NCBI RefSeq assembly: GCF_014696105.1
Contig: NZ_JACJPO010000020.1
Coordinates: 62,001 to 126,000 of the forward strand
Direction of reading: 5' to 3'
Length of the DNA: 64,000 nucleotides
From: Microcoleus sp. FACHB-1515
GTDB taxonomy: Bacteria; Cyanobacteriota; Cyanobacteriia; Elainellales; Elainellaceae
Part shown: in pieces, positions 1-64,000 of the stretch
How the letters are laid out: each line of letters starts with the position of its first letter
Numbering within the stretch: position 1 is the stretch's first letter
Translations under genes and position numbers: made by a program
The notes under the pieces: model-generated
Databases searched by the model: none
What the model was told of the DNA's origin: nothing
Seen by the model: only the letters and a program-made list of their open reading frames with translations

Positions 1-1
1 C

Positions 2-217
2 CTCCGCAAGTTAGAGGAACAAGCGGTTGAACTGTGCCACGTCTTTGAACTCGATCCGGCTGATCTCAATATCGATTTGGGCGCGATTGGCACGTTATTA
101 CCGTCAGCAGGTGGGTACTATCCGGGTGAAACTTCTCAAAATCCTTCGATGTTGGAACTGCTCGATCGCCTTCTTCATACAGGCATTGTTCTAGAAGGCG
201 ATGTGACCTCGGCCTAG
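2..217 (+). CDS. gvpK: Gas vesicle protein GvpK, C-terminal part
   Basis: Open from the left edge and ending in TAG; 71 residues are visible and the start lies outside the window. The segment DLNIDLGAIGTLLP followed by SMLELLDRLLHTGIVLEGD matches what I know of the GvpK C-terminus (a conserved NLDLGPLG-like stretch, then LLDRLLxxGVVxxGD). GvpK is a minor protein needed for assembly of the gas vesicle shell. It is followed 64 bp downstream by gvpF on the same strand, which is the usual cyanobacterial order, so the two are probably co-transcribed. Recognition is from motif memory, not a search. Confidence 0.85.
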   Translation, partial: LRKLEEQAVELCHVFELDPADLNIDLGAIGTLLPSAGGYYPGETSQNPSMLELLDRLLHTGIVLEGDVTSA

Positions 218-281
218 CACAGTTGAATTTGATTCACGCCAAACTCCGTCTTGTCCTAACCTCTCAAGCGATCTAAAGCTC

Positions 282-1007
282 ATGTCAATCTACCTTTATG
301 GCATCGTTCCCGCCCCTGCCACTGACCTAGCGCTACAGGGACTCGATCAGCAGCCTGTGCAAACGCAGCAGGTCGATGATTTTGTTTTCCTGTATTCCGA
401 AGCGCAACAATCGCGCTATGTCGCCAGTCGCCGCAATTTGCTCGGCCATGAGCGCGTTTTAGAACAAGCAATGGAAGCGGGATTTGAGCCGATTTTGCCG
501 CTTCAGTTTGGCCTGACGATCGACACTTGGCAAAGCGTCCGTGAGCAGTTGCTTGACGCGAAAAGCGATCGCCTCATCCAGCTATTTGACAAACTGAGCG
601 GACGGCGCGAAGTCAGCATTAAGCTTTTTTGGGAACCGCAAGCAGAACTGGAGATGCTGCTGGCCGAAAATGAATCGCTGCGAGTCGATCGCGATGCGCT
701 CAAAGGCAAAACCCTCAGCAGCGATGAAACAATTCGGATCGGACAGGCGATCGAACGCGCTATGCAGATTCGCCAGCAGCAAATTATTCAGGCATTTCAA
801 GCAATGCTCAATCCACTCGCTGTTGAAGTCGTCGAAAATGATTTGCTCTCCAAAGCGATGATTTACAACTGTGCCTATTTAATTTCGGGCGAGACAGAAC
901 CACTGTTTAGCGAACTGGTTGAACAACTCGATGAACAGTTCGATCGACGGCTACGAATTCGCTACAACAACTTCACTGCGCCGTTCAATTTCGCTCAGTT
1001 GAACTAG
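282..1007 (+). CDS. gvpF: Gas vesicle protein GvpL/GvpF family
   Basis: A 241-aa protein starting MSIYLYGIVPAP, the typical opening of the GvpL/GvpF family, followed by EPILPLQFGLTI and a charged helical middle. GvpF/L are minor structural or chaperone-like proteins that associate with the GvpA shell during nucleation. The ATG at 282 is the natural start. Placement directly after gvpK agrees with the K-F order of cyanobacterial clusters. No gvpG, gvpV or gvpW can be recognised downstream, so the cluster either ends here or continues elsewhere. Confidence 0.9.
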   Translation: MSIYLYGIVPAPATDLALQGLDQQPVQTQQVDDFVFLYSEAQQSRYVASRRNLLGHERVLEQAMEAGFEPILPLQFGLTIDTWQSVREQLLDAKSDRLIQLFDKLSGRREVSIKLFWEPQAELEMLLAENESLRVDRDALKGKTLSSDETIRIGQAIERAMQIRQQQIIQAFQAMLNPLAVEVVENDLLSKAMIYNCAYLISGETEPLFSELVEQLDEQFDRRLRIRYNNFTAPFNFAQLN

Positions 1008-1242
1008 GTTGATTCACCTGAATCGATCGCTTCCATCGCGTCAGCGGCACTCGATCGCGGTACAGCTTTCACGTCTCAATTCCGCTTGGGGTCGCGCATC
1101 TGCCGCTGCTTCGCAGTTCGATCAGCTACGCGCTCAGCAAGTCGGCTTTCAGCCGCATCTCGTCAAACCGACCCCGATGCGCTCACAGCAGCAGTTTCCA
1201 GCTTAGTGCGATCGCAAATCGGCCAGCCTGCTCGATTTTGAG

Positions 1243-1282
1243 CAAAAAAAATTCCCCAACGCTCAGTGAGTGCCGGGGAATT
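1243..1282 (-). terminator. Intrinsic terminator (minus strand)
   Basis: AATTCCCC (1250-1257) pairs perfectly with GGGGAATT (1275-1282). Read on the minus strand, the stem is followed directly by a run of eight or more T. No protein gene ends here on that strand, which supports a short RNA gene upstream of it. Confidence 0.7.
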
Positions 1283-1343
1283 GAATCAGGGTGCATCTAC
1301 CACTCCCTTGTTCCATGCAATCGACCTGTCATCCGGAAAAATT
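1243..1343 (-). ncRNA. Candidate Yfr2/Cyano-1-like small RNA
   Basis: On the minus strand there is a hairpin closed by TGCAT/ATGCA (1292-1318) whose large loop reads GGAACAAGGGAGTGGTAG. A short linker follows, then a strong intrinsic terminator. Yfr2/Cyano-1 RNAs of cyanobacteria are about 90-100 nt, with a 5' hairpin carrying a conserved GGAAACAAGGxxGTGG-like loop and a 3' terminator; the architecture and loop agree, from memory. A TACTTT box at 1350-1355 would put the 5' end near 1343. The family assignment is inference; the hairpin plus terminator is visible. Confidence 0.45.
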
Positions 1344-1576
1344 TGCGGCAAAGTAGCAGTAGGGGTCAAAATTTAGGCAACATGCCAGCGGCTGTAACTT
1401 TTCGATCCGATCGATCGTCTACATATTCGATCGGATCGAGCGGCGCGATCGCTGCTAGGTTGCTGGCAAACTCGCCGGATTCGGTTTGGGCACGCTTGAA
1501 CAGTACAAACAGCTTGGGTCTTTGACGCGATCGAGATTCACACTGCAAACTACCTACTTGAGGAGAATCGGGAACG

Positions 1577-3859
1577 GTGACGCAGGAGTTCCACATCTCT
1601 GTAACCCCAGTTGGCAATGATACATACCTGGTGCGAACCGAACGAGTCGCGCCCGGAGTGCCGCTGGCCGAAGAACAAGTCGTCTGGCCGATCGACGACT
1701 GGCTGGCGATCGCGCAGCCGCTAATGGATGACCCGCTCAACGGGCTTTTGCAGGGTAATCCGCGCATCGGCAGCTTTGAACCGCCGAGCGATGCTGGCGT
1801 TCAGCCGACAATGACCTTAGTGGAATTGGGGCGGCAGCTTTATCAAGCGCTGTTTCAAGCTACCCTGCGCGATAGCTGGCTAACCGCGCAAGGAGTCGCG
1901 CAGCACCGAGGTGAAGCGCTCAGGCTCAGGCTCGGTCTGAAGGGAATGCGGCTGCCGCTGCTGCCTTGGGAAGTGCTGCAAAATGATGTGGCGATCGAAG
2001 CGCGACCCTTGGCAACCGGAACCGACGTGCTGTTTTCGCGCTATCAGCCGAACGTCGGCGCGTCCACCAGTGCCGGATCGCCTGGAACCGTGCGAATTTT
2101 GATGGCGATCGCTGCTCCATCCGATCAGCAGCAGCTTGACTTGCAGCGCGAAGCGCATCTGCTTCAGCAAGAACTCAAGGCAGGCGGCGCGATCGGACTG
2201 CCGGATTTGCAGGTGACGATTCTTGAACAGCCCGGACGCGAACAACTGACGCAGGCGCTAGAGCAAGGCCACTACCAAATTTTTCACTTTGCTGGACACA
2301 GCGATTTGGGCGCATCCGGCGGCAGTTTGTATCTGGTCAACCACCGCACCGGACTGACAGAAACGCTGAGCGGCGACGATTTGGCTGGACTGCTGGTAAA
2401 CAATCACATTGCGATGGCTGTGTTCAATTCCTGTCGCGGCGTTCATTCCGCTGCCAGTACGAGCGAATCCGCTGCGCCCGCTGCCGATCGCAACCTCGCC
2501 GCTGCGCTTGTCAATCGCGGCATTCCCGCCGTTCTTGCAATGGCCGAGCGCATTCCCGATGAGGTGGCCTTAACGCTGACGCGCTTGTTTTATCGCAATC
2601 TCAAGCAGGGCTATCCGATCGATCTCAGCCTCAGCCGCGCTCGCCAAGGTCTAATCTCGGCTTACGGCTCCGATCAGCTTTACTGGGCACTGCCGATTTT
2701 GTATCTCAATCCGGACTGCGACGGCTATTTGACGACGGGCGATCGCAGCCTCGACAATCCGGCTGACAGCTTGGCTCGCCTGCCGCACTTCGCTCCCGCC
2801 AGTCGTCAAGAAGCAAGCTGGACAATTTCGGAAGCGTCGCTGTCGAGCGATGATTTGCAGCTTGACGAGATTGACTACGACGACGATTTTGATTTGGATG
2901 AAGAAGACGATCGCGCCTTAGTTTCCGGCATTTTGCAGGAACTAACCGAATCTGCTGCACCGACTGCCACCGTCACCACTGCACCGATCGAGCCTGATCC
3001 AATTTCCACGCCTGTGCCGCTGGCGGCTCCGGTGCGATCGCGCCAGCCGTTTCGTTTTCCTAAGTTTAAGCAGCAGTGGCTCATTCCGGTTGGCGCGGCG
3101 GGCGTGCTGCTGCTGGCGGCAGGCGGCTTTTGGCTGGGAACGCAGGTGAATCGGGACGACACAAGCTGGCTGGGCGATGTGTCCAGCGTGATTCCTGCTG
3201 GCGGCGACTCGACCGACCTGACGCGACTGGAAACTCCAGACTTGTCGGCAGCAACTATTACGGCCTTCAATCAGAAAAATTGGCAAGCGGGCGAACAGGG
3301 CACGATCGAACTGCTCGATCGCAACGCCCTCGATCAAGCCCGCAGTGCGCTTGCCGTTGTGCCGCCCGATCGCATCGACGATCCGCAAATCAGCTTTTTG
3401 AGCGGTCGTTTGGCGTGGCAGGCGATCGCGGGCGGCAGTCGAGATTACAGCGTCAGCGATGCCCGTCGCTTTTGGGAAACGGCAATTCGCCAGCAGCCCA
3501 ACCGTCCTGACTATCATCGCGCCTTGGGATTTGCCTTTTATGCCGAGGGCAGAACGCGAGACGCGATCGCCGCTTGGCAAAAATCGATCGACCTGATCAA
3601 AGCTGAAGATCCCGCTGTTGATTTGATGCAAAATCACGACGCGCTGACGGCATACGCAGGCATGGCGATCGCGCTGCAAAAAGCCTCGGCTCACTTTGGC
3701 GCAACAGAGCGCGACGATCTGCAAAGCAAAGCCGACAAGCTCTATCAGATGGTGATTAGTGCCGACGCCGCGCAGTTCCAGCCGAACGCACTCGCCCGCA
3801 TGGACAACTGGCTGTGGACAGAGCAGGCGATCGCCGACTGGCAAGCGCTGGGACAGTGA
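1577..3859 (+). CDS. CHAT-domain peptidase-like protein with TM helix and TPRs
   Basis: A 760-aa protein. Residues ~85-400 form a CHAT (caspase-like) domain with the expected dyad: FHFAGHS contains His241 and NSCRG contains Cys286. It continues with an acidic stretch (~430-450), one membrane helix (~500-523) and a C-terminal TPR-like region (RALGFAFYAEGRTRDAIAAW near 650), presumably on the other side of the membrane. CHAT proteins are cysteine peptidases, often in regulated proteolysis; the substrate here is unknown. GTG start at 1577 is chosen for the upstream GAGGAG. The next gene lies about 100 bp downstream on the same strand. Confidence 0.8.
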   Translation: MTQEFHISVTPVGNDTYLVRTERVAPGVPLAEEQVVWPIDDWLAIAQPLMDDPLNGLLQGNPRIGSFEPPSDAGVQPTMTLVELGRQLYQALFQATLRDSWLTAQGVAQHRGEALRLRLGLKGMRLPLLPWEVLQNDVAIEARPLATGTDVLFSRYQPNVGASTSAGSPGTVRILMAIAAPSDQQQLDLQREAHLLQQELKAGGAIGLPDLQVTILEQPGREQLTQALEQGHYQIFHFAGHSDLGASGGSLYLVNHRTGLTETLSGDDLAGLLVNNHIAMAVFNSCRGVHSAASTSESAAPAADRNLAAALVNRGIPAVLAMAERIPDEVALTLTRLFYRNLKQGYPIDLSLSRARQGLISAYGSDQLYWALPILYLNPDCDGYLTTGDRSLDNPADSLARLPHFAPASRQEASWTISEASLSSDDLQLDEIDYDDDFDLDEEDDRALVSGILQELTESAAPTATVTTAPIEPDPISTPVPLAAPVRSRQPFRFPKFKQQWLIPVGAAGVLLLAAGGFWLGTQVNRDDTSWLGDVSSVIPAGGDSTDLTRLETPDLSAATITAFNQKNWQAGEQGTIELLDRNALDQARSALAVVPPDRIDDPQISFLSGRLAWQAIAGGSRDYSVSDARRFWETAIRQQPNRPDYHRALGFAFYAEGRTRDAIAAWQKSIDLIKAEDPAVDLMQNHDALTAYAGMAIALQKASAHFGATERDDLQSKADKLYQMVISADAAQFQPNALARMDNWLWTEQAIADWQALGQ

Positions 3860-3957
3860 ACGTCACACTGAGGCAGGGCGTAAACCGTCCTCGTTGGCCG
3901 CTGCCTTCTGACTTCTCTTGAACGCTAAAATCGTCCCATTGCCGCTTGGTTTTGGGA

Positions 3958-6900
3958 ATGAAAACGCATCCGCTTGCGATCGCGCAGCAGCACCATCAGG
4001 CAAAACGCTATGCCGAAGCTGCCCTGCACTGCCGCCAACTGCTCAAACAGCAGCCTCGCAATGCCGCCGCGCTGCATCTGCTGGCAATGTCGCTGCACAA
4101 GGCGGGCGATTTGACGGGTGCGATCGAGCAATATCAAAATCTGCTGAAGCTGCGGCCTCAGGACGTGCAGACGCACAATAATCTCGGCGTGGCGCTCAAG
4201 GTGCAGGGCAATCTCACTGAAGCGGAACAGCACTATCGTCAGGCGATCGCGCTTGATCCCCAATCAGCAGGCGCATACAACAATTTGGGCAATCTGCTCA
4301 AGCAGCAAGGCAGGCTCGACGAAGCCGCCGCCGCCTATCAGCAAGCAATTCACCTTGCACCGAACTACCTTGACGCGCAGGCTAGCCTCGGACAAGTTTG
4401 GATGCAGCAGGGCAAGCTGGATGCGGCGGCTGAGCACTTCCGTCATCTGCTGACGCTGCATCCAGACAATCCAGATTTGCACAATCATTTGGGAAACACG
4501 CTGCAAAAGCTCGATCGCTTTGCCGAAGCGATTCCGCACTACGAAACCGCGATCGCCCGGCAGCCTGCACCGAGCTACTACAACAACTTGGGAGCGGCCT
4601 TGCAGGACTTGGGACGCAGCGCGGAAGCGATCGCCGTCTATCAGCAAGCCTTGACGCTCGATTCCAACTACCCCGATGCCTACTACAACCTGGGCAACGC
4701 CCTGAAGGATCTCACTCGCTACACCGACTGCGTGAAGGTGTATCAGCGGGCGATCGAGCTGGCTCCTCGCCACGCCGAAGCGCACAACAATCTCGGCTTG
4801 GTGCTGTATGAATTGGGGCGACTGGAGGCGGCGATCGCGGTTTATGAGCAGGCGATCGAACTGCGAACAAACTATCCCGACGCACACCTCAACATGGCGC
4901 TGTCGCTGTTAGCGGCTGGTGATTTAGAGCGCGGATTTCAAGAATACGAATGGCGCTGGCAGGTGAAGGGCAAGAACTTTAAGCCAATGCGATCGTTTCT
5001 TCAACCGCTGTGGGACGGCTCAGATCCGACAGGTAAAACGATTTTGCTGCACGCTGAGCAGGGCTTTGGCGACACGATTCAGTTCATTCGCTATGTGCCT
5101 TTAGTCGCGGCAAAAGGTGGGCGCGTGATTGTCGAATGCCAGCCGCCCCTAGCGCGTCTGCTGCAAACCGTACCGGAGATCGCTCAGGTGATTCCTGCCG
5201 GATCACCGCTGCCGGAATTTGACGTACATCTGCCGCTGCTGAGTTTGCCCGATCGATTCCGCACCTCGCTTCAAACGATTCCCTGTCAAACCCCGTATCT
5301 CCAGCCGCCTGAAGCTGCACCACTGCAACTGACAGGATCGCCCAAAGTCGGAATTGTGTGGGCGGGCAGTCCAGATAATGCCAACGATCGCCAGCGTTCT
5401 TGCCCGTTCGAGACATTTGCTGACCTGTTGAACGTACCAGGGATCGTGTTTTTCAGTTTGCAAAAAGGGGAGCGATCGATCGACCTGCAAGCAGTTAGCG
5501 GCGTTACTGATTTGAGCGAACATCTGCGCGATTTTGCCGATACTGCCGCCGCCATTGCTCGGCTTGATCTCGTGATCACCGTCGATACTGCCGTTTCGCA
5601 TTTGACGGGCGCACTGGGAAAACCTGTCTGGGTGCTGCTCTCATTTGCTCCCGATTGGCGCTGGATGCGCGACAGGCTCGATTCGCCTTGGTATTCGACC
5701 GCTCGCCTGTTTCGCCAACCTGCTCCGGGCGATTGGGCAAGCGTAATTTCACAGGCAAAAACTGCGCTAGAGCAGTGGCGATCGAGAACAAGATCAAGCA
5801 GTGATTTTCAAGCTTCGGACTTTTTGACTTTGGGCAATGCGCTTCGTCGTCAGGGCAAATTGCAGGAGGCGATCGCCGCTTACCGTCAATCGATCGCCCT
5901 TTCTCCCAAACCAACTGCCTTTAACAATCTGGGTGTCACGCTGCGGCAGTGTGGAGATCAAGCGGGCGCGATCGCCTGCTACCAGCAAGCTCTGAAGCTG
6001 AACCCCAGCTACGTCGATACGCGATTCAATTTGGGCAATGCGCTCAAGGATCAAGATGATTTGATGGGGGCGATCGAGCAGTATCGATTGGCGATCGCGC
6101 TCAAACCGAATCAACCGAACGTTTGGGTGAATTTGGGGAATGCGCTGAAGGCGCAGGGAAAATTGGCGGAGGCGATCGAGTGCTATCGGCATGTGTTGGC
6201 GATCGATCCCCAAAATGCCAGCGCTCACAATAATCTTGGTCAGGCACTCTTGCAGGCAGGCGATTGGCTCAATGGATTTGCTGAAAACGAATGGCGCTGG
6301 CGCGTCGAGAATTATGCGTGGCCGCGTCCACCGTTGCCGCAACCGCGCTGGGACGGCTCGGATCTGACAGGCAAAACGATTCTGCTGTATGCCGAACAAG
6401 GTTTTGGCGACACGATTCAGTTCATCCGCTATGCGCCCTTAGTCGCGGCAAAAGGCGGGCGCGTAATTGTCGAGTGTCAGCCGCCTTTGGTGCGTCTGCT
6501 GCAAACGGTATCAGGAATCGAAAAGGTTATTCCCAGAGGTGAACCTTTACCCGAATTCGATTTCCAGATTCCGCTGCTGAGTTTGCCGCATCGGTTTGGC
6601 ACTTCAATCCAGACTGCTCCGGCTGAAATTCCTTACCTTCAGCCGCCAGCAAGTTCGATCGCCCTCCCCGAATCCACAGGCTTAAAAGTTGGGATCGCTT
6701 GGGCAGGCAGTCCAACTAATCGCGGCGATCGCTACAGGTCTTGTGGGATCGATCGCTTCTTACCTCTGCTCGAAATTCCTGGGATCGCGTTCTACAGTTT
6801 GCAAAAAGGCGCGGAAGTTGCGGACGAGCGAATCATTAATCTTGACCTCCAGCTTGGTGATTTTGCGGATACGGCCAGTGCGATCGCTCAACTTGATCTC

Positions 6901-8352
6901 GTGATCACCGTCGATACTGCCGTCGCACATTTAGCTGGAGCATTGGGCAAACCTGTCTGGGTGCTGCTGTGCTTTGATCCCGATTGGCGATGGATGCGCG
7001 AGTCCGTAACGGCAGCGCTGCGCGAGTCCGTAACGGCAGCGCTGCGCGATCGCACTGATTCGCCTTGGTATCCAACCGCTCGACTTTTCCGGCAAACGAA
7101 ACCGGGAGACTGGGAAACGGTGTTTGCAAACGTGGCGATCGCGCTGCGACAGAAATTAGGCGAAGCCGTTTCGGTAAAGGCGATCGAGCCAGTGCAGAAA
7201 ATGCAGCCGTTGGCGATCGGCTGGCAGCTTAGCGCAGCGACTGGATGGGGCGTGTACGGCACAAATCTGGCAATTCACCTTCAGCAAAATTCTCACTATC
7301 AGCCTGTTTTGCTGCTGCCGCCTGCAACAAGTGCGCCGTTCAATCCGCTTCAGCAAGCGCTTTTACAGCCGATTTTCGCGAATCGTCCTGCCAAATTTCC
7401 GACTCGTCTCGACTTTCCGATTCTCAAGGGATTGGGCAATCAGTTTGGCACGGCTCCTGAAATCGATCGCATTCAAGGTAGCCATTCGATCGGCGTGATT
7501 TTCTTTGAGGATGCCAAGTTTTCGCCAAATGCGATCGCCCGCGCCCACTCCTACGACGCCCTGATCGCCGGATCAAGCTGGAATGCTTCGGTCATGCGGC
7601 ATCATGGACTGACTCGCGTTTACACCGTCTTGCAGGGAATCGACCCGACGCTGTTTCATCCCGCTCCCAAGTCGGGACAGTTCAAAGATCGCTTCGTCAT
7701 CTTTTCCGGCGGCAAATTGGAATATCGCAAAGGGCAAGATATTGTCGTGCGGACGTTTCGAGAATTCCATGCTCGCCATCCCGATGCGCTTTTGGTGACA
7801 GCTTGGCATAACTTTTGGGCAAAAACGATCGAAGGGATCGATCGAGCAGGCCACGTCTCCGGCATTCCCACTGTCACACCCGATGGAAAACTCCAGCTTG
7901 CCGAATGGCTGGTCGCGAATGGCGTTCCTGCAACCGCATTCATCGATTTGGGCGTGATCCCCAATTCCCTGACGCCGCAAATTTTGCGCGAGGCGGATGT
8001 TGCCCTATTTCCGAATCGCTGCGAAGGGGGCACGAATTTGGCGGCAATGGAATGTTTAGCCTGCGGCGTTCCGACTGTGCTTTCGGCCAACACCGGACAT
8101 CTCGATTTGATTGGGGATCACTGCTATCCGCTGCGAAATCAATCGCCCGTCCAGGGAATTGGCGCACATCTGAGCTACGAGGACTGGGGCGAATCGGATG
8201 TTGAAGAAATTCTCGCGGTTCTCGAATCGATTTACGCGAATCGGGCAGAAGCGCAATGTCGGGGATCAGCCGCCGCGAAATTCATGCAAGACTGGAGTTG
8301 GGATCGACAACTGGATCGACTTTTAGATGCGATCGGTTCGATGACGAGTTGA
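3958..8352 (+). CDS. Giant TPR protein with two GT9-like domains and a C-terminal glycosyltransferase
   Basis: 1464 aa from ATG 3958 (an upstream in-frame TTG at 3946 is possible but weaker). Order: TPRs (residues ~1-330); a domain with AEQGFGDTIQFIRY typical of TPR-linked, heptosyltransferase-like GT9 proteins (~350-615); further TPRs (~620-765); a second GT9-like domain (~770-1060) very similar to the first even in DNA; and a GT4/GT1-type domain (~1080-1464) with GGKLEYRKGQD and NRCEGGTNLAAMECLACG. Probably transfers sugars to polysaccharide or protein at the cytoplasmic side; the acceptor is unknown. The second GT9-like domain carries a 16-residue insertion made of two identical 24-bp units. 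Confidence 0.8.
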   Translation: MKTHPLAIAQQHHQAKRYAEAALHCRQLLKQQPRNAAALHLLAMSLHKAGDLTGAIEQYQNLLKLRPQDVQTHNNLGVALKVQGNLTEAEQHYRQAIALDPQSAGAYNNLGNLLKQQGRLDEAAAAYQQAIHLAPNYLDAQASLGQVWMQQGKLDAAAEHFRHLLTLHPDNPDLHNHLGNTLQKLDRFAEAIPHYETAIARQPAPSYYNNLGAALQDLGRSAEAIAVYQQALTLDSNYPDAYYNLGNALKDLTRYTDCVKVYQRAIELAPRHAEAHNNLGLVLYELGRLEAAIAVYEQAIELRTNYPDAHLNMALSLLAAGDLERGFQEYEWRWQVKGKNFKPMRSFLQPLWDGSDPTGKTILLHAEQGFGDTIQFIRYVPLVAAKGGRVIVECQPPLARLLQTVPEIAQVIPAGSPLPEFDVHLPLLSLPDRFRTSLQTIPCQTPYLQPPEAAPLQLTGSPKVGIVWAGSPDNANDRQRSCPFETFADLLNVPGIVFFSLQKGERSIDLQAVSGVTDLSEHLRDFADTAAAIARLDLVITVDTAVSHLTGALGKPVWVLLSFAPDWRWMRDRLDSPWYSTARLFRQPAPGDWASVISQAKTALEQWRSRTRSSSDFQASDFLTLGNALRRQGKLQEAIAAYRQSIALSPKPTAFNNLGVTLRQCGDQAGAIACYQQALKLNPSYVDTRFNLGNALKDQDDLMGAIEQYRLAIALKPNQPNVWVNLGNALKAQGKLAEAIECYRHVLAIDPQNASAHNNLGQALLQAGDWLNGFAENEWRWRVENYAWPRPPLPQPRWDGSDLTGKTILLYAEQGFGDTIQFIRYAPLVAAKGGRVIVECQPPLVRLLQTVSGIEKVIPRGEPLPEFDFQIPLLSLPHRFGTSIQTAPAEIPYLQPPASSIALPESTGLKVGIAWAGSPTNRGDRYRSCGIDRFLPLLEIPGIAFYSLQKGAEVADERIINLDLQLGDFADTASAIAQLDLVITVDTAVAHLAGALGKPVWVLLCFDPDWRWMRESVTAALRESVTAALRDRTDSPWYPTARLFRQTKPGDWETVFANVAIALRQKLGEAVSVKAIEPVQKMQPLAIGWQLSAATGWGVYGTNLAIHLQQNSHYQPVLLLPPATSAPFNPLQQALLQPIFANRPAKFPTRLDFPILKGLGNQFGTAPEIDRIQGSHSIGVIFFEDAKFSPNAIARAHSYDALIAGSSWNASVMRHHGLTRVYTVLQGIDPTLFHPAPKSGQFKDRFVIFSGGKLEYRKGQDIVVRTFREFHARHPDALLVTAWHNFWAKTIEGIDRAGHVSGIPTVTPDGKLQLAEWLVANGVPATAFIDLGVIPNSLTPQILREADVALFPNRCEGGTNLAAMECLACGVPTVLSANTGHLDLIGDHCYPLRNQSPVQGIGAHLSYEDWGESDVEEILAVLESIYANRAEAQCRGSAAAKFMQDWSWDRQLDRLLDAIGSMTS
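6997..7044 (+). repeat. 24-bp tandem duplication inside the glycosyltransferase gene
   Basis: Two identical 24-bp units (6997-7020 and 7021-7044), each containing CCGTAACGGCAGCGCTGCGC. They encode ESVTAALR twice, between WRWMR and the DSPWY segment that are adjacent in the gene's first paralogous half. The unit resembles the spacer repeats at 24591-24636, which share the AGCGCTxCGCGATCGC ending, so it looks like an in-frame repeat insertion that later duplicated. Confidence 0.8.
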
Positions 8353-8357
8353 TGGGG

Positions 8358-8405
8358 AAGGTCCCCTAAATCCCCCATGACTGGCGGACTTTGAGGATTT
8401 GGGTG
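8358..8405. repeat. Dispersed C-rich repeat fragment
   Basis: A CCCC-rich run followed by GGACTTTGAGGAT (8386-8398). The same 13-mer, again after a C-rich run, occurs at 24745-24757. Short C-rich dispersed repeats of this type are common between genes in filamentous cyanobacteria. It lies between the glycosyltransferase gene and the flv3 promoter. Confidence 0.5.
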
Positions 8406-8450
8406 GGAGTTAATCGATCGCATCAACAAAACTAAATCCACGATCGCCCG

Positions 8451-8497
8451 ATCATTTGTTACAATAGTTATAAATACTTAACAAAAGGGAGATTGCT
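8451..8497 (+). promoter_or_regulatory. flv3 promoter region and ribosome binding site
   Basis: AT-rich stretch with a -10-like TACAAT (8460-8465) and an overlapping TATAAA. AAGGGAG (8485-8491) is placed 6 nt before the flv3 ATG. No good -35 box is seen. The ribosome binding site is convincing; the promoter boxes are a guess. Confidence 0.4.
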
Positions 8498-10219
8498 ATG
8501 GTTGCCGCTGTTGAACGTCCACAACGCCGCCTATCGATGCAGGTGGTTGAAATTGCCGAAAACACGACAACTTTGCGATCGCTCGATTGGGATCGCGATC
8601 GATTTGACATCGAATTTGGCCTGCAAAACGGCACAACCTACAACTCCTTTTTGATTCAGGCCGACAAAACTGCGCTGATTGACACTTCCCACGAAAAATT
8701 CCGCCAGCTTTACCTCGATACGCTGTTGGGACAAGTTGATCCCAAGTCGATCGATTACCTCGTCATCAGCCACACCGAACCTGACCACAGCGGCCTCGTG
8801 CGCGACGTGCTTGCCCTAGCGCCACAGGCGATCGTCGTTGGCTCGAAAGTGGCGATTCAATTTCTCGAAGATTTGGTGCATCAGCCGTTCCAGCGGCAAA
8901 TTATCAAGAATGGCGATCGTATCGACTTAGGCCAAGGCCATGAACTCGAATTTGTGATCGCCCCGAATCTGCACTGGCCGGACACCTCGTTCAGCTACGA
9001 CCACAAAACGCAGATTCTCTTCACCTGCGATGCGTTCGGAATGCACTACTGCAACGATCGCACCTTCGACGACAACTTCAGCGAAATCGAACCCGACTTC
9101 CGCTTCTACTACGACTGCCTGATGGCTCCGAATGCGCGATCGGTTCTCTCTGCCCTCAAGCGGATGGGCGAACTGCCGGAAATCGGGACGATCGCAACGG
9201 GACACGGCCCCCTCTTGCAGCACAACGTCGAAGAGTGGACAACCCGCTATCGCCAGTGGAGTCAGACGCAGACGAAAGGCGAAAAAACCGTTGCCGTCTT
9301 CTACGTTTCCGACTACGGATTTAGCGATCGACTCTCGCAGGCGATCGCTCGTGGCATCACCAAAACCGGAGTTGCAGTCGAAATGATGAACCTCCGCGCC
9401 GCCGATCCGCAGGAGGTCAGCGAACTGGTCAGCGGTGCTGCCGGAGTCGTGATCGCCACTCCGCCCACCGAAGGCAAAGACGACATCAAAGCCGCCCTCA
9501 GCACGATTTTCTCGGCTGTAAATGGCAAGCAGGCGATCGGCCTATTTGAATCCTACGGCGGCGACGACGAACCGATCGATCCCCTCCTCAACCGCTTCCG
9601 CAATTTAGGCTTAAACGAAGCATTTCCCGCGATTCGCGTCAAAGACACGCCAACCGAAACCACTTACCAGCTTTGCGAAGAAGCCGGAACCGACTTAGGC
9701 CAGTGGCTAACGCGCAACCGCAACGTCAAGGAACTCAAGTCGATCGATGCCGACCTTGAAAAAGCCTTGGGACGCATCAGCAGCGGCCTCTACATCCTCA
9801 CCGCCCACAAAGGCAACCGCAACGGAGCAATGCTCGCCTCGTGGGTAATGCAGGCCAGCTTTAAGCCGCTTGGCTTTACGGTAGCTGTGGCGAAAGATCG
9901 GGCGATCGAATCCTTGATGCAGGTGGGCGATCGCTTCGTCCTCAACGTCCTGGAAGAAGGCAGCCACAACGCTTTGATGAAGCACTTTTTAAAGCGATTT
10001 GCACCGGGAGCCGATCGCTTTTCGGGTGTAAGAACCTATCCCGCCGAAAACGGTTCGCCCATCTTGGCAGACGCTTTGGCCTACGTCGAATGCGAAGTGA
10101 CAAGCCGGATGGAGTGCAGCGATCACTGGATCGTCTACTGCACTGCAACAGAAGGCAAAGTCTCAAATCCCGATGCCCTAACTGCCGTTCACCATCGCAA
10201 AGTCGGAAACTACTACTAA
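8498..10219 (+). CDS. flv3: Flavodiiron protein Flv3 (O2 photoreduction)
   Basis: 573 aa with the three-domain cyanobacterial A-type flavoprotein layout: metallo-beta-lactamase-like di-iron domain (~30-260), flavodoxin (~265-410) and C-terminal flavin reductase (~420-573). The di-iron ligands are canonical: HTEPDHSG from His92. The N-terminus RSLDWDRDRFDIEFGLQNG and the C-terminal VHHRKVGNYY closely match Synechocystis Flv3 as I remember it. Flv1/Flv3 carry electrons from photosystem I to O2 without releasing superoxide and protect PSI in fluctuating light. flv1 follows after a Uma2-family gene. The stop codon abuts a MITE-like inverted repeat. Confidence 0.95.
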   Translation: MVAAVERPQRRLSMQVVEIAENTTTLRSLDWDRDRFDIEFGLQNGTTYNSFLIQADKTALIDTSHEKFRQLYLDTLLGQVDPKSIDYLVISHTEPDHSGLVRDVLALAPQAIVVGSKVAIQFLEDLVHQPFQRQIIKNGDRIDLGQGHELEFVIAPNLHWPDTSFSYDHKTQILFTCDAFGMHYCNDRTFDDNFSEIEPDFRFYYDCLMAPNARSVLSALKRMGELPEIGTIATGHGPLLQHNVEEWTTRYRQWSQTQTKGEKTVAVFYVSDYGFSDRLSQAIARGITKTGVAVEMMNLRAADPQEVSELVSGAAGVVIATPPTEGKDDIKAALSTIFSAVNGKQAIGLFESYGGDDEPIDPLLNRFRNLGLNEAFPAIRVKDTPTETTYQLCEEAGTDLGQWLTRNRNVKELKSIDADLEKALGRISSGLYILTAHKGNRNGAMLASWVMQASFKPLGFTVAVAKDRAIESLMQVGDRFVLNVLEEGSHNALMKHFLKRFAPGADRFSGVRTYPAENGSPILADALAYVECEVTSRMECSDHWIVYCTATEGKVSNPDALTAVHHRKVGNYY

Positions 10220-10315
10220 GGATCGTGAATTAAATAAAACCCAAGACTTATTTTTGAACAGGGCGATGCCGCACTTTCCAAAAATAAAAATCTGATTTTA
10301 ATGAATCCGTGATCC
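10220..10315. mobile_element. Candidate MITE (96 bp) at the flv3 stop codon
   Basis: Imperfect terminal inverted repeats: the left end starts GGATCGTGAATTAAATAAAA and the right end, reversed, starts GGATCACGGATTCATTAAAA. Inner arms TTATTTTTg and ccAAAAATAA also pair, so almost the whole element can fold back. It is flanked by TAA on both sides, a possible target duplication, and the left TAA is the flv3 stop codon. It has no coding capacity. The transposase family is unknown; TA-type duplication would suit an IS630-like driver, which is inference. Confidence 0.5.
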
Positions 10316-10383
10316 TAAGTTCGTTTTGCCCGTCGCAATTCGCGTTAGGTTGTTTCTAGAACACTTGTTCATGGAATGAAGCA

Positions 10384-11190
10384 ATGATTTCTCAAACCCA
10401 GTCTGCTTCCAATACAGAAATCATTTATCCTGACAGCGACGGGCGATTGATGGCCGACAATACCGAGCAGTTTCAGTGGATTGTGACGATCGAGCAAAAT
10501 CTGGACTGGCTGTTTGCCGATCGTGCCGATGTCTTTGTAGCGGGCGATTTGCTTTGGTATCCGGTTGAGGGAAACAACAAACTGTGTACTGCTCCTGATG
10601 TGCTGGTGGCGTTTGGCAGACCGAAAGGCAAGCGCGGTTCCTATCAGCAGTGGAAGGAAGAAAACATTCCGCCCCAAGTGGTCTTCGAGATTTTATCTCC
10701 AAGCAATACCAAAGCCGAGATGAACCGCAAGCTGCTGTTTTACTATCACTATGGCGTTGAGGAATATTACCTTTATGACCCCGATCGCAACGAACTGAGC
10801 GGCTGGCAGCGCAGCGCAGACTTAGAATTTCTCGAAGTGATCGAATCGATCGCCGATTGGGTAAGCCCGCGACTGCAAATTCGCTTTCGCCTCACCGACC
10901 TTAAACTGCTGCTCTTTCATCCTGATGGCAAACCATTTCTGACCTATGCCGAAATTGCTCAACAAGCAGAACAGGCAGAACTGCACGCTGAGCAAGAACG
11001 TCAACGTGCCGAGCAAGAACGTCAACGTGCCGAGCAAGAACGTCAACGTGCCGAGCAGGCAGAACTGCGGGTAGAGCAGGCAGAACTGCGGGCAGAACAA
11101 GCACGGCAGCAAGCAGATGAAGAGCGCCAACGCGCCGATCGCCTTGCCGAACAACTCAGAGCGATGGGAATTGATTCCGACCAAAGTTAA
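10384..11190 (+). CDS. Uma2-family (DUF820) putative endonuclease with heptad tail
   Basis: 268 aa. Residues ~25-185 form a Uma2/DUF820 domain of the PD-(D/E)xK fold: APDVLVAF and VFEILSPSN provide the expected Asp and Glu, followed by KLLFYYHYGVEEYYLYDP. The family is hugely expanded in cyanobacteria and its cellular role is unclear. The C-terminal ~75 residues are Gln/Glu/Arg heptads (EQERQRA, EQAELRA) encoded by 21-bp tandem repeats, a probable coiled coil. It lies between flv3 and flv1 on the same strand, with its stop 13 bp before the flv1 ATG, so flv1 may be co-transcribed with it. It looks like an insertion into an flv3-flv1 unit. Confidence 0.85.
   Translation: MISQTQSASNTEIIYPDSDGRLMADNTEQFQWIVTIEQNLDWLFADRADVFVAGDLLWYPVEGNNKLCTAPDVLVAFGRPKGKRGSYQQWKEENIPPQVVFEILSPSNTKAEMNRKLLFYYHYGVEEYYLYDPDRNELSGWQRSADLEFLEVIESIADWVSPRLQIRFRLTDLKLLLFHPDGKPFLTYAEIAQQAEQAELHAEQERQRAEQERQRAEQERQRAEQAELRVEQAELRAEQARQQADEERQRADRLAEQLRAMGIDSDQS
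10990..11115 (+). repeat. 21-bp tandem repeats encoding heptads
   Basis: Three identical units (10990-11010, 11011-11031, 11032-11052) encode EQERQRA. Two further 21-bp units (11053-11073, 11074-11094; one base different) encode EQAELRV and EQAELRA. The repeat length equals one coiled-coil heptad, so unit copy number could change without frameshift. Confidence 0.9.
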
Positions 11191-11203
11191 GCAGGTGAAT
11201 TCA

Positions 11204-12928
11204 ATGATTGCAACTTTAACTAAACCGCGTGACGTGCAGATTTTGCCGATCGCCCCTGAAACAACGATTGTGCGATCGCGCAGTTGGAATCGTTTGCGCT
11301 TCGAGATTGAATATGCTTTAGAGCGTGGCACAACCGCGAATTCATTTGTGATTTCTGCTGAACAAAAAGCGATTATTGATCCGCCGGGAGAATCGTTTAC
11401 TGAAGTTTATTTGAATGCACTAAAGCAGCGGTTTAATCTCGATCGCGTCCGCTATGTGATCTTGGGTCACGTCAACCCAAACCGAGCGGAAACCTTGAAG
11501 GCGATGTTAGAAATTATGCCGAACATCACCTTTGTTTGCTCGAATCCGGGAGCGATCGCTCTTCGCAACGCCATCCCCGATCAGCCGCTCAAAATAATTG
11601 TTATGCGCGGCAGTTCCGACGAAGTTCTCGACTTAGGAAACGGCCACCAACTGCAATTTATTCCCGTCCCAACGCCGCGCTATCCAGACAGCCTTTGCAC
11701 CTACGATCCCAAAACGCAAATTCTTTACACCGACAAACTTTACGGGGCGCATATCTGCGGCGATCAAGTCTTCGATGAAGGCTGGACATCGCTCAAAGAC
11801 GATCGCCGCTACTACTACGACTGCCTGATGGCTCCGCACGCAAGGCAGGTATCGAGCGCGATCGAAAAGCTCACCGACTACCCTGCCCGCTTCTACGCCC
11901 CCGGACACGGTCCGCTTGTCCGCTACGGATTAACCGAATTAACGCAGTCGTATCGAGATTGGAGTCAGGCGCAGCGATCGCAAGACCAAACCGTTGCCCT
12001 TTTGTACGCTTCGGCTTACGGCAATACGACCGCACTGGCGCAGGCGATCGCTCGCGGCATCACCAAGGCTGGCGTTGCAGTGGAATCGATTAACTGTGAA
12101 GTGACGGAACCGAGCGAAATTCAAGCGATCGTCGAGAAGTGCAGCGGTTTCATCATCGGCTCTCCGACTTTGGGCGGGCACGCACCGACGCCGATCCAAA
12201 CCGCTTTAGGAATTTTGCTTTCGTCCGTTCCAACCGATAAACCTGCGGGCGTGTTCGGCTCGTTTGGCTGGAGCGGTGAGGCGATCGATCTGCTCGAAAG
12301 TAAACTGAAAGACGCCGGATATCGTTTTGAATTCGAGCCGATTCGCGTCAAATTTAAGCCAACCGAGCTAACATTAAAAGCCTGCGAAGAAGCCGGAACC
12401 GATTTCGCTCAAGCCCTGAAAAAAGCGAAAAAAGTTCGCACGCCGCGCCAGCCTGCAACGAGTCTTGAACAGGCGGTTGGTCGTATCGTTGGTTCTCTCT
12501 GCATCGTTACAATTAAACAGGGTGAAGTGAGCGGGGCAATGTTGGCTTCGTGGGTATCTCAAGCTACGTTTACGCCGCCCGGAATTACGATCGCCATTGC
12601 CAAAGATCGCGCGATCGAATCGCTGATGTATCCCGGACACACGTTCGTTCTTAACATTCTTGAAGAAGGAAAACATCTCGGCCTGATGAAGCATTTCCTC
12701 AAGCCATTTGCGCCCGGTGAAGACCGTTTTGCCAACGTTGAAACCGAAACGGCAAACAATGATTCGCCCATTCTTAAAGACGCTTTGGCCTATCTCGAAT
12801 GCTGTGTGCAAACGCGAATGGAATGCGGCGATCACTGGGTGATCTACGCGACGATCGATCGCGGCCAGGTTCTCAATGCTGAAGGCAAAACCGCGATTCA
12901 CCACCGCAAATCGGGTAGCCATTACTAG
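11204..12928 (+). CDS. flv1: Flavodiiron protein Flv1 (Flv3 partner)
   Basis: 574 aa from ATG 11204, chosen because AGGTG precedes it; an open frame reaching back into the Uma2 gene is not the real start. Same three domains as Flv3. The di-iron motif is degenerate: HVNPNR from His89 replaces HxExDH, which is characteristic of the Flv1/Flv2 subgroup. Pairing with flv3 and the ending IHHRKSGSHY favour Flv1. It acts with Flv3 as a heteromer in Mehler-like O2 photoreduction at PSI. It probably depends on transcription through the upstream Uma2 gene or on a promoter inside it. Confidence 0.9.
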   Translation: MIATLTKPRDVQILPIAPETTIVRSRSWNRLRFEIEYALERGTTANSFVISAEQKAIIDPPGESFTEVYLNALKQRFNLDRVRYVILGHVNPNRAETLKAMLEIMPNITFVCSNPGAIALRNAIPDQPLKIIVMRGSSDEVLDLGNGHQLQFIPVPTPRYPDSLCTYDPKTQILYTDKLYGAHICGDQVFDEGWTSLKDDRRYYYDCLMAPHARQVSSAIEKLTDYPARFYAPGHGPLVRYGLTELTQSYRDWSQAQRSQDQTVALLYASAYGNTTALAQAIARGITKAGVAVESINCEVTEPSEIQAIVEKCSGFIIGSPTLGGHAPTPIQTALGILLSSVPTDKPAGVFGSFGWSGEAIDLLESKLKDAGYRFEFEPIRVKFKPTELTLKACEEAGTDFAQALKKAKKVRTPRQPATSLEQAVGRIVGSLCIVTIKQGEVSGAMLASWVSQATFTPPGITIAIAKDRAIESLMYPGHTFVLNILEEGKHLGLMKHFLKPFAPGEDRFANVETETANNDSPILKDALAYLECCVQTRMECGDHWVIYATIDRGQVLNAEGKTAIHHRKSGSHY

Positions 12929-12946
12929 AGATGACAGGGATTTTCT

Positions 12947-12994
12947 GTTCTCAATTTGAGCCTTCTGATAATCGATCCCGATTGAATTGAGAAC
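12947..12994. terminator. Hairpin between convergent flv1 and pilL
   Basis: GTTCTCAATT (12947-12956) and AATTGAGAAC (12985-12994) are a perfect 10-bp inverted repeat with a 28-nt loop, just after the flv1 stop and before the end of convergent pilL. There is no strong T tract, so the terminator role is inferred from position. Confidence 0.4.
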
Positions 12995-13093
12995 GAAACT
13001 TTTAGGGGGTGCAAAGACCGTGCCTCATCACACCCTGCATTGCCAACGTGGAAGAATCGTCATCCTCAAGGAAACGCTCTGGACTGACTTGAT

Positions 13094-16000
13094 TTAGTTG
13101 ACCAGCACTTCACCCTTGAGCATCCGGCCTGCCGCATCCAGCAGCGACTCTTCCAGGTAAGGCTTGGTGAAATAGCCTTTTGCACCGAGTTGAACCGCCA
13201 TCTGACGGTGGCGATCGGCTCCGCGTGAAGTCAGCATTGCGATCGGCAGATGGTTGAGATTCGGGTCTTTCTGAATGCGCGAGAGCAGTTCCAGTCCATC
13301 CATACGCGGCATTTCGATGTCGCAGAAGACCAGATCGCACGGCAGACCCGATCGCAGCTTTTCCCAAGCTTCTTGACCATCGCGAGCTTGCTCAACCCGA
13401 TAGCCGACTTTGTTAAACGTCATCGACAGCAGTTCGCGCACGGTAATCGAGTCATCTACGATTAGCACAGTTGGTTCGGCCTTGGTCGCGGGTGGCTCGA
13501 TCGGCGATTGGCCGTCGGCTTTTTCCCACAGCGAGCTTCCAGGTTCGCGGCGGATGCGGCCTTGCGACAGGTCAATGAGTTCCAGCACATCAGCGATCGG
13601 CATGATGTGGCCGTCACCCAACACAGTCGCTCCTGCCACACCAACAGGCTTGGGAACCGGACCTTCAAGCTGTTTGATCACGATTTCCTGCTCGCCCAAC
13701 ACCTGATCGACTTGCAGGGCGAGGAAGCTGCCAGCATTGCTGCGTAGAACGACGACCGAGACGATATCTTCATCCTGATTGCCGCCGTAAACGCTGCCTC
13801 GTCCAAGATTGCGGCTGTAGCGCAGCAGGTCGGCCAAAGGTTGGAACGGCAGCAGCGTATCGCGCCACTGAATGCAAGCGCGGCCTTCCGAATCGGTTTG
13901 TACTTGCTCTCTTGGCACGTCAAACATATCCTCCACGCCGTCCATTGGGAAGGCGATGCGGGCACGATTGCTGATGCAGCACAACGCTTTTGAGATGCTC
14001 AGCGTCAGCGGCAGGCGAATCGTGAAAGTTGTGCCACGTCCGATCGTAGAGTCGATGTTCACCGTTCCGCGCACTTCGTTGAGGCTCGTGCGGACGACAT
14101 CCATGCCAACGCCGCGCCCCGCAAAGTCATCAGCGCGATCGCGCGTGCTAAATCCGTGCAGGAACAGCAGATCATACACATCCAGCCGCGTCATCTCTCT
14201 CGCTTCGGCAGGCGTGATCAGGTTTTTCTCGATCGCCTTGCGCTTCACGGCTTCTGGATCGATTCCCGCACCATCATCTGTGACAGAAATGACGGTTTGG
14301 TTGCCTTGATGAAAGGCGCGAATTGTAATGCGTCCGGTCGGCGGCTTTCCGGCAGCTTGGCGATCGGCAGGCGTTTCGATGCCGTGCGTAATCGCATTGT
14401 TGACCAAATGCGTCATCGGGTCATAAAGCTGCTCCAAGATCATTTTGTCGATTAGAGTTTCCTTGCCTTCAACCACCAGTTCCGCCTGCTTGCCGCACTT
14501 GAGCGAAATATCGCGGACGGCACGAGGCAGACGAGCCGCAGTTTGGTCGAAAGGAACCATGCGCGATCGCGTCAGCCCTTCTTGTAGCTGCGTTGTCACC
14601 TGGCGGAACATGCGGGTAATCTGATCGCTTTCGTCCACCATGCGATCGATGTCCGAAGCGGATTCGCGCACGCGCACGATCAGCTCGATCATCTCTTGCG
14701 ACAGCGTGTGAAATCCTGTAAAGCGATCCATTTCCAGCGCATCAAAGCTCATTCCGGTCGAGTGGCTGGCGGGAGCGGGCACTCCACCTTGTGAAAGCTG
14801 GTAGCTGCGGCGGCTAGAGAGCAGCGAACTTTCCAGCAGCGATCGCTCATACAGATCGCGCATTCGCTGACCAACATCGCTAAGCTGCTGCACCTGATAC
14901 ACGAGATTGTCAAGAAACTGCCGGACGCGCTCTTGCGTCTGCTCCAAGCTGTTGCGGTTGACGACCAGTTCCCCGACCAGGTTGTTGAGATTGTCGAGGT
15001 TTTTAACTGAAACCCGCATGTTTTGGTCTTTGAGGACACCGGGCGATCGCTTCTTCGGTGTCAGTGACGGTCGCCGCACACCTCGTTCGCTCGGCGAGCC
15101 GCCCAAGGTTTGATCGGCATTTTCCAGCAGCTTTTCGAGATCATCAAATTCGTTGGTTTGGGCAGCAGGTGCGTCGCTCAGCAGCACATCCAAGCTGGCA
15201 AATTCCTCATCTGTGTCTTCTGCAAATCCTGAAATTGCGTCCTGTTCAATTGAGAAGCCAGAGATGATCGCAGGTTCCGTTTCCGGTTCTAGCAGAGCGG
15301 CAAGATCTGCAAAATCATCTGTGCTGCTTGCCGAATCATCGATCGGCGAATCGAGCATTGCTTCGAGGTCGGCAAAATCTTCTGGCTCAGCGGATGCTTC
15401 AGCGATTGAGTCATCTGCAAGCAGCATATCAAACTCAGCTTCACCGGGCTGCGCTGTCAGCAGATCATCCAAATCGTTGATTTCGGCTGATGGTGGGGCG
15501 AGATCCAAATCGAAAGCGGCGTCAAAGTCGTCCGGCGCGATCGCAATCTCCTCAGCAGTGGGTTCAGGCGTTTCGATCGCTTCGGACATCAGCAGCGCAT
15601 CGAGATCTGCCAAGGCAGCATCTTGATCGGCTAGCGTGAGGTCAGGCGTTTCGGCTTCTGCGCTCAGCAGCAGATCTAAAGCATCTGCATCGATCGATTC
15701 TGTCGGCGCAGCTTCCTCCAGCGCAAACAGATCGTCAAGATTGTCTGAAGCCAACGCATCCGTAGTTTGCTCGTTGGATGGCGCGATCGCCTCTTCCATC
15801 AAGGCCGCATCGAGGTCGAACGGTTCAATTTCCTCGACGGATGATTCGATCGCACCAAGGTCAAACACGATCGCTTCATCCGCAGGCGGCAGGTCAAACA
15901 GTTCTTCGGGTGACAGTTCTTCGGCTGAGACGGCTGCGTTTTCGGACTCAAGCATATTGAGGTCAAATTCTAATTCCGAATCGGCCATTTGGTCAGCTTG

Positions 16001-19000
16001 CAGTGGCATGACCGGATCGATTGCTTCAACCGGGGGCAGATCAGTGAGTGACTGCTCGGCCTGATCAGAGGCATCTGCCACATCCAGGTCAAGCGCCAAG
16101 AGCGCATCTTCTAGAGATCTGTCAGTTTCGATCGCGTCCAGCAGTTCTCGATCGATTGGTACATCAGCACTCAGATCAGATTCATTCAGATTAAACAGCG
16201 GCGTTTCAGAATCCTCTGCGGCCAAGCCAAACAGATCGTCGGTGGCGATCGCGTCAGATGCTTCTGCCGTGAGATCAAATCGATCGTCTATGTCGTCGGT
16301 GGCGATCGCATTTGATTCTGTTGATTCTGCGCTCAAGCCAAACAGATCGTCGGTGGCGATCGATTCGGCGCTATCTGCGGCGGCTAAATTGAAGAAGTCA
16401 TCTTCCAATTCGACTTCCGGCGGCTCTAACAGCACTAAGTCGTTGGACTCTTCAGATTCGGCGCGATCGGCTGAGGTTAGATTAGACAGGTCAGTGGCGG
16501 TCAAATCCGATTCTGGCTGTTCCAACAAATCAAATTCATCTGAGGAATCGTCTGCTGCGATTTGGTTCAGGAAATCGGCGTCCAAGGCGGATTCCGCAGA
16601 CTGTGGCAAATCAAAGGGTTCAGATTGTGCGCTGTCTGCGGTCAGGTTAAACAGGTCAGCCTCGATCGAGTCCGACTGCTCAAACCGCAAGTTCGATTCA
16701 TCCGCTGCTGAATCAGCCTGCATCAAGTCAAACAGATCGGCGTCGATCGAGCTGGAATCTTCTGAATCCAGCAAATCGAAATCGCTTGATTCGGTCGGCT
16801 CCGCAGGTTCAAGCGACAAATCTAGCTCGATCGATGCAGGTTCCTCTCGCAGGAAATCAAAGTCACTGGCTTCTGATCCAGCCGTTTCAGCGGGCGTCAG
16901 CAAATCTGCAAGAACGGCGTCGGCTGCGATCGCAGCATCAGAATCATCGACAAACAAAGCATCGAGACTGGCATCTTCTAGCAAGGGTGCATCGATCGCG
17001 CCTGCATTCGGCAGGAAGATGACTTCATCCAAGCTTCCGGTCGCTTCTGGTTCCAAGGCTGGTGCGTCCGAGTCGCCCAGCAGATCATTCAGGTCAAACG
17101 GCTGCTCTGCGATCGCCTCCTCGGTAGATGTGAGTTGATCGAAATTGAGCAGGTCATCCGTCGATTCAGTGGTTGGCGTCAGTTCAAGGCCTAGGTCATC
17201 AGTGGCGATCGAGTCATCACCAGACCGATCAAAGCCCAACGCTTCGATATCAACCGAGTCGGCGTCAGCAGGCAGTTCGGCAAACAGGTCAGCGGACAGC
17301 TCAGGCGCAGACGGTTCTAAAGACACGGCATCATCAAACGCGGCTACTTCTCCCAGCGACAAGCTGCTGCTGTCCCACAAATCGCTCGTCAGCTCTGCAT
17401 CTTGCCAGGGAGCATCAGCGGCAGCAAGTTCCGGCGGGTCGCTTGCGGCGATGCCATCTAGCATTACATCGAGATCAGCATCCGATGACTCGGCAGCATC
17501 GCCAGCAGGCAGAGCAAATGGATCGTCAAGATCGATCGATTCAGCAGACGCATCCGCATCGAGATCCAACCCAGCAAACGCATCGCCAAACGTCGGTTCG
17601 CCTTCTGGTTCACCTTCTACAGCAAACAGTCCATCCGCATCATCACCAAACAGATCGTCAAGCGCAGCCGCATCGCTGCTGTCAGGCGCTTCGGCTTCGA
17701 TGTCGGCAAACAAACCGTTGAGATCGCCGAGTGCTTCCGGGCGTGCAGGCTCGATCGCATCGGTAAACGCGAGTCCCGATAAATCTAATTCTGCTTCTCC
17801 AGCAGGCGCGGCAAACAGATCAAACGACAAATCTTCCGAGTCTGATTCAGAATCGTCAGTGCTGCTCAGTAAGCCAGAGAGGTCTTCATCTTCGGCTGGA
17901 ATCGTTGTCGGCTCAGACTGGTCAAATAGCAGGTCAGAAAAATCGCTGCTGCTGTCGAGATCGAGTGATTCGGCTGCGCCGTTTTCATCGCCAATCACTT
18001 CTTCTTGCCAGCTCAAGCCTAAGTCAGGCAGTTCGCCTTCAAACAGATCGGCAAGGCTGTTGAGTTCTGACAATCCGACTTCGGGGCCTGTTTGAGAAGC
18101 GCTGCTGCCAAGGCTGTCAAAGTTGTCGGCGAGGTCGGCTACGCCATTCGTGCGGTCGTCTGCGGCGGCGAACCAGTCTGTTGCTGCTTCATCCACAGGC
18201 AGCAGGTCGCTAGAATCGGGCAGCGGCTCAAAGTCAAACAGCGGCGCAGACATTGCGGCTTCGTCGGGCGTGAGCAGGTCGAGCAGATCCGGTTCCGCAC
18301 TGACGACAGGCACAAGTCCTTGCAGATCAGCACTCGGCTGAATCTCGATCGCTCGTCCGCCCAAAACCAATTCATACGCTTGCTTGATGTCTTTGATCAA
18401 AACAGGCGCAAGAGAGCGGTAGCTGTTGTCGGTATGTGCGATCGCCTGCTGTGCCAAGGCAATCAGTTCGCTCCACTGCGGCAGGCTAAAGCGTTCACCC
18501 AAGCGACCGAGCGATCGACAAATTTCTTGAAGCTGTTCGCGAGTAGCCGCAGTATCAGCTTGTTTGAACTGGGCGAGCATTTCGCGCAGACGGGCGGGTA
18601 CTTCGCGGCTAAAAGCAGCGGCAGGCGTTTCAACCGTCGGAGCAGTCGGCGGCAGAAGCTGCACATCGTCAGGAGGCGTGCTACCGCTTTGACGAACGAG
18701 ATTGCTCAGGTGCTGATTCAGTTGCGCGAAGACAGGTTCGGCTTCGGTCATGACTGCGGCGGCTTTATCTTCCGTCAGGCCGAACGGCCCCTGCAATTGC
18801 TCTAGTAGTTCTTGCAGTGAGTCAAACACGCGCAGCAGTAGCGTTTCAAGCTTCTGGTCAACTTGAATGGGGCATTCCTTGAGAACTTTGAAGTAGTCTT
18901 CAAGGCGATGCGCCGTGTGCTGAATGCTGTCAAGGCCAAGCATCGCCGCACCCCCTTTGACCGAGTGTGCAGCTCGAAAAACTTCGCTCACCATTTCCGA

Positions 19001-19111
19001 ATCGGCGATCGTTGCTTGAAGATTCAGCAGTCCCTGCTCGATCGTGTTGAGGTGATCTTTGGCTTCTTCAATGAAGTAGCCCATGATCCGCTGTTGTTGT
19101 TCCGACAGCAT
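13094..19111 (-). CDS. pilL: CheA-type hybrid histidine kinase of the pilus taxis system
   Basis: 2005 aa. Hpt domain first (AAHSVKGGAAMLG, His49). After residue ~280 comes a region of roughly 1,060 residues that is very acidic and made of degenerate DDLFGLAAE / FDLL-type units. Then the CheA core: P3 dimerisation helix region (~1355-1450), kinase with N box HLVNNAITHG (~1570) and G boxes DDGAGID and GRGVGMDVV, a CheW-like domain (~1720-1840) and a C-terminal receiver (CDIEMPRMDG, ~1930). It is the output kinase for PilJ and controls type IV pilus twitching or gliding. It is last in pilG-H-I-J-L, 141 bp after pilJ. The acidic linker makes it longer than homologues I know. Confidence 0.9.
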   Translation of the reverse strand: MLSEQQQRIMGYFIEEAKDHLNTIEQGLLNLQATIADSEMVSEVFRAAHSVKGGAAMLGLDSIQHTAHRLEDYFKVLKECPIQVDQKLETLLLRVFDSLQELLEQLQGPFGLTEDKAAAVMTEAEPVFAQLNQHLSNLVRQSGSTPPDDVQLLPPTAPTVETPAAAFSREVPARLREMLAQFKQADTAATREQLQEICRSLGRLGERFSLPQWSELIALAQQAIAHTDNSYRSLAPVLIKDIKQAYELVLGGRAIEIQPSADLQGLVPVVSAEPDLLDLLTPDEAAMSAPLFDFEPLPDSSDLLPVDEAATDWFAAADDRTNGVADLADNFDSLGSSASQTGPEVGLSELNSLADLFEGELPDLGLSWQEEVIGDENGAAESLDLDSSSDFSDLLFDQSEPTTIPAEDEDLSGLLSSTDDSESDSEDLSFDLFAAPAGEAELDLSGLAFTDAIEPARPEALGDLNGLFADIEAEAPDSSDAAALDDLFGDDADGLFAVEGEPEGEPTFGDAFAGLDLDADASAESIDLDDPFALPAGDAAESSDADLDVMLDGIAASDPPELAAADAPWQDAELTSDLWDSSSLSLGEVAAFDDAVSLEPSAPELSADLFAELPADADSVDIEALGFDRSGDDSIATDDLGLELTPTTESTDDLLNFDQLTSTEEAIAEQPFDLNDLLGDSDAPALEPEATGSLDEVIFLPNAGAIDAPLLEDASLDALFVDDSDAAIAADAVLADLLTPAETAGSEASDFDFLREEPASIELDLSLEPAEPTESSDFDLLDSEDSSSIDADLFDLMQADSAADESNLRFEQSDSIEADLFNLTADSAQSEPFDLPQSAESALDADFLNQIAADDSSDEFDLLEQPESDLTATDLSNLTSADRAESEESNDLVLLEPPEVELEDDFFNLAAADSAESIATDDLFGLSAESTESNAIATDDIDDRFDLTAEASDAIATDDLFGLAAEDSETPLFNLNESDLSADVPIDRELLDAIETDRSLEDALLALDLDVADASDQAEQSLTDLPPVEAIDPVMPLQADQMADSELEFDLNMLESENAAVSAEELSPEELFDLPPADEAIVFDLGAIESSVEEIEPFDLDAALMEEAIAPSNEQTTDALASDNLDDLFALEEAAPTESIDADALDLLLSAEAETPDLTLADQDAALADLDALLMSEAIETPEPTAEEIAIAPDDFDAAFDLDLAPPSAEINDLDDLLTAQPGEAEFDMLLADDSIAEASAEPEDFADLEAMLDSPIDDSASSTDDFADLAALLEPETEPAIISGFSIEQDAISGFAEDTDEEFASLDVLLSDAPAAQTNEFDDLEKLLENADQTLGGSPSERGVRRPSLTPKKRSPGVLKDQNMRVSVKNLDNLNNLVGELVVNRNSLEQTQERVRQFLDNLVYQVQQLSDVGQRMRDLYERSLLESSLLSSRRSYQLSQGGVPAPASHSTGMSFDALEMDRFTGFHTLSQEMIELIVRVRESASDIDRMVDESDQITRMFRQVTTQLQEGLTRSRMVPFDQTAARLPRAVRDISLKCGKQAELVVEGKETLIDKMILEQLYDPMTHLVNNAITHGIETPADRQAAGKPPTGRITIRAFHQGNQTVISVTDDGAGIDPEAVKRKAIEKNLITPAEAREMTRLDVYDLLFLHGFSTRDRADDFAGRGVGMDVVRTSLNEVRGTVNIDSTIGRGTTFTIRLPLTLSISKALCCISNRARIAFPMDGVEDMFDVPREQVQTDSEGRACIQWRDTLLPFQPLADLLRYSRNLGRGSVYGGNQDEDIVSVVVLRSNAGSFLALQVDQVLGEQEIVIKQLEGPVPKPVGVAGATVLGDGHIMPIADVLELIDLSQGRIRREPGSSLWEKADGQSPIEPPATKAEPTVLIVDDSITVRELLSMTFNKVGYRVEQARDGQEAWEKLRSGLPCDLVFCDIEMPRMDGLELLSRIQKDPNLNHLPIAMLTSRGADRHRQMAVQLGAKGYFTKPYLEESLLDAAGRMLKGEVLVN

Positions 19112-19252
19112 AGGTCTTCCTCTGAATTCAGCAACCGTTTATGGCCTAGCAAAGCAGCAAGTCGATCGAAGTGAAACCGGACAGATCGAGTGTTTGCACA
19201 GCTTTGATTCAATGTACCCAATTCTATGAAAATCGTCTGCAACATTGATGTG

Positions 19253-21865
19253 TCAGGGATTGCGATTCTCTCTCGAAGTTGGATAGTGATCGTTGGGATC
19301 AACGCGGAAGCGCTCCACTGAAGTTTGCAGATCGCGAGCTACGCCGACCAGATTTTGCAGCGAACCCGACACGCGCTGAGCTTCTTGCGACGTTTCTTGC
19401 GCCGTCAGCTCAACCGACTGCATCACCTGGGCGACCGCTCGCGAGGTTTCAGTTTGCTCGACGGTATCAGCGGTAATCGATCGCACCAGCACGTCAATTC
19501 GATTCGAGACTTGAATGATATCTTCAAGCGATCGCTTCGCTTGCTCTGCCAGTCGTGTCCCTTCGATCACCTGCTGCGTGCCTTCTTCCATTGCGGTCAT
19601 GACAGAGCCAGTTTCGCTTTGGATTTGCAGCACGATCTGCTCGATTTCTTTCGAGGCTTTAGCAGCTCGGTCTGCCAACTGGCGCACTTCATCGGCTACG
19701 ATCGCAAATCCGCGTCCGGCTTCTCCGGCTCTGGCCGCTTCGATGCTGGCGTTGAGGGCGAGCAGGTTCGTGCGCGAAGCGATTTGCGAAATCAAGGCGA
19801 CAATCTTGGAGATTTCCTGCGACGATTCGGCCAGTCGCTTCACCTTGCGCGTCGTTTCAGCAACGGTTTCGCGGATTTCGAGAATACCAGACACCGTGCG
19901 TTCGACTGCTTCGCCGCCCTTCAGAGCGGTAGCCGAAGCGGAACGAGCAACTTCTTCAGCTTCGCGGGCGCTTTCGGCCACACGCTGAATTGAGTCGGTC
20001 ATCACCTGCACCGAGTTGAGCGTGACGGCGAGTTCTTCGGCTTGGCGCAGCGCATCGGAGGAAAGCGATCGAGCAAAAATCTCGTTTTCAGCCGAGCCTT
20101 TGTTCACCTGTCGAGCGGCAATTTTCACCTGCTGCACAATTTCGCGCAGGTTTTGAATCGTTAAGTTAAACGAGTCAGCAACGGCTCCGAGTACGTCTGC
20201 GGTCACTTCGGCCTGCACGGTCAAGTCGCCTCTGGCTGCGCCTTCTACATCATCCAGCAGGCGAATCACCTGCCGCTGAAGGTCTTCCTTGGCTTGCTCT
20301 TGCTCTTCGGCTTTGCGCTGCGCTTCGCTCGTGGTTGTCAGGACAACTCGCGCCATCTGATTGAAGCCGTTAGAGAGTTGGCCGAATTCGTCTTGCGAAT
20401 AAACGGTGGCGCGTGTGCCGAAATTGCCTTGCGTCACAGCGTCGAATTGCGACTGAAGGTCGTCTGCCGTGCGCTTGATTTGACGGGTGGCAACGCCGCT
20501 GAGCGCCAGAGCAGTTCCAAATCCAGCGAGTCCTGAAGCGACGCTGACGGGAAGCCCGGTGCGCCAAAATTGCGAAACGACGACTTCGCGGTTTTGGGAA
20601 GGAGCCGTTACTGTTAAGGCAAATCCAGCAGCAGCAGCGGCGATCGTCGCAGCGACTCCGGTAATTCCAGCTACCCACCAGTTCTTCTGACTCAGCGGTG
20701 CATTTTCAAGGAAAGCGAGCGATCCTTGCTCAACGTTGACATCCGGTTCAACGCTGCGACTGTCGGACTGAGCAAAGGTCGGCAGCGAATCGTTCGTTCC
20801 GGAGATGCTGAAAATTTCTTCTTCACGAACGAGCGATGAATCTCCACTATCGCCCACCGTAAAGCCGAAATCGCTGGTCATGCTGGGCGGAATTGAGCCG
20901 CTGGCATAAGGTGAGCCGATCGACGGGCTGGTAAATCCAGCAGAATTCTCCGACATATCAAAGTCGGGCAGGCTGCCTAGATCGTCGAATTCGTCAAACT
21001 CATCGAGAAAATCAATGTTGCTTCCGGCTGTGGGTGCACCGTGATCGATCGGAGCTTCTTCGCTGGTGTCGAAGTCATTTTCGCTAAAGCCGCTAGCAAA
21101 GCCATTTGATGAAGCGAGCGTGCGATCGTCTGCCTCGTCATAGCTGCCAAAATCTGCATCGCCCAAGCTGGCCGATTCTGCCGCTATATGGTAATCGTCG
21201 TTCATCATGAACAGCGTTTCGTCTTCGGTCGATCGCGCTGGAGATGGAGTCGGTTCTTCGATCGGTGGCTCGAAGCTGGCCGCATCAAAATCAAAATCGG
21301 AGCCAAACGGATCGTCGGCATCGGCAAACGCATCGGTTGCAGGTTCAGCCGGAGCAAACGGATCGGCGTAAGCTTGTGGTCGCTGATCCACAGGCGGCAT
21401 CTGGATGTATGACTCTACTGGCGACTCCGACGGATCAAGGTCAAAGCTGGCGAAGTCAAATTCTTCACTGTCATCGGCGGGAACATCTTGCCAGTTAGCG
21501 GATGAATCGAAGATCGCATCGTCTTCGGCAAGGCCATCCGCATCAAAGTCAGCGATCGCCCCGTTTCCTTCCCCAGAAGCTTCTGCTACAGTAAACTGGC
21601 TGGCATATTCCAAGCCGTTGTTGGCGTAATCGATAAATTCTTGGTCGGCAGTCAAGCTCAATACCGCTTCATATTGCTCTTTGGCAACGCCATATTGCTG
21701 AAGGCCATAGCAGTAGACATGTCCGCGCAGAAGCCGCACGTTCGGGTCGGACGGGTGTTCTTCGGCCAAGCGATCGACAATTTGCGCCGCCTGTTCGTAG
21801 TTGCCCTGCATGTAAGCGCGTTCGGCCTGCTGATAGTCTTGTGCGTACTGTGTGCTAGATCCCAT
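19253..21865 (-). CDS. pilJ: Methyl-accepting chemotaxis protein of the pilus taxis system
   Basis: 870 aa. The N-terminus (1-90) is TPR-like ([16 protein letters not shown]), followed by a long acidic disordered stretch. Two membrane helices (~395-420 and ~428-452) are separated by only about 15 residues, so there is no periplasmic sensor domain. HAMP follows ([19 protein letters not shown]), then the MA signalling domain with the hairpin tip [20 protein letters not shown]. This matches the cyanobacterial PilJ/HmpD type rather than the phototaxis receptor PixJ, since no GAF domain is present. It signals to PilL through the CheW protein PilI. Confidence 0.9.
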
Positions 21866-21919
21866 TTGCCTTACTCCTGACCGTGATCCGATTACTGCTC
21901 GCTCAATTGTTGCTGCTGT

Positions 21920-22450
21920 CTATGCTGCCCAGCGTGCCGATCGCAAAATTGCAATTTGATCGAGCAGCCTTAAGAACCGATTGCGATCGCCATCGATCGA
22001 CCATTCACCGTGTAAAAAAGGAGCCATGCTGTCGGGAACGTTGGTTGGCATCTGCATTTCTTCAACGTCAAGCCAGTCCATGTCCACAATTCGGTCAACC
22101 GCTAAGCCTAGCATAGCGTCTTGCTCTTCGATGGCAATCACTGGAATATCCGGGCGATCGGTGCTCAGCGGCGTGGGATCGCCCAAAAATTGACCCAGAT
22201 CGGCCACCCAGATAACGCGACCGCGCACGTTGAGCGTTCCCAGCAGCAAAGGTGAAACGTTGGGAATCGGCGTGATGCGATCGGGCGGAGAAGAAATGAC
22301 CTCGCGAATTCCCGTTGCGGGCAGGGCAAATTCATCACCAGACGGCACATAAAAGCGCAAATGTAGCTCACCTTCGGGGCTTTCAAGTTCTTGAAATTCC
22401 GGGGCTTGGTCTTGGCCTGTGCCAGTGAGAAAATCAGGATTGCCGATCAT
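21920..22450 (-). CDS. pilI: CheW-like coupling protein
   Basis: 176 aa, one CheW domain: LRFYVPSGDEFALPATGIREV at the start of the fold, LLLGTLNVRGRVIWVADLGQFL in the middle and ILRSARWAA at the end. CheW proteins bridge receptor arrays to the CheA kinase; here PilJ to PilL. It lies 22 bp after pilH and 54 bp before pilJ on the same strand, so it is translated from the same operon. Confidence 0.9.
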   Translation of the reverse strand: MIGNPDFLTGTGQDQAPEFQELESPEGELHLRFYVPSGDEFALPATGIREVISSPPDRITPIPNVSPLLLGTLNVRGRVIWVADLGQFLGDPTPLSTDRPDIPVIAIEEQDAMLGLAVDRIVDMDWLDVEEMQMPTNVPDSMAPFLHGEWSIDGDRNRFLRLLDQIAILRSARWAA

Positions 22451-22472
22451 AGAAGTTGTCTTTCCCTTTTCG

Positions 22473-22838
22473 CTAGCCTCGCAGCAGTTGTTTCACTGTG
22501 CCGACGAGTTCGGTGGGCTGAAACGGTTTGGCGATGTAGGCATCTGCACCTTGCTTCATGCCCCAGTAGCGATCGAATTCTTCGCCTTTGGAGGAACACA
22601 TTACCACAGGAACATTCTGTGTCTTCGGATCGGCCTTTAATCGGCGGCAAACTTCGTAGCCGTTCATGCGCGGCATGACAATGTCCAAGACGACCAAATC
22701 CGGACGGCGACCTTGGATTTGCTCTAGTGCTTCAACGCCGTCGCTGGCAGCGGTAACGGTTAAGCCGCTGGCCTTGAGCAGGTCGGTAATCATCTCCCGC
22801 TGCGTCACACTATCTTCAACGACTAGAACGGTACTCAT
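22473..22838 (-). CDS. pilH: CheY-like single-domain response regulator
   Basis: 121 aa receiver domain only. VVEDSVTQREMI gives the acidic pair, LVVLDIVMPRMNGYEV the phospho-acceptor Asp (~52), VMCSSKGEEFDR the switch Thr/Ser region and AKPFQP the Lys. It is probably phosphorylated by PilL and acts on pilus motors or as a phosphate sink. AAAGG precedes the ATG. A 308-bp gap separates it from pilG, so a promoter of its own is possible. Confidence 0.9.
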   Translation of the reverse strand: MSTVLVVEDSVTQREMITDLLKASGLTVTAASDGVEALEQIQGRRPDLVVLDIVMPRMNGYEVCRRLKADPKTQNVPVVMCSSKGEEFDRYWGMKQGADAYIAKPFQPTELVGTVKQLLRG

Positions 22839-23146
22839 CGTGCTTAACCTTTGCCGATCGCAATTTTCAAGAATGGAAGCGCTTATCTCCTAGAATGTAC
22901 CCTGATGACAGGCAAAAACTAAAACAAAAGCGCTAAGCGATCCATCGTAGCCAGAGAAATTGCGGACTTCTCATCTGAATAGACTGCATCCAAACGTTTT
23001 CTTCAACTTTGCAGTGTAAAAAAACTTTATCAATTGAACTGCTTTAATTGTGGCTTAGGAAAGTTGAATTCTGACAAATTGAGGCGATCGCGCCGATCAA
23101 AATTCACGCTTTTCGTAAAATCAAATTGTGCTTTGAGAAAAGGCGG
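22839..23146. other. Intergenic region pilG-pilH
   Basis: 308 bp, clearly more AT-rich than its surroundings, with an A run at about 23019-23025. It could hold a pilG terminator (CTTTTcg...gaGAAAAGG near 23108-23145) and a pilH promoter, but I see no convincing -35/-10 pair. No reading frame of interest. Confidence 0.4.
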
Positions 23147-24379
23147 CTAGGAAGTCGAAGCAGCTTCGTCAATTTCAAGCTCTAATTCGGCGGCTAAATG
23201 ATGACTGAGCGACTGCAATTTTTGCGGCTGTCCAACGCCGACATATTTCTCAACCAGCATTCGCAGTTCGCTTTCACCAAACGGCTTGGTGAGATAGTCG
23301 GTTGCTCCGACCATGCGGGCTTTGACGCGATCGATAAATCCATCTCGTCCGGTCAGCATCACGATCGGTGTTTGCCGAAAGGCCGTTGATTTCCGCAACA
23401 TTGCACAGATTTCGTAGCCATCTAGTTCCGGCATTGAGATATCGCACAAAATCAAATCTGGCTTCAGTTGAAACACAAGGCTGAGCGCTTCGAGCGGATT
23501 GGCGATCGTGGTTGCCTCGTAACCGTGCTGATGCAAAATTTCTTCGACCGCCTGCCGCACCGTTGCCGAATCTTCGATGCAAACAACATGCGGAATTTTG
23601 TCAGCGAACGTGAAATCGGGTAGGGCGATCGACGGACGATACACTAATTGCACCCAACCTTGCTGCACATAAGGATAAATGGCGCGAGCGACAGTGAGAA
23701 TATCGCGACCCAGATAGCGAGCAATCTGACGAATTGAGGTTTTGCCGTCTACCCACTGTTCCAGCGTTTTGAAGGTGCTCTCGCGCAGAGTCGATCGCAA
23801 CTGTTGCGGGTCGGTCAGAACCGGACACTGATCTGGCGTTTGAATGTGCGGATGAAACTGCTTCCACTCCTGCACCTGCTTGATGATGCTGGTTGTGAGC
23901 GGATTGATTTCTAGCGTCGTCAACTGCGGCGAAAGGGCAGGACTGACTTCAAAGATGAATGAGCCTTGATGCAGCGTGAACAAATCAAAGAGCGTTTCGC
24001 GCACCAAGCTTTGAATGATGCTGCGGCCTTGGGCGGGAGTGAGCGTGTGATTTTCGAGCAGTGCCCACAGGTAGCCGTATTCCGGAGCGTTGAAGGTGGC
24101 GATCGCACTCACACCAATTGAATCGATCGCCGATTCGCGCTTGTAGCGCCGCAGATGATCGCGCAGGCGACCGAGGTTGCCGCGACTGTCGCCAGCATAA
24201 ATGATGCGTCCGTTAAGGAAGAAGACGAACCAGGATTGATCGATCGCGGTGCGTCGCTTGAGAGATAAAAGAGTTTCACTGGCAGGGTAAGCTTCGACAA
24301 ACAGTTCTCCGGTGCGCTGACCTAGCTCGACCAGTTGCAGAATGCTTCGGATGTCAATTTCGTTTAGCTTGCCCTGCAT
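23147..24379 (-). CDS. pilG: PatA/PilG-type response regulator
   Basis: 410 aa. The N-terminal DUF4388/PATAN domain begins MQGKLNEIDIRSILQLVELG. A middle helical region (~105-270) includes a segment resembling the PatA linker (VRETLFDLFTLHQGSFIFEV). The C-terminal receiver (~275-395) has CIEDSATVRQAV, LILCDISMPELDGYE (phospho-Asp) and TKPF. PATAN-type regulators control pilus-dependent motility direction in cyanobacteria. First gene of the minus-strand pil operon, divergent from hmpF. Confidence 0.9.
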   Translation of the reverse strand: MQGKLNEIDIRSILQLVELGQRTGELFVEAYPASETLLSLKRRTAIDQSWFVFFLNGRIIYAGDSRGNLGRLRDHLRRYKRESAIDSIGVSAIATFNAPEYGYLWALLENHTLTPAQGRSIIQSLVRETLFDLFTLHQGSFIFEVSPALSPQLTTLEINPLTTSIIKQVQEWKQFHPHIQTPDQCPVLTDPQQLRSTLRESTFKTLEQWVDGKTSIRQIARYLGRDILTVARAIYPYVQQGWVQLVYRPSIALPDFTFADKIPHVVCIEDSATVRQAVEEILHQHGYEATTIANPLEALSLVFQLKPDLILCDISMPELDGYEICAMLRKSTAFRQTPIVMLTGRDGFIDRVKARMVGATDYLTKPFGESELRMLVEKYVGVGQPQKLQSLSHHLAAELELEIDEAASTS

Positions 24380-25159
24380 GGTGGCGTGAATGCGCTCCTG
24401 AGAAGAACTGGCACCGGATCGATCGATGGAGGTTAACTGGTGCGAGGCGAGGTTAATGGCTCGATGGTAGCAATCGAGTAAATCTAAATTGAGTTCTGAT
24501 TTACAACTATAACCTTGTCTTGCGGTTGTGCAGGAGAATTCAGGGTTTTCGCCAAGTTGGGAAAAGCTGAAGGTTACAAGGATCGATTTCTGCGGACAGC
24601 GCTTCGCGATTCCTACGGACAGCGCTCCGCGATCGCCTTTGGGATTACTTTTGATTTCCGAGTTAGTGGAGGCTAGGGTGTGTTTTCAAACCTCCTGGTG
24701 GTTAGATTGCTCGACTGAGATCCCCCTGTCCCCTTGAGAACCCGGACTTTGAGGATGACTCCCTCCTTGCTAAGGAGGGTTGGGGAGGATCAAGCGGTTT
24801 TGAAACACGGCCTAGGGGCAACGCCCTTCCTGTAGCCCTCTAACCCTGATCTAGGGTTTCCCCTGAAACTCCCAAAGGTCACACATACGGGCGCGAATGT
24901 GGTCTTTGCATGGGTGATTCGTCTGCGACTTGAGTGTTGCTCGCTTTCCCGCTGGGCGATCGCTTCTTATTGAAAGAATTACAGTTGACGGATTCGGATT
25001 CGATCGATTTTGCGATCTTGAAGTTACTATTAATCTACTTGTCTGTTGAAGCATTAGCGTGAAAAATTGCTGTGCTGATGAAGTGTTTTCAACCGAGCGA
25101 GCAGCAAAATTGGGAATACTCTGTTTCAATGGGGCATAGATGGCGAAGAGGAAAGCAGC
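24380..25159. other. Repeat-rich divergent spacer pilG-hmpF
   Basis: 780 bp without a gene, between the divergent pilG and hmpF starts, so both promoters should lie here. It contains two 23-bp repeats (24591-24636), the C-rich GGACTTTGAGGAT repeat (24745-24757), a perfect hairpin CCCTCCTT/AAGGAGGG (24762-24780) and AACCCT/AGGGTT around 24842-24858. The central ~300 bp therefore looks like accreted repeat elements; the flanks next to each gene are AT-rich and probably regulatory. Confidence 0.6.
24591..24636 (+). repeat. Two tandem 23-bp repeats of the AGCGCT-GCGATCGC family
   Basis: 24591-24613 and 24614-24636 share the pattern [TG/TA]CGGACAGCGCT[TC]CGCGAT. The second ends in a HIP1-containing CCGCGATCGC. 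Related sequences occur inside two genes of this window (6997-7044 and 56423-56455). Confidence 0.75.
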
Positions 25160-26887
25160 GTGCTGTATTTAGCCGAAGTACAGAGAAAAACAAGAGTGAT
25201 TGGCGGTGGACGAGCAGAATTGAAGCTGCTTGCCTGTCAGCGCAATGAGCAAAGCTGGAGCGCTGTTCCTGCTGAGGAGCCGACGGTTCCTGCCCCGGAT
25301 GATGCCATGTACAATGCTGGGGCATTGGTGATGGTGGAAATTAGCGGGGCGCGACAGGTGCAGCGGCACTCGGAAGCGGGTCGGCAACTGGTCAGCATTC
25401 TGCAAAATTTTTCGCGGCTGCAAGAGAAATTTAAGACGCAGGAAGAAGAAATTGAGCAGTGGAAGGAGTCGCTGACCTACCAAAGTCAGGAACTCAATCG
25501 CCGCGAGATGGAGATGGAAGCTCGCGAAGAACAAATTCAGCAGATGGAGGAAGACTTTGAGAAGCTAGAGCAGCAAAAGCAAGAGTTTGAAACGTTTCGG
25601 GCTGAAACCGAGCAGATGCGAGCAGAGTTTGAGCGCAAAAGCCAAGAGCTTGAAGGCGCATGGGCACATCTGCAAGGCGAAATGAATCGCTTTGAGGAAA
25701 AGGCAGCCAGTGCCGGATTGAACGCAGAACAAGCGCAGCAGCTTCAAGCCATTATCGATCGCCTTTCTGCCGCCGCCCCCACCGCCGCCGTTCGCGAACA
25801 GCTTGATCAGGCATTCGCCATCCTGACGCAGCAGCAAGAAACGCTGAACTATCACTGGCACAATCTAGAGCAGCAGCGCAATTCTGCCCACGAGTTGCAG
25901 GCAACCGTCGATCGCCAAGCGCAAGAACTGCTCGATCGCAAACAGCAGTGGCAGCAGCAGCAAGCGGCGATCGCGCAAAGCCGCATTGATCTTTCGGTGA
26001 AGCAAAGCCTGCAATCGATCGAGCAGCAACAGGCACAAACCATCAGCGCTCAACTGCAAACGCACGAATCGCTTCAGCAGCAAATTCGCACTTTGGCTGA
26101 GTCGGCAGGCGTGAGAGTCGGTCCCAAAGTTGATGTTGAGGCGATCGAGCAAAAATCGATCCAGGAACTGCAAGCCGCCGTCCAAGAGCTTCAGCGCGAT
26201 TTTGAAAAAAGCTCGAAGTTTGTGCAGGGACAAGAGGAAGAATTGACGCTGCAAAAGCAAACGGTCGATGAACTGCGAGCCAAACTTCAGCAAAGCGGCA
26301 ACGATCGAGCGGCGATCGAAGCGGAACTGCGCGACGAGCAAGACCGCTACAAAATGCTGGATCAAACCTTGATCGGTCAGCGACGCAATCTGCACGAGCG
26401 CGAAGAAGTGCTGCATCAGCATCAGGTCGTTCTCGCTCGCAAGCAAGGTCTCCCAGAGCCAGAAGCAAAAACCGGATCAGAGTTTGACGGCGTTGCCAAT
26501 CAGCTTGAATTCCTTCGGCAGCAGCAGGCGCAAACGCTGCAAATGCTGGAAGTCCAAATTCAGCAGCGGCAAACGGAGATCGATCAGGCTCAGGGCGCGA
26601 TCGATCAGCAAGTCCGCGATCACGAAAACGAACAGCGGGCGATCGAAGAATTCGAGCAGCAGTGGCAAGCCCAAAAGTCCAGTGCAGCCGAACTCTGGGG
26701 CAAGGTGAATGCCTACCAGGACACGCTTCAGCCCATGCAAGACAGCCTCAACGGTCTGCGCGAAAAGCTCGAAGCTGTTTCGGGACTGACGCATCAGTTT
26801 CAGGAAGTGGGCGACCAGCAGCAGCAGGCGATCGCAGAAATTCAACAGCACCTCCAAGGCGCAACTCCGGAATTTGCCGCACACTAG
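25160..26887 (+). CDS. hmpF: Pilus motility taxis protein HmpF
   Basis: 575 aa. The N-terminal ~65 residues form a compact conserved head (MLYLAEVQRKTR, LKLLACQRNEQSWSAVP, ALVMVEIS). The rest is almost continuous Gln/Glu-rich coiled coil starting at LVSILQNFSRLQEKFKTQ. This fits HmpF, which in Nostoc punctiforme localises dynamically to cell poles and is required for type IV pilus activity and direction of movement. GTG start at 25160 is supported by AGAGGAAAG. It is divergent from the pilG operon, as expected for a functional partner. Its stop overlaps the convergent tilS stop. Confidence 0.9.
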   Translation: MLYLAEVQRKTRVIGGGRAELKLLACQRNEQSWSAVPAEEPTVPAPDDAMYNAGALVMVEISGARQVQRHSEAGRQLVSILQNFSRLQEKFKTQEEEIEQWKESLTYQSQELNRREMEMEAREEQIQQMEEDFEKLEQQKQEFETFRAETEQMRAEFERKSQELEGAWAHLQGEMNRFEEKAASAGLNAEQAQQLQAIIDRLSAAAPTAAVREQLDQAFAILTQQQETLNYHWHNLEQQRNSAHELQATVDRQAQELLDRKQQWQQQQAAIAQSRIDLSVKQSLQSIEQQQAQTISAQLQTHESLQQQIRTLAESAGVRVGPKVDVEAIEQKSIQELQAAVQELQRDFEKSSKFVQGQEEELTLQKQTVDELRAKLQQSGNDRAAIEAELRDEQDRYKMLDQTLIGQRRNLHEREEVLHQHQVVLARKQGLPEPEAKTGSEFDGVANQLEFLRQQQAQTLQMLEVQIQQRQTEIDQAQGAIDQQVRDHENEQRAIEEFEQQWQAQKSSAAELWGKVNAYQDTLQPMQDSLNGLREKLEAVSGLTHQFQEVGDQQQQAIAEIQQHLQGATPEFAAH

Positions 26888-27849
26888 CGCTCTAGCACAA
26901 TCCAGTCGGCTTCGACGCGAGCGATCGCACCACCCGGAAACGGATCGGTCTGCGATCGATTTGGTGCATCAATCAGCATCAGCAGCTTTTCGATTTGCTC
27001 AAAGTTGGGCGCAGTTGGCAGTAATTCGGCTAGCCAGCGTTTGAAGAGGCGACGCTGAAGCGCAACAGGGGCAGTGGCGATCGATCGGCGGTTCACTCGG
27101 CTTGAATCTACGATTTGCGGCCACAACGCATCAACCGCAGATTCGAGAAATTCGACATCGGCGCGGAGCAGTTCGGCAGTTTGGGCGAGGGCGCGATCGA
27201 CCTGCGGATTAAAGTGCTGCTGAAGATACGGCAAAAGCTCTTGGCGAATCCGATTGCGGGCATAGTGGCGATCGAAATTCGTGCAATCTTCCCACACGGG
27301 CAATTTTTGCGCCAGACAAAACTCGGCAGTTTCCGATCGCGTCACGTTCAGCAGCGGACGCACCAGCCAGCGATCGCCCAGTTTCCGCTTCCAGGTTAAA
27401 GCTTGCAGTCCGTCCATGCCGCTGCCGCGTACCAAGTTATAAAGCAGCGTTTCGGCGCGATCGCTCTGCGTATGTCCAGTTACGACCGCTGAATAGTCGT
27501 GCTGCTGAGCAATTTCGGTCAGGACGCTGTAGCGCCAATCGCGGGCGGCAGCTTCGCTCTGTTGCGCTTCAGTTGCGATCGCCCCGTAGAAAGGAAGCTG
27601 GTAGGTTTGAGCGATCGCCTGCACATGATGGGCGTTCGCGTCACTGTCCGATCGCCACCGATGATTACAGTGGGCAATTCCCAGTTGCCAGTGCCAGTGC
27701 GATCGCAAATCGATCAAAAGCCGCAGCAAACACAGCGAATCTTGCCCGCCCGAAACCGCAATCAGCAGCTTTTCACCAGTGGGAAGCAGTTGCCGCTGAT
27801 GGAGCGATCGATGCAGGCGAGCGTGCAAGTCCGTCCAGTCGCCGTGCAT
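26884..27849 (-). CDS. tilS: tRNA(Ile)-lysidine synthase
   Basis: 321 aa with the N-type ATP pyrophosphatase signature AVSGGQDSLCLLRLL and the TilS landmarks HCNHRWRSDSDANAH, TGHTQSDRAETLLYNLVRGSGMDGL (read in parts) and RNRIRQELLP. The enzyme converts C34 of tRNA-Ile(CAU) to lysidine so that it reads AUA and is normally essential. At 321 aa it is the short form lacking the C-terminal TilS extension, as usual in cyanobacteria. It lies 5 bp after the KGK-domain gene and converges with hmpF with a 3-bp stop overlap. Confidence 0.95.
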   Translation of the reverse strand: MHGDWTDLHARLHRSLHQRQLLPTGEKLLIAVSGGQDSLCLLRLLIDLRSHWHWQLGIAHCNHRWRSDSDANAHHVQAIAQTYQLPFYGAIATEAQQSEAAARDWRYSVLTEIAQQHDYSAVVTGHTQSDRAETLLYNLVRGSGMDGLQALTWKRKLGDRWLVRPLLNVTRSETAEFCLAQKLPVWEDCTNFDRHYARNRIRQELLPYLQQHFNPQVDRALAQTAELLRADVEFLESAVDALWPQIVDSSRVNRRSIATAPVALQRRLFKRWLAELLPTAPNFEQIEKLLMLIDAPNRSQTDPFPGGAIARVEADWIVLER

Positions 27850-27854
27850 CTGAT

Positions 27855-28241
27855 TTAGTAGTCGCTGATGAAGTCTTCGGGATCGTCTTCGTCGAGAAAG
27901 CGATCGTCAGGCTGCACATAGATTTCTCGCATTGGGCGTTCACGTCGTCCTTCGTTGAGCAACTTCGGCGGCGGGGCAGGGCAAAACTCCAGGCGAATGC
28001 GGACTCGTCCGCGCTGCCAGCCCTGATTGCCAAACCGCAAGGCTTCGCAGTCCAATCCGTCGCGAAACCAGTCTTCTTGCTCGTCTGACCAGTCAGGTTC
28101 GCGATCGCTCACCAGTTGCGCCAAGGCATCGAGAAATTCTCCCACCTTAAACGTGGGATTGTTCATCAACACGCGCCCCGCATTGACGAACAGCACTTCG
28201 TCAGGGTTGAGGACTCGAAACTCAAAATCGTCGTTCATCAT
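27855..28241 (-). CDS. KGK-domain protein
   Basis: 128 aa. FKVGEFLDAL, EDWFRDGLDCEALRFGNQGW and VRIRLEFCP align from memory with the cyanobacterial KGK-domain family; the name-giving KGK after GW(Q) is RGR here. The C-terminus is acidic (DRFLDEDDPEDFISDY). The function of the family is not known. It is immediately upstream of tilS (5-bp gap), so the two are co-transcribed. Two adjacent ATG codons (28241 and 28238) are both possible starts. Confidence 0.7.
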   Translation of the reverse strand: MMNDDFEFRVLNPDEVLFVNAGRVLMNNPTFKVGEFLDALAQLVSDREPDWSDEQEDWFRDGLDCEALRFGNQGWQRGRVRIRLEFCPAPPPKLLNEGRRERPMREIYVQPDDRFLDEDDPEDFISDY

Positions 28242-28334
28242 TGTGGCCGCTTGTCAGGTGTTACCAAGCTAACAATAAACCGATCGCAAGCGAGCTGAGT
28301 GCAGCAGACTATCCTAGACTCGATGAACTTTAGA

Positions 28335-28387
28335 AATAAGAGCATTGGGGAGGGTTGTGCTATTTCTCACTCCCCAATGCTCTTATT
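28335..28387 (-). terminator. Strong terminator after the secreted-protein gene
   Basis: Perfect 18-bp inverted repeat: AATAAGAGCATTGGGGAG (28335-28352) and its complement (28370-28387) with a 17-nt loop. It starts at the stop codon of the minus-strand gene upstream and is followed on that strand by TTATTT. It isolates the tilS/KGK unit from the gene at 28388. Confidence 0.85.
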
Positions 28388-29071
28388 TCAATCGAAAACT
28401 TCAGGACACTCATCTAGCAAAGCGCCAGCCAATTCCTGATTCCAGCGAGTGCTGCCAACTGCTTGCCGAAACTCCTGCGCTCTAGCAGCACCGTAGCGAC
28501 TGACCAAATCTTCTTGATAGGCTCTAACACCTTCTGGAAGGGCAATGTCGTGGATTACGCCATTTCTTCGGGCTTGACAGTAGCTCCTCACAAAAACAAT
28601 CAAGCTTGGATCAACCCGGACTGGACGATTGGCGATAAACGAAGGCGTAGCAGCGATCGAGGGATTCGCAGCAGGTTGAGCAACCGCAGCACTGGCAGCA
28701 GGCCGATTCACAACAGCAGATTGAACCGGACGACGAGGTGGAGGGCTGATTGCTTGCAGTGCGGCGGCTTCGCGTGGGGCAGCGGCGATCGCGGCAGCAC
28801 AATTCGGATCACCGCTGTGATCGAACACGGCATTGCTGGCTCGATAGTTCTCAAGCTGATTGCGAAAGGTGACAAGCTGCTGACGCTGCTGAGGAGTCGT
28901 TTGCTCAGAGCCGATCAGCAGACGCACAAAACTCAGGGCTTCAGTCCAGTTGTTCAAACAGACGGCGCGATTGAGTTGGTGTTGATACTGGTTTGCAGTT
29001 TGAGCGTGAGCAGATGGCGCGATCGCACTCAACAAAACCGTTGAGGCCAGCACCCAAGAAGCGAATTTCAT
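28388..29071 (-). CDS. Secreted protein of unknown function
   Basis: 227 aa from ATG 29071 (an in-frame TTG at 29083 is less likely). A clear signal peptide (MKFASWVLASTVLLSAIAP, cleavage near SAHA-Q). The first mature domain is helical with two Cys (AVCLNNW and DPNCAAA), then a Pro/Ala-rich linker (~95-145), then a helical C-terminal part with VRSYCQARRNG and LLDECPEVFD. I do not recognise the family. Four mature Cys suggest periplasmic disulfides. Single-gene unit closed by a strong terminator. Confidence 0.75.
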   Translation of the reverse strand: MKFASWVLASTVLLSAIAPSAHAQTANQYQHQLNRAVCLNNWTEALSFVRLLIGSEQTTPQQRQQLVTFRNQLENYRASNAVFDHSGDPNCAAAIAAAPREAAALQAISPPPRRPVQSAVVNRPAASAAVAQPAANPSIAATPSFIANRPVRVDPSLIVFVRSYCQARRNGVIHDIALPEGVRAYQEDLVSRYGAARAQEFRQAVGSTRWNQELAGALLDECPEVFD

Positions 29072-29156
29072 ACGAAGTGACAAAAATCATCTCGCTTATG
29101 ATTCCCAAGTGGAAGTGGGCGATCGTGACCGCGAAATCAAGATTCAATAAAGCAAA

Positions 29157-29179
29157 GCGGCCAGTAATTTACTGACCGC
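29157..29179 (-). terminator. Terminator of ccsA
   Basis: GCGGcCAGTAA pairs with TTACTGaCCGC; on the minus strand the stem is followed by TTTGCTTTATT. It lies about 25 bp after the ccsA stop. Confidence 0.65.
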
Positions 29180-29204
29180 CTGCAAATTACTTGGAATGCT
29201 TCAT

Positions 29205-30182
29205 TTAGAAGAACCAGCCGTAGCTGTGTAGTCCTTTTCCCAACAGATTCACGCCCAAGTAGCAGACCCAGACGACGACAAAACCCGTTGCCGCCAAAAT
29301 TGCCGGACGGCGACCCTGCCAGCCGCGAGTGATGCGGGCATGAAGATAAGCGGCAAAGACCAGCCAGGTAATTAGCGCCCAAGTTTCCTTCGGATCCCAA
29401 CTCCAATAGGAACCCCAAGCTTCGTTTGCCCAAACTGCGCCAGCAATAATGCCGATCGTCAACAAGGGAAAGCCCAGCCCGATCGTCCGGTAGCTGACGT
29501 TATCAAGCGTATCGGCCAAGCTGAGACGTTGAGGTGAAAGCGGTGGAGCAGTCGCAACCGAAGTTAAAACCGCTGTACTGCCGCTGTCGATGCTCAAGGC
29601 CGCAGGTTCGATCGCCTCGCGATCGCCTTTCCGCAGTCGATAGCCGCCCGTGCCGATCGAGCTTCCTTGCAGTTCCACCGCCTGTCCGCGTGTGACGATT
29701 AGGAAGGCGATCGCCAGCAGTGCCCCGACCAGCAGAGCCGCATAGCTCAGCAGCATGACGCTGACATGCATCATCAGCCAGTTGGACTTGAGGGCGGGAA
29801 CGAGCGGTTCCGAGTGCTGCATTTGGGCGGGCAGCGAGAGCGTCGAGAAGGCGGCGATCGCCATTGCAACCGGAGCCGTGATTGCCCCGACCAAACGGCT
29901 GCGGCTCATGTTCTCCACAACGAGGTGAACTGCGGTGATGCCCCAAGCGAGGAAAAATAAAGATTCGTAAAGATTGCTCAGCGGAAAGTATCCAGCTTCC
30001 AGCCAGCGTGCGCCGAGCAGGGCAGCGATGCACAGGTTGGCGATCGCCATGCCCGTTGTGCCCAAGGTTGCCAGCGTTGGAATGTTGGGAAACGCCACGC
30101 CGCCCCAGTAAATCAGCATGGTGACAAACAGAACGGCGAACGAGGCGTTATCCAGCCAGTTCTGAAGTGTGACCAGATCCAT
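29205..30182 (-). CDS. ccsA: Cytochrome c biogenesis protein CcsA (system II)
   Basis: 325 aa from ATG 30182, which has GGAGAG upstream; the open frame to 30212 has no such site. About eight hydrophobic helices. The haem-handling motif is [18 protein letters not shown], with HxxxR (HARITRGW) and [12 protein letters not shown] at the C-terminus; [11 protein letters not shown] is also typical. Together with Ccs1 it delivers haem across the thylakoid membrane for cytochrome f, c6 and c550 maturation. Some databases call this WWD protein CcsB. Confidence 0.95.
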
Positions 30183-30283
30183 GCAGTCTCTCCAGCTTAA
30201 AAAATGTTTCAACCAGACTCATAATTCTATCCTATCGAGTCTTGACGCTTTTGCCGAAGATTGAAGGTGGGGAAGCGATCGCC

Positions 30284-31081
30284 CTACTTCAATTCAACTT
30301 GCTGCACAAAATCCAGCACGATCGAAGTGAATTTTTCGGGATACCAAAGTCCCCATTCGTGATAGCCTTCCTCAACCGTAACTAAGGTTGAATGTGGAAT
30401 CAGCGCAGCCATTTCACGACCGGAATCGAGCGGCATTGTTAAATCTTTTTCTGACCAAAGCAGCAGGCAAGGTGCTTTGATTAAAGGCAAAAGCGGCCTC
30501 AAATCTTTTTCTAAAGACAGCAGCAAAGCCTGAATCACGTTTCCCGTATTAAACAGCAAGTTTTGCGAAAAAACTTGGGGAATATCCACAAGCTGGAGTT
30601 TCAGTTTGGGCAGCGAGATTTGCGCGGTCATTTCGATCGCCCGCACAGGTATAATTTCAGGAAAGGTAACTTTTGGAACTCCGGTACTGCCAACTAAAAC
30701 TAAGCTTTTGACGCGATCGACTGCGATCGAATTGATCGCAATCGAAATGCCACCCCCGATCGAATGTCCAACCAAATGCACCTGTTCTAAATTCAAGGCA
30801 TCTAGAAAGGAAACTAATAGTTTGGCGTAGGTGTCGTAGTCGGAAATCAAATTAGGATAGTTCGATCGCGCAAAGCTCGGCAGATCGGGCGCAATGACGC
30901 AGTGCTGCTGAGCAATTAGTTCTAAAATCTCTTGATAGGGTTCGGTCGAAATGCCCCAGCCGTGCAAAAACAAAATTGGCGTTGAAGCAGAATGGGTTCC
31001 GCCTTGTTTATAGAAGATGCGGCAGTTGGGAAGAGTAATTTGGCGATCGATTAGCGTAGATTTCAAGTTTTGAAACTCCAT
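30284..31081 (-). CDS. Alpha/beta hydrolase
   Basis: 265 aa from ATG 31081. Oxyanion motif FLHGWG, nucleophile elbow VGHSIGGG (Ser near residue 108), acid in LWSEKDLTMP and His in EEGYHEWG: a complete catalytic triad. There is no signal peptide. The substrate cannot be told from the sequence; esterase, lipase or C-C hydrolase activities all occur in this fold. Base composition is more AT-rich than the neighbours. It is divergent from gap1. Confidence 0.8.
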   Translation of the reverse strand: MEFQNLKSTLIDRQITLPNCRIFYKQGGTHSASTPILFLHGWGISTEPYQEILELIAQQHCVIAPDLPSFARSNYPNLISDYDTYAKLLVSFLDALNLEQVHLVGHSIGGGISIAINSIAVDRVKSLVLVGSTGVPKVTFPEIIPVRAIEMTAQISLPKLKLQLVDIPQVFSQNLLFNTGNVIQALLLSLEKDLRPLLPLIKAPCLLLWSEKDLTMPLDSGREMAALIPHSTLVTVEEGYHEWGLWYPEKFTSIVLDFVQQVELK

Positions 31082-31245
31082 CGGAAGTGAGATAAGTTTT
31101 AAGCAATGTGAAGCTGCTGTGTATAGGATAAAACACTTGCTTTCGTTTGCCACTCCCGCAGTCGATGGAAACTGGTAGCCATTGCTGCAAAATCACCTGA
31201 AAAACTGTTTTCAGCTTGTCTGTTTCGCATGGGGAAATCCGCTAG

Positions 31246-32307
<1,062 letters not shown>

Positions 32308-32358
32308 GGCGATCGGATTTCTTGAGGTGAATCGAGCGATTGCTTGGAATCTTGATTG

Positions 32359-32943
32359 TTAATTGAGGCGCAAGGCATCGCTGACGGCTTGGAGGACGCG
32401 CTGGGTGACGCGGTTGGGCAGATCTTCGGCGGAGATTGGGATGCGAACATCGGCAAGGGCATAAAGGGGCGATCGCTCGGCATAAAGCGCTGAAAGTCGC
32501 TCCTGTAAATCGTCGGTTTGCAAAAGCGGGCGTGTTGTGTTGCCTTGCAGTCGGGTGTAGAGGACGTTGATGGGAACGTCGAGCCAAATCACAACGCCGT
32601 GATGCAGGTAGCCCCAGTTTTTGCGATCGAGAACGACGCCGCCACCTGTGGCAATCACCGATCGCGGATAGCTGGCTAGTTCACCCAGCACTTGCGTTTC
32701 GATTTGGCGAAATTCTGATTCGCCGGACTGGGCAAAAATTTCGCTGACTGTTTGGCCTGCGGCTCGTTCGATCACCGTGTCGCTGTCGAAAAAACGGTAG
32801 TTGGTTTGCTTGGCAACCAACCGCCCGATCGTGGATTTGCCTGCACCCATCATGCCGATGAGGTAGAGGTTGGTTCCTTTGAGGCGGGAGTTAAGCGAGG
32901 TTTCAGCGTTTTTGCCGTTTAAGAAATCGGAGAAGTCTGCCAT
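32359..32943 (-). CDS. aroK: Shikimate kinase
   Basis: 194 aa from ATG 32943; the frame stays open to 33030 but the upstream part is basic and unlike the family. Walker A GMMGAGKST at 30-38, substrate residues in FFDSD and FRQIE, GGGVV, and the lid R in TRPLL. It phosphorylates shikimate in the aromatic amino acid, plastoquinone and tocopherol precursor pathway. Its stop faces the gap1 stop 51 bp away; the LapA-like gene lies upstream on the same strand, about 105 bp from the start. Confidence 0.95.
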   Translation of the reverse strand: MADFSDFLNGKNAETSLNSRLKGTNLYLIGMMGAGKSTIGRLVAKQTNYRFFDSDTVIERAAGQTVSEIFAQSGESEFRQIETQVLGELASYPRSVIATGGGVVLDRKNWGYLHHGVVIWLDVPINVLYTRLQGNTTRPLLQTDDLQERLSALYAERSPLYALADVRIPISAEDLPNRVTQRVLQAVSDALRLN

Positions 32944-33048
32944 TAGGTCGGTTGGGTTGCGATCGCGTCTTTGCTTCGTTTTTGCGATCGTTTGCGTCAT
33001 TGAGCGCTGCAATGCGCTCCGTTTTGTCATTCTGCCAGATAATCGCAG

Positions 33049-34212
33049 CTACCAGTCGTCGCGGTTCGATCGCCGTAGAGAATCGGTTTCGTCCTCGTCT
33101 TCATCAAATCCCCAGTCTTCATCATCGTCAGCGGCAGGCGCAGGCGGAACAATCATGCGCTCTTTTGACTCGTCGATCGATTTTTCGTTGGGGCGATTTT
33201 GTTCGGACGGTTCGCGATCGACTTTTGGGTCATCTTCACCGCGATAGCTGTAGGAATAAACGGTTCCCGATCGATACTGCGATTTGGGCGTTTGCTGCAC
33301 TTCCACGATCGGGCGCTGGGGTTCGGGCGGGGCGAGTGGCTCCGGTTCTGGCTCTTCTTCCCAGTCGTCCCACACTTCCCGCTCTGGCTCGGTGTAAGGC
33401 GGTTGCGGATATTCGTTGCGGTAGTCTGGTTCAATGTAGTCTGGGTCTCGGTACTCCGGCTCGCGATCGTCCGGCTCAGTGTAGTTTGGTTCCGAATAGG
33501 CTGGCTCGGTGTACGGCGGTTCATCCGGTTCCTCTAGCGGACGATAGGCCGGACGATAAACTTTGTATTCAGCGTCATACACGGGCGGCTCATCATTGCC
33601 GAAATTCGGTACAGGATCGGGTTCGCGATAGAACTCAGGTTCCTCCTCCGGAAAATTCCCCTCTCGCTCCTCCGATCGATCCTCGTCGGTAAAGCGATAC
33701 TCGATACGCTCGACGCGATCCGGTTCTCGATCGCGCATCCGAAAATCAACAGGTGGCCGATCTTCCACCGATCGATAGCGCTGTTCTTCTCGACTGCTGC
33801 TGGCTACCGGAGCGTCCCAATCGTCCCAAACTTCTCGCGGCTGCGGTTCCCAGTCGTCATCCGACTGAATTCGGGTGCGCGGTGAATCCGCCACGCCATA
33901 CGGCACGTCTCTTGGATCCACGTCTCTTGGATCAATGCCGCGATCGGGGTCGGGCGGAAACGGCTTCGATCGCCCCTTGCGCTTTGACGGACGGGGAGCC
34001 GCCGTAAATGCCGTGATCCGAAACAGCGCAGAAATTGCGATCGTGGTAATTGCTCCGGCGGCGATCGCGCCCATCATCCAAAACGCCAGCGGAATTGCCT
34101 GCGTTGGCACCCCCAAAATCACCAGCGGCAAAGCAGGTGTCCAGTTCTGAATGACAAACAGCACCAGTCCGCAAACGATGACCAGAAGCAGCAAAGAACG
34201 AAGGGAAGACAT
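33049..34212 (-). CDS. LapA/DUF1049-like membrane protein with acidic tail
   Basis: 387 aa from ATG 34212. The first ~75 residues contain two membrane helices (LLLLVIVCGLVLFVIQNW and AFWMMGAIAAGAITTIAIS) around VILGVPTQAIPLA, the layout of LapA/DUF1049 proteins. The remaining ~310 residues are hydrophilic, acidic, probably disordered and cytoplasmic, with YTEP / YSEP / DYIEP units near 200-260 and a DDDEDWGFDEDEDE end. LapA-type proteins are linked to envelope and LPS assembly in proteobacteria; a role here is unproven. Confidence 0.75.
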   Translation of the reverse strand: MSSLRSLLLLVIVCGLVLFVIQNWTPALPLVILGVPTQAIPLAFWMMGAIAAGAITTIAISALFRITAFTAAPRPSKRKGRSKPFPPDPDRGIDPRDVDPRDVPYGVADSPRTRIQSDDDWEPQPREVWDDWDAPVASSSREEQRYRSVEDRPPVDFRMRDREPDRVERIEYRFTDEDRSEEREGNFPEEEPEFYREPDPVPNFGNDEPPVYDAEYKVYRPAYRPLEEPDEPPYTEPAYSEPNYTEPDDREPEYRDPDYIEPDYRNEYPQPPYTEPEREVWDDWEEEPEPEPLAPPEPQRPIVEVQQTPKSQYRSGTVYSYSYRGEDDPKVDREPSEQNRPNEKSIDESKERMIVPPAPAADDDEDWGFDEDEDETDSLRRSNRDDW

Positions 34213-34551
34213 AGGATTTGGGGCGAGTTCTGCTAGCTCTAAGATAAACTGCGGCGATCGCAACGATCGAAAAGTCCCGTTTCTTGGGGAAGAACCACAG
34301 CCGATCGTTGCCGTTCCGTCTCGACTCAAATTCTAGGACTGATGTATTGGCAGCCGGAAATTAATTTCCAAAGCTCAAGTCCCAAAACCGACTGAGAGCG
34401 CTAAACCAACTCATTTGAATGGGTTTGCGCCTTCAGCCGGAAATTGATTTCACGGCTTTTTCCGTGTCCTGAAATTTGTACCCGCCAGTGCGATCGATCC
34501 AACCATTTTGCTTGCAGTCGTCACGACCGTAACGACTGATCGATGCGTGCG
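34213..34551. other. Intergenic region with paired palindromes upstream of the LapA-like gene
   Basis: 339 bp between ubiX and the LapA-like gene, both on the minus strand. It contains two copies of CAGCCGGAAATTRATTTC (34353-34370 and 34434-34451; 17 of 18 positions equal), the first including the perfect palindrome GGAAATTAATTTCC. Spacing of the copies is 81 bp. It should also hold the promoter of the LapA-like gene. No gene seen. Confidence 0.6.
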
Positions 34552-35175
34552 CTACTCTTCCCGCAAATGCCCCTGCCAGCGGCGCAGCGGCACACAATCA
34601 ATATCGAACTGATCGAGGGCACGGGCAACGACAAAATCGACTAGGTCTTCGATCGATTGGGGATTGTGATACCAAGCGGGAATCGCAGGTACAATTTTCG
34701 CTCCTGCTTCGGCTAAGGTCGTGAGATTGCGGAGGTGAATCAGGCTGAACGGCGTTTCACGAGGGACAAGGACAAGCTTGCGGCCTTCTTTAAGCTGCAC
34801 GTCAGCAGCACGTTCCAGCAGGTCGGAACTGAGGCCAGCGGCAAGTTTACCGACCGTACTCATGCTGCACGGCATAATTACCATGCCGACTGTGCGATAT
34901 GAACCGCTAGCGATGTTTGCGCCTACGTCGCCCCAAGGATGACAGCGCAGCTTGCCCGCCGACTCGACGCCGCACTGCTGTCGCCAAAATTGCGCTTGCG
35001 CTTCGGGTTCAAGGGGCATTCGGATATTCGTTTCTGCCTGCCACACCATGAAGGCGGATTTCGAGGCGACCAGTTCGATCGCCCAGTCTGCTGCCAGCAG
35101 AAACTTCAGCGCTCGCACCGCATAGATTAAGCCGGATGCTCCGGTGATGCCAAGAATCAAAGGTCGATTAGACAC
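34552..35175 (-). CDS. ubiX: Flavin prenyltransferase UbiX
   Basis: 207 aa, GTG start at 35175 (GTG TCT AAT CGA). LILGITGASGLIYAVR is the FMN-binding start, VIMPCSMSTVGKLAAGLSSD the conserved core and RKLVLVPRETPFSLIHLRN the prenyl-phosphate site. It makes prenylated FMN, the cofactor of UbiD decarboxylases; in cyanobacteria this supports plastoquinone synthesis. It lies 26 bp after the RNB exonuclease gene, on the same strand, so probably co-transcribed. Confidence 0.95.
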   Translation of the reverse strand: MSNRPLILGITGASGLIYAVRALKFLLAADWAIELVASKSAFMVWQAETNIRMPLEPEAQAQFWRQQCGVESAGKLRCHPWGDVGANIASGSYRTVGMVIMPCSMSTVGKLAAGLSSDLLERAADVQLKEGRKLVLVPRETPFSLIHLRNLTTLAEAGAKIVPAIPAWYHNPQSIEDLVDFVVARALDQFDIDCVPLRRWQGHLREE

Positions 35176-35201
35176 GCCAAGCTAGAGTTGCGTAACATAT
35201 C

Positions 35202-37652
35202 TTAATCATACGCTTCGTCCGGCTGATCGTCTTCGATCGCCTCAACATCAACAGCAACCGTTTCTTCGCTGTCTAGCTCATCGGGCGAAAGGTGCTCGAC
35301 TCCGTTGAAGCCGTTACCATCCTCTAGGTCATCGTCGGTCGCCTCGCTGCCGCCACCAACTGCCACTAAATCGATTTGCTGACGGTAGTAATCGACGCTC
35401 TTGACTTGCACTTCGACGCGATCGCCCAACCGATACTGCTTGCGGTTTTTGCGTCCGACGAGCTTTTGCTGGCGCGATCGATATTCGTACCAGTCATCTT
35501 TGAGCGACGAGACGTGAACTAAGCCCTCGACCAGCAGTTCCTCGATCTCGACAAAGAAGCCATAAGACTGCACTCCGGTAATCAATCCGTGAAACACTTC
35601 TCCGGTGTGCTGCTGCATGAATTCGGCTTTCTTCAAGCCTTCCAGGTCGGCCTCGGCTTCTTGCGACAGCTTTTCGCGCTCGCTGAGGTGAACGGCCACC
35701 AAATTCAGATGTTCTTCTAGTTCCGACTGAACTTCGGTGGGCAAAACGCCCCAGTTAATTTTGCCGTGACAAGAACTGTGACGGAGATTGACGCGCTCTT
35801 TGACGCGGCTGGAGCGGCGATCGCGTCCATGCTCAAACACGGCATGAAGGACGCGATGCACCAGCAAATCCGGGTAGCGACGCAAAGGCGAGGTGAAATG
35901 CGTATAGCCCTGCTCCAAAGCCAGCCCGAAGTGAACGCCCGGAGTGGTCGAGTAAACCGCAGGCTTGAAGGTGGAAAGCAGCAAATAGGTCAGCACTTTC
36001 TCTTCGCTCGACTGAGCAAACTGTTCGGTGAGTCGCTGATAGTCGCGCGGCTGCACGCGGTCTTCTTCTTCGAGATGCGCGTCGATGCCCATGTTGCTCA
36101 CCAGCTTCAGCAATTCCTGCACGTCGCTGGGGTCGGGGACGCGATGGACGCGATAGATCGCGGGAACCTGAAGCGCGATTAGATGCGAGGCGACAAGCTG
36201 GTTGGCAAGCAGCATAAGTTCCGTGACGATCGACCTGGCCGGAAGCAACGACGACACGACCATCGCACCCAACGCGCCTTCATCGTCGTACTGAAACTTA
36301 GTGGACATATAGCGGCTCAGTTCCGGATTGTTTTCTTCCGGGAACACTTTTTCCGGCAAATTGAGTTCAAATGCGCCGCGCAAATGCCGCTGGTCACGCG
36401 CCGCCTGCGAAAGGGCAAACAGGCGATCGAGCATTTCAAACACCGAACCGAATTCTTGCAACTCTTCGATCGCAGGCAGCGGATAGGCCGGAGTTACAGC
36501 GACTTCGGGCGGATGTTCGCGCTGCAAAATCACCTGAACTTGCTGATAGTTCAAGCGATAATCGACGCGGATCACACTCGGCTGAATCTCAAACTCTTGC
36601 ACTTCGGCCTTTTCATTCAGCGTCACCAAAACCGAAATCGCCAAGCGGTCTTGTCCCCCTGCGAGGGCACAGCGATCGTGCAAGGGTTCCGGCAGCATCC
36701 GGATCACCTGATCGTCGAGGTAAACGGACGTGCCGCGCTTTTGCGCTTCGATGTCAAGCGGCGATCGCGGCTGCACATACTGCGACACATCGGCAATGTG
36801 AATGCCAACGCGCCACAAATTATTTTCTAGCGCTTCGAGCGTGAGCGCATCATCGATCGCGGGGCCTGTGGGTGTGGCGGGACCGTCGATCGTCACGGTT
36901 GGCAGTTGACGCAAATCCAATCGGTTTTTCAGGTCAGCTTCCTGCATCGGCGAAAGCGCTTCTGCCGCTTCGATCACAGGGGAAGGAAACTGGCGCGGCA
37001 AATCGTGCTTGCAAATCACAATATCGATATCAGAAGCGGCCTGAGCGTCCGTTCCCAACACCTGCGCGATCCGACCGACCGGGGGATACTGGCCGAGCGG
37101 ATAGCGAACGATTTCGACATGCACAAGCTGATCAACGGCATCTTCTGGTTTGTGGCCGTTGGATTTCAGGTCAAGCTCAAACAGCAAGCGATCGTCTAGG
37201 GGAACGGCTCGAAAGCCTTCTTCGGTTTGCTTGACGCGAGCCAAAACGGAATTGTTAGCTCGTTCCAAAATCAGGCGGACGGCTCCTTCGGGGCTGCGGC
37301 GGCGGCTGCCTTCTTTGGTGACTTTGATCAAGACGCGATCGCCATTCCAAGCGGTATTTAACTGACTTTCGCGCACGTAGATATCTTCTGCGCCTTCGCC
37401 GTCTTGAATCGCAAAGCAAAAGCCTTTACTGGAGCAGCGCAGCTTGCCTTCGACGACATCTTCTTCGTGGACGCGCCGATATTTGCCGCGCTCTTTGACT
37501 AGAATGCCAATTTTTTCGAGCGCATCTAAGGCAATTTGTAGTCTGCGGATGCAAGCGGGATTTTCGCAGTTTAATTTCTTTTCCAGCGCTTTGGGAGCAA
37601 CAAGTTTGTCTTCGGTGAAGTTAGCGAGGAGTGTGGCGATCGAGAAGTCCAT
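35202..37652 (-). CDS. RNB-family exoribonuclease (RNase II/R-like) with altered active-site loop
   Basis: 816 aa from ATG 37652. N-terminal helical and OB-like parts, central RNB domain (~235-600; HIADVSQYV, DRLAISVLV, SPLRRYPDLLVHR), C-terminal S1 domain (GEVFHGLITGVQSYGFFVEI) and an acidic tail. It degrades RNA 3' to 5'. The metal-binding loop reads TIDGPATPTGPAIDDAL, where RNase II has DSASTMDIDDAL: three residues longer, with one of the four Asp apparently replaced by Ala. The cyanobacterial Zam proteins belong to this family. ubiX follows by 26 bp. Confidence 0.85.
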   Translation of the reverse strand: MDFSIATLLANFTEDKLVAPKALEKKLNCENPACIRRLQIALDALEKIGILVKERGKYRRVHEEDVVEGKLRCSSKGFCFAIQDGEGAEDIYVRESQLNTAWNGDRVLIKVTKEGSRRRSPEGAVRLILERANNSVLARVKQTEEGFRAVPLDDRLLFELDLKSNGHKPEDAVDQLVHVEIVRYPLGQYPPVGRIAQVLGTDAQAASDIDIVICKHDLPRQFPSPVIEAAEALSPMQEADLKNRLDLRQLPTVTIDGPATPTGPAIDDALTLEALENNLWRVGIHIADVSQYVQPRSPLDIEAQKRGTSVYLDDQVIRMLPEPLHDRCALAGGQDRLAISVLVTLNEKAEVQEFEIQPSVIRVDYRLNYQQVQVILQREHPPEVAVTPAYPLPAIEELQEFGSVFEMLDRLFALSQAARDQRHLRGAFELNLPEKVFPEENNPELSRYMSTKFQYDDEGALGAMVVSSLLPARSIVTELMLLANQLVASHLIALQVPAIYRVHRVPDPSDVQELLKLVSNMGIDAHLEEEDRVQPRDYQRLTEQFAQSSEEKVLTYLLLSTFKPAVYSTTPGVHFGLALEQGYTHFTSPLRRYPDLLVHRVLHAVFEHGRDRRSSRVKERVNLRHSSCHGKINWGVLPTEVQSELEEHLNLVAVHLSEREKLSQEAEADLEGLKKAEFMQQHTGEVFHGLITGVQSYGFFVEIEELLVEGLVHVSSLKDDWYEYRSRQQKLVGRKNRKQYRLGDRVEVQVKSVDYYRQQIDLVAVGGGSEATDDDLEDGNGFNGVEHLSPDELDSEETVAVDVEAIEDDQPDEAYD

Positions 37653-38098
37653 GTAGCGATAAATCCTTAAACTGTCCTGCGGTGAATGCGAATGGTGCGA
37701 GGCGTGATCGAATCGTTTGTCAAGCTTGCCGTTGCGATCGAGTAATCGATGAGATTGCGCTGCTGCAAGCCCTAAAACCGTTTGCTTTACGCGAGGCTGC
37801 AACTGAATCGCCGCCTGCGGTGATGACGTGCTGCCGATCGATGCGCCATATTTTAGAATGCGACCGCTTCCAACAAATTCAGGAAGCAAATCGCATATCT
37901 AGAAACGCAATGCTGGCGATCGACCTGAAACCTGTCAAAGTGTTCAAGCTGAATATCTGAAGTTCAGCTACTTTTACACCTTAATCCATTGCTCTTATCC
38001 TTCCGTATGTCGTGCAAAACTGTCAATTATTCACGTAAAGTTTTGCAATCTTAAGGATCGATCGCTCATTCATATTTCGACCGATTGTCGATCGAAAA
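37653..38098. other. Intergenic region between the phoU end and the RNB gene start
   Basis: 446 bp. TGCAAAACT and AGTTTTGCA (about 38011-38047) form a 9-bp inverted repeat downstream of phoU and may serve as its terminator, although the T tract is poor. The part next to 37652 should carry the RNB promoter. The frames crossing this stretch look like chance frames. Confidence 0.45.
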
Positions 38099-38752
38099 CT
38101 AACGCTGACCTGTGACAATATAGGCGACTCGCTTGCCAATATTCGTGGCGTGGTCGGCCATCCGTTCAAGGTGGCGAATCACAAGAACAAGCAAAACGAT
38201 CGGCTCAATTGTGCCTTGAACGTTAGTTTGATGGGCAAGCAAATTGTAGAGTGTAGCGTAGTCTTCATCAACCGCATCGTCTTTGCGTTTGATTGCTAAA
38301 CCATATTCGGCGTTGAGGTCAGACAAAGCAGCTAAACTCATCGCCAGCATCGATCGCATTCGATCGCACATTGCTAAAACGCGCTCCATGCAGCTATCAG
38401 CCGGATAGGGAAACAGCTTGATTGCGATTTCGCCCAAATCTTCGGCATAGTCGCCAATCCGCTCTAGATCGCGCACAAGCTGCATGATCGCGCTCAGCAG
38501 GCGGAGATCGCGACTGACAGGCGATTCTAGCGCCATCAGGTTCACGCAGTCTAGCTCGATCTGGCGATAGAACTGGTCGATTTGCTTGTCTTGAATGGCG
38601 ATGTGGCGGGCGGCTTCGAGGTCGCGATCGAACAACGCCTTGCGAGCAAGCCAGCAGGAATTTTCGACGAGTGCGCCCATGCGAAGCACGTCGCGCTGAA
38701 GGCGGCGAATTTGCCGTTCAAAGTGGATTCGAGTCGGTTGAGATACATCCAA
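38099..38752 (-). CDS. phoU: Phosphate signalling protein PhoU
   Basis: 217 aa, all-helical, with two PhoU repeats: QDKQIDQFYRQIELDCVNLM with DLERIGDYAEDLGEIA, and MADHATNIGKRVAYIVTG. PhoU links the Pst transporter to the SphS sensor kinase and restrains the Pho regulon. The start is TTG 38752: an in-frame stop lies four codons upstream and no ATG or GTG fits before the conserved HFERQIRRLQRDVLRMG. No pst genes adjoin it. A possible Pho box lies upstream. Confidence 0.92.
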   Translation of the reverse strand: MDVSQPTRIHFERQIRRLQRDVLRMGALVENSCWLARKALFDRDLEAARHIAIQDKQIDQFYRQIELDCVNLMALESPVSRDLRLLSAIMQLVRDLERIGDYAEDLGEIAIKLFPYPADSCMERVLAMCDRMRSMLAMSLAALSDLNAEYGLAIKRKDDAVDEDYATLYNLLAHQTNVQGTIEPIVLLVLVIRHLERMADHATNIGKRVAYIVTGQR

Positions 38753-38891
38753 GATAGGCTACCGTTTGGGCAATGACGGCATGGGTAAGCGACAAGGGCT
38801 TCGATGGAGCGGCAGCGATCGCAGGTATGGTTTGAGTAGGCTATCACTTCTGCATACTCGTATGCCTCTGTCAATGGACACACTAAGAACT

Positions 38892-38926
38892 TAGATTAAC
38901 TTTAGCAACGAATGGTTAAGTTAAAT
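38892..38926 (-). promoter_or_regulatory. Possible Pho box upstream of phoU
   Basis: On the minus strand the stretch reads ACTTAACCATTCGTTGC then TAAAGTTAATCT. CTTAACCA matches the cyanobacterial Pho-box 8-mer (CTTAACCT-like), and the following units have an approximately 11-bp period but are degenerate. Position about 140 bp before phoU is plausible for SphR. Weak evidence. Confidence 0.3.
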
Positions 38927-39003
38927 CTGTCGTGCCGCTACTTTGAAGGTTCCTTCAATCTAGTAAAGTTTTTGGGCGATCGCAGCAAGCTCGATCACAT
39001 TAC

Positions 39004-39022
39004 TTGTTACATCATGTAACAA
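39004..39022. promoter_or_regulatory. 19-bp palindrome upstream of psaM
   Basis: TTGTTACATCATGTAACAA is a perfect inverted repeat with 9-bp arms around one base, about 135 bp before the psaM ATG. GTTACA-type half sites recall the HLR1 element bound by RpaB at photosystem I genes, but HLR1 is a direct repeat, so this could be another regulator's operator. Confidence 0.45.
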
Positions 39023-39157
39023 CCTGTTCCACATTGTCCAAATTTAGCCGACAGTGATCATCAACCGATCTTTTTGCGATCGAGCAAACGGCAAGCGATT
39101 TGTTTCGATCGACTGTTTGTTTCGATCGGCTGTCCATGCGTTTTTGGAGTTTTGAAC

Positions 39158-39253
39158 ATGACGATTTCAGATACTCAAGTCTATATTGCGCTTGTTGTTG
39201 CGCTGATTCCGGGCATTCTTGCCTTGCGCCTCTCGACTGAACTGTATAAGTAG
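39158..39253 (+). CDS. psaM: Photosystem I reaction centre subunit XII (PsaM)
   Basis: 31 codons and a stop: starts [12 protein letters not shown], ends RLSTELYK. The pattern SDTQ, one hydrophobic helix and a C-terminal FRLSTELYK-like end matches Synechocystis PsaM as I remember it. PsaM is a single-helix thylakoid subunit that helps PSI trimer formation and carotenoid/lipid binding. GGAG at 39146-39149 is a good ribosome binding site and a hairpin terminator follows. Short enough to be missed by ordinary gene calling. Confidence 0.93.
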
Positions 39254-39270
39254 GTCATTTTTTTGAGGCA

Positions 39271-39308
39271 AAAGCAGCGTCGATCGAAAAGATCAACGCT
39301 GCTTTTTG
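39271..39308 (+). terminator. Terminator of psaM
   Basis: GCAGCGT (39274-39280) and ACGCTGC (39296-39302), extended by GATC/GATC, form a stem followed by TTTTTG. It starts 20 bp after the psaM stop, making psaM monocistronic. Confidence 0.85.
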
Positions 39309-39672
39309 TTGAAATTCCTCTTCGTGAAGGGATCGATCGCAGCAAGACTACTTGTTGATCCGAACCTGTGGAGTGTTGGGGTTGCCCCTCCTCCACACCT
39401 CCAACCCCAGCAGAGGACGATTGCATCTCCTCTGCACTCCTACGCAAGGGCATACTCGCAAGGTCAATGGGCGCTACGCATTGGCTTTCTCGCCGCGTCT
39501 CTCGTGTTGCCCATCTTCGCCTCACCCCTCACTCTTGCCGACACGCAACATCTAATTTTTCAAAAAATTCTTGTTTAGACAGTATCAATTTATCCTTGAG
39601 CAAACTATATTGGGGCGAGGTGCTTTGATTGCGCCAATTTGTTGTTGAACGCTTCGATCGCAGGTTTTTCTC
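39309..39672. other. Structured intergenic region after psaM
   Basis: 364 bp. It contains nested inverted repeats: TTGGGG with CCCCAA around 39376-39411, and GCAGAGGA with TCCTCTGC around 39412-39437, a perfect 8-bp hairpin. Several short frames cross it but none has a ribosome binding site or a recognisable product, though one (up to 39578) would encode a hydrophobic helix. I read it as repeat-derived spacer. Confidence 0.4.
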
Positions 39673-40083
39673 ATGCACGCTTTTCAACCTTCTCGTCACT
39701 TGCAGCCCGTCGAATCTCCGCGCAAAGTATCCCCGACTCGATCGAAGCCAAGTCGCAGCATTTCGCGCCAGCCAAAGTATCGTGCCAGAGCGATCGAAAC
39801 GGGTGCAAAGCTGAGCGTAAATGTGATTTTGACGATCGCGGCAGGAACGGCTTTGGTGAAGCTGCTGCCGTATGGGTTTGCTCAGCAGACGAAACTTCAG
39901 GAAATTCATGCGGAAGTGTCGATCGTCAAAGAGCGGGTCGATCGCCTGCAAACCGATTTCAGCCGCAATTTTGATCCGCAGCAGTCGAAAGCGATCATGC
40001 AAGAGCAAAGCAGCCGCATTGACCCGCAGCAGCGACAAGTCATTTTCGTGCAGCCCCAGCCTGCTTCGACGACTGCACCCTGA
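39673..40083 (+). CDS. Single-helix membrane protein with coiled coil, unknown function
   Basis: 136 aa. A basic Ser/Pro/Arg-rich N-terminus (1-45), one membrane helix (VNVILTIAAGTALVKLLPYG, ~50-68), then a coiled coil (LQEIHAEVSIVKERVDRLQ) and a polar end with IMQEQSSRIDPQQRQVIFVQ. I believe it is a conserved cyanobacterial protein family without assigned function. The basic N-terminus should face the cytoplasm. Followed 65 bp downstream by the redoxin gene. Confidence 0.7.
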   Translation: MHAFQPSRHLQPVESPRKVSPTRSKPSRSISRQPKYRARAIETGAKLSVNVILTIAAGTALVKLLPYGFAQQTKLQEIHAEVSIVKERVDRLQTDFSRNFDPQQSKAIMQEQSSRIDPQQRQVIFVQPQPASTTAP

Positions 40084-40148
40084 GCGATCGCCTCCGGGAA
40101 TCAATGGCACAATAAAAGCACGTTGATCGACCCAGATGAGCCAGAACG

Positions 40149-40721
40149 ATGCTGACTTCTACGGATTTTCGCGGACTGTTCACGCGGCGATTTTTCGATC
40201 GCTTCATGCCGATTCCGGCCACCAATCAGTTTTCGATCGGGTCGCTCGCCCCGCCTTTTCAACTGATGCACGTCGCCAGCGGCCAGCAGGTACGTCTGTC
40301 TGACTACACGGGCAATCGTCAGGAGGACATGGAAGCCTGGAATCGTCCGGTCGTCCTCGCTTTCACGCGCATCTTCACCGAAAAGCAATATTGCCCGCTG
40401 TGCTTTCCCCACATCAAAGCGCTCAACGAGTCATACGGTGAATTTGTCAAACGCGGAGCGGAAGTGCTGATGATCGCCAGCACCGACCCGCGTCAATGCC
40501 AGGTGATCATCCGCGATCTCGAACTCAAACTTCCGCTCCTGAGCGATCCCAACTGCCGCGTCTTCCGCACCTACCAAACCGGACAGGCACTCGGCGCACC
40601 ACTTCCCGCCCAGTTCGTTCTCGATCGAGCCGGAAAAATTCGCTATCGCCACTCGTTTTCTTTCTTAGATCCGAATGCGAGCGTCGATCGCCTCCTGTCT
40701 GAAGTGGATGCGATTGCTTGA
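40149..40721 (+). CDS. Peroxiredoxin-like (AhpC/TSA) protein
   Basis: 190 aa with a thioredoxin fold of the AhpC/TSA-redoxin type: IGSLAPPFQLMHVASGQQVRLSDYTG is the usual peroxiredoxin opening. The active site reads FTEKQYCPLCFPHIKAL, a CxxC rather than the classical PxxxTxxC. APLPAQFVLDRAGKIRY completes the fold. Probably a cytoplasmic thiol oxidoreductase in oxidative-stress defence; the exact subclass (BCP/PrxQ-like or DUF-type redoxin) is unclear. It is 19 bp before the next gene. Confidence 0.75.
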   Translation: MLTSTDFRGLFTRRFFDRFMPIPATNQFSIGSLAPPFQLMHVASGQQVRLSDYTGNRQEDMEAWNRPVVLAFTRIFTEKQYCPLCFPHIKALNESYGEFVKRGAEVLMIASTDPRQCQVIIRDLELKLPLLSDPNCRVFRTYQTGQALGAPLPAQFVLDRAGKIRYRHSFSFLDPNASVDRLLSEVDAIA

Positions 40722-40740
40722 GCGATCGTTGAGGTGAAAA

Positions 40741-41148
40741 ATGAGTTGGGACGTGATCATCATTAGCAACAAAGAAGCGCCTGAAGCACTTACGCTAGAT
40801 TACGTTGCTCCTGATTGGCTACCAGAATCGATGGGCGATGCTAATTTCGTCCGACAGGCGATTAGCGCTGCTTTACCCGATGTTGATTGGTCAGATCCAA
40901 CATACGGCGCGTTTTATGGTGAAGGCTTCAGACTCTATTTTTCAGTTGGCGAAAAAAGCGCGATCAACATCATGATTTGGGATATTCGAGGCAATGGCGA
41001 CCCGATGCCAGCAATTTTTCATCTTTGTGAACAAAACGGCTGGGCTGCTTACGATGCGAACTGCAATCGTAGGATGACGATCGATCAGGCTGGAGATGAC
41101 TGGCAAAACTGGAAAGCCTACCGCGATCGCGTCACAGAAAAGGGGTGA
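40741..41148 (+). CDS. Small soluble protein of unknown function
   Basis: 135 aa, starting MSWDVIIISNKEAPEALTLD, with DWSDPTYGAFYGEGFRLYFSV and IMIWDIRGNGDPMPAIFHLCEQNGW (read in two parts). Similar proteins beginning MSWDI and containing a DPxxG...GDG/EGF...SI motif are scattered through bacteria, often near toxin or accessory genes; no function is established that I know of. Tight spacing (19 bp) to the redoxin gene suggests co-transcription. Confidence 0.65.
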   Translation: MSWDVIIISNKEAPEALTLDYVAPDWLPESMGDANFVRQAISAALPDVDWSDPTYGAFYGEGFRLYFSVGEKSAINIMIWDIRGNGDPMPAIFHLCEQNGWAAYDANCNRRMTIDQAGDDWQNWKAYRDRVTEKG

Positions 41149-41172
41149 CTCGCGCCACCCCAATCGATCGAT

Positions 41173-43077
41173 TTACAGGCTCACAGGCTCCGGTTTGCGC
41201 TGAAATAGCTTGAGGATGCGATCGGCAATTTGCGACGGCATCAAGCCCAACTCGGCCAGCGATTGGTCGGGCGTGGCGTGATCCACGAGCTTGTCAGGAA
41301 CGCCGATCCGCGTCACGGGTACGGAGATGTCGGCATCGAGGAGGGATTCCGCGATCGCAGACCCAAAGCCGCCCATCAAGCAACCTTCTTCCAAGGTGAC
41401 GACGCGCCCGATTTGAGCTGCGAGCGGGTGGATCAGTTCCGAGTCGATCGGTTTGGCGAAGCGAGCATTCAGCACGGTCGCCTCGATGCCGTGTTCGCTC
41501 AAGATTTCTGCCGCTTGCATGGCCGGATAGACCATCGAACCGTAGCCGACCATCAGCACATCGTCGCCCTGCCGCAGAATTTCGGCTTTGCCGATCGGCA
41601 GGGCTTCCCAGCCTTCTTCCATCAGAGGAACGCCGTAGCCGTTGCCACGTGGATAGCGCATGGCGATCGGACCGTTGTGATTCACGCCCGTCACGACCAT
41701 TTGCTGGAGTTCCGCTTCATCTTTGGGAGCCATCAGCACCATGTTGGGAATGCAGCGCAGATAGGCGATGTCGTACATGCCCTGATGCGTGGGGCCGTCT
41801 GCACCGACAATTCCGGCTCGATCCATGCAGAAGAAGACCGGAAGATTTTGGATGCAGACATCGTGAACGATCTGATCGAAGGCGCGTTGCAAGAAGGTGG
41901 AATAGATCGTCGCAACCGGACGCATTCCTTCACAGGCCAAGCCTGCTGCGAGGGTAACGGCGTGCTGTTCGGCAATGCCCACGTCGATATACTGGTTGGG
42001 CAGTTTCGCTTGCAGTTTATCCAGTCCGGTTCCGGTTGCCATCGCTGCGGTGATGCCGATGATGCGGCGATCGTTCTCCGCTAGCTTCGTCAGCGTGTGG
42101 GCAAAAACCTTCGAGTATCCGGGCGGCTTCGGCTTGCTGGCAGGAACGGCTTTTCCAGTTGCAAGGTTGAAGGGATTTTGCGCGTGGTAGCCGACTTGAT
42201 CTTGCTCTGCAATCTCGTAGCCTTTGCCTTTCACGGTGGCGACATGCACGAGGACGGGACCAGGATGCTGATGGGCGAGTTCAAACGTGGCGATCAGTTC
42301 TTCTAGGTTGTGACCGTCTACGGGACCGATGTAGGTGAAGCCCAATTCTTCAAAGACGGCTCCGACTTTCGGAACGGCGAGCCGCTTCATGCTTTCTTTG
42401 AAGCGATGTAAATCGGGCGAGAGCGAATCGCCCACAAACGGCAGATGCTTGAACTGTTCTTCTAAGTTGTCGCTCAAGAACTGCACAGGCGGACTGAGGC
42501 GCATTTTGTTGAGATAGCGCGGAATCGCTCCGACGTTTGGTGAGATCGACATCTCGTTGTCGTTGAGAACAACCATCAGATTCGTCTTCGGCAAATGTCC
42601 GGCATGATTGATCGCTTCTAAGGCCATGCCTCCGGTCAAAGCGCCATCTCCGATCACGGCGACGACTTTGAAGTTTTCGCCTTTCGCGTCACGGGCGATC
42701 GCCATTCCCAAAGCAGCGGAAATGCTCGTCGAAGCATGTCCCGCCCCAAAGTGATCGAATTCACTTTCGCAGCGCTTGAGATATCCAGCCACGCCGTCTT
42801 TTTGCCGCAGGGTATGGAAGCGATCGAAGCGTCCGGTAATCAGCTTGTGCGGATAAGCTTGATGACCAACATCCCAAACCACTTTGTCGCGATCGAGGTC
42901 GAGCGTTTGATACAAGGCCAGGGTCAATTCCACCACACCCAATCCCGGCCCTAAATGGCCGCCGCTCGTCGCCACGGTTTGCAGATGCTTCTCGCGAATT
43001 TGACGGGCAATTTGCTTGAGTTGGTGAATCGACAGACCATGCAACTGGTTCGGGTGGGTCAATTCACTCAGATGCAT
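41173..43077 (-). CDS. dxs: 1-deoxy-D-xylulose-5-phosphate synthase
   Basis: 634 aa, full length. [18 protein letters not shown], thiamine-diphosphate motif [57 protein letters not shown] and [17 protein letters not shown] are all diagnostic. It condenses pyruvate and glyceraldehyde 3-phosphate, the first committed step of the MEP pathway feeding carotenoids, phytol and quinones. Monocistronic; divergent from pilT with a 422-bp spacer. Confidence 0.97.
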
Positions 43078-43499
43078 AGAGAAATACCTTTTATGTGTCG
43101 TGTCGTTGCAGGTTGCACATCTTTCACTCTAATCCAAACGGCGAAACCAATTCGTTCGCGATGACAGAATTCGCTGGGGACATCTACCCAATTTGGGAGA
43201 GGTTTGACGGTGAGAATCCGCAGGCATGTGAGTTAATTTCCGTCAGCGCGATCGCATCAAGATTCGATCGCTGCCACAAAGCACCTAACATTTGATCGCC
43301 CCGCTCAAAATTTTGGGCAAGCTACACAAGATCCATTTACCAACTCAAGGCGATCGATCTACGCTAGAAGTTTCACAAGACAAGCAGGTATCAGGTTATA
43401 AAGAAAACAACCTGCGCGGCTCACGGCCTTCGATCGACCAAGAACGGTGTTTTTCCCTTCCTCCCCTTCTGTTAAATTCACCTCCGCCCAACTGCGTCT
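43078..43499. other. Divergent spacer dxs-pilT
   Basis: 422 bp that should hold both promoters. Only short inverted repeats are seen, for example CAGGT/ACCTG at about 43386-43415. No gene, and no recognisable riboswitch. Confidence 0.4.
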
Positions 43500-44795
43500 A
43501 TGACAGAAACACAACGTCCGTCTTCGGCTTCACGGGTTCCGCCGCCGCCCCCTCCGGCTCGTCCTAACCTTAATACCAGCGCTACACAGCAAAATCCGCA
43601 GCAGACAATGCCTTTGCCACCCTCCGCACCGACTGGGGTAAAGCCACCTGCGCCGCCTGCTGCGCCTGCCGGACATCGCCCTGCCGCTCCGCCGCCCACC
43701 GCTGCTGCGGCCAAGCGCGATCGCCTCAGCAACGGCTCGCCCACCCTGGCGCATCTGGTCAAAGAAGCTTACGAAAAAGGTTTTTCAGACGTTCACGTTG
43801 GCGTCGGCGAAGCACCGCGCTTTCGCAATCGCGGCTACATCGACACGACCGAATATCCCGTCACCGATACCGAAACCTTCTTTAGCTGGCTGCGCGAAAT
43901 TCTTACGGATGAGGAGATCGATCGCTTCCGCAACACGCTCGACTTTGACGGTGCGACGCAATACGATTTCGCTCGCGTCCGGGTCAATTTGTTTGACGGA
44001 CTGCGTGGTCCCGCCCTTGTCATGCGCTTGATTCCGCTTAGAATTCAAACGCTAGAAGAACTCAACATGCCGCCTGTCCTCAAGGACATTTGCCACTACC
44101 ACAAAGGCTTGGTGCTGGTGACAGGGCCAACGGGTTCCGGTAAGTCCACGACAATGGCCGCAATGGTGGACTACATCAACAAGGAAATGCCCAAGAACAT
44201 CATTACGATCGAAGACCCGATCGAATTTGTTCACGTCAGCCGCAAATCTTTGATCAAGCAGCGCGAAGTCGGAATGCACACGCTCAAGTTCGACAACGCC
44301 CTCAAAGCTTCGCTGCGGGAAGACCCGGACATCATCCTAATTGGGGAAATGCGCGATGTGGAAACGGTTAACACCGCCCTCAAAGCCGCCCAAACCGGAC
44401 ACTTGGTGATGGGAACGCTGCACACCAATAGCGCCGTGAAGACGATCGACCGGATCTTAAATCTCTATCCACCGGATCAGCAGCAACCGATGCGCGTGGC
44501 GATCGCGGAATCGCTCGTTGCCGTTGTCGCGCAAGGCTTGTGCCGCACAACGGACGGCAAACGCGCTGCCTATCATGAGATCATGCTGAATACGGACGCA
44601 ATTCGCGACTACATCAGCCGAGGCGAACTGGACGAAATCGACGCGATCATTCCCCGATGCAACTTCGACGGCATGATCACGATGAACCAGTCGCTCTACC
44701 GACTGTACGAGGCAGGCCGAATTACCGAGGAAACCGCGCTAGAGCATTCACCCAAGCCAAACGAAATGGCGCAAATTCTGCGAGGCCGCGTGTAA
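43500..44795 (+). CDS. pilT: Type IV pilus retraction ATPase PilT
   Basis: 431 aa. A Pro/Ala-rich, probably disordered N-terminus (1-75) precedes a complete PilT: LVKEAYEKGFSDVHVGVG, Walker A GPTGSGKST (~209-217), Asp box IEDPIEFVH, Walker B DIILIGEMRD, His box TGHLVMGTLHTNSA, and the retraction motif near AIRDYISRGELDEID. It powers pilus retraction; it may be a second PilT paralogue (PilT2-like) given the long N-terminus and the KaiB-fold gene only 3 bp downstream. Confidence 0.92.
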   Translation: MTETQRPSSASRVPPPPPPARPNLNTSATQQNPQQTMPLPPSAPTGVKPPAPPAAPAGHRPAAPPPTAAAAKRDRLSNGSPTLAHLVKEAYEKGFSDVHVGVGEAPRFRNRGYIDTTEYPVTDTETFFSWLREILTDEEIDRFRNTLDFDGATQYDFARVRVNLFDGLRGPALVMRLIPLRIQTLEELNMPPVLKDICHYHKGLVLVTGPTGSGKSTTMAAMVDYINKEMPKNIITIEDPIEFVHVSRKSLIKQREVGMHTLKFDNALKASLREDPDIILIGEMRDVETVNTALKAAQTGHLVMGTLHTNSAVKTIDRILNLYPPDQQQPMRVAIAESLVAVVAQGLCRTTDGKRAAYHEIMLNTDAIRDYISRGELDEIDAIIPRCNFDGMITMNQSLYRLYEAGRITEETALEHSPKPNEMAQILRGRV

Positions 44796-44798
44796 AGC

Positions 44799-45614
44799 GT
44801 GGATCGATACCGTTCCGCAAGCTCGCGCACAGCAAAGCTGATCCGTACCGGATCGCCATCCAATCCGCTCCCCCAAGTGTTCAAAGGCATCGCCCTATTT
44901 ACGCCTGGGGGCGATCTGGTCTACTGCATCGATGAGCAAAAGCAAAGCCGCTGGCATCTGCATCTGTGCGCTGCCTTGCAGGAAGCGCTGGGACTCAGCG
45001 AACCACCGCACTTCCTGGTTCCCTGCTACAGCGCAACGATCGATCGCTGGCTTGACCCACACACACAGCAGCTTCAAACAGTGGCTGAAGCCTGCCCCTT
45101 CGTCCTCAAATATCAATCGCTGCTAAATGCCCTGTTTGGTACGGATGTGGTTTGGCAAGCGATCGATCGCGCGAAAGAACTGTGCGATCCGGATTTGCTG
45201 ATCGCCTATCGTCAGCAGTTTCCGCAGCTTTGGCAGGATCACGACCTGGTGCTGCGCTATGAGCAGTCGATCGTGGCGCCCCGGAACGGTATCGACCCAC
45301 CTCAAGCAGTGGCGATCGAACCTGCTGCCCCACAAGGGTATGTGTTTCGGCTCTTTGTCTCCGGCCAAAGTGCCGCCACTGAGCAGACGCTGCAACATCT
45401 GCATCAAATGCTCGAAAATCTGCTGCGCCAGCCCTACACGCTGCAACTGGTCGATGTGCATAAGCATCCCGACCAAGCCGAGCGCGATCAGGTAACGGCG
45501 ACTCCAACGCTGCTTAGAGCTTGGCCGCATCCCGTCCGGCGCATTGTCGGTGAGTTTGAAGACGCTCATCGCATCTTGCAGATTCTCGCCGCAGCAGATG
45601 GGCGCGAAGCTTGA
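44799..45614 (+). CDS. KaiB-fold protein downstream of pilT
   Basis: 271 aa from GTG 44799, or 245 aa from GTG 44877. The conserved part starts FKGIALFTPGGDLVYCID, followed by a helical domain; the C-terminal ~95 residues (YVFRLFVSGQSAATEQTLQHL, LQLVDVHKHPDQAERD, ATPTLLRAWPHPVRRIVGE) are a KaiB-like thioredoxin fold. The family is seen in cyanobacteria and its role is not settled; adjacency to pilT (3-bp gap) hints at pilus control. The first ~19 codons lie in a dispersed repeat also found at 52482-52534, so the N-terminus has been replaced or the downstream start is used. Confidence 0.75.
   Translation: MDRYRSASSRTAKLIRTGSPSNPLPQVFKGIALFTPGGDLVYCIDEQKQSRWHLHLCAALQEALGLSEPPHFLVPCYSATIDRWLDPHTQQLQTVAEACPFVLKYQSLLNALFGTDVVWQAIDRAKELCDPDLLIAYRQQFPQLWQDHDLVLRYEQSIVAPRNGIDPPQAVAIEPAAPQGYVFRLFVSGQSAATEQTLQHLHQMLENLLRQPYTLQLVDVHKHPDQAERDQVTATPTLLRAWPHPVRRIVGEFEDAHRILQILAAADGREA
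44806..44857 (+). repeat. 52-bp dispersed repeat, copy 1
   Basis: Begins GATACCGTTCCGCAAGCT, contains AGCTGATCCGT and ends GATCGCC. Copy 2 at 52482-52534 has the same ends with a handful of internal differences. Copy 1 sits directly after the pilT stop and over the annotated start of the KaiB-fold gene. Confidence 0.8.
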
Positions 45615-45618
45615 CGAA

Positions 45619-46509
45619 TTAGCAGCGTAAGAAATTGAGCAGTTCGCGGTTGACGGTTTGAGGAACTTCTTGCTGAATCCAGTGGCCGCAGTCGGGAATG
45701 GTTTTCAGGCATAGCGGAGCTTTCACCCAGCGATCGATCCCTTCCGTCAGCTTGCGACTGAGCAAGGCATCTTCCTCGCCCCACAGCACCAGCGTCGGCA
45801 CCGTCACGGCAGGCGTAGCCGCTTCCCAAACCGGACGCTGAAGGTGATGCAGCCAGGCCTGCGGTGAAAGCAATTGACGATGGTAGCTCAAGGCAGCAGC
45901 GAGAACGCCCGGTTTGGCGAGTGCCGCCTGATAGATTGCGGCATCTTTGGCTGAAAATGCACCTTTGCGGACGGCTTGTTCTTGAAACAAATTTTTCACG
46001 AACAGGCGGAGATTTTGCCGAATCAGCCATTCTGGAAGTCCGGGAACCTGAAAAGCCAGCAGATACCAGCTTCGCCTCACCTGATCGACATTGCTGACCA
46101 GTTCTTGCAAAAATCGCTGTGGCGGTGGAGCGTTCAGAACGGCCAGTCGATCGAGCAGATGCGGAAAGGTTTGGGCAACGTGCCAGGCGATCGTGCCGCC
46201 CCAATCATGCCCGACCAGATGAGCGCGACGATAGCCCAAGTTTTCGATCAGGCCGCGAATATCTTGACCGAGCGTATCCAAGTCGTAGCCCGACGCAGGC
46301 TTATCCGAATCGTTGTAGCCGCGCAAATCCGGCACGACGACCTTGAAGTGCTTTGCCAGTGCAGGAATTTGATGCCGCCACGAGTACCAAAATTCGGGAA
46401 ATCCGTGCAGGAGAATTACGAGTTCGCCTTCGCCCTGCGTGACGCAGTGGAGGCGGATGCGATTGGTTTCAACGAAGCAATGTTGCCAAGCGGTGCTAGA
46501 CGCAGTCAT
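45619..46509 (-). CDS. Epoxide-hydrolase-like alpha/beta hydrolase
   Basis: 296 aa. LLHGFPEFWYSWRHQIPAL with HGFPE, then VVVPDLRGYNDSDKP, nucleophile elbow LVGHDWGGTIAW (Asp nucleophile), LWGEEDALLS and DCGHWIQQE. An Asp nucleophile and HGFPE are typical of soluble epoxide hydrolases and haloalkane or fluoroacetate dehalogenases. The physiological substrate is unknown. No signal peptide. Convergent with the KaiB-fold gene (4-bp gap). Confidence 0.85.
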   Translation of the reverse strand: MTASSTAWQHCFVETNRIRLHCVTQGEGELVILLHGFPEFWYSWRHQIPALAKHFKVVVPDLRGYNDSDKPASGYDLDTLGQDIRGLIENLGYRRAHLVGHDWGGTIAWHVAQTFPHLLDRLAVLNAPPPQRFLQELVSNVDQVRRSWYLLAFQVPGLPEWLIRQNLRLFVKNLFQEQAVRKGAFSAKDAAIYQAALAKPGVLAAALSYHRQLLSPQAWLHHLQRPVWEAATPAVTVPTLVLWGEEDALLSRKLTEGIDRWVKAPLCLKTIPDCGHWIQQEVPQTVNRELLNFLRC

Positions 46510-46701
46510 TCAGTTGCAGCGATGCGTGAAGGTGGAAGAACAAAGCGCCGATCGAGGCGCAACCTCTTAAAGCTGAAAATTGAAACGAAAATTACCGTTT
46601 CTCTAGACTAGCATCGAAGGCTGCTTGCCTGGGAACTGCCGATCGCCCGTAGTAAAGCAACAGAGAGGCGATCGATGGTGGGATCGATCGCCCTCTAAAA
46701 C

Positions 46702-48288
46702 CTACGGCGCTACCACGTAGGGCGAAGGCAGCGGTTGCACCTGTCCTGTGCTGACTAACGCCTGATAGACAAAGGCCGCAACTTCGGCGCGAGTCGCGGT
46801 GCGGTTCGGCTCAAGCTGCGCGACGTTGGGATAGTTGACGATGATGCTGCGCTGGGTGGCAGCAGCGATCGACCCCCGTGCCCAAGTCGGAATTTCGGCA
46901 TTGTCCTGGAAGCGATCGAGATTCACAAAGCTCTCGCTGCTCAACTCCAAGCCGCTCACTAGCGAGACGAGAACCTGGACGCGCGGAATTCGTTCATCGG
47001 GACGGAAAATTTGTCCAGGGTATCCGGTTAGAAAGCCGCCGCGATACGCCGTTTGAATCGCCGATCGCCCCCAGAAATTCGGAGCGACATCTTGAAAGTT
47101 GACGACTCCGCGCTTCGGCTGCGGCGAAAATGCCTGGTTGACGATCGCGGCAAACTGCGCCCGCGTAACCGGATCGTTCGGGCGAAACGTGCCGTTTGGG
47201 AAGCCGCTGATCACACCGCGCTCTGCTAAAGCCGTGATGTAGCCTTCTGCCCAGTTTCCAGCCACATCGCGGAAGTTAGAATTTCCTCCGGCACTAGCGA
47301 CAAACTCGACATCGCCTTGAATGCGATCGGCAGCGATCGTATTGCCGATCGCCACAATTCGATTGCTGCGCGTTTGGTTGTACAGGTCGTAGCGCCCATT
47401 GTTGCGAATGGTGTTGTTGCCTAAACTGTCTGCTGTCCCCAAATTGGGCAGGGCAGAGCCAACGACGATGATGCCGTCGCGAGTATTGTTTTCGATCGTG
47501 TTGCCGCGCAAAATCGGACGGGCAGAATTGCTAATTACGACGCCATCGACGTTGTTGCGGATCTGATTGTCGCGCAGGGTCGGGGTGGACTGGTCGCTAA
47601 TCGCGATGCCAAAGCCCGTATTGTCAAACACGTTGTTGCGAATTTCGCCGCTGGCCGATCGCACAACCGACACGCCATTCCCCGGATTTCGGGTAAACAC
47701 ATTGTCTTGAATCGTCGGACTAGCTGTGCCTGTGACAAACACGCCTTCGCGCAAATTGTCGGTGAACGTGCTGTTGCGGACGATCGCGCTGCCCACTTCC
47801 AGCCAGATGCCCGTGCCGCGAGTATTCGGATTCGTGACGGTGACGCCGCGAATTTCGGCAGTGTTCAGCGCACGAATGGCTGCATTTTGTCCACCAAACG
47901 TCGGACTGTTGAACGTGCCGCCGCCCGCAATCAAAACCCTGCTGCCGTTGGTGGACGCATCGCCCTGTAAGCGAATGTTTTGACCCACCACCAGCGGAAA
48001 CACTTCGCCGCTGTCTCGCGTGTAGCTTCCGGGTGCAAGCTGAATAATCGTTCCTGGCTGAGCGCGTTGCAGCGCATAGGTGATCGTGCGTAAAGCACTT
48101 TGCTCGCTGCCGCCCGCCGTCGGCGCATCCGTTCCCAAGCTGGAATTGACGTAAATCACCGGAGCCGTTGACGGCACTTGCGCCACTTCGATCGAGCCAG
48201 CAGGCACGGCAACCGCAGCCAGCGGCAAACAGCTAGTCAGCAGCAGGGAAGCCGCGAACCCTGCTTGGAGCGCATGTGAAAATTTCAT
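46702..48288 (-). CDS. Exported beta-helix (DUF1565) protein with SLH domains
   Basis: 528 aa from ATG 48288, with a signal peptide (FAASLLLTSCLPLAAVAVP). DUF1565-type start YVNSSLGTDAPTAGG, then a right-handed parallel beta-helix with repeats such as IRNNVDGVVISNSARP and IENNTRDGIIVVGSA (~90-310), then three SLH domains (DVAGNWAEGYITALAERGVI, FWGRSAIQTAYRGGFLTGYP, third at ~455-510). SLH domains in cyanobacteria anchor proteins to peptidoglycan-linked polymer or occur in outer-membrane proteins. Likely carbohydrate-binding or -modifying at the cell surface. Confidence 0.85.
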   Translation of the reverse strand: MKFSHALQAGFAASLLLTSCLPLAAVAVPAGSIEVAQVPSTAPVIYVNSSLGTDAPTAGGSEQSALRTITYALQRAQPGTIIQLAPGSYTRDSGEVFPLVVGQNIRLQGDASTNGSRVLIAGGGTFNSPTFGGQNAAIRALNTAEIRGVTVTNPNTRGTGIWLEVGSAIVRNSTFTDNLREGVFVTGTASPTIQDNVFTRNPGNGVSVVRSASGEIRNNVFDNTGFGIAISDQSTPTLRDNQIRNNVDGVVISNSARPILRGNTIENNTRDGIIVVGSALPNLGTADSLGNNTIRNNGRYDLYNQTRSNRIVAIGNTIAADRIQGDVEFVASAGGNSNFRDVAGNWAEGYITALAERGVISGFPNGTFRPNDPVTRAQFAAIVNQAFSPQPKRGVVNFQDVAPNFWGRSAIQTAYRGGFLTGYPGQIFRPDERIPRVQVLVSLVSGLELSSESFVNLDRFQDNAEIPTWARGSIAAATQRSIIVNYPNVAQLEPNRTATRAEVAAFVYQALVSTGQVQPLPSPYVVAP

Positions 48289-48537
48289 AAGTTCGAGTTG
48301 CCGCAAAAGTGAAGAGGAGCGCGATCGATCACAGCCCGATACGGTTGCGATCGATACCGAAGAAATTGTATAGCAGTGATGCAGCAACAGACCCGCCAAA
48401 CGCGATCGCAGTTCCCCGTGCAAATCGGTCGATCGACAGAACTCAACTCAAAATTCGATCGCTAGAGTGAACCAGAGACAGCCGAGAACCAGAAACAGCC
48501 GATCGCCGTCAAGCACTCTAAACACAAAAAGGAACCT

Positions 48538-49092
48538 ATGGCTTCACGTTTTACTGCGTTGACATCGGCTGCGTTGACATCCGTGCTGCTGACCGTTGCA
48601 GGGCTTGTCTTCACCTCCACTGCGGCACAAGCGGCTGACCAAGTGGTGCTGAAATACGGCGTTTTGGAGCGATCGATCGCCGTTTCTGACCTGGAAGCAT
48701 TTGCCGAAACGGGCGAACTGGCGCGACCCTTACAGCGCTATATTCGCATTTCTGGAGAACAACCAGAGCGAATTCGGCAAACCCTAACGCGAGAATTCAC
48801 CATCAGTCCGCGTCTGCTCGATCGCCTGCTCAACAATCCGATTGGAGAAGCCGCGCTTGATCAGCTTTCGCAAGCGATCTATCCACCTTCGGGTTCTGCC
48901 GATCCTGCCGCACTGCGATCGGCACTTGTCCTTTCCGCGAGCGATGACGATCGCATCAGCATTCTTGAAGTTGTCCGCAACTATCCCACACCGCAGGTTT
49001 ACATCGACGGCGAACGAGTCGTACAGGCTTACAACCAGCTTCGCGACCTGAGCGATCGCCTCGCCCCCATCCTCGAAGGCATCGGAATTTAG
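48538..49092 (+). CDS. Secreted DUF1400-like protein
   Basis: 184 aa with a signal peptide (LTSVLLTVAGLVFTSTAAQA). The mature part (VVLKYGVLERSIAVSDLEAF, FAETGELARPLQRYI, SPRLLDRLLNNPIGEAALDQL, RSALVLSASDDDRISILEVV) matches my recollection of DUF1400, usually the N-terminal module of exported cyanobacterial alpha/beta hydrolases. Here it stands alone without a hydrolase domain. Function unknown. AGGAACC precedes the ATG. Confidence 0.7.
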   Translation: MASRFTALTSAALTSVLLTVAGLVFTSTAAQAADQVVLKYGVLERSIAVSDLEAFAETGELARPLQRYIRISGEQPERIRQTLTREFTISPRLLDRLLNNPIGEAALDQLSQAIYPPSGSADPAALRSALVLSASDDDRISILEVVRNYPTPQVYIDGERVVQAYNQLRDLSDRLAPILEGIGI

Positions 49093-49108
49093 CGCGAAAC
49101 AGTAGCTC

Positions 49109-49294
49109 TTAGTAGGCCAGCGTTTCCAGCGTTTCGCGCAAATAGCGCTGGACGCGCTGATCGAGGCTGAGGACGGCAAGGAACTCTTCGCGCTCGGCCT
49201 GCCAGCGTTGAAAGCCGGAACTTTGGGCGATCGCTCGCTTCAGGCTGTCCCAAACCGCAGCTTCAGATGAATCATGAGAAGTGACAGAGACCAT
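49109..49294 (-). CDS. Small conserved-looking protein, 61 aa
   Basis: Start at ATG 49294, with GGAG eight bases upstream. Helical protein with AVWDSLKRAIAQSSGFQRW and LDQRVQRYLRETLETLAY; I recall similar short cyanobacterial proteins with the same LRETLETLAY end but no function. It converges on the DUF1400-like gene (16-bp gap) and is downstream of the low-complexity-tail gene. Confidence 0.6.
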   Translation of the reverse strand: MVSVTSHDSSEAAVWDSLKRAIAQSSGFQRWQAEREEFLAVLSLDQRVQRYLRETLETLAY

Positions 49295-49371
49295 TTTCAA
49301 TACTCCAGTTCAAATAGCGCTAAAGCTTTTTCCTTAGCATAACGCAGCGGTTTTTTGGGTGCTGTGCTGCA

Positions 49372-50286
49372 TTACACGATCGGCTGTTCCGGCTGGTCGG
49401 TTGCGTCAGAGGTTGCTGGGTCATTGGCGGCGATCGCTTCGCTGGCGATCGCATCTGTTTCGATCGCTTCTTCCAAGTCGGTTGAAGTTGCTTCCGTCAC
49501 GGTTTCTGTCAACTCGGCAGCAACCAAATCGGCTAGCGCAGGCTCATCGTCCGTTGCAATGGACGGTGCAGGGTCGGCTTGCTCTGCGATCGCTTCGGTT
49601 TGGGCAGCGGAAACGGGCGCGGCGACTGAAGGCGGACGAGCAGGAACAGCAGACGGCACAGCAGCGGCAGCAGCAGCCATCGCCAAGGTTTGCGCTTCGG
49701 TCAGTGGCGGCACAATTTGCTTGATTTGCCAGCCGAAAATCGAGAAGTTCGATCGAATCTGCTCGATCGGATAGACATCGATCAAAGCAAACTCCGTTTC
49801 TTTAATCAGCAAGACGCGCAGCACGCTCAGCGACACCTGCAAAAACAAATTGCTCAGCAAAAATCCGCCGGAGGCAATCAGCAAGCCTAATCCGCGCCAT
49901 TGCGGAAACTGCGCGGCAGGTTGCAGCACGAGCGGCGCAATTTGATAAAGCTGAAGCAGCACTGCTCCCAACCCGATCGCCACCAGCAGCGTCAAAATCT
50001 GATGCCCCAGAGTCTTAAAGCGCTTGAGGATGCGTCGCTGATCGATCGTTAAATACTCTGGCCGAATCGCGACGAGCAACACGCTGAAAATATAAAAAGG
50101 CCGCTGCCACTGCATTAAAAAAATCGGCACAATTCCAATCGTCAGCACGATCAGCCGCTCAACAATCGGCGGAAAAATCGGGTCGCCGATCGCCAGCCCC
50201 AGCAGGCAAAGCTCCAGCGTCAACGGCAGCACTGCCACCCCTGCAAGATGAATCCAAAGATACGGATCTGACCAAAACGATCGCAT
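49372..50286 (-). CDS. Low-complexity-tail membrane protein
   Basis: 304 aa from ATG 50286. Residues 1-170 hold about five membrane helices (SDPYLWIHLAGVAVLPL, LIVLTIGIVPIFLM, LLVAIGLGAVLLQLYQ), then a conserved amphipathic part (IDVYPIEQIRSNFSIFGWQI). From ~200 it is an Ala/Glu/Thr/Asp-rich tail. The opening RSFWSDPYLWIHLAG is typical of a cyanobacterial family named for this tail. Function unknown. Confidence 0.8.
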   Translation of the reverse strand: MRSFWSDPYLWIHLAGVAVLPLTLELCLLGLAIGDPIFPPIVERLIVLTIGIVPIFLMQWQRPFYIFSVLLVAIRPEYLTIDQRRILKRFKTLGHQILTLLVAIGLGAVLLQLYQIAPLVLQPAAQFPQWRGLGLLIASGGFLLSNLFLQVSLSVLRVLLIKETEFALIDVYPIEQIRSNFSIFGWQIKQIVPPLTEAQTLAMAAAAAAVPSAVPARPPSVAAPVSAAQTEAIAEQADPAPSIATDDEPALADLVAAELTETVTEATSTDLEEAIETDAIASEAIAANDPATSDATDQPEQPIV

Positions 50287-50497
50287 AGCGCACAACCCAA
50301 GCCACCACTGCAATACTAAGGCAAATAGGTGTAGCGCGAGGAACGGCTCACACGTGCGATCGGGTAAACAAATTCAGTATCGATTGATTCAGAAGTGGAA
50401 GTTGGCGATCGCACTACTGGGATGATTCTATTTGTCGCCGCTGTAATTCGCGCAGAATCGATCGATTTCAGCGGCGTTTCAGTTAAAAAATTTGGAA

Positions 50498-50582
50498 GCT
50501 AACGGCTCAAATCAGCGGCGGCAGGTAACCTCGAACTCTCACCGACAACCTACGTTCCGTCCGCACCAACGCAGTGTTAGCC
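50498..50582 (-). other. attC-like recombination site at the end of the restriction gene
   Basis: On the minus strand GCTAAC (50581-50576, sharing the TAA stop of the endonuclease gene) and GTTAGC (50503-50498) are outer inverted core-like sites. Inside them GCGGaCGG can pair with CCGCCGC leaving one extrahelical base, and ~45 nt lie in the centre. An 85-bp palindrome overlapping a stop codon, with RYYYAAC/GTTRRRY-like ends and an unpaired base in the inner arm, is the architecture of an integron attC site. No integron integrase is seen in the window, so this is a structural inference. Confidence 0.45.
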
Positions 50583-51311
50583 GTCGCCATTACGTTCGAT
50601 CTCGCGCTCAATAATCTCTTTGACAAACTCAGGCAGTTCCTTTTCCACGCTGACAGCCCTTTGCTTGAGCCTTTCATAAATCTCAACCTCATCTCCTTCC
50701 CAAAGCAGATCTATTCTTCTAACCTGTCGCATTGCGATGTGCTCATAGCTTTCTGGATACGCCCAGTAGCAGGATAGACAAATAGACTTATCCTTAATGC
50801 TGTTCCAGTTTTCGCAATGTTCGCATGACCACGATTTAGCCCGGTTAGCAGAGCCACAAAGTAACATGAAGTTCTCTGGGGCTAGATCTGGCTCACCATC
50901 AACTTCAAAAGGAACACGATGATCAATTTGCAACTCGCGTTCATCTACCTCTTCGACATAAATAAAACACTTACATCCGTATCTGCTAATCAGCGCCTCT
51001 TTAATCTGCTTGGATAAACCTGTTCTTCCAGAAAGACGGGTGAATCTTGCCTTGCTAATATCTCCAAATCGATATGCAGCTATTTTTCTGCCGTCACTTC
51101 CAGTAACACGAAAAGTCTCTAACGGGATACCATTTTCTCTGACATCTCTAGCCGCTCTTGGAGGATGGTTATAACCATAGGTTTCTTTCAACTCCTCAGT
51201 CGTAACAAATCCGTGTTGCAAGATGTGATCAATGACCGCTTTAGGCCTCTTTGCTGTTACAGAGCGACAAAGTTCCAAGAAGTCATCGGGTAGCTGCTGC
51301 GAATTCTCCAT
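50577..51311 (-). CDS. HNH restriction endonuclease (type II)
   Basis: 244 aa. The nuclease core is YGCKCFIYVEEVDERELQIDHRVPFEVDG with NFMLLCGSANRAKSW (quoted in parts elsewhere): an HNH fold with QIDH. A zinc-ribbon-like element follows (CEHCENW then CLSCYW). The N-terminal ~75 residues resemble a winged-helix recognition domain (FVTTEELKETYGYNHPPRA). It overlaps the end of the methyltransferase gene by 29 bp, the usual coupling for a type II system. It cleaves DNA at the site its partner methylates; specificity unknown. AT-rich and without HIP1 sites, unlike its surroundings. Confidence 0.8.
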   Translation of the reverse strand: MENSQQLPDDFLELCRSVTAKRPKAVIDHILQHGFVTTEELKETYGYNHPPRAARDVRENGIPLETFRVTGSDGRKIAAYRFGDISKARFTRLSGRTGLSKQIKEALISRYGCKCFIYVEEVDERELQIDHRVPFEVDGEPDLAPENFMLLCGSANRAKSWSCEHCENWNSIKDKSICLSCYWAYPESYEHIAMRQVRRIDLLWEGDEVEIYERLKQRAVSVEKELPEFVKEIIEREIERNGDG

Positions 51312-52236
51312 GCTTTTCCAAGAGGGTTAGCTGCTTTGGTTTCTTGCCAATATCGCTAAAATCACAGATTTTAGTATTCATTAAGCTTTTGGATAAATTT
51401 GTCGATAAGTACAACGACTCAATTGTAGCTTCTTCCTTGCCCAGTAATGTAGACTGTGAGGATCTGCCAACTTCGATTTCGATTCTTTCAAGATTTAAGC
51501 TTTTAGGAAGAACCTTGCCAAAAGCCTTATCACCCAATTTACCGTCGTAACTGATAGCAAACGCAGATCCTTTTCGGTTTAACCGTTCAAGAGCCAACAC
51601 AAAATCATCGAAATTTATGCCAGACAGATATCTTGAATCTCTATTTCCGCATACACCTTGATAGGGAGGATCCATATAAATAAAATCGCCTTCCTGAACT
51701 TGCTCTAATATTTCTCGATAATCTAAACTCGTAAACTTGCATTTGCCTCTGAGCAGACTAGATACACCTGCCATATTTTTTCTCATTGTTTCAGGTCGTG
51801 TTCCTTTGCGTCTTTTGTCCAAACTTTGGTTGAACAATCCTTCAGAATTGTAGCGAACCGAACCTTTAACGCATCTTGCTAGTAGGTAGAGGAACAATTT
51901 TGGATCATTAGTTTTATTGAATTTTGACCTGACTTCAAAATAATGAGCCACAGAATTAGTATGTTGCTCATTCCATAGCTCTAAGTAAGAATCTGCTATT
52001 TCGTCTGGTCTTTCTATAGATAGTTCTAGTAGCTCGATTAGTGGCTTATTCAGATCATTTAACCAAAAACTGTGGCTAATTTGACTTGCAGATGTAGCAA
52101 CACTAATCGCAGCAGTTCCAGCAAAAGGCTCTACCAGCCTATTGAAATTTTTTGGAAAAAACTGGAGGATGTGCTTCGCCAGATTCCTTTTGCTGCCTTG
52201 ATATTGAATGAAGTGGGGTAGATTCGCCATCATCAT
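51283..52236 (-). CDS. D12-class DNA adenine-N6 methyltransferase
   Basis: 317 aa from ATG 52236; three consecutive ATG codons precede ANLPHFIQYQGSKRNLAKHI, so the exact start is uncertain. Motif I is VEPFAGTAAISVA, motif IV is MDPPYQG, and the N-terminal YQGSKR is typical of Dam/DpnM-like alpha-class enzymes. It protects host DNA from the HNH endonuclease encoded downstream. AT-rich coding sequence, no GCGATCGC, different codon use from the flanking genes: likely horizontally acquired. Confidence 0.88.
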   Translation of the reverse strand: MMMANLPHFIQYQGSKRNLAKHILQFFPKNFNRLVEPFAGTAAISVATSASQISHSFWLNDLNKPLIELLELSIERPDEIADSYLELWNEQHTNSVAHYFEVRSKFNKTNDPKLFLYLLARCVKGSVRYNSEGLFNQSLDKRRKGTRPETMRKNMAGVSSLLRGKCKFTSLDYREILEQVQEGDFIYMDPPYQGVCGNRDSRYLSGINFDDFVLALERLNRKGSAFAISYDGKLGDKAFGKVLPKSLNLERIEIEVGRSSQSTLLGKEEATIESLYLSTNLSKSLMNTKICDFSDIGKKPKQLTLLEKHGEFAAATR

Positions 52237-52351
52237 GCAAGAACAAATAATCTTGCAGCAGTTTATCACGATAGCTTGAGCTTGTCGCTTAACTCCAGCA
52301 TTTTTTCAAGAGGGACACAGGGGGCGAGGCTGAAGCCTAAAACGGCTAACA

Positions 52352-52398
52352 ATTTACCGCTACGGAACGTTTCCGTATGATGTCCCGTAGCGGTAAAT
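52352..52398. repeat. Perfect 14-bp hairpin
   Basis: ATTTACCGCTACGG (52352-52365) and CCGTAGCGGTAAAT (52385-52398) with a 19-nt loop containing GGAAcgTTTCC. It lies directly next to a GTTAGCC core-like sequence (52344-52350, minus strand), so it may be part of a degenerate recombination site. Confidence 0.75.
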
Positions 52399-52481
52399 AG
52401 GCTGAATCTTGCCGCATAATGTACTGCTCAGGGTGGTTATGCTGAATTGTTCAGTTTTCTTAATCGTCTTTGACCCAGTTT

Positions 52482-52534
52482 GATACCGTTCCGCAAGCTG
52501 CGCGGCCAGCAGAGCTGATCCGTTCTCGATCGCC
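52482..52534 (+). repeat. 52-53-bp dispersed repeat, copy 2
   Basis: Same ends as the copy at 44806-44857 (GATACCGTTCCGCAAGCT ... AGCTGATCCGT ... GATCGCC) with a few substitutions and a one-base length difference. Intergenic here. Confidence 0.8.
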
Positions 52535-52803
52535 CTACACGCTTGCAAAATTTTTCCAGCTATAGTAGCCTCAATTATCGCTAATTCCGATGCCGCGAAG
52601 CGTTCCAAGGGAGTGCGGCTAACACCCCCAAGGAACTAACCTCCAAAACTGACCATCCCAGCCTGAAGGCTAGCTTCGATTGTATCCGCTGGCCGTCTTG
52701 CTGTCGCAGTGAGGCGGCTTCGTTGTGCATGGAGGCAGGGTGGCAGCGGGCAGGTGCGGTCTGCTCGCTGTGTATCTCGTACCCATCTCATGGAGACAAT
52801 CGA

Positions 52804-53118
52804 ATGACATACGAAGATTACAAAGACGATGACTACGAGGCGATCGAACCGTTCGAGCTACCGGAGCCGTTCTTGCCGATCGAACCGGAACCGCCGCGCC
52901 CCATCTTTTTGCCGCCGATCAACGACCCAGAAGTGTTGCGCGTTTTGGCAGTGGGATCAAAACCAGTGGTGAATCGATTTGTGCATCTGCTGCATCGCGC
53001 CAACATCGCGCACTATGCCGAGTGGACAGTGTTGATTCCCACGCCAAATCCAGGTGAGTTCATGCGAATGTTGACCAAACGGATTCTGCTTCAGCCCGAC
53101 GATTTCACCTCGCGCTGA
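52804..53118 (+). CDS. Small acidic protein of unknown function
   Basis: 104 aa from ATG 52804, preceded by GGAGAC. An acidic, Pro-rich N-terminal third (MTYEDYKDDDYEAIEPFELP) is followed by a compact segment (VLRVLAVGSKPVVNRFVHLL, HRANIAHYAEWTVLIPTPNP, EFMRMLTKRILL). I do not recognise it. Its C-terminus looks like a real fold and HIP1-like codon use resembles the chromosome rather than the restriction-modification pair. Convergent with glgA. Confidence 0.65.
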   Translation: MTYEDYKDDDYEAIEPFELPEPFLPIEPEPPRPIFLPPINDPEVLRVLAVGSKPVVNRFVHLLHRANIAHYAEWTVLIPTPNPGEFMRMLTKRILLQPDDFTSR

Positions 53119-53187
53119 TCCGTTGGTACGAGCGATCGAACCTGACAAAAGCCGCTGGAATTCGATCGAATCACAGCGGCGATTTCG

Positions 53188-54612
53188 TTAAGCAACGAGT
53201 TCTGGTTGTGGGGTTTCTTCGGGCGCGGGTAGTTCTTCGGGTAAGCCGAGAATGCGGCGATAGGTTTTGTCATATTCGATCGCCGATTTTTCCCAGCCGA
53301 AATCTTCACTCATGCCACGCTGCTGAAGCGCTTTCCAATAATCTTTGTATTGGAAACCTTCCCAAGCTCGCACCATGCAGGTAAACAAATCCAGCGGTTC
53401 GTAGCGATCGAAACAGTAGCCCGTTCCCGTTTTTTCAGCCGGAATGTGAGGGAAAACCGTATCAACAAGGCCACCTGTGCGGCGGACGATCGGGACAGAG
53501 CCGTAGCGCAACGCCATCATTTGACTGATGCCGCAAGGTTCAAAGCGCGATGGCATTAAAAAAGCATCAGTTCCCGCGTAGATGCGGCGCGAAAGGGCAT
53601 CGTTGTAGAGCAAGTAGGCGGCCATGCGACCGGGAAAGCGCGAGGCAATTTGCCACAGTTGCGTTTCATAGTAGCGATCGCCCGTGCCCAAAACCACAAG
53701 CTGAGCATTCGTGTAGGCCATGAAGCGATCGAGGACTTGAATCACCAAATCCAAGCCTTTTTGCTCAACCAAACGCGACACAATTCCAATGAGAAATGCG
53801 CTGGAGTTGACTTCAAGACCGAGTTCTTCTTGCAGCGCAATTTTGTTTGCAGAACGCTGATCGATCGTTTCTGCGGTGAAGGTTTGAGGAATCTGTTTAT
53901 CGTTCGCAGGATCGTAAACTTCAGTGTCAATGCCGTTAATGATGCCTTCGAGTTTGCCGCTGATAAATGAGAGGAGACCTTCGATCGATTCTCCATATTC
54001 TGCGGTTTGAATCTGCTCGGCATAGGTTGGTGAAACGGTCGTTACCAGGTCAGCAAACTGCACGGCAGCAGCCATTGTATTGTGTCCCTGCATGTACCAA
54101 GGACACCAGGTAATTTGCTCTAGCCGCCAGCGCCAAGGCCCCTGATAAGCCAAATTGTGAATTGTGAAGACGGTCGAAATATCTGGCGACTGATGCATCC
54201 AAACGGGAATCATTCCCGTGTGCCAATCGTGGCAGTGAACAATTTGCGGCTTCCAGTAGTTCCAGCAAAATTCGGCAGCGCCATTGGCAAACAGCGTGAA
54301 GCGCCAGTCTTCATCTTCTCCGGCGTAGATGCGGCGCGGTGCAAAGGCGGGATGCGCGAACAGATACAGCGGCACGTCGGTTCCAGGCAAAACCGATTCA
54401 TACACCTGGAAATTTTGAAACATTGCATAGCCGTACCAAATCGGCTCTTTGGGAATGGTCATTTTGTCGGGCAAAAAGCCGTAATAGGGCAGAAAAATCC
54501 GCACGTCATGCCCCATTTCCTTCAGCACTTTGGGAAGCGCCCCGACGACATCGCCCATGCCGCCAACTTTTGCAACCGGAGCTGCCTCTGCCGCCACAAA
54601 CAAAATTCGCAT
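53188..54612 (-). CDS. glgA: Glycogen synthase (ADP-glucose type), GlgA
   Basis: 474 aa from ATG 54612, preceded by GGAAGGG. ADP-glucose motif KVGGMGD at 15-21, [38 protein letters not shown], and the C-terminal acid motif region [20 protein letters not shown] with [12 protein letters not shown]5 family; it elongates alpha-1,4-glucan in carbon storage. The [13 protein letters not shown] segment suggests the GlgA1 isoform. Divergent from the MFS gene. Confidence 0.96.
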
Positions 54613-54764
54613 TTGCCCTTCCAATTCCTGTCATGACTGCCACTACAAGTCTAGTGGCGTGTGGCGATCGTGCAAAGCAAATGTAGAAAGCGCGATCGCC
54701 ACAATCGCGCAATTGACTTTCCGCGATCTATGGCAAAATCACGAAGCACCTTCGCCGATCGATC

Positions 54765-56051
54765 GTGAATACGTCTCAGTCTTTCCTGCAAGTTTTCCAA
54801 AGCCGCAAAATGGTCGCCCTGCTGCTGTTGGGCTTTGCCTCTGGTTTGCCGTTGTTTCTCACCAGTCGGACGCTGCAAGCCTGGATGACCGTTGAGGGTG
54901 TTGATCTTGCTCAGGTTGGCGCAATTAGCCTGGTGGCGCTGCCGTATTCGCTCAAGTTTTTGTGGTCGCCGTTTCTCGATCGATTCGTGCCGCCCTTTTT
55001 GGGACGCAGGCGCGGCTGGCTGGTAATTACGCAGATTGCGCTAGCCTTGGCGATCGCGGCGATGGCGGTTCAGCGTCCGGCTCAGGCGCTTCAGTTGTTT
55101 GCGATCAATGCTGTGGCGATCGCGTTCCTTAGTGCGACTCAAGATATTGCCTTTGATGCATACCGGACAGATGTTTTGCAGCCGCGTGAACTCGGAGCGG
55201 GTGCGGCGGTTGCCGTCCTGGGCTATCGAGTTGCGCTGCTTGTCACCGGATCGCTGGCATTGATTTTGGCCGATCGCCTGCCTTGGCCGACGATCTACTT
55301 GGGCATGGCCGGACTGATGCTGCTGTGCATTTTGCCCTCGTTTTTTGCACCAGAACCAGAGATTGCGGTGCGTCCGCCCGCCACATTCGCGGATGCCGTC
55401 AAGCTGCCATTCATCGAATTCTTTCAGCGCAAAGGCGTCGCGCAAGGCTTTTTGATTTTGGTATTCATCGTGCTCTACAAGCTCGGTGATGCCCTGGTCA
55501 ACAACATGGTGACGCCGTTTTTGCTGCAAACGGGTTTCACGCAGGGCGACATTGGCAAAATTCAAGGCGGCATGGGGCTGATTGCAACGATCGTAGGCGC
55601 ATTGGCGGGCGGAGCGCTGCTGAGTCAGTGGGGCGTGAATCGATCGCTGTGGATTTTCGGTGGCTTGCAGGCGATTAGCAATCTGGCGTATTTCTTGCTG
55701 GCGCAGGCCGGACAAAACTATCCCATGATGGTCGTGGCGATTAACATCGAGAATTTCTGCGGTGGATTGGGGACAGCCGCTTTTGTCGCGTTCTTAATGA
55801 GTTTGTGCAATCAGCGCTTTTCCGCAACGCAGTACGCTTTGCTGTCAAGTTTGATGGCCGTCAGTCGCGATATTCTGGTGGCTCCAGCAGGTGGAATTGC
55901 CGATCGCCTCGGCTGGCCGCTGTTCTTTTTGCTGACGATCGCCGCTGCCCTACCCGGACTTTTGCTGCTGCCGATTTTTGCGCCTTGGAATGTGCAACCT
56001 GCCGCGCTGCCGCGTCCCGGACTAGAGGAAGATGCGCCGCCGGAGCGATAA
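54765..56051 (+). CDS. AmpG-like MFS transporter
   Basis: 428 aa, about 12 membrane helices. ALLLLGFASGLPLFLTSRTL and VDLAQVGAISLVALPYSLKF, WSPFLDRF, and ATQDIAFDAYRTDVLQPREL are typical of the AmpG branch of the major facilitator superfamily (muropeptide or related import in proteobacteria). In cyanobacteria the substrate is not established. GTG start at 54765. A small membrane-protein gene and a GNAT gene follow on the same strand and may share the transcript. Confidence 0.85.
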   Translation: MNTSQSFLQVFQSRKMVALLLLGFASGLPLFLTSRTLQAWMTVEGVDLAQVGAISLVALPYSLKFLWSPFLDRFVPPFLGRRRGWLVITQIALALAIAAMAVQRPAQALQLFAINAVAIAFLSATQDIAFDAYRTDVLQPRELGAGAAVAVLGYRVALLVTGSLALILADRLPWPTIYLGMAGLMLLCILPSFFAPEPEIAVRPPATFADAVKLPFIEFFQRKGVAQGFLILVFIVLYKLGDALVNNMVTPFLLQTGFTQGDIGKIQGGMGLIATIVGALAGGALLSQWGVNRSLWIFGGLQAISNLAYFLLAQAGQNYPMMVVAINIENFCGGLGTAAFVAFLMSLCNQRFSATQYALLSSLMAVSRDILVAPAGGIADRLGWPLFFLLTIAAALPGLLLLPIFAPWNVQPAALPRPGLEEDAPPER

Positions 56052-56090
56052 GATGAGAATAAGCTTTACAAATATTTGAATTTGCTCCAC

Positions 56091-56312
56091 ATGAAGACGT
56101 TTTTTCGGCAGAACATCGCTCCGTTTCTCGTACTGCTTGTCTTTCTCGTTGCGCTGATTGCCACGAGTGCCCGCATTTTCCTGCCCAGCGACATGATTGC
56201 CCCCGCGCCGATCGATGAACCCACGTCGCAAATCGAGCGATCGTCGGAAGTCGCCGGACTGCCGCCGAGTCTCAAAGTTTTGGTGCATGGCATTCCCGCC
56301 AACACGCTCTAA
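56091..56312 (+). CDS. Small single-helix membrane protein
   Basis: 73 aa from ATG 56091. One membrane helix (FLVLLVFLVALIATSARIF) and a short polar end (SLKVLVHGIPANTL). No family recognised. It starts 39 bp after the transporter gene; its stop codon overlaps the next gene's ATG by one base (TAATG), indicating translational coupling with the acetyltransferase. Confidence 0.65.
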   Translation: MKTFFRQNIAPFLVLLVFLVALIATSARIFLPSDMIAPAPIDEPTSQIERSSEVAGLPPSLKVLVHGIPANTL

Positions 56313-56830
56313 TGAATCCGCCGCTGCCAGCGGGATACGAGCTACGGCGCGGCTCTGGCCTTGACCGCGCCCTGCTTGTGCAGTTCATGCAGCGCACCTA
56401 CGAAGAACTTTTTCCTGGGCAGCCGATCGCGGAGCGCTCCCGGAACGGTGTCGCCCATCTCGCGCAAACGGTTGATTCGTATCTTTCAGCCGACACGCCG
56501 CTGTGGTGGGTCGCAGCCCCCGATCGCACCACTGCCGCCGGACTGTGGATCGGCAACGCCATCGATCAGGTGACGGGCGATCGCCACGCTCACATCTTTT
56601 TGCTCTACGTCACGCCCGCCCATCGACGGCGAGGCATTGGCAAGGCACTGATGCAGTATGCCGAGAACTGGGCGCGGCAGCGAGGCGATCGCCAAATTGG
56701 ACTTCAGGTCTTCCAAACCAATCAGCCCGCTTTGCATCTCTACACCAAGCTGGGCTATGAAGTGCAATCGCTGTGGATGGTGAAATCGCTAGACGAGCGA
56801 TCGAGTGAAGCGGACAGGCGATCAACGTGA
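56312..56830 (+). CDS. GNAT-family N-acetyltransferase
   Basis: 172 aa. Acetyl-CoA binding motif A is LLYVTPAHRRRGIGKALMQ, followed by QVFQTNQPALHLYTKLGYE. N-terminal ALLVQFMQRTYEELFPGQ and HLAQTVDSYLSADTPLWWV fit a cyanobacterial GNAT subfamily of unknown substrate. Between them the residues PIAERSRNGV appear to be extra and are encoded by a copy of the dispersed AGCGCT repeat. Translationally coupled to the upstream small membrane protein. Confidence 0.85.
   Translation: MNPPLPAGYELRRGSGLDRALLVQFMQRTYEELFPGQPIAERSRNGVAHLAQTVDSYLSADTPLWWVAAPDRTTAAGLWIGNAIDQVTGDRHAHIFLLYVTPAHRRRGIGKALMQYAENWARQRGDRQIGLQVFQTNQPALHLYTKLGYEVQSLWMVKSLDERSSEADRRST
56423..56455 (-). repeat. Dispersed AGCGCT-GCGATCG repeat inside the acetyltransferase gene
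   Basis: Minus-strand reading contains CCGGGAGCGCTCCGCGATCG, matching the end of the repeats at 24591-24636 (ACAGCGCTCCGCGATCGC). In frame within the GNAT gene. Confidence 0.55.
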
Positions 56831-56854
56831 GATGAAGTTGCACAGCGATCGCGT

Positions 56855-58870
56855 TCAACTCGTTGAATCCTCTAGCTGATAGGCAAAGCTGAACGTTGCC
56901 CAGTGGTTTACGTCTAAGGCGATCGCGCTTGACTCACTGCCGCTGGCCTGATGTAGATCTTGCAGCACGGCCTGCACCAGATCGAGCGGCTTAGCGACGG
57001 GACGAACTGCGCCCGCTGCGATCGATTCGGCCTGCCCAAACGGAGATGTGCTGAAGATCACGTGTGTCTCAACCCAGCCCGATGCAATCTGCCTGAGCCA
57101 GTCATCCGAAGCGATCGTCAACACAGCATCCGGAGCAATTTCGCCTGCTTCCACTGCGGGCGGCAAATAGGCGGTGACGTTTTCGTCGCTGTCTAGCCCG
57201 ATCAAAATGGCGTAGACCGATCGATCGCTGCGATTGTGCAACTGATAGTCAATTCGGCTGTTGAGCGGTAGGGCGGGCAACACGGCAGGCGGCATGTCGG
57301 AAACACGCTGCGGTCGAACAATTTGCGGAACACGATCGCTCATCAGCAGCCTCGCCTCAACGTTCAATTGTGAGGAAGCGCGATTTTCCATTAGGCGCAG
57401 CAGCTTTAGCGCCAACAGCGTTTGCAGTTGCGGAGCGAGGCGAGTCACCGCAGTTTTAACGGCTTCGTCGGCTTCGATCAGCGTGTTGGCGATCGCGCTG
57501 CGGTCAGTCTGAAACAGGCCGTAGCCTTTGAGCGGTGCAGGTTCAACCTCCGGCGAAACTGAAGCGGTCAAGGTTGGAGCCTGCAACTTACCAAACAGAT
57601 AGTCGGCATGGTCGCCAGTGGCAACGGCAATGCGCGGCAGAGCGGCAAACGCGCTGGTCGCATCGACCCGCTCGATGCGCTCTAGGCTGCTGTCGAGGGC
57701 GATCGTCAAGCTGATGTCCGGCGGCAAAATTCGCACCACTTCCTGCACGATTTGCCCAATCTCCGGCGCTGCTGCATCCGGCTCCATCCAGCGGGCGATC
57801 GCAATCAGGCCATCGCGAGACCGAACGATCGCCTGCCGACCTTCCACCGACAACAGCGAACCCGCTGCATAATTTTCGACCACCTGAGGGGGAAGTCCGC
57901 CCAGCCAAACGCGAAATCGATCGTCTGCTTCGTTGCCCAAAATCGCGCCGTCTCCCGATGCAGCCATAATTTCCAGCGGCGGAATCGTCTTGGTGTTCAG
58001 TTGGGGCTGTTGCGTGCTGAAGCGCTGCGCGATCGCCTTGGCCTGCTCAAACGCCACTGTCAGCTTGGTCTGAGTTGTCTGCCAAAGCTGCTGGGTTAGT
58101 GCGTAGGTGAACAGTCCCGCACTGAAGCCGTTCCACTGATATTCAACCGCAGGCTGATCGATCGCCGCCGCACTGAGAATTGTCGGGCGTTGCCTTTGGA
58201 GGGTTTTCCGAAGGGCAAGTTCCGCCTCGCTGATTTGACCGACAGGCGCATTGGGACGAGCGCGAATGCGGAGATTGCCCTGCATCGAAGTGCCCAAGCT
58301 GCTGAAACCGCAGTCGAGAACGGCAATGACGCGATCGCTCTCTAGCCCGCCCAGCAGCAATTCGAGCGTGTCGGTAAACAGATCCATACAGTCAGGATTT
58401 TCTTCGGTCGGCAGCGTGGCATCGATCGGCACGATCGAACTTCGCAGCGTTCCATCTTCCAATTTGACGCGACTGCCCAAACCGCTGAAATGCACAATCA
58501 CCGTATCGTTTGCTTGGGCTTGGGCGAGATGGAATTGAAAGGCATCCACGATCGCGCTGCGGGTCGCCTGCTGATCGGTCAGGGTCAAAATATCGGCGGG
58601 CAAAAAGCCGAATCGTGCCGTCAGCAGTTCACGCTGAAGCTCAATGTCAGTCAAGCATCCGGTTAAAACAGCACCCCGAACGGGCGATCGATCTGCGACC
58701 GATTCGGGGTACTGGTTGATGCCGATCAAGAGCGCGAGCTTGCGGCGGGCAGGTTGGGCGAGGGCTTGGGCATAGCGATCGCCCCGCAGCAAAAATCCGA
58801 CTTCGCTCAAGGTCAGGCCGACCCCAGCCGTCAAAAGTCGCTGCAACAATTCCCGTCGCGTCAGGCTCAC
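56855..58870 (-). CDS. Exported caspase-fold protein lacking the catalytic dyad (pseudo-orthocaspase)
   Basis: 671 aa, GTG start. N-terminal Tat-like signal (TRRELLQ then LLTAGVGLTL), then a caspase p20-like domain starting KLALLIGINQYP. The catalytic His position in FSGHG is Leu131 (HFSGLGS) and the Cys position of DxCHSG is Gly188 (LDCGFSS), so both dyad residues seem lost while the fold is kept. The C-terminus contains a DUF4384-like domain (SRIDYQLHNRSDRSVYAILI). Expected in the periplasm or lumen as a non-proteolytic binding or scaffold protein. It begins 4 bp after the sat stop, so it is in the same operon. Confidence 0.8.
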   Translation of the reverse strand: MSLTRRELLQRLLTAGVGLTLSEVGFLLRGDRYAQALAQPARRKLALLIGINQYPESVADRSPVRGAVLTGCLTDIELQRELLTARFGFLPADILTLTDQQATRSAIVDAFQFHLAQAQANDTVIVHFSGLGSRVKLEDGTLRSSIVPIDATLPTEENPDCMDLFTDTLELLLGGLESDRVIAVLDCGFSSLGTSMQGNLRIRARPNAPVGQISEAELALRKTLQRQRPTILSAAAIDQPAVEYQWNGFSAGLFTYALTQQLWQTTQTKLTVAFEQAKAIAQRFSTQQPQLNTKTIPPLEIMAASGDGAILGNEADDRFRVWLGGLPPQVVENYAAGSLLSVEGRQAIVRSRDGLIAIARWMEPDAAAPEIGQIVQEVVRILPPDISLTIALDSSLERIERVDATSAFAALPRIAVATGDHADYLFGKLQAPTLTASVSPEVEPAPLKGYGLFQTDRSAIANTLIEADEAVKTAVTRLAPQLQTLLALKLLRLMENRASSQLNVEARLLMSDRVPQIVRPQRVSDMPPAVLPALPLNSRIDYQLHNRSDRSVYAILIGLDSDENVTAYLPPAVEAGEIAPDAVLTIASDDWLRQIASGWVETHVIFSTSPFGQAESIAAGAVRPVAKPLDLVQAVLQDLHQASGSESSAIALDVNHWATFSFAYQLEDSTS

Positions 58871-58874
58871 CAGA

Positions 58875-60053
58875 CTACGCCTCCACTGGCACTTTCATCG
58901 CCTCAGCCAAAACTGCTGCGACTTCCGGACGGGAAAATTCTGGTGGCGGCAGTTCTCCGTTCCGCAGCATTTGCCGAACTTTTGTGCCTGAGAGATGCAC
59001 CCGCTCCGCAGGCGTACTCGGACTCGTCTTCGTCGTTGCCATGCCCTGCGTCCGCAGACAGTAAAAAGCGTGTTCAAACTTCATCGGCGCGATTCCCAGC
59101 GCGGCAGGGTCGAAGCGATCGAAAATATGCTGCGCGTCATACGTGCCGTAGTAGTCACCGACTCCGGCATGATCGCGCCCGACGATAAAGTGCGTACAGC
59201 CGTAGTTTTTGCGAATCAAGGCGTGAAAAATCGCTTCTCTGGGACCTGCATAGCGCATTGCGGCAGGATTGATCGCCAAAATCACCCGATCTTGTGGGAA
59301 ATAATGCTCCAGCATCACCTCATAGCAGCGCATCCGCACATCAGCGGGAATGTCATCTTCTTTCGTCGCGCCGACGAGCGGATGCAAAAACAAACCGTCA
59401 ACCGTTTCGAGAGCGCACTTTTGAATGTATTCATGAGCGCGGTGAATTGGGTTGCGCGTTTGGAAGCCGACGATCGATTTCCACCCCTTTTCGCGAAACT
59501 GGGCACGCGAGGCGATCGGGTCAAGCTGATAGGCGGGAAACAGCGGATGCGGCTCACGCTCCAGCAGCCACACCGCACCCGCCAAATTGATCGCGCCCTG
59601 CTGGTAAACCACCTTGACGCCCGGATGCGCGTCGTCTTCCGTCAGATAAACTTTGGCGGCTTCGTTGCGCTTGTCGTAGGAATATTTCTGCATCAGTTCG
59701 AGGATGCCGACAGGTCGATTGGCTCGATCGCGCAGCACGATCGAACTGCCTTCCTGCAACGGTTCCGCAGTCGCTTCATCGACGGAAAGCGTCACGGGAA
59801 TCGACCAGGGCAAGCCGTTCGCCAAGTGCATCGACTCGACGACAGAATCATAATCCGCCTGATTCATAAATCCGGTCAGCGGACTGAACGCGCCGATCGC
59901 AATCATCACCAGATCCGACAGCGCCCGCTCATCGAGTACGACGTTGGGCAGCGAATCGGCCTGCTCCAAAAACTGCTGCTTTTGCGCTGGTGTGGCGATG
60001 CGGTTAATCAGTTCGCCTCCGTGCGGCGCAATCGCGTCTGAAAATTGACTCAA
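58875..60053 (-). CDS. sat: Sulfate adenylyltransferase (ATP sulfurylase)
   Basis: 392 aa from TTG 60053, chosen because GAGGAAG lies just upstream and the protein start [18 protein letters not shown] fits the family; the longer open frame is not supported. Substrate motifs [27 protein letters not shown] and [19 protein letters not shown] are present. It converts sulfate and ATP to APS, the first step of sulfate assimilation. A hairpin sits in its leader. The pseudo-orthocaspase gene follows after 4 bp. Confidence 0.95.
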
Positions 60054-60081
60054 GATACTTCCTCTTCTGCGTAAGGGTGCG

Positions 60082-60117
60082 ATCGGTTCCGAATTTGGCT
60101 CCGAAACCGATTTTATT
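60082..60117. promoter_or_regulatory. Inverted repeat in the sat leader
   Basis: ATCGGTTCCG (60082-60091) and CGAAACCGAT (60102-60111) pair with one mismatch, followed on the plus strand by TTTTATT. No plus-strand gene ends here; on the minus strand it lies about 30 bp before the sat start, where it could end mnmA transcripts or act in the sat leader. Confidence 0.4.
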
Positions 60118-60142
60118 ACAGCGATCGCGCCAATTTTGCCGC

Positions 60143-61204
60143 TTAAGCTTGGTTGTGCGGTTCGATCACGCCGCCGCCCAGCAGAATTTCGCCGTCGTAC
60201 CACACTGCCGCCTGTCCGGGCGTGACGCTAAACTGCGGCTCATCGAAGATCACCTTGGCTCGCTCGCCCTCTAGGGGAATTACTGTCGCAGGCACGGCAG
60301 GCGATCGATACCTCACCTGAACCTGAGCCGAGATCGGCGCAGTCGGCGGATCGATCGAAACCCAGTTGACGCGCTGCACCGTGCATTCGGACTGATGACC
60401 GCTGGAGCGATCGCCCACGATTACCTGATTGCGTCCGGCGTCAATGCCGACGACGTAAAGCGGATTGGCGGCAGCGATGCCCAAGCCTTTGCGCTGACCG
60501 ATCGTGTAGTGGTGAATGCCGTTGTGCTGTCCCAAGACGCGCCCCGACTCATCCACAATCTCTCCAGGCTTCGGCGTCAAAAACTTGTCGAGAAACTTCT
60601 GCATCGAGCCGTGCGCTTCGATCAAGCACAAGTCTTGGCTTTCCGGCTTGCTGGCCGTACTCAAGCCAAATTCTCCGGCCATGCGGCGCGTTTCGGTCTT
60701 CGGCTGATTGCCCAGCGGAAACAGCGTGTGCGCCAAAATGTCTTGCGACAGATCGTAGAGGAAGTAGGACTGGTCTTTGCTGCGATCGATCGCCCGCCAA
60801 AGCTGATAGCGATTCGTTCCTTCGTCAAACTGAATTCGCGCATAGTGACCTGTGGCGATTTTGTCTGCGCCCAATTCTTTCCGCGCATAGTCCAGCATCG
60901 GCCCAAACTTCACCGCTTTGTTGCACTGCGAACAGGGCAGCGGCGTCACGCCCGCACCGTAGCCTTCCACCAGGTAGTCAATGATATTCGCCTGAAACGT
61001 CTCGCGGATATCGACGATGTGATGTGCGATGCCCATCTGTTCGCAAAGCTGAGCCGCGTCGATCATGCCTTCCGAGCAGCACTGACCCTTACCCTTCATC
61101 AGCCAAAGGGTTAAACCGACGACATCATAGCCCTGCGCTTGCAGGGTTGCGGCTGCAACCGAACTGTCTACGCCACCAGACAGCCCCACGACGACCTGAT
61201 TCAT
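60143..61204 (-). CDS. mnmA: tRNA-specific 2-thiouridylase MnmA
   Basis: 353 aa. PP-loop [13 protein letters not shown], nucleophile Cys94 in [26 protein letters not shown] and the second catalytic Cys in ESQDLCLI are all present; the C-terminal beta barrel ends with [15 protein letters not shown]. It thiolates U34 of tRNA-Lys, -Glu and -Gln. Upstream of sat on the same strand with an 89-bp gap. Confidence 0.96.
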
Positions 61205-61630
61205 GGCGTTTTGAGAAATGTTAATTCAGCTTTTAGGCTAGCATTTTGACGAGCAATCCGGCGGCTTTGGCTGGAGCATCCGGCCATCCACCCCAACCAA
61301 TAAATTCCCGATCGTCTCGCTGGCAACGCTTAGATTTGCGTTTGAACCGCAGCAAGCATCACAGGGTCGTTTTCCCAACCTGCGAGAAAATCCCGAATCA
61401 GTGAAATTTCAGTTGCTAAGTCATCCGGGTAGAAGACGCTGCCAAGGCTGTTCTTGCGCGAATCAAATTTAAACGAGGTTGAAGCTTGATAAGCACTGCC
61501 ATATGGTTTCGGCTCATGATTCTCGATCGCGCCAGCCAATTTCGATTGTAAAAAATTCATGTAGCTTAGGCAATACGTAAAGATGCCTTAAAGTCTTCCG
61601 GATATTTACTCAGCCTCATCTAAAAAAAGG
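61205..61630. other. Spacer with a doubtful small gene
   Basis: 426 bp between mnmA and the glycosyltransferase gene. Contains a 76-codon minus-strand frame (61330-61560) and, in another minus frame just below it, an open segment ending at about 61231 whose translation (EFIGWGGWPDAPAKAAGLLV) looks protein-like. Together they could be the remains of one frameshifted gene. Confidence 0.35.
61330..61560 (-). CDS. Small hypothetical protein or gene remnant
   Basis: 76 aa, ATG start, no clear ribosome binding site. Translation contains FYPDDLATEISLIRDFLAGW and reads like a real protein but I do not recognise it. A protein-like continuation is seen in a different frame downstream, so it may be the N-terminal part of a broken gene. 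Confidence 0.35.
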   Translation of the reverse strand: MNFLQSKLAGAIENHEPKPYGSAYQASTSFKFDSRKNSLGSVFYPDDLATEISLIRDFLAGWENDPVMLAAVQTQI

Positions 61631-61717
61631 ATGATGTATTCAGCATCGTTAGCAGGCAAAACTGCGTTCTACTCAGATGCACCTCATAAATCACGGAAAT
61701 ACTTTAGAGAGCCTGGT

Positions 61718-62719
61718 ATGACAAAAACTCCAGATATCACATTTGTTTGCTGTGTAGAATTTGGAGGCCTTGAGCTTCAAACTGTGCGGATGGTGCAGAG
61801 CCTACGGCAATACGGCGGGAAGTTCGCTGCGGCTCCAATCATCGCAGTCACACCTCGCTTTGGCCCGCCCCTTTCAAAGGACACGCTTCAGGTCTTTGAC
61901 GAACTGGGTGTTACTTATTTGCGTCCTCAGATTAAAACAAACTATCCCTGGTTCAAGTTTCTCAACAAGCCATTGGCATTGGTGGCCGCAGAAGAACACA
62001 TCACCTCTGAAGCGGTCGCTTGGCTTGATAGCGACCTTTTGATTGTGGATGAGCCTGACAAGCTTGAACTGGCCGAATCTGAAGATTTCCTCGGTTTCCC
62101 TGTGGAGTGTAAAGAAATGGGAACTAGCGGTTTAGGAGATCCTTACGAACCGCTTTGGCAGGAATTTTGTCGCCTTCTTGATATTAACATTGCAGATTTG
62201 CCCTGGGTGATAACGGCAGAAACAAATGAACAGGTTAGGCTCTACTTCAATGGCGGCATTTTTGTTTACCGTCGCTCAACTCGCTTCGCAGAAACCTACC
62301 TCAATATCTGTTTGCAACTGCTAGATTCTCGCCTGGGTACGAACGCAGAAGGCTACAACGTTGGGTTAAAAGAAATGAGTTCGATCGGCTTTGCCGTCAT
62401 CAAAATGAAACTGAGATGGCGATCGCTTCCCTACTCACATGATTATGTAATGCTCAGCGCTACCCATAATCAGTGGTACAAAGAAGAGCTGCTGCGGGAA
62501 GCAAAAATCATTCACTATCACGATTCGATGTGGCCTGCATTTTGGCCAACTTTTCTAGAGTGTCTTTACAAGACTCATCTTGAAGTTGCTCAGTGGCTTG
62601 AGCAATTGGGACCGATAAGTGTTCGATCTTCCATACAGTGGAGGATTGTGAGTAAGCTGCTAAAATCCATCAGAACTCGATCTGAGCAAGCCTACAATCG
62701 CAGTTGCCTATCAAAGTAG
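61718..62719 (+). CDS. Putative glycosyltransferase, GT-A fold
   Basis: 333 aa from ATG 61718, preceded by GAGAG at good spacing; an upstream in-frame ATG (61631) would add 29 residues but has its purine run too close. DITFVCCVEFGGLELQTVRM begins the fold; VAWLDSDLLIVDEP supplies a DxD metal motif; RLYFNGGIFVYRRS and IIHYHDSMWPAFW are like GT8-type nucleotide-sugar transferases. Acceptor unknown. More AT-rich than neighbours, single gene. Confidence 0.7.
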   Translation: MTKTPDITFVCCVEFGGLELQTVRMVQSLRQYGGKFAAAPIIAVTPRFGPPLSKDTLQVFDELGVTYLRPQIKTNYPWFKFLNKPLALVAAEEHITSEAVAWLDSDLLIVDEPDKLELAESEDFLGFPVECKEMGTSGLGDPYEPLWQEFCRLLDINIADLPWVITAETNEQVRLYFNGGIFVYRRSTRFAETYLNICLQLLDSRLGTNAEGYNVGLKEMSSIGFAVIKMKLRWRSLPYSHDYVMLSATHNQWYKEELLREAKIIHYHDSMWPAFWPTFLECLYKTHLEVAQWLEQLGPISVRSSIQWRIVSKLLKSIRTRSEQAYNRSCLSK

Positions 62720-62802
62720 AAACCGTTGGTGAGGTGTGGCTCGCTTGATAAGCATTCGCCGTTTCTTCTACAGATAAAAGCAGATTAAGGCGATCGCCCA
62801 AA

Positions 62803-63066
62803 TCACGAGGCAACAAGTTCCACCAAAAGCTGACTGCTCGCGCTCAGTCCCACAGGCGAAATTAGCAGGAGGTAGGCCGCAAGCAGCAGCCCTCCAAATC
62901 CGCTCCACAGCCACTTGCGCTAGAGCGATCGAATCAGCTAGGGCAGCGCGATCGCCACCATCACCACCGGAACAACTTTGGAGGGCGAAATCAGCCAGCG
63001 CAGGACGCGCCAAGTCATCGCTCCCCAATTCGCAACAGCCTCGGCACACATGCGGGGGTCAATCAT
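62803..63066 (-). pseudogene. Decayed ydcF-like membrane protein gene
   Basis: ATG at 63066 opens a 42-codon frame with MTWRVLRWLISPSKVVPVVM that stops at 62940. In another frame, just downstream, KWLWSGFGGLLLAAYLLLIS continues to a stop at 62803. Cyanobacterial YdcF/DUF218 proteins start with this pattern: a basic LLRLLISPS helix, then W-rich RW..W, a second helix, then the catalytic-like domain. The DUF218 domain is missing. I read this as an N-terminal remnant with a frameshift and stop; family assignment is from memory. Confidence 0.5.
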
Positions 63067-63145
63067 AAGCCTTCCACAACAAGCCAAAACTGCTGATTCG
63101 ATTACAGCAAATTTCGATCGCAGCGTCCAAGGCTCAGCTTCAAAC

Positions 63146-64000
63146 TCAATGCACTTCTACAGCCGTCGGCTCAATCAGCGTTTCGTCCACTGCAATTGTT
63201 TCAGGCGTATTTTCTTCTGCCGAAGCGTGATGCCAATGAATGCCAATGAACACATCGTAGAGAAAGCGCCAAAAATTCTTGCCTTCCAGCAGACCCAACG
63301 TCTGCGGCGAACCTTTTTGATCAAGCAGCGGCTTCATCACGCCATACGCCCGCTCATATCTATACCAGGGAATTGACGGCCACAGGTGATGGATCAGGTG
63401 ATAGTTTTGACCCATAATCAGCCAGTTCAAAATCCGATTTGGGTAAACCCTGGCATTTGTCCAGCGATCGCGTGAAAAGTGCGGACGATGAGGCAAATAG
63501 TCGAAAAACAAGCCGAGCGTCACGCCGACGATCGCGGAAGGAATACCCCAGAAATTCAGCAGATAGCCCAAGAAGCCGTTTTGAATGCCGACCCAAAAAA
63601 TGCCGACGACGATCGCCCGCGCAATGAACCACTCCAGCAGTTCCCACTTGCGCCACAGCCTGCGCTTGAAAAAGAAAACTTCGTGATAGAGAAACCGAGC
63701 GGCAATCAGCAGCAGCGGCCCTCCGGTCGAAACGTAATGATCCGGGTCGTCTTTCGGATGGTTGACGTTGGCGTGATGCTGCAAATGCACTCGCGTAAAG
63801 ACAGGAAACGAAAACGCTAGCAGCAAAGCGCTTCCGTGACCCATGATCGCGTTGACGATGCGGTTGCGGTGGGCGACATTGTGACAGGCATCGTGAATCA
63901 CCGTGCCGGACAAATGCAGCGCCAGCACGTTGAGCGTGAAGCAGCACCAATCAACCCAGTGCCAGCACCAGTAGCCGACGTTTGAGACGATCGCGATCGC
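63146..64000 (-). CDS. crtR: Beta-carotene hydroxylase CrtR, 5' end outside the window
   Basis: 284 residues visible, open through the right edge. Di-iron His boxes: HDACHNVAH, HLQHHANVNHP and NYHLIHHLWPSIPWY; FDYLPHRPHF is also conserved. Strong resemblance to Synechocystis CrtR (SGTVIHDA, FFFKRRLWRKWELLEWF). It adds the 3-hydroxyl groups to beta-carotene rings for zeaxanthin and myxoxanthophyll in thylakoid and plasma membranes. The segment before the internal GTG at 63928 (YWCWHWVDWCCFTLN) is conserved in kind, so the gene starts further right. Confidence 0.92.
   Translation of the reverse strand, partial: AIAIVSNVGYWCWHWVDWCCFTLNVLALHLSGTVIHDACHNVAHRNRIVNAIMGHGSALLLAFSFPVFTRVHLQHHANVNHPKDDPDHYVSTGGPLLLIAARFLYHEVFFFKRRLWRKWELLEWFIARAIVVGIFWVGIQNGFLGYLLNFWGIPSAIVGVTLGLFFDYLPHRPHFSRDRWTNARVYPNRILNWLIMGQNYHLIHHLWPSIPWYRYERAYGVMKPLLDQKGSPQTLGLLEGKNFWRFLYDVFIGIHWHHASAEENTPETIAVDETLIEPTAVEVH

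What the first reader, a model, noticed from the sequence alone, without database searches (positions are those of the whole stretch)
50498..52350. Restriction-modification pair that looks like an integron-type gene cassette
The endonuclease stop codon lies inside an 85-bp palindrome with GCTAAC/GTTAGC ends and inner arms leaving one unpaired base, as attC sites do; another GTTAGCC sits upstream of the methyltransferase at 52344-52350. The genes overlap by 29 bp and both lie between the two sites. If real, this is a cassette in a cyanobacterium without a visible integrase. Sequence shows the symmetry; attC identity is inference from architecture.
Basis: partly seen in the sequence, partly recalled or inferred. 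Interest (0 to 1): 0.62.

Follow-up and report, generated by a model that had tools for sequence, protein, structure and literature searches.

The report
Restriction-modification integron cassette, integrase lost
A pair of genes that protects a cyanobacterium from foreign DNA sits in an integron gene cassette (a mobile gene packet with its own recombination site), next to what looks like the entry site of an old integron whose integrase gene is gone, and the same packet occurs in unrelated bacteria; the kind of element is known, and this is a well-supported new example.

Summary
A covariance model built from 28 attC-like sites of other cyanobacterial genomes (window and R-M loci excluded) gives one hit in 64 kb: 50582-50497 (-), 79.9 bits, E = 4e-20. 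That structure shows compensatory changes (10 of 19 pairs; 0 of 500 shuffles as good).

The cassette runs from T52349 to G50503 on the minus strand. Three relatives in unrelated contexts (L017, L018, L021) begin to match exactly at 52350, G|TTAGCC. There the cassette follows an integrase-linked attI (L017), an attI-like site (L021) or another attC (L018).

The flank at 52350-52459 resembles cyanobacterial attI sites better than any of 730 other G|TTR positions in the window. The sister genome G001 shares the right flank up to the same G|TTAGC but has other attC sites, an attI-like site and an integrase fragment there. No full-length intI was found in the home genome, only decayed pieces, with about 13 attC sites scattered over contigs.

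So this is a type II R-M cassette in first position of a decayed chromosomal integron. Cyanobacterial integrons and R-M cassettes are known; this is a new member of a known kind. Added points: the attI relic, a probably chimeric attC, and the same R-M family with differing attC sites in several other phyla.

The parts
50497..50582 (-). attC recombination site of the cassette (R'' GGCTAAC 50582-50576; R' GTTAGCT 50503-50497; inner arms GCGG-A-CGG / CCG-CCGC)
   Evidence: Covariance model R1 from 28 other cyanobacterial sites: 79.9 bits, E 4e-20, sole hit in the window
50503..52349 (-). gene cassette, from T of TTAGCC (52349) to G of the R' box (50503)
   Evidence: Homology with L017, L018 and L021 starts at 52350 and ends in or at attC; flanks unrelated
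50577..51311 (-). HNH-type type II restriction endonuclease, 244 aa; its stop codon lies inside attC
   Evidence: PADLOC REase_II 4e-60; Pfam HNH 4.5e-4, just under its cut-off; dN/dS 0.05-0.09 against seven relatives
51283..52230 (-). D12-class N6-adenine DNA methyltransferase (ATG at 52230 likely; the open frame reaches GTG at 52269); 29-bp overlap with the endonuclease
   Evidence: Pfam PF02086 2.6e-35, TIGR00571 dam family over cut-off, PADLOC MTase_II 8e-68; DPPY motif in the sequence; dN/dS 0.09-0.15
52350..52459 (-). attI-like site, the cassette's entry point, ending ...CGGAAACGTTCCGTAGCGGTAAATTG|TT
   Evidence: Best summed similarity to 12 attI or attI-like sites among 731 G|TTR positions of the window; two overlapping segments of the same place rank second and third
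48104..50503 (-). right flank shared with sister genome G001 at about 83% identity; the reliable match starts at the G|TTAGC of the R' box (BLAST extends into the attC to 50535)
   Evidence: BLAST and alignment with G001:C213
52527..53106 (+). multicopy element of about 580 bp with a small ORF, on the other side of attI; related elements lie beside attI-like sites or intI fragments elsewhere
   Evidence: Repeats found in G000 and G001

Best explanation
The R-M pair is an integron gene cassette with one attC site, integrated at the attI of a chromosomal integron that has since lost its integrase. An IntI recombinase presumably joined the folded attC of the circular cassette to attI between G and TT, giving first position and the minus orientation. 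The methyltransferase-endonuclease pair is under purifying selection and most likely still works as a type II restriction-modification system. The integrase gene is gone from this locus, so the cassette is now fixed unless an integrase acts in trans. The attC is probably a hybrid of two attC types, which suggests that a neighbouring cassette was lost by homologous recombination between attC copies. Shown: attC, exact boundaries, attI similarity, selection on both genes, no full-length intI found in the assembly. Inferred: IntI as the agent, enzyme activity, loss by recombination.
For: attC model E 4e-20, with covariation of the model's structure; precise G|TT boundaries in three other genomes, preceded by an intI-linked attI (L017), an attI-like site (L021) or another attC (L018); attI-like flank; sister genome with the same right flank but other cassette content, intI fragment, attI-like site and attC sites; cyanobacterial-type attC core in 151 of 390 and intI over cut-off in 125 of 390 Cyanobacteriia genomes; home genome: about 13 attC sites and intI fragments only; purifying selection; patchy distribution, 5 of 36 searched genomes, counting this one.
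Against: attC folding energy is not exceptional by itself. The attI match is by similarity to sites that vary; ungapped and HMM scores for the exact junction are weak. One attI reference region (C63) scores the window no better than many background segments. The integrase absence rests on a 96-contig assembly. Recombination was not observed.
Confidence: 0.9

Rival explanations
1. The cassette was inserted by an integrase acting in trans at a non-classical chromosomal site (attG), not at a true attI.
For: Other attC sites of the genome are scattered, several of them single; attG insertion is described in the literature (cited in PMC12901181 and PMC12444791).
Against: The 110 bp left of the junction are the best attI match of the window by far (194.5 against a background mean of 107, sd 9), and the sister genome has an integrase fragment and attI-like site about 3 kb from the same right flank.
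Confidence: 0.1
2. The palindrome is a terminator, REP-like element or transposon end, and the R-M pair moved by another route.
For: This site's folding energy is ordinary, and short palindromes are common in bacterial genomes (general knowledge).
Against: Model hit and compensatory changes; the same 86-nt layout recurs in many cyanobacterial genomes; boundaries at G|TT, with attI or attC on the other side.
Confidence: 0.03
3. The cassette lies in a live integron whose intI sits in an unassembled gap.
For: The genome is a draft of 96 contigs.
Against: Estimated completeness is 100%; the attI-like flank continues directly into a repeat element and glgA, without intI.
Confidence: 0.05

Closest known systems
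Sedentary chromosomal integron cassettes (Vibrio, Xanthomonas, cyanobacteria)
   Same: attC layout, G|TT crossover point, first-position insertion at attI; cyanobacterial attC were already modelled as a taxon-specific type (PMC8352920) and intI reported in Cyanobacteria (PMC2426708)
   Different: No integrase gene at the locus and no full-length one found in the genome; one cassette only
CALIN (cluster of attC sites lacking integrase)
   Same: attC-bearing cassette without intI, possibly mobilisable in trans (PMC12444791, PMC9668308)
   Different: CALIN needs at least two attC; this locus has one attC plus an attI-like site
Phage-defence cassettes in integrons, including R-M
   Same: Defence genes, type II restriction among them, carried as cassettes (PMC12409362, PMC12444791)
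   Different: Host is a cyanobacterium; relatives of this R-M family carry differing attC types in several other phyla
Type II R-M systems with D12-class methyltransferase and HNH endonuclease
   Same: Gene pair, overlap, catalytic families
   Different: Recognition sequence unknown; no solved relative of the endonuclease found by sequence

Membership tests
Integron gene cassette (attC) | R''/R' boxes with AAC and GTT cores, L''/L' arms with unpaired base(s) on one arm | tested here: met
   the outer L pairs are imperfect at this copy
Integron gene cassette (attC) | Match to an attC covariance model | tested here: met
   E 4e-20, model built without the window or R-M loci; IntegronFinder's own model was not available
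Integron gene cassette (attC) | Cassette ends exactly at G|TT on both sides in different contexts | tested here: met
Integron gene cassette (attC) | Recombination by an integron integrase | not testable with these tools
   Needs a bench assay
Complete integron | Functional intI next to attI | tested here: not met
   No intI at the locus; genome-wide no hit over the family cut-off, only decayed pieces
Complete integron | attI at the cassette entry side | tested here: met
   By similarity only
CALIN | At least two attC sites without intI | tested here: not met
   One attC at this locus; C52 and C63 of the same genome each have two attC within about 1 kb
Type II restriction-modification system | DNA methyltransferase and restriction endonuclease side by side, both intact | tested here: met
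Type II restriction-modification system | Sequence-specific methylation and cleavage | not testable with these tools
   Needs long-read methylation data or purified enzymes

The most novel reading that the evidence does not exclude
Cyanobacteria share a large, uniform pool of attC cassettes; in this lineage integrases were repeatedly lost beside related small repeat elements, leaving attI sites with frozen cassettes, and homologous recombination between the conserved attC bodies trims arrays and leaves chimeric attC sites, a route of cassette loss that needs no integrase.
Probability: 0.3. Interest if true: 0.55.

Novelty: new member of a known kind. Interest (0 to 1): 0.4.

Why it matters
It shows with exact junctions that a restriction-modification pair travels as an integron cassette in cyanobacteria, and gives a natural series (intI fragment beside attI, attI without intI) in which integron decay can be studied. 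The same R-M family has attC-like sites of differing types in several other phyla, so it may help to show how genes gain attC sites.

Tried and rejected
Folding energy as a test of attC: uninformative for this site. Rfam search: nothing relevant. A first strict attC scanner of my own missed real sites. A mistyped pattern gave no hit in the genome. An ungapped attI matrix and an attI HMM were too rigid; the anchored alignment test replaced them, after the first two had been seen to fail at the exact junction. I rejected a terminator, a REP-like element and a transposon end as the nature of the palindrome. Pfam HNH alone is just under its cut-off, so the endonuclease call rests on PADLOC and on its place beside the methyltransferase.

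Full report
Observation. Sequence and ORFs confirm the two overlapping genes, the GCTAAC/GTTAGC ends, the endonuclease stop inside the first box and GTTAGCC at 52344-52350 (minus strand). The methyltransferase belongs to the D12 class (2.6e-35) and the endonuclease to a type II family (4e-60). The closest solved structures of the methyltransferase are Dam and DpnII methylases; the endonuclease has none by sequence. dN/dS is 0.05-0.15 for both genes against seven relatives, so both are kept by selection.

attC. Sites of the type TAACACTGCGTTGGAGCGGAC (up to 2 mismatches) occur in 151 of 390 Cyanobacteriia genomes, while the reversed control pattern almost never matches. Twenty-eight sites from such loci and from intI loci, with neither the window nor any R-M locus among them, were aligned. 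Most were found with that same 5' core pattern, so the conservation of the 5' arm in the model is partly by selection; the 3' arm and the pairing were not selected for by that search. The named structure (R arms, L arms with two unpaired bases on the 5' side) is paired in 88% of cells, with changes on both sides in 10 of 19 pairs; no shuffle of 500 reached these values, and sliding the partner destroys them. The model finds one site in the window, 50582-50497 (-), E = 4e-20.

Boundaries. Of the R-M relatives, L017, L018 and L021 match the window from exactly 52350. Left of G|TT the 40-nt flanks agree at 23-40%, near chance level; right of it at 62-88%. L017 has an integrase fragment directly upstream in divergent orientation, L021 an attI-like site, L018 another attC. 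In other phyla attC-like hairpins follow the same genes, for example L055, L057, L064, L070, L072, L092 and L093. In the endonuclease tree each of the two attC labels needs one change when set against the other; rows in no group, most of them loci where I saw no attC-like site, were not counted, so gains and losses of attC among them were not tested.

attI. Compared with 12 attI or attI-like sites (nine of them next to an intI gene in other genomes, in L017 a fragment), the 110 bp ending at G52350 score 194.5 in sum; 730 other G|TTR positions of the window have mean 107 and sd 9, and the next two are overlapping segments of the same place. Against L149, L143 and L139 alone (intI-linked, other genomes) no background segment scores as high. 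Three of the 12 references, from the home and sister genomes, were picked after I had seen that they resemble the window.

Sister genome and home genome. G001:C213 shares the right flank down to 48104 and up to G|TTAGC. On the other side it has an attC-like half site, an IS110-type transposase gene (named from its sequence), another attC, an HNH gene, an attI-like site and a truncated integrase. No R-M endonuclease was found in G001, which is 82% complete. The home genome has 13 attC hits with E below 1e-3 and two weaker ones. Its integron-integrase relics are fragments at C53 and C83. C53 has an attC-like site and an attI-like site beside its fragment, and C63 has an attI-like site followed by a GNAT gene, an attC, a PIN-domain gene and a second attC, without intI.

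Chimeric attC. The 5' L-arm of the window's attC pairs better with the 3' arm of other copies of the R-M cassette (-13.8 kcal/mol) than with its own (-10.2), and its 3' arm pairs better with a 5' arm of another attC type found at C52 of the same genome (-13.4). L201 shows the same more strongly (own -5.9, best -14.1 and -20.7). IntI crossover at G|TT would not make such hybrids; homologous recombination between two attC copies, which deletes the cassette between them, could. This step is inference.

Known or new. Integrons in cyanobacteria (PMC2426708, PMC8618304), a cyanobacterial attC model (PMC8352920), intI pseudogenes (PMC2426708) and defence or R-M cassettes (PMC12444791, PMC12409362) are published. 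I found no paper on this R-M cassette family in cyanobacteria in the library searched, which is not the whole literature. The finding is a new member of a known kind.

Noticed in passing
52527-53106: Small multicopy element of about 580 bp with a short ORF. A related family lies where intI is cut off at C53 and in G001:C213 (both fragments end in EKTA*) and next to the intI-less attI-like site at C63; related copies occur at other places too.
   Followed up: partly
L203 2153-2240; L015 1439-1524; L237; L233; L234: Further attC-bearing sites in the home genome, beside a HAD-like hydrolase gene, a glycosyltransferase-like gene, a GNAT gene and PIN-domain genes; names from sequence inspection.
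   Followed up: partly
L126 8663-9412: IS110-type transposase gene a few hundred bases from a half attC in the sister genome; IS1111/IS110 elements are discussed together with attC sites in the literature.
   Followed up: no
L128, L139, L143, L149, L156 upstream of intI: Cyanobacterial attI regions contain several spaced inverted repeats before the G|TT point; they could support a general attI model.
   Followed up: partly
L201: A clear chimeric attC: 5' half of one type, 3' half of another.
   Followed up: partly
L020, L022, L031, L033, L036, L039, L040: R-M copies without a recognised attC still end in a GGC-TAA or similar stop context, perhaps remnants of decayed attC sites.
   Followed up: no
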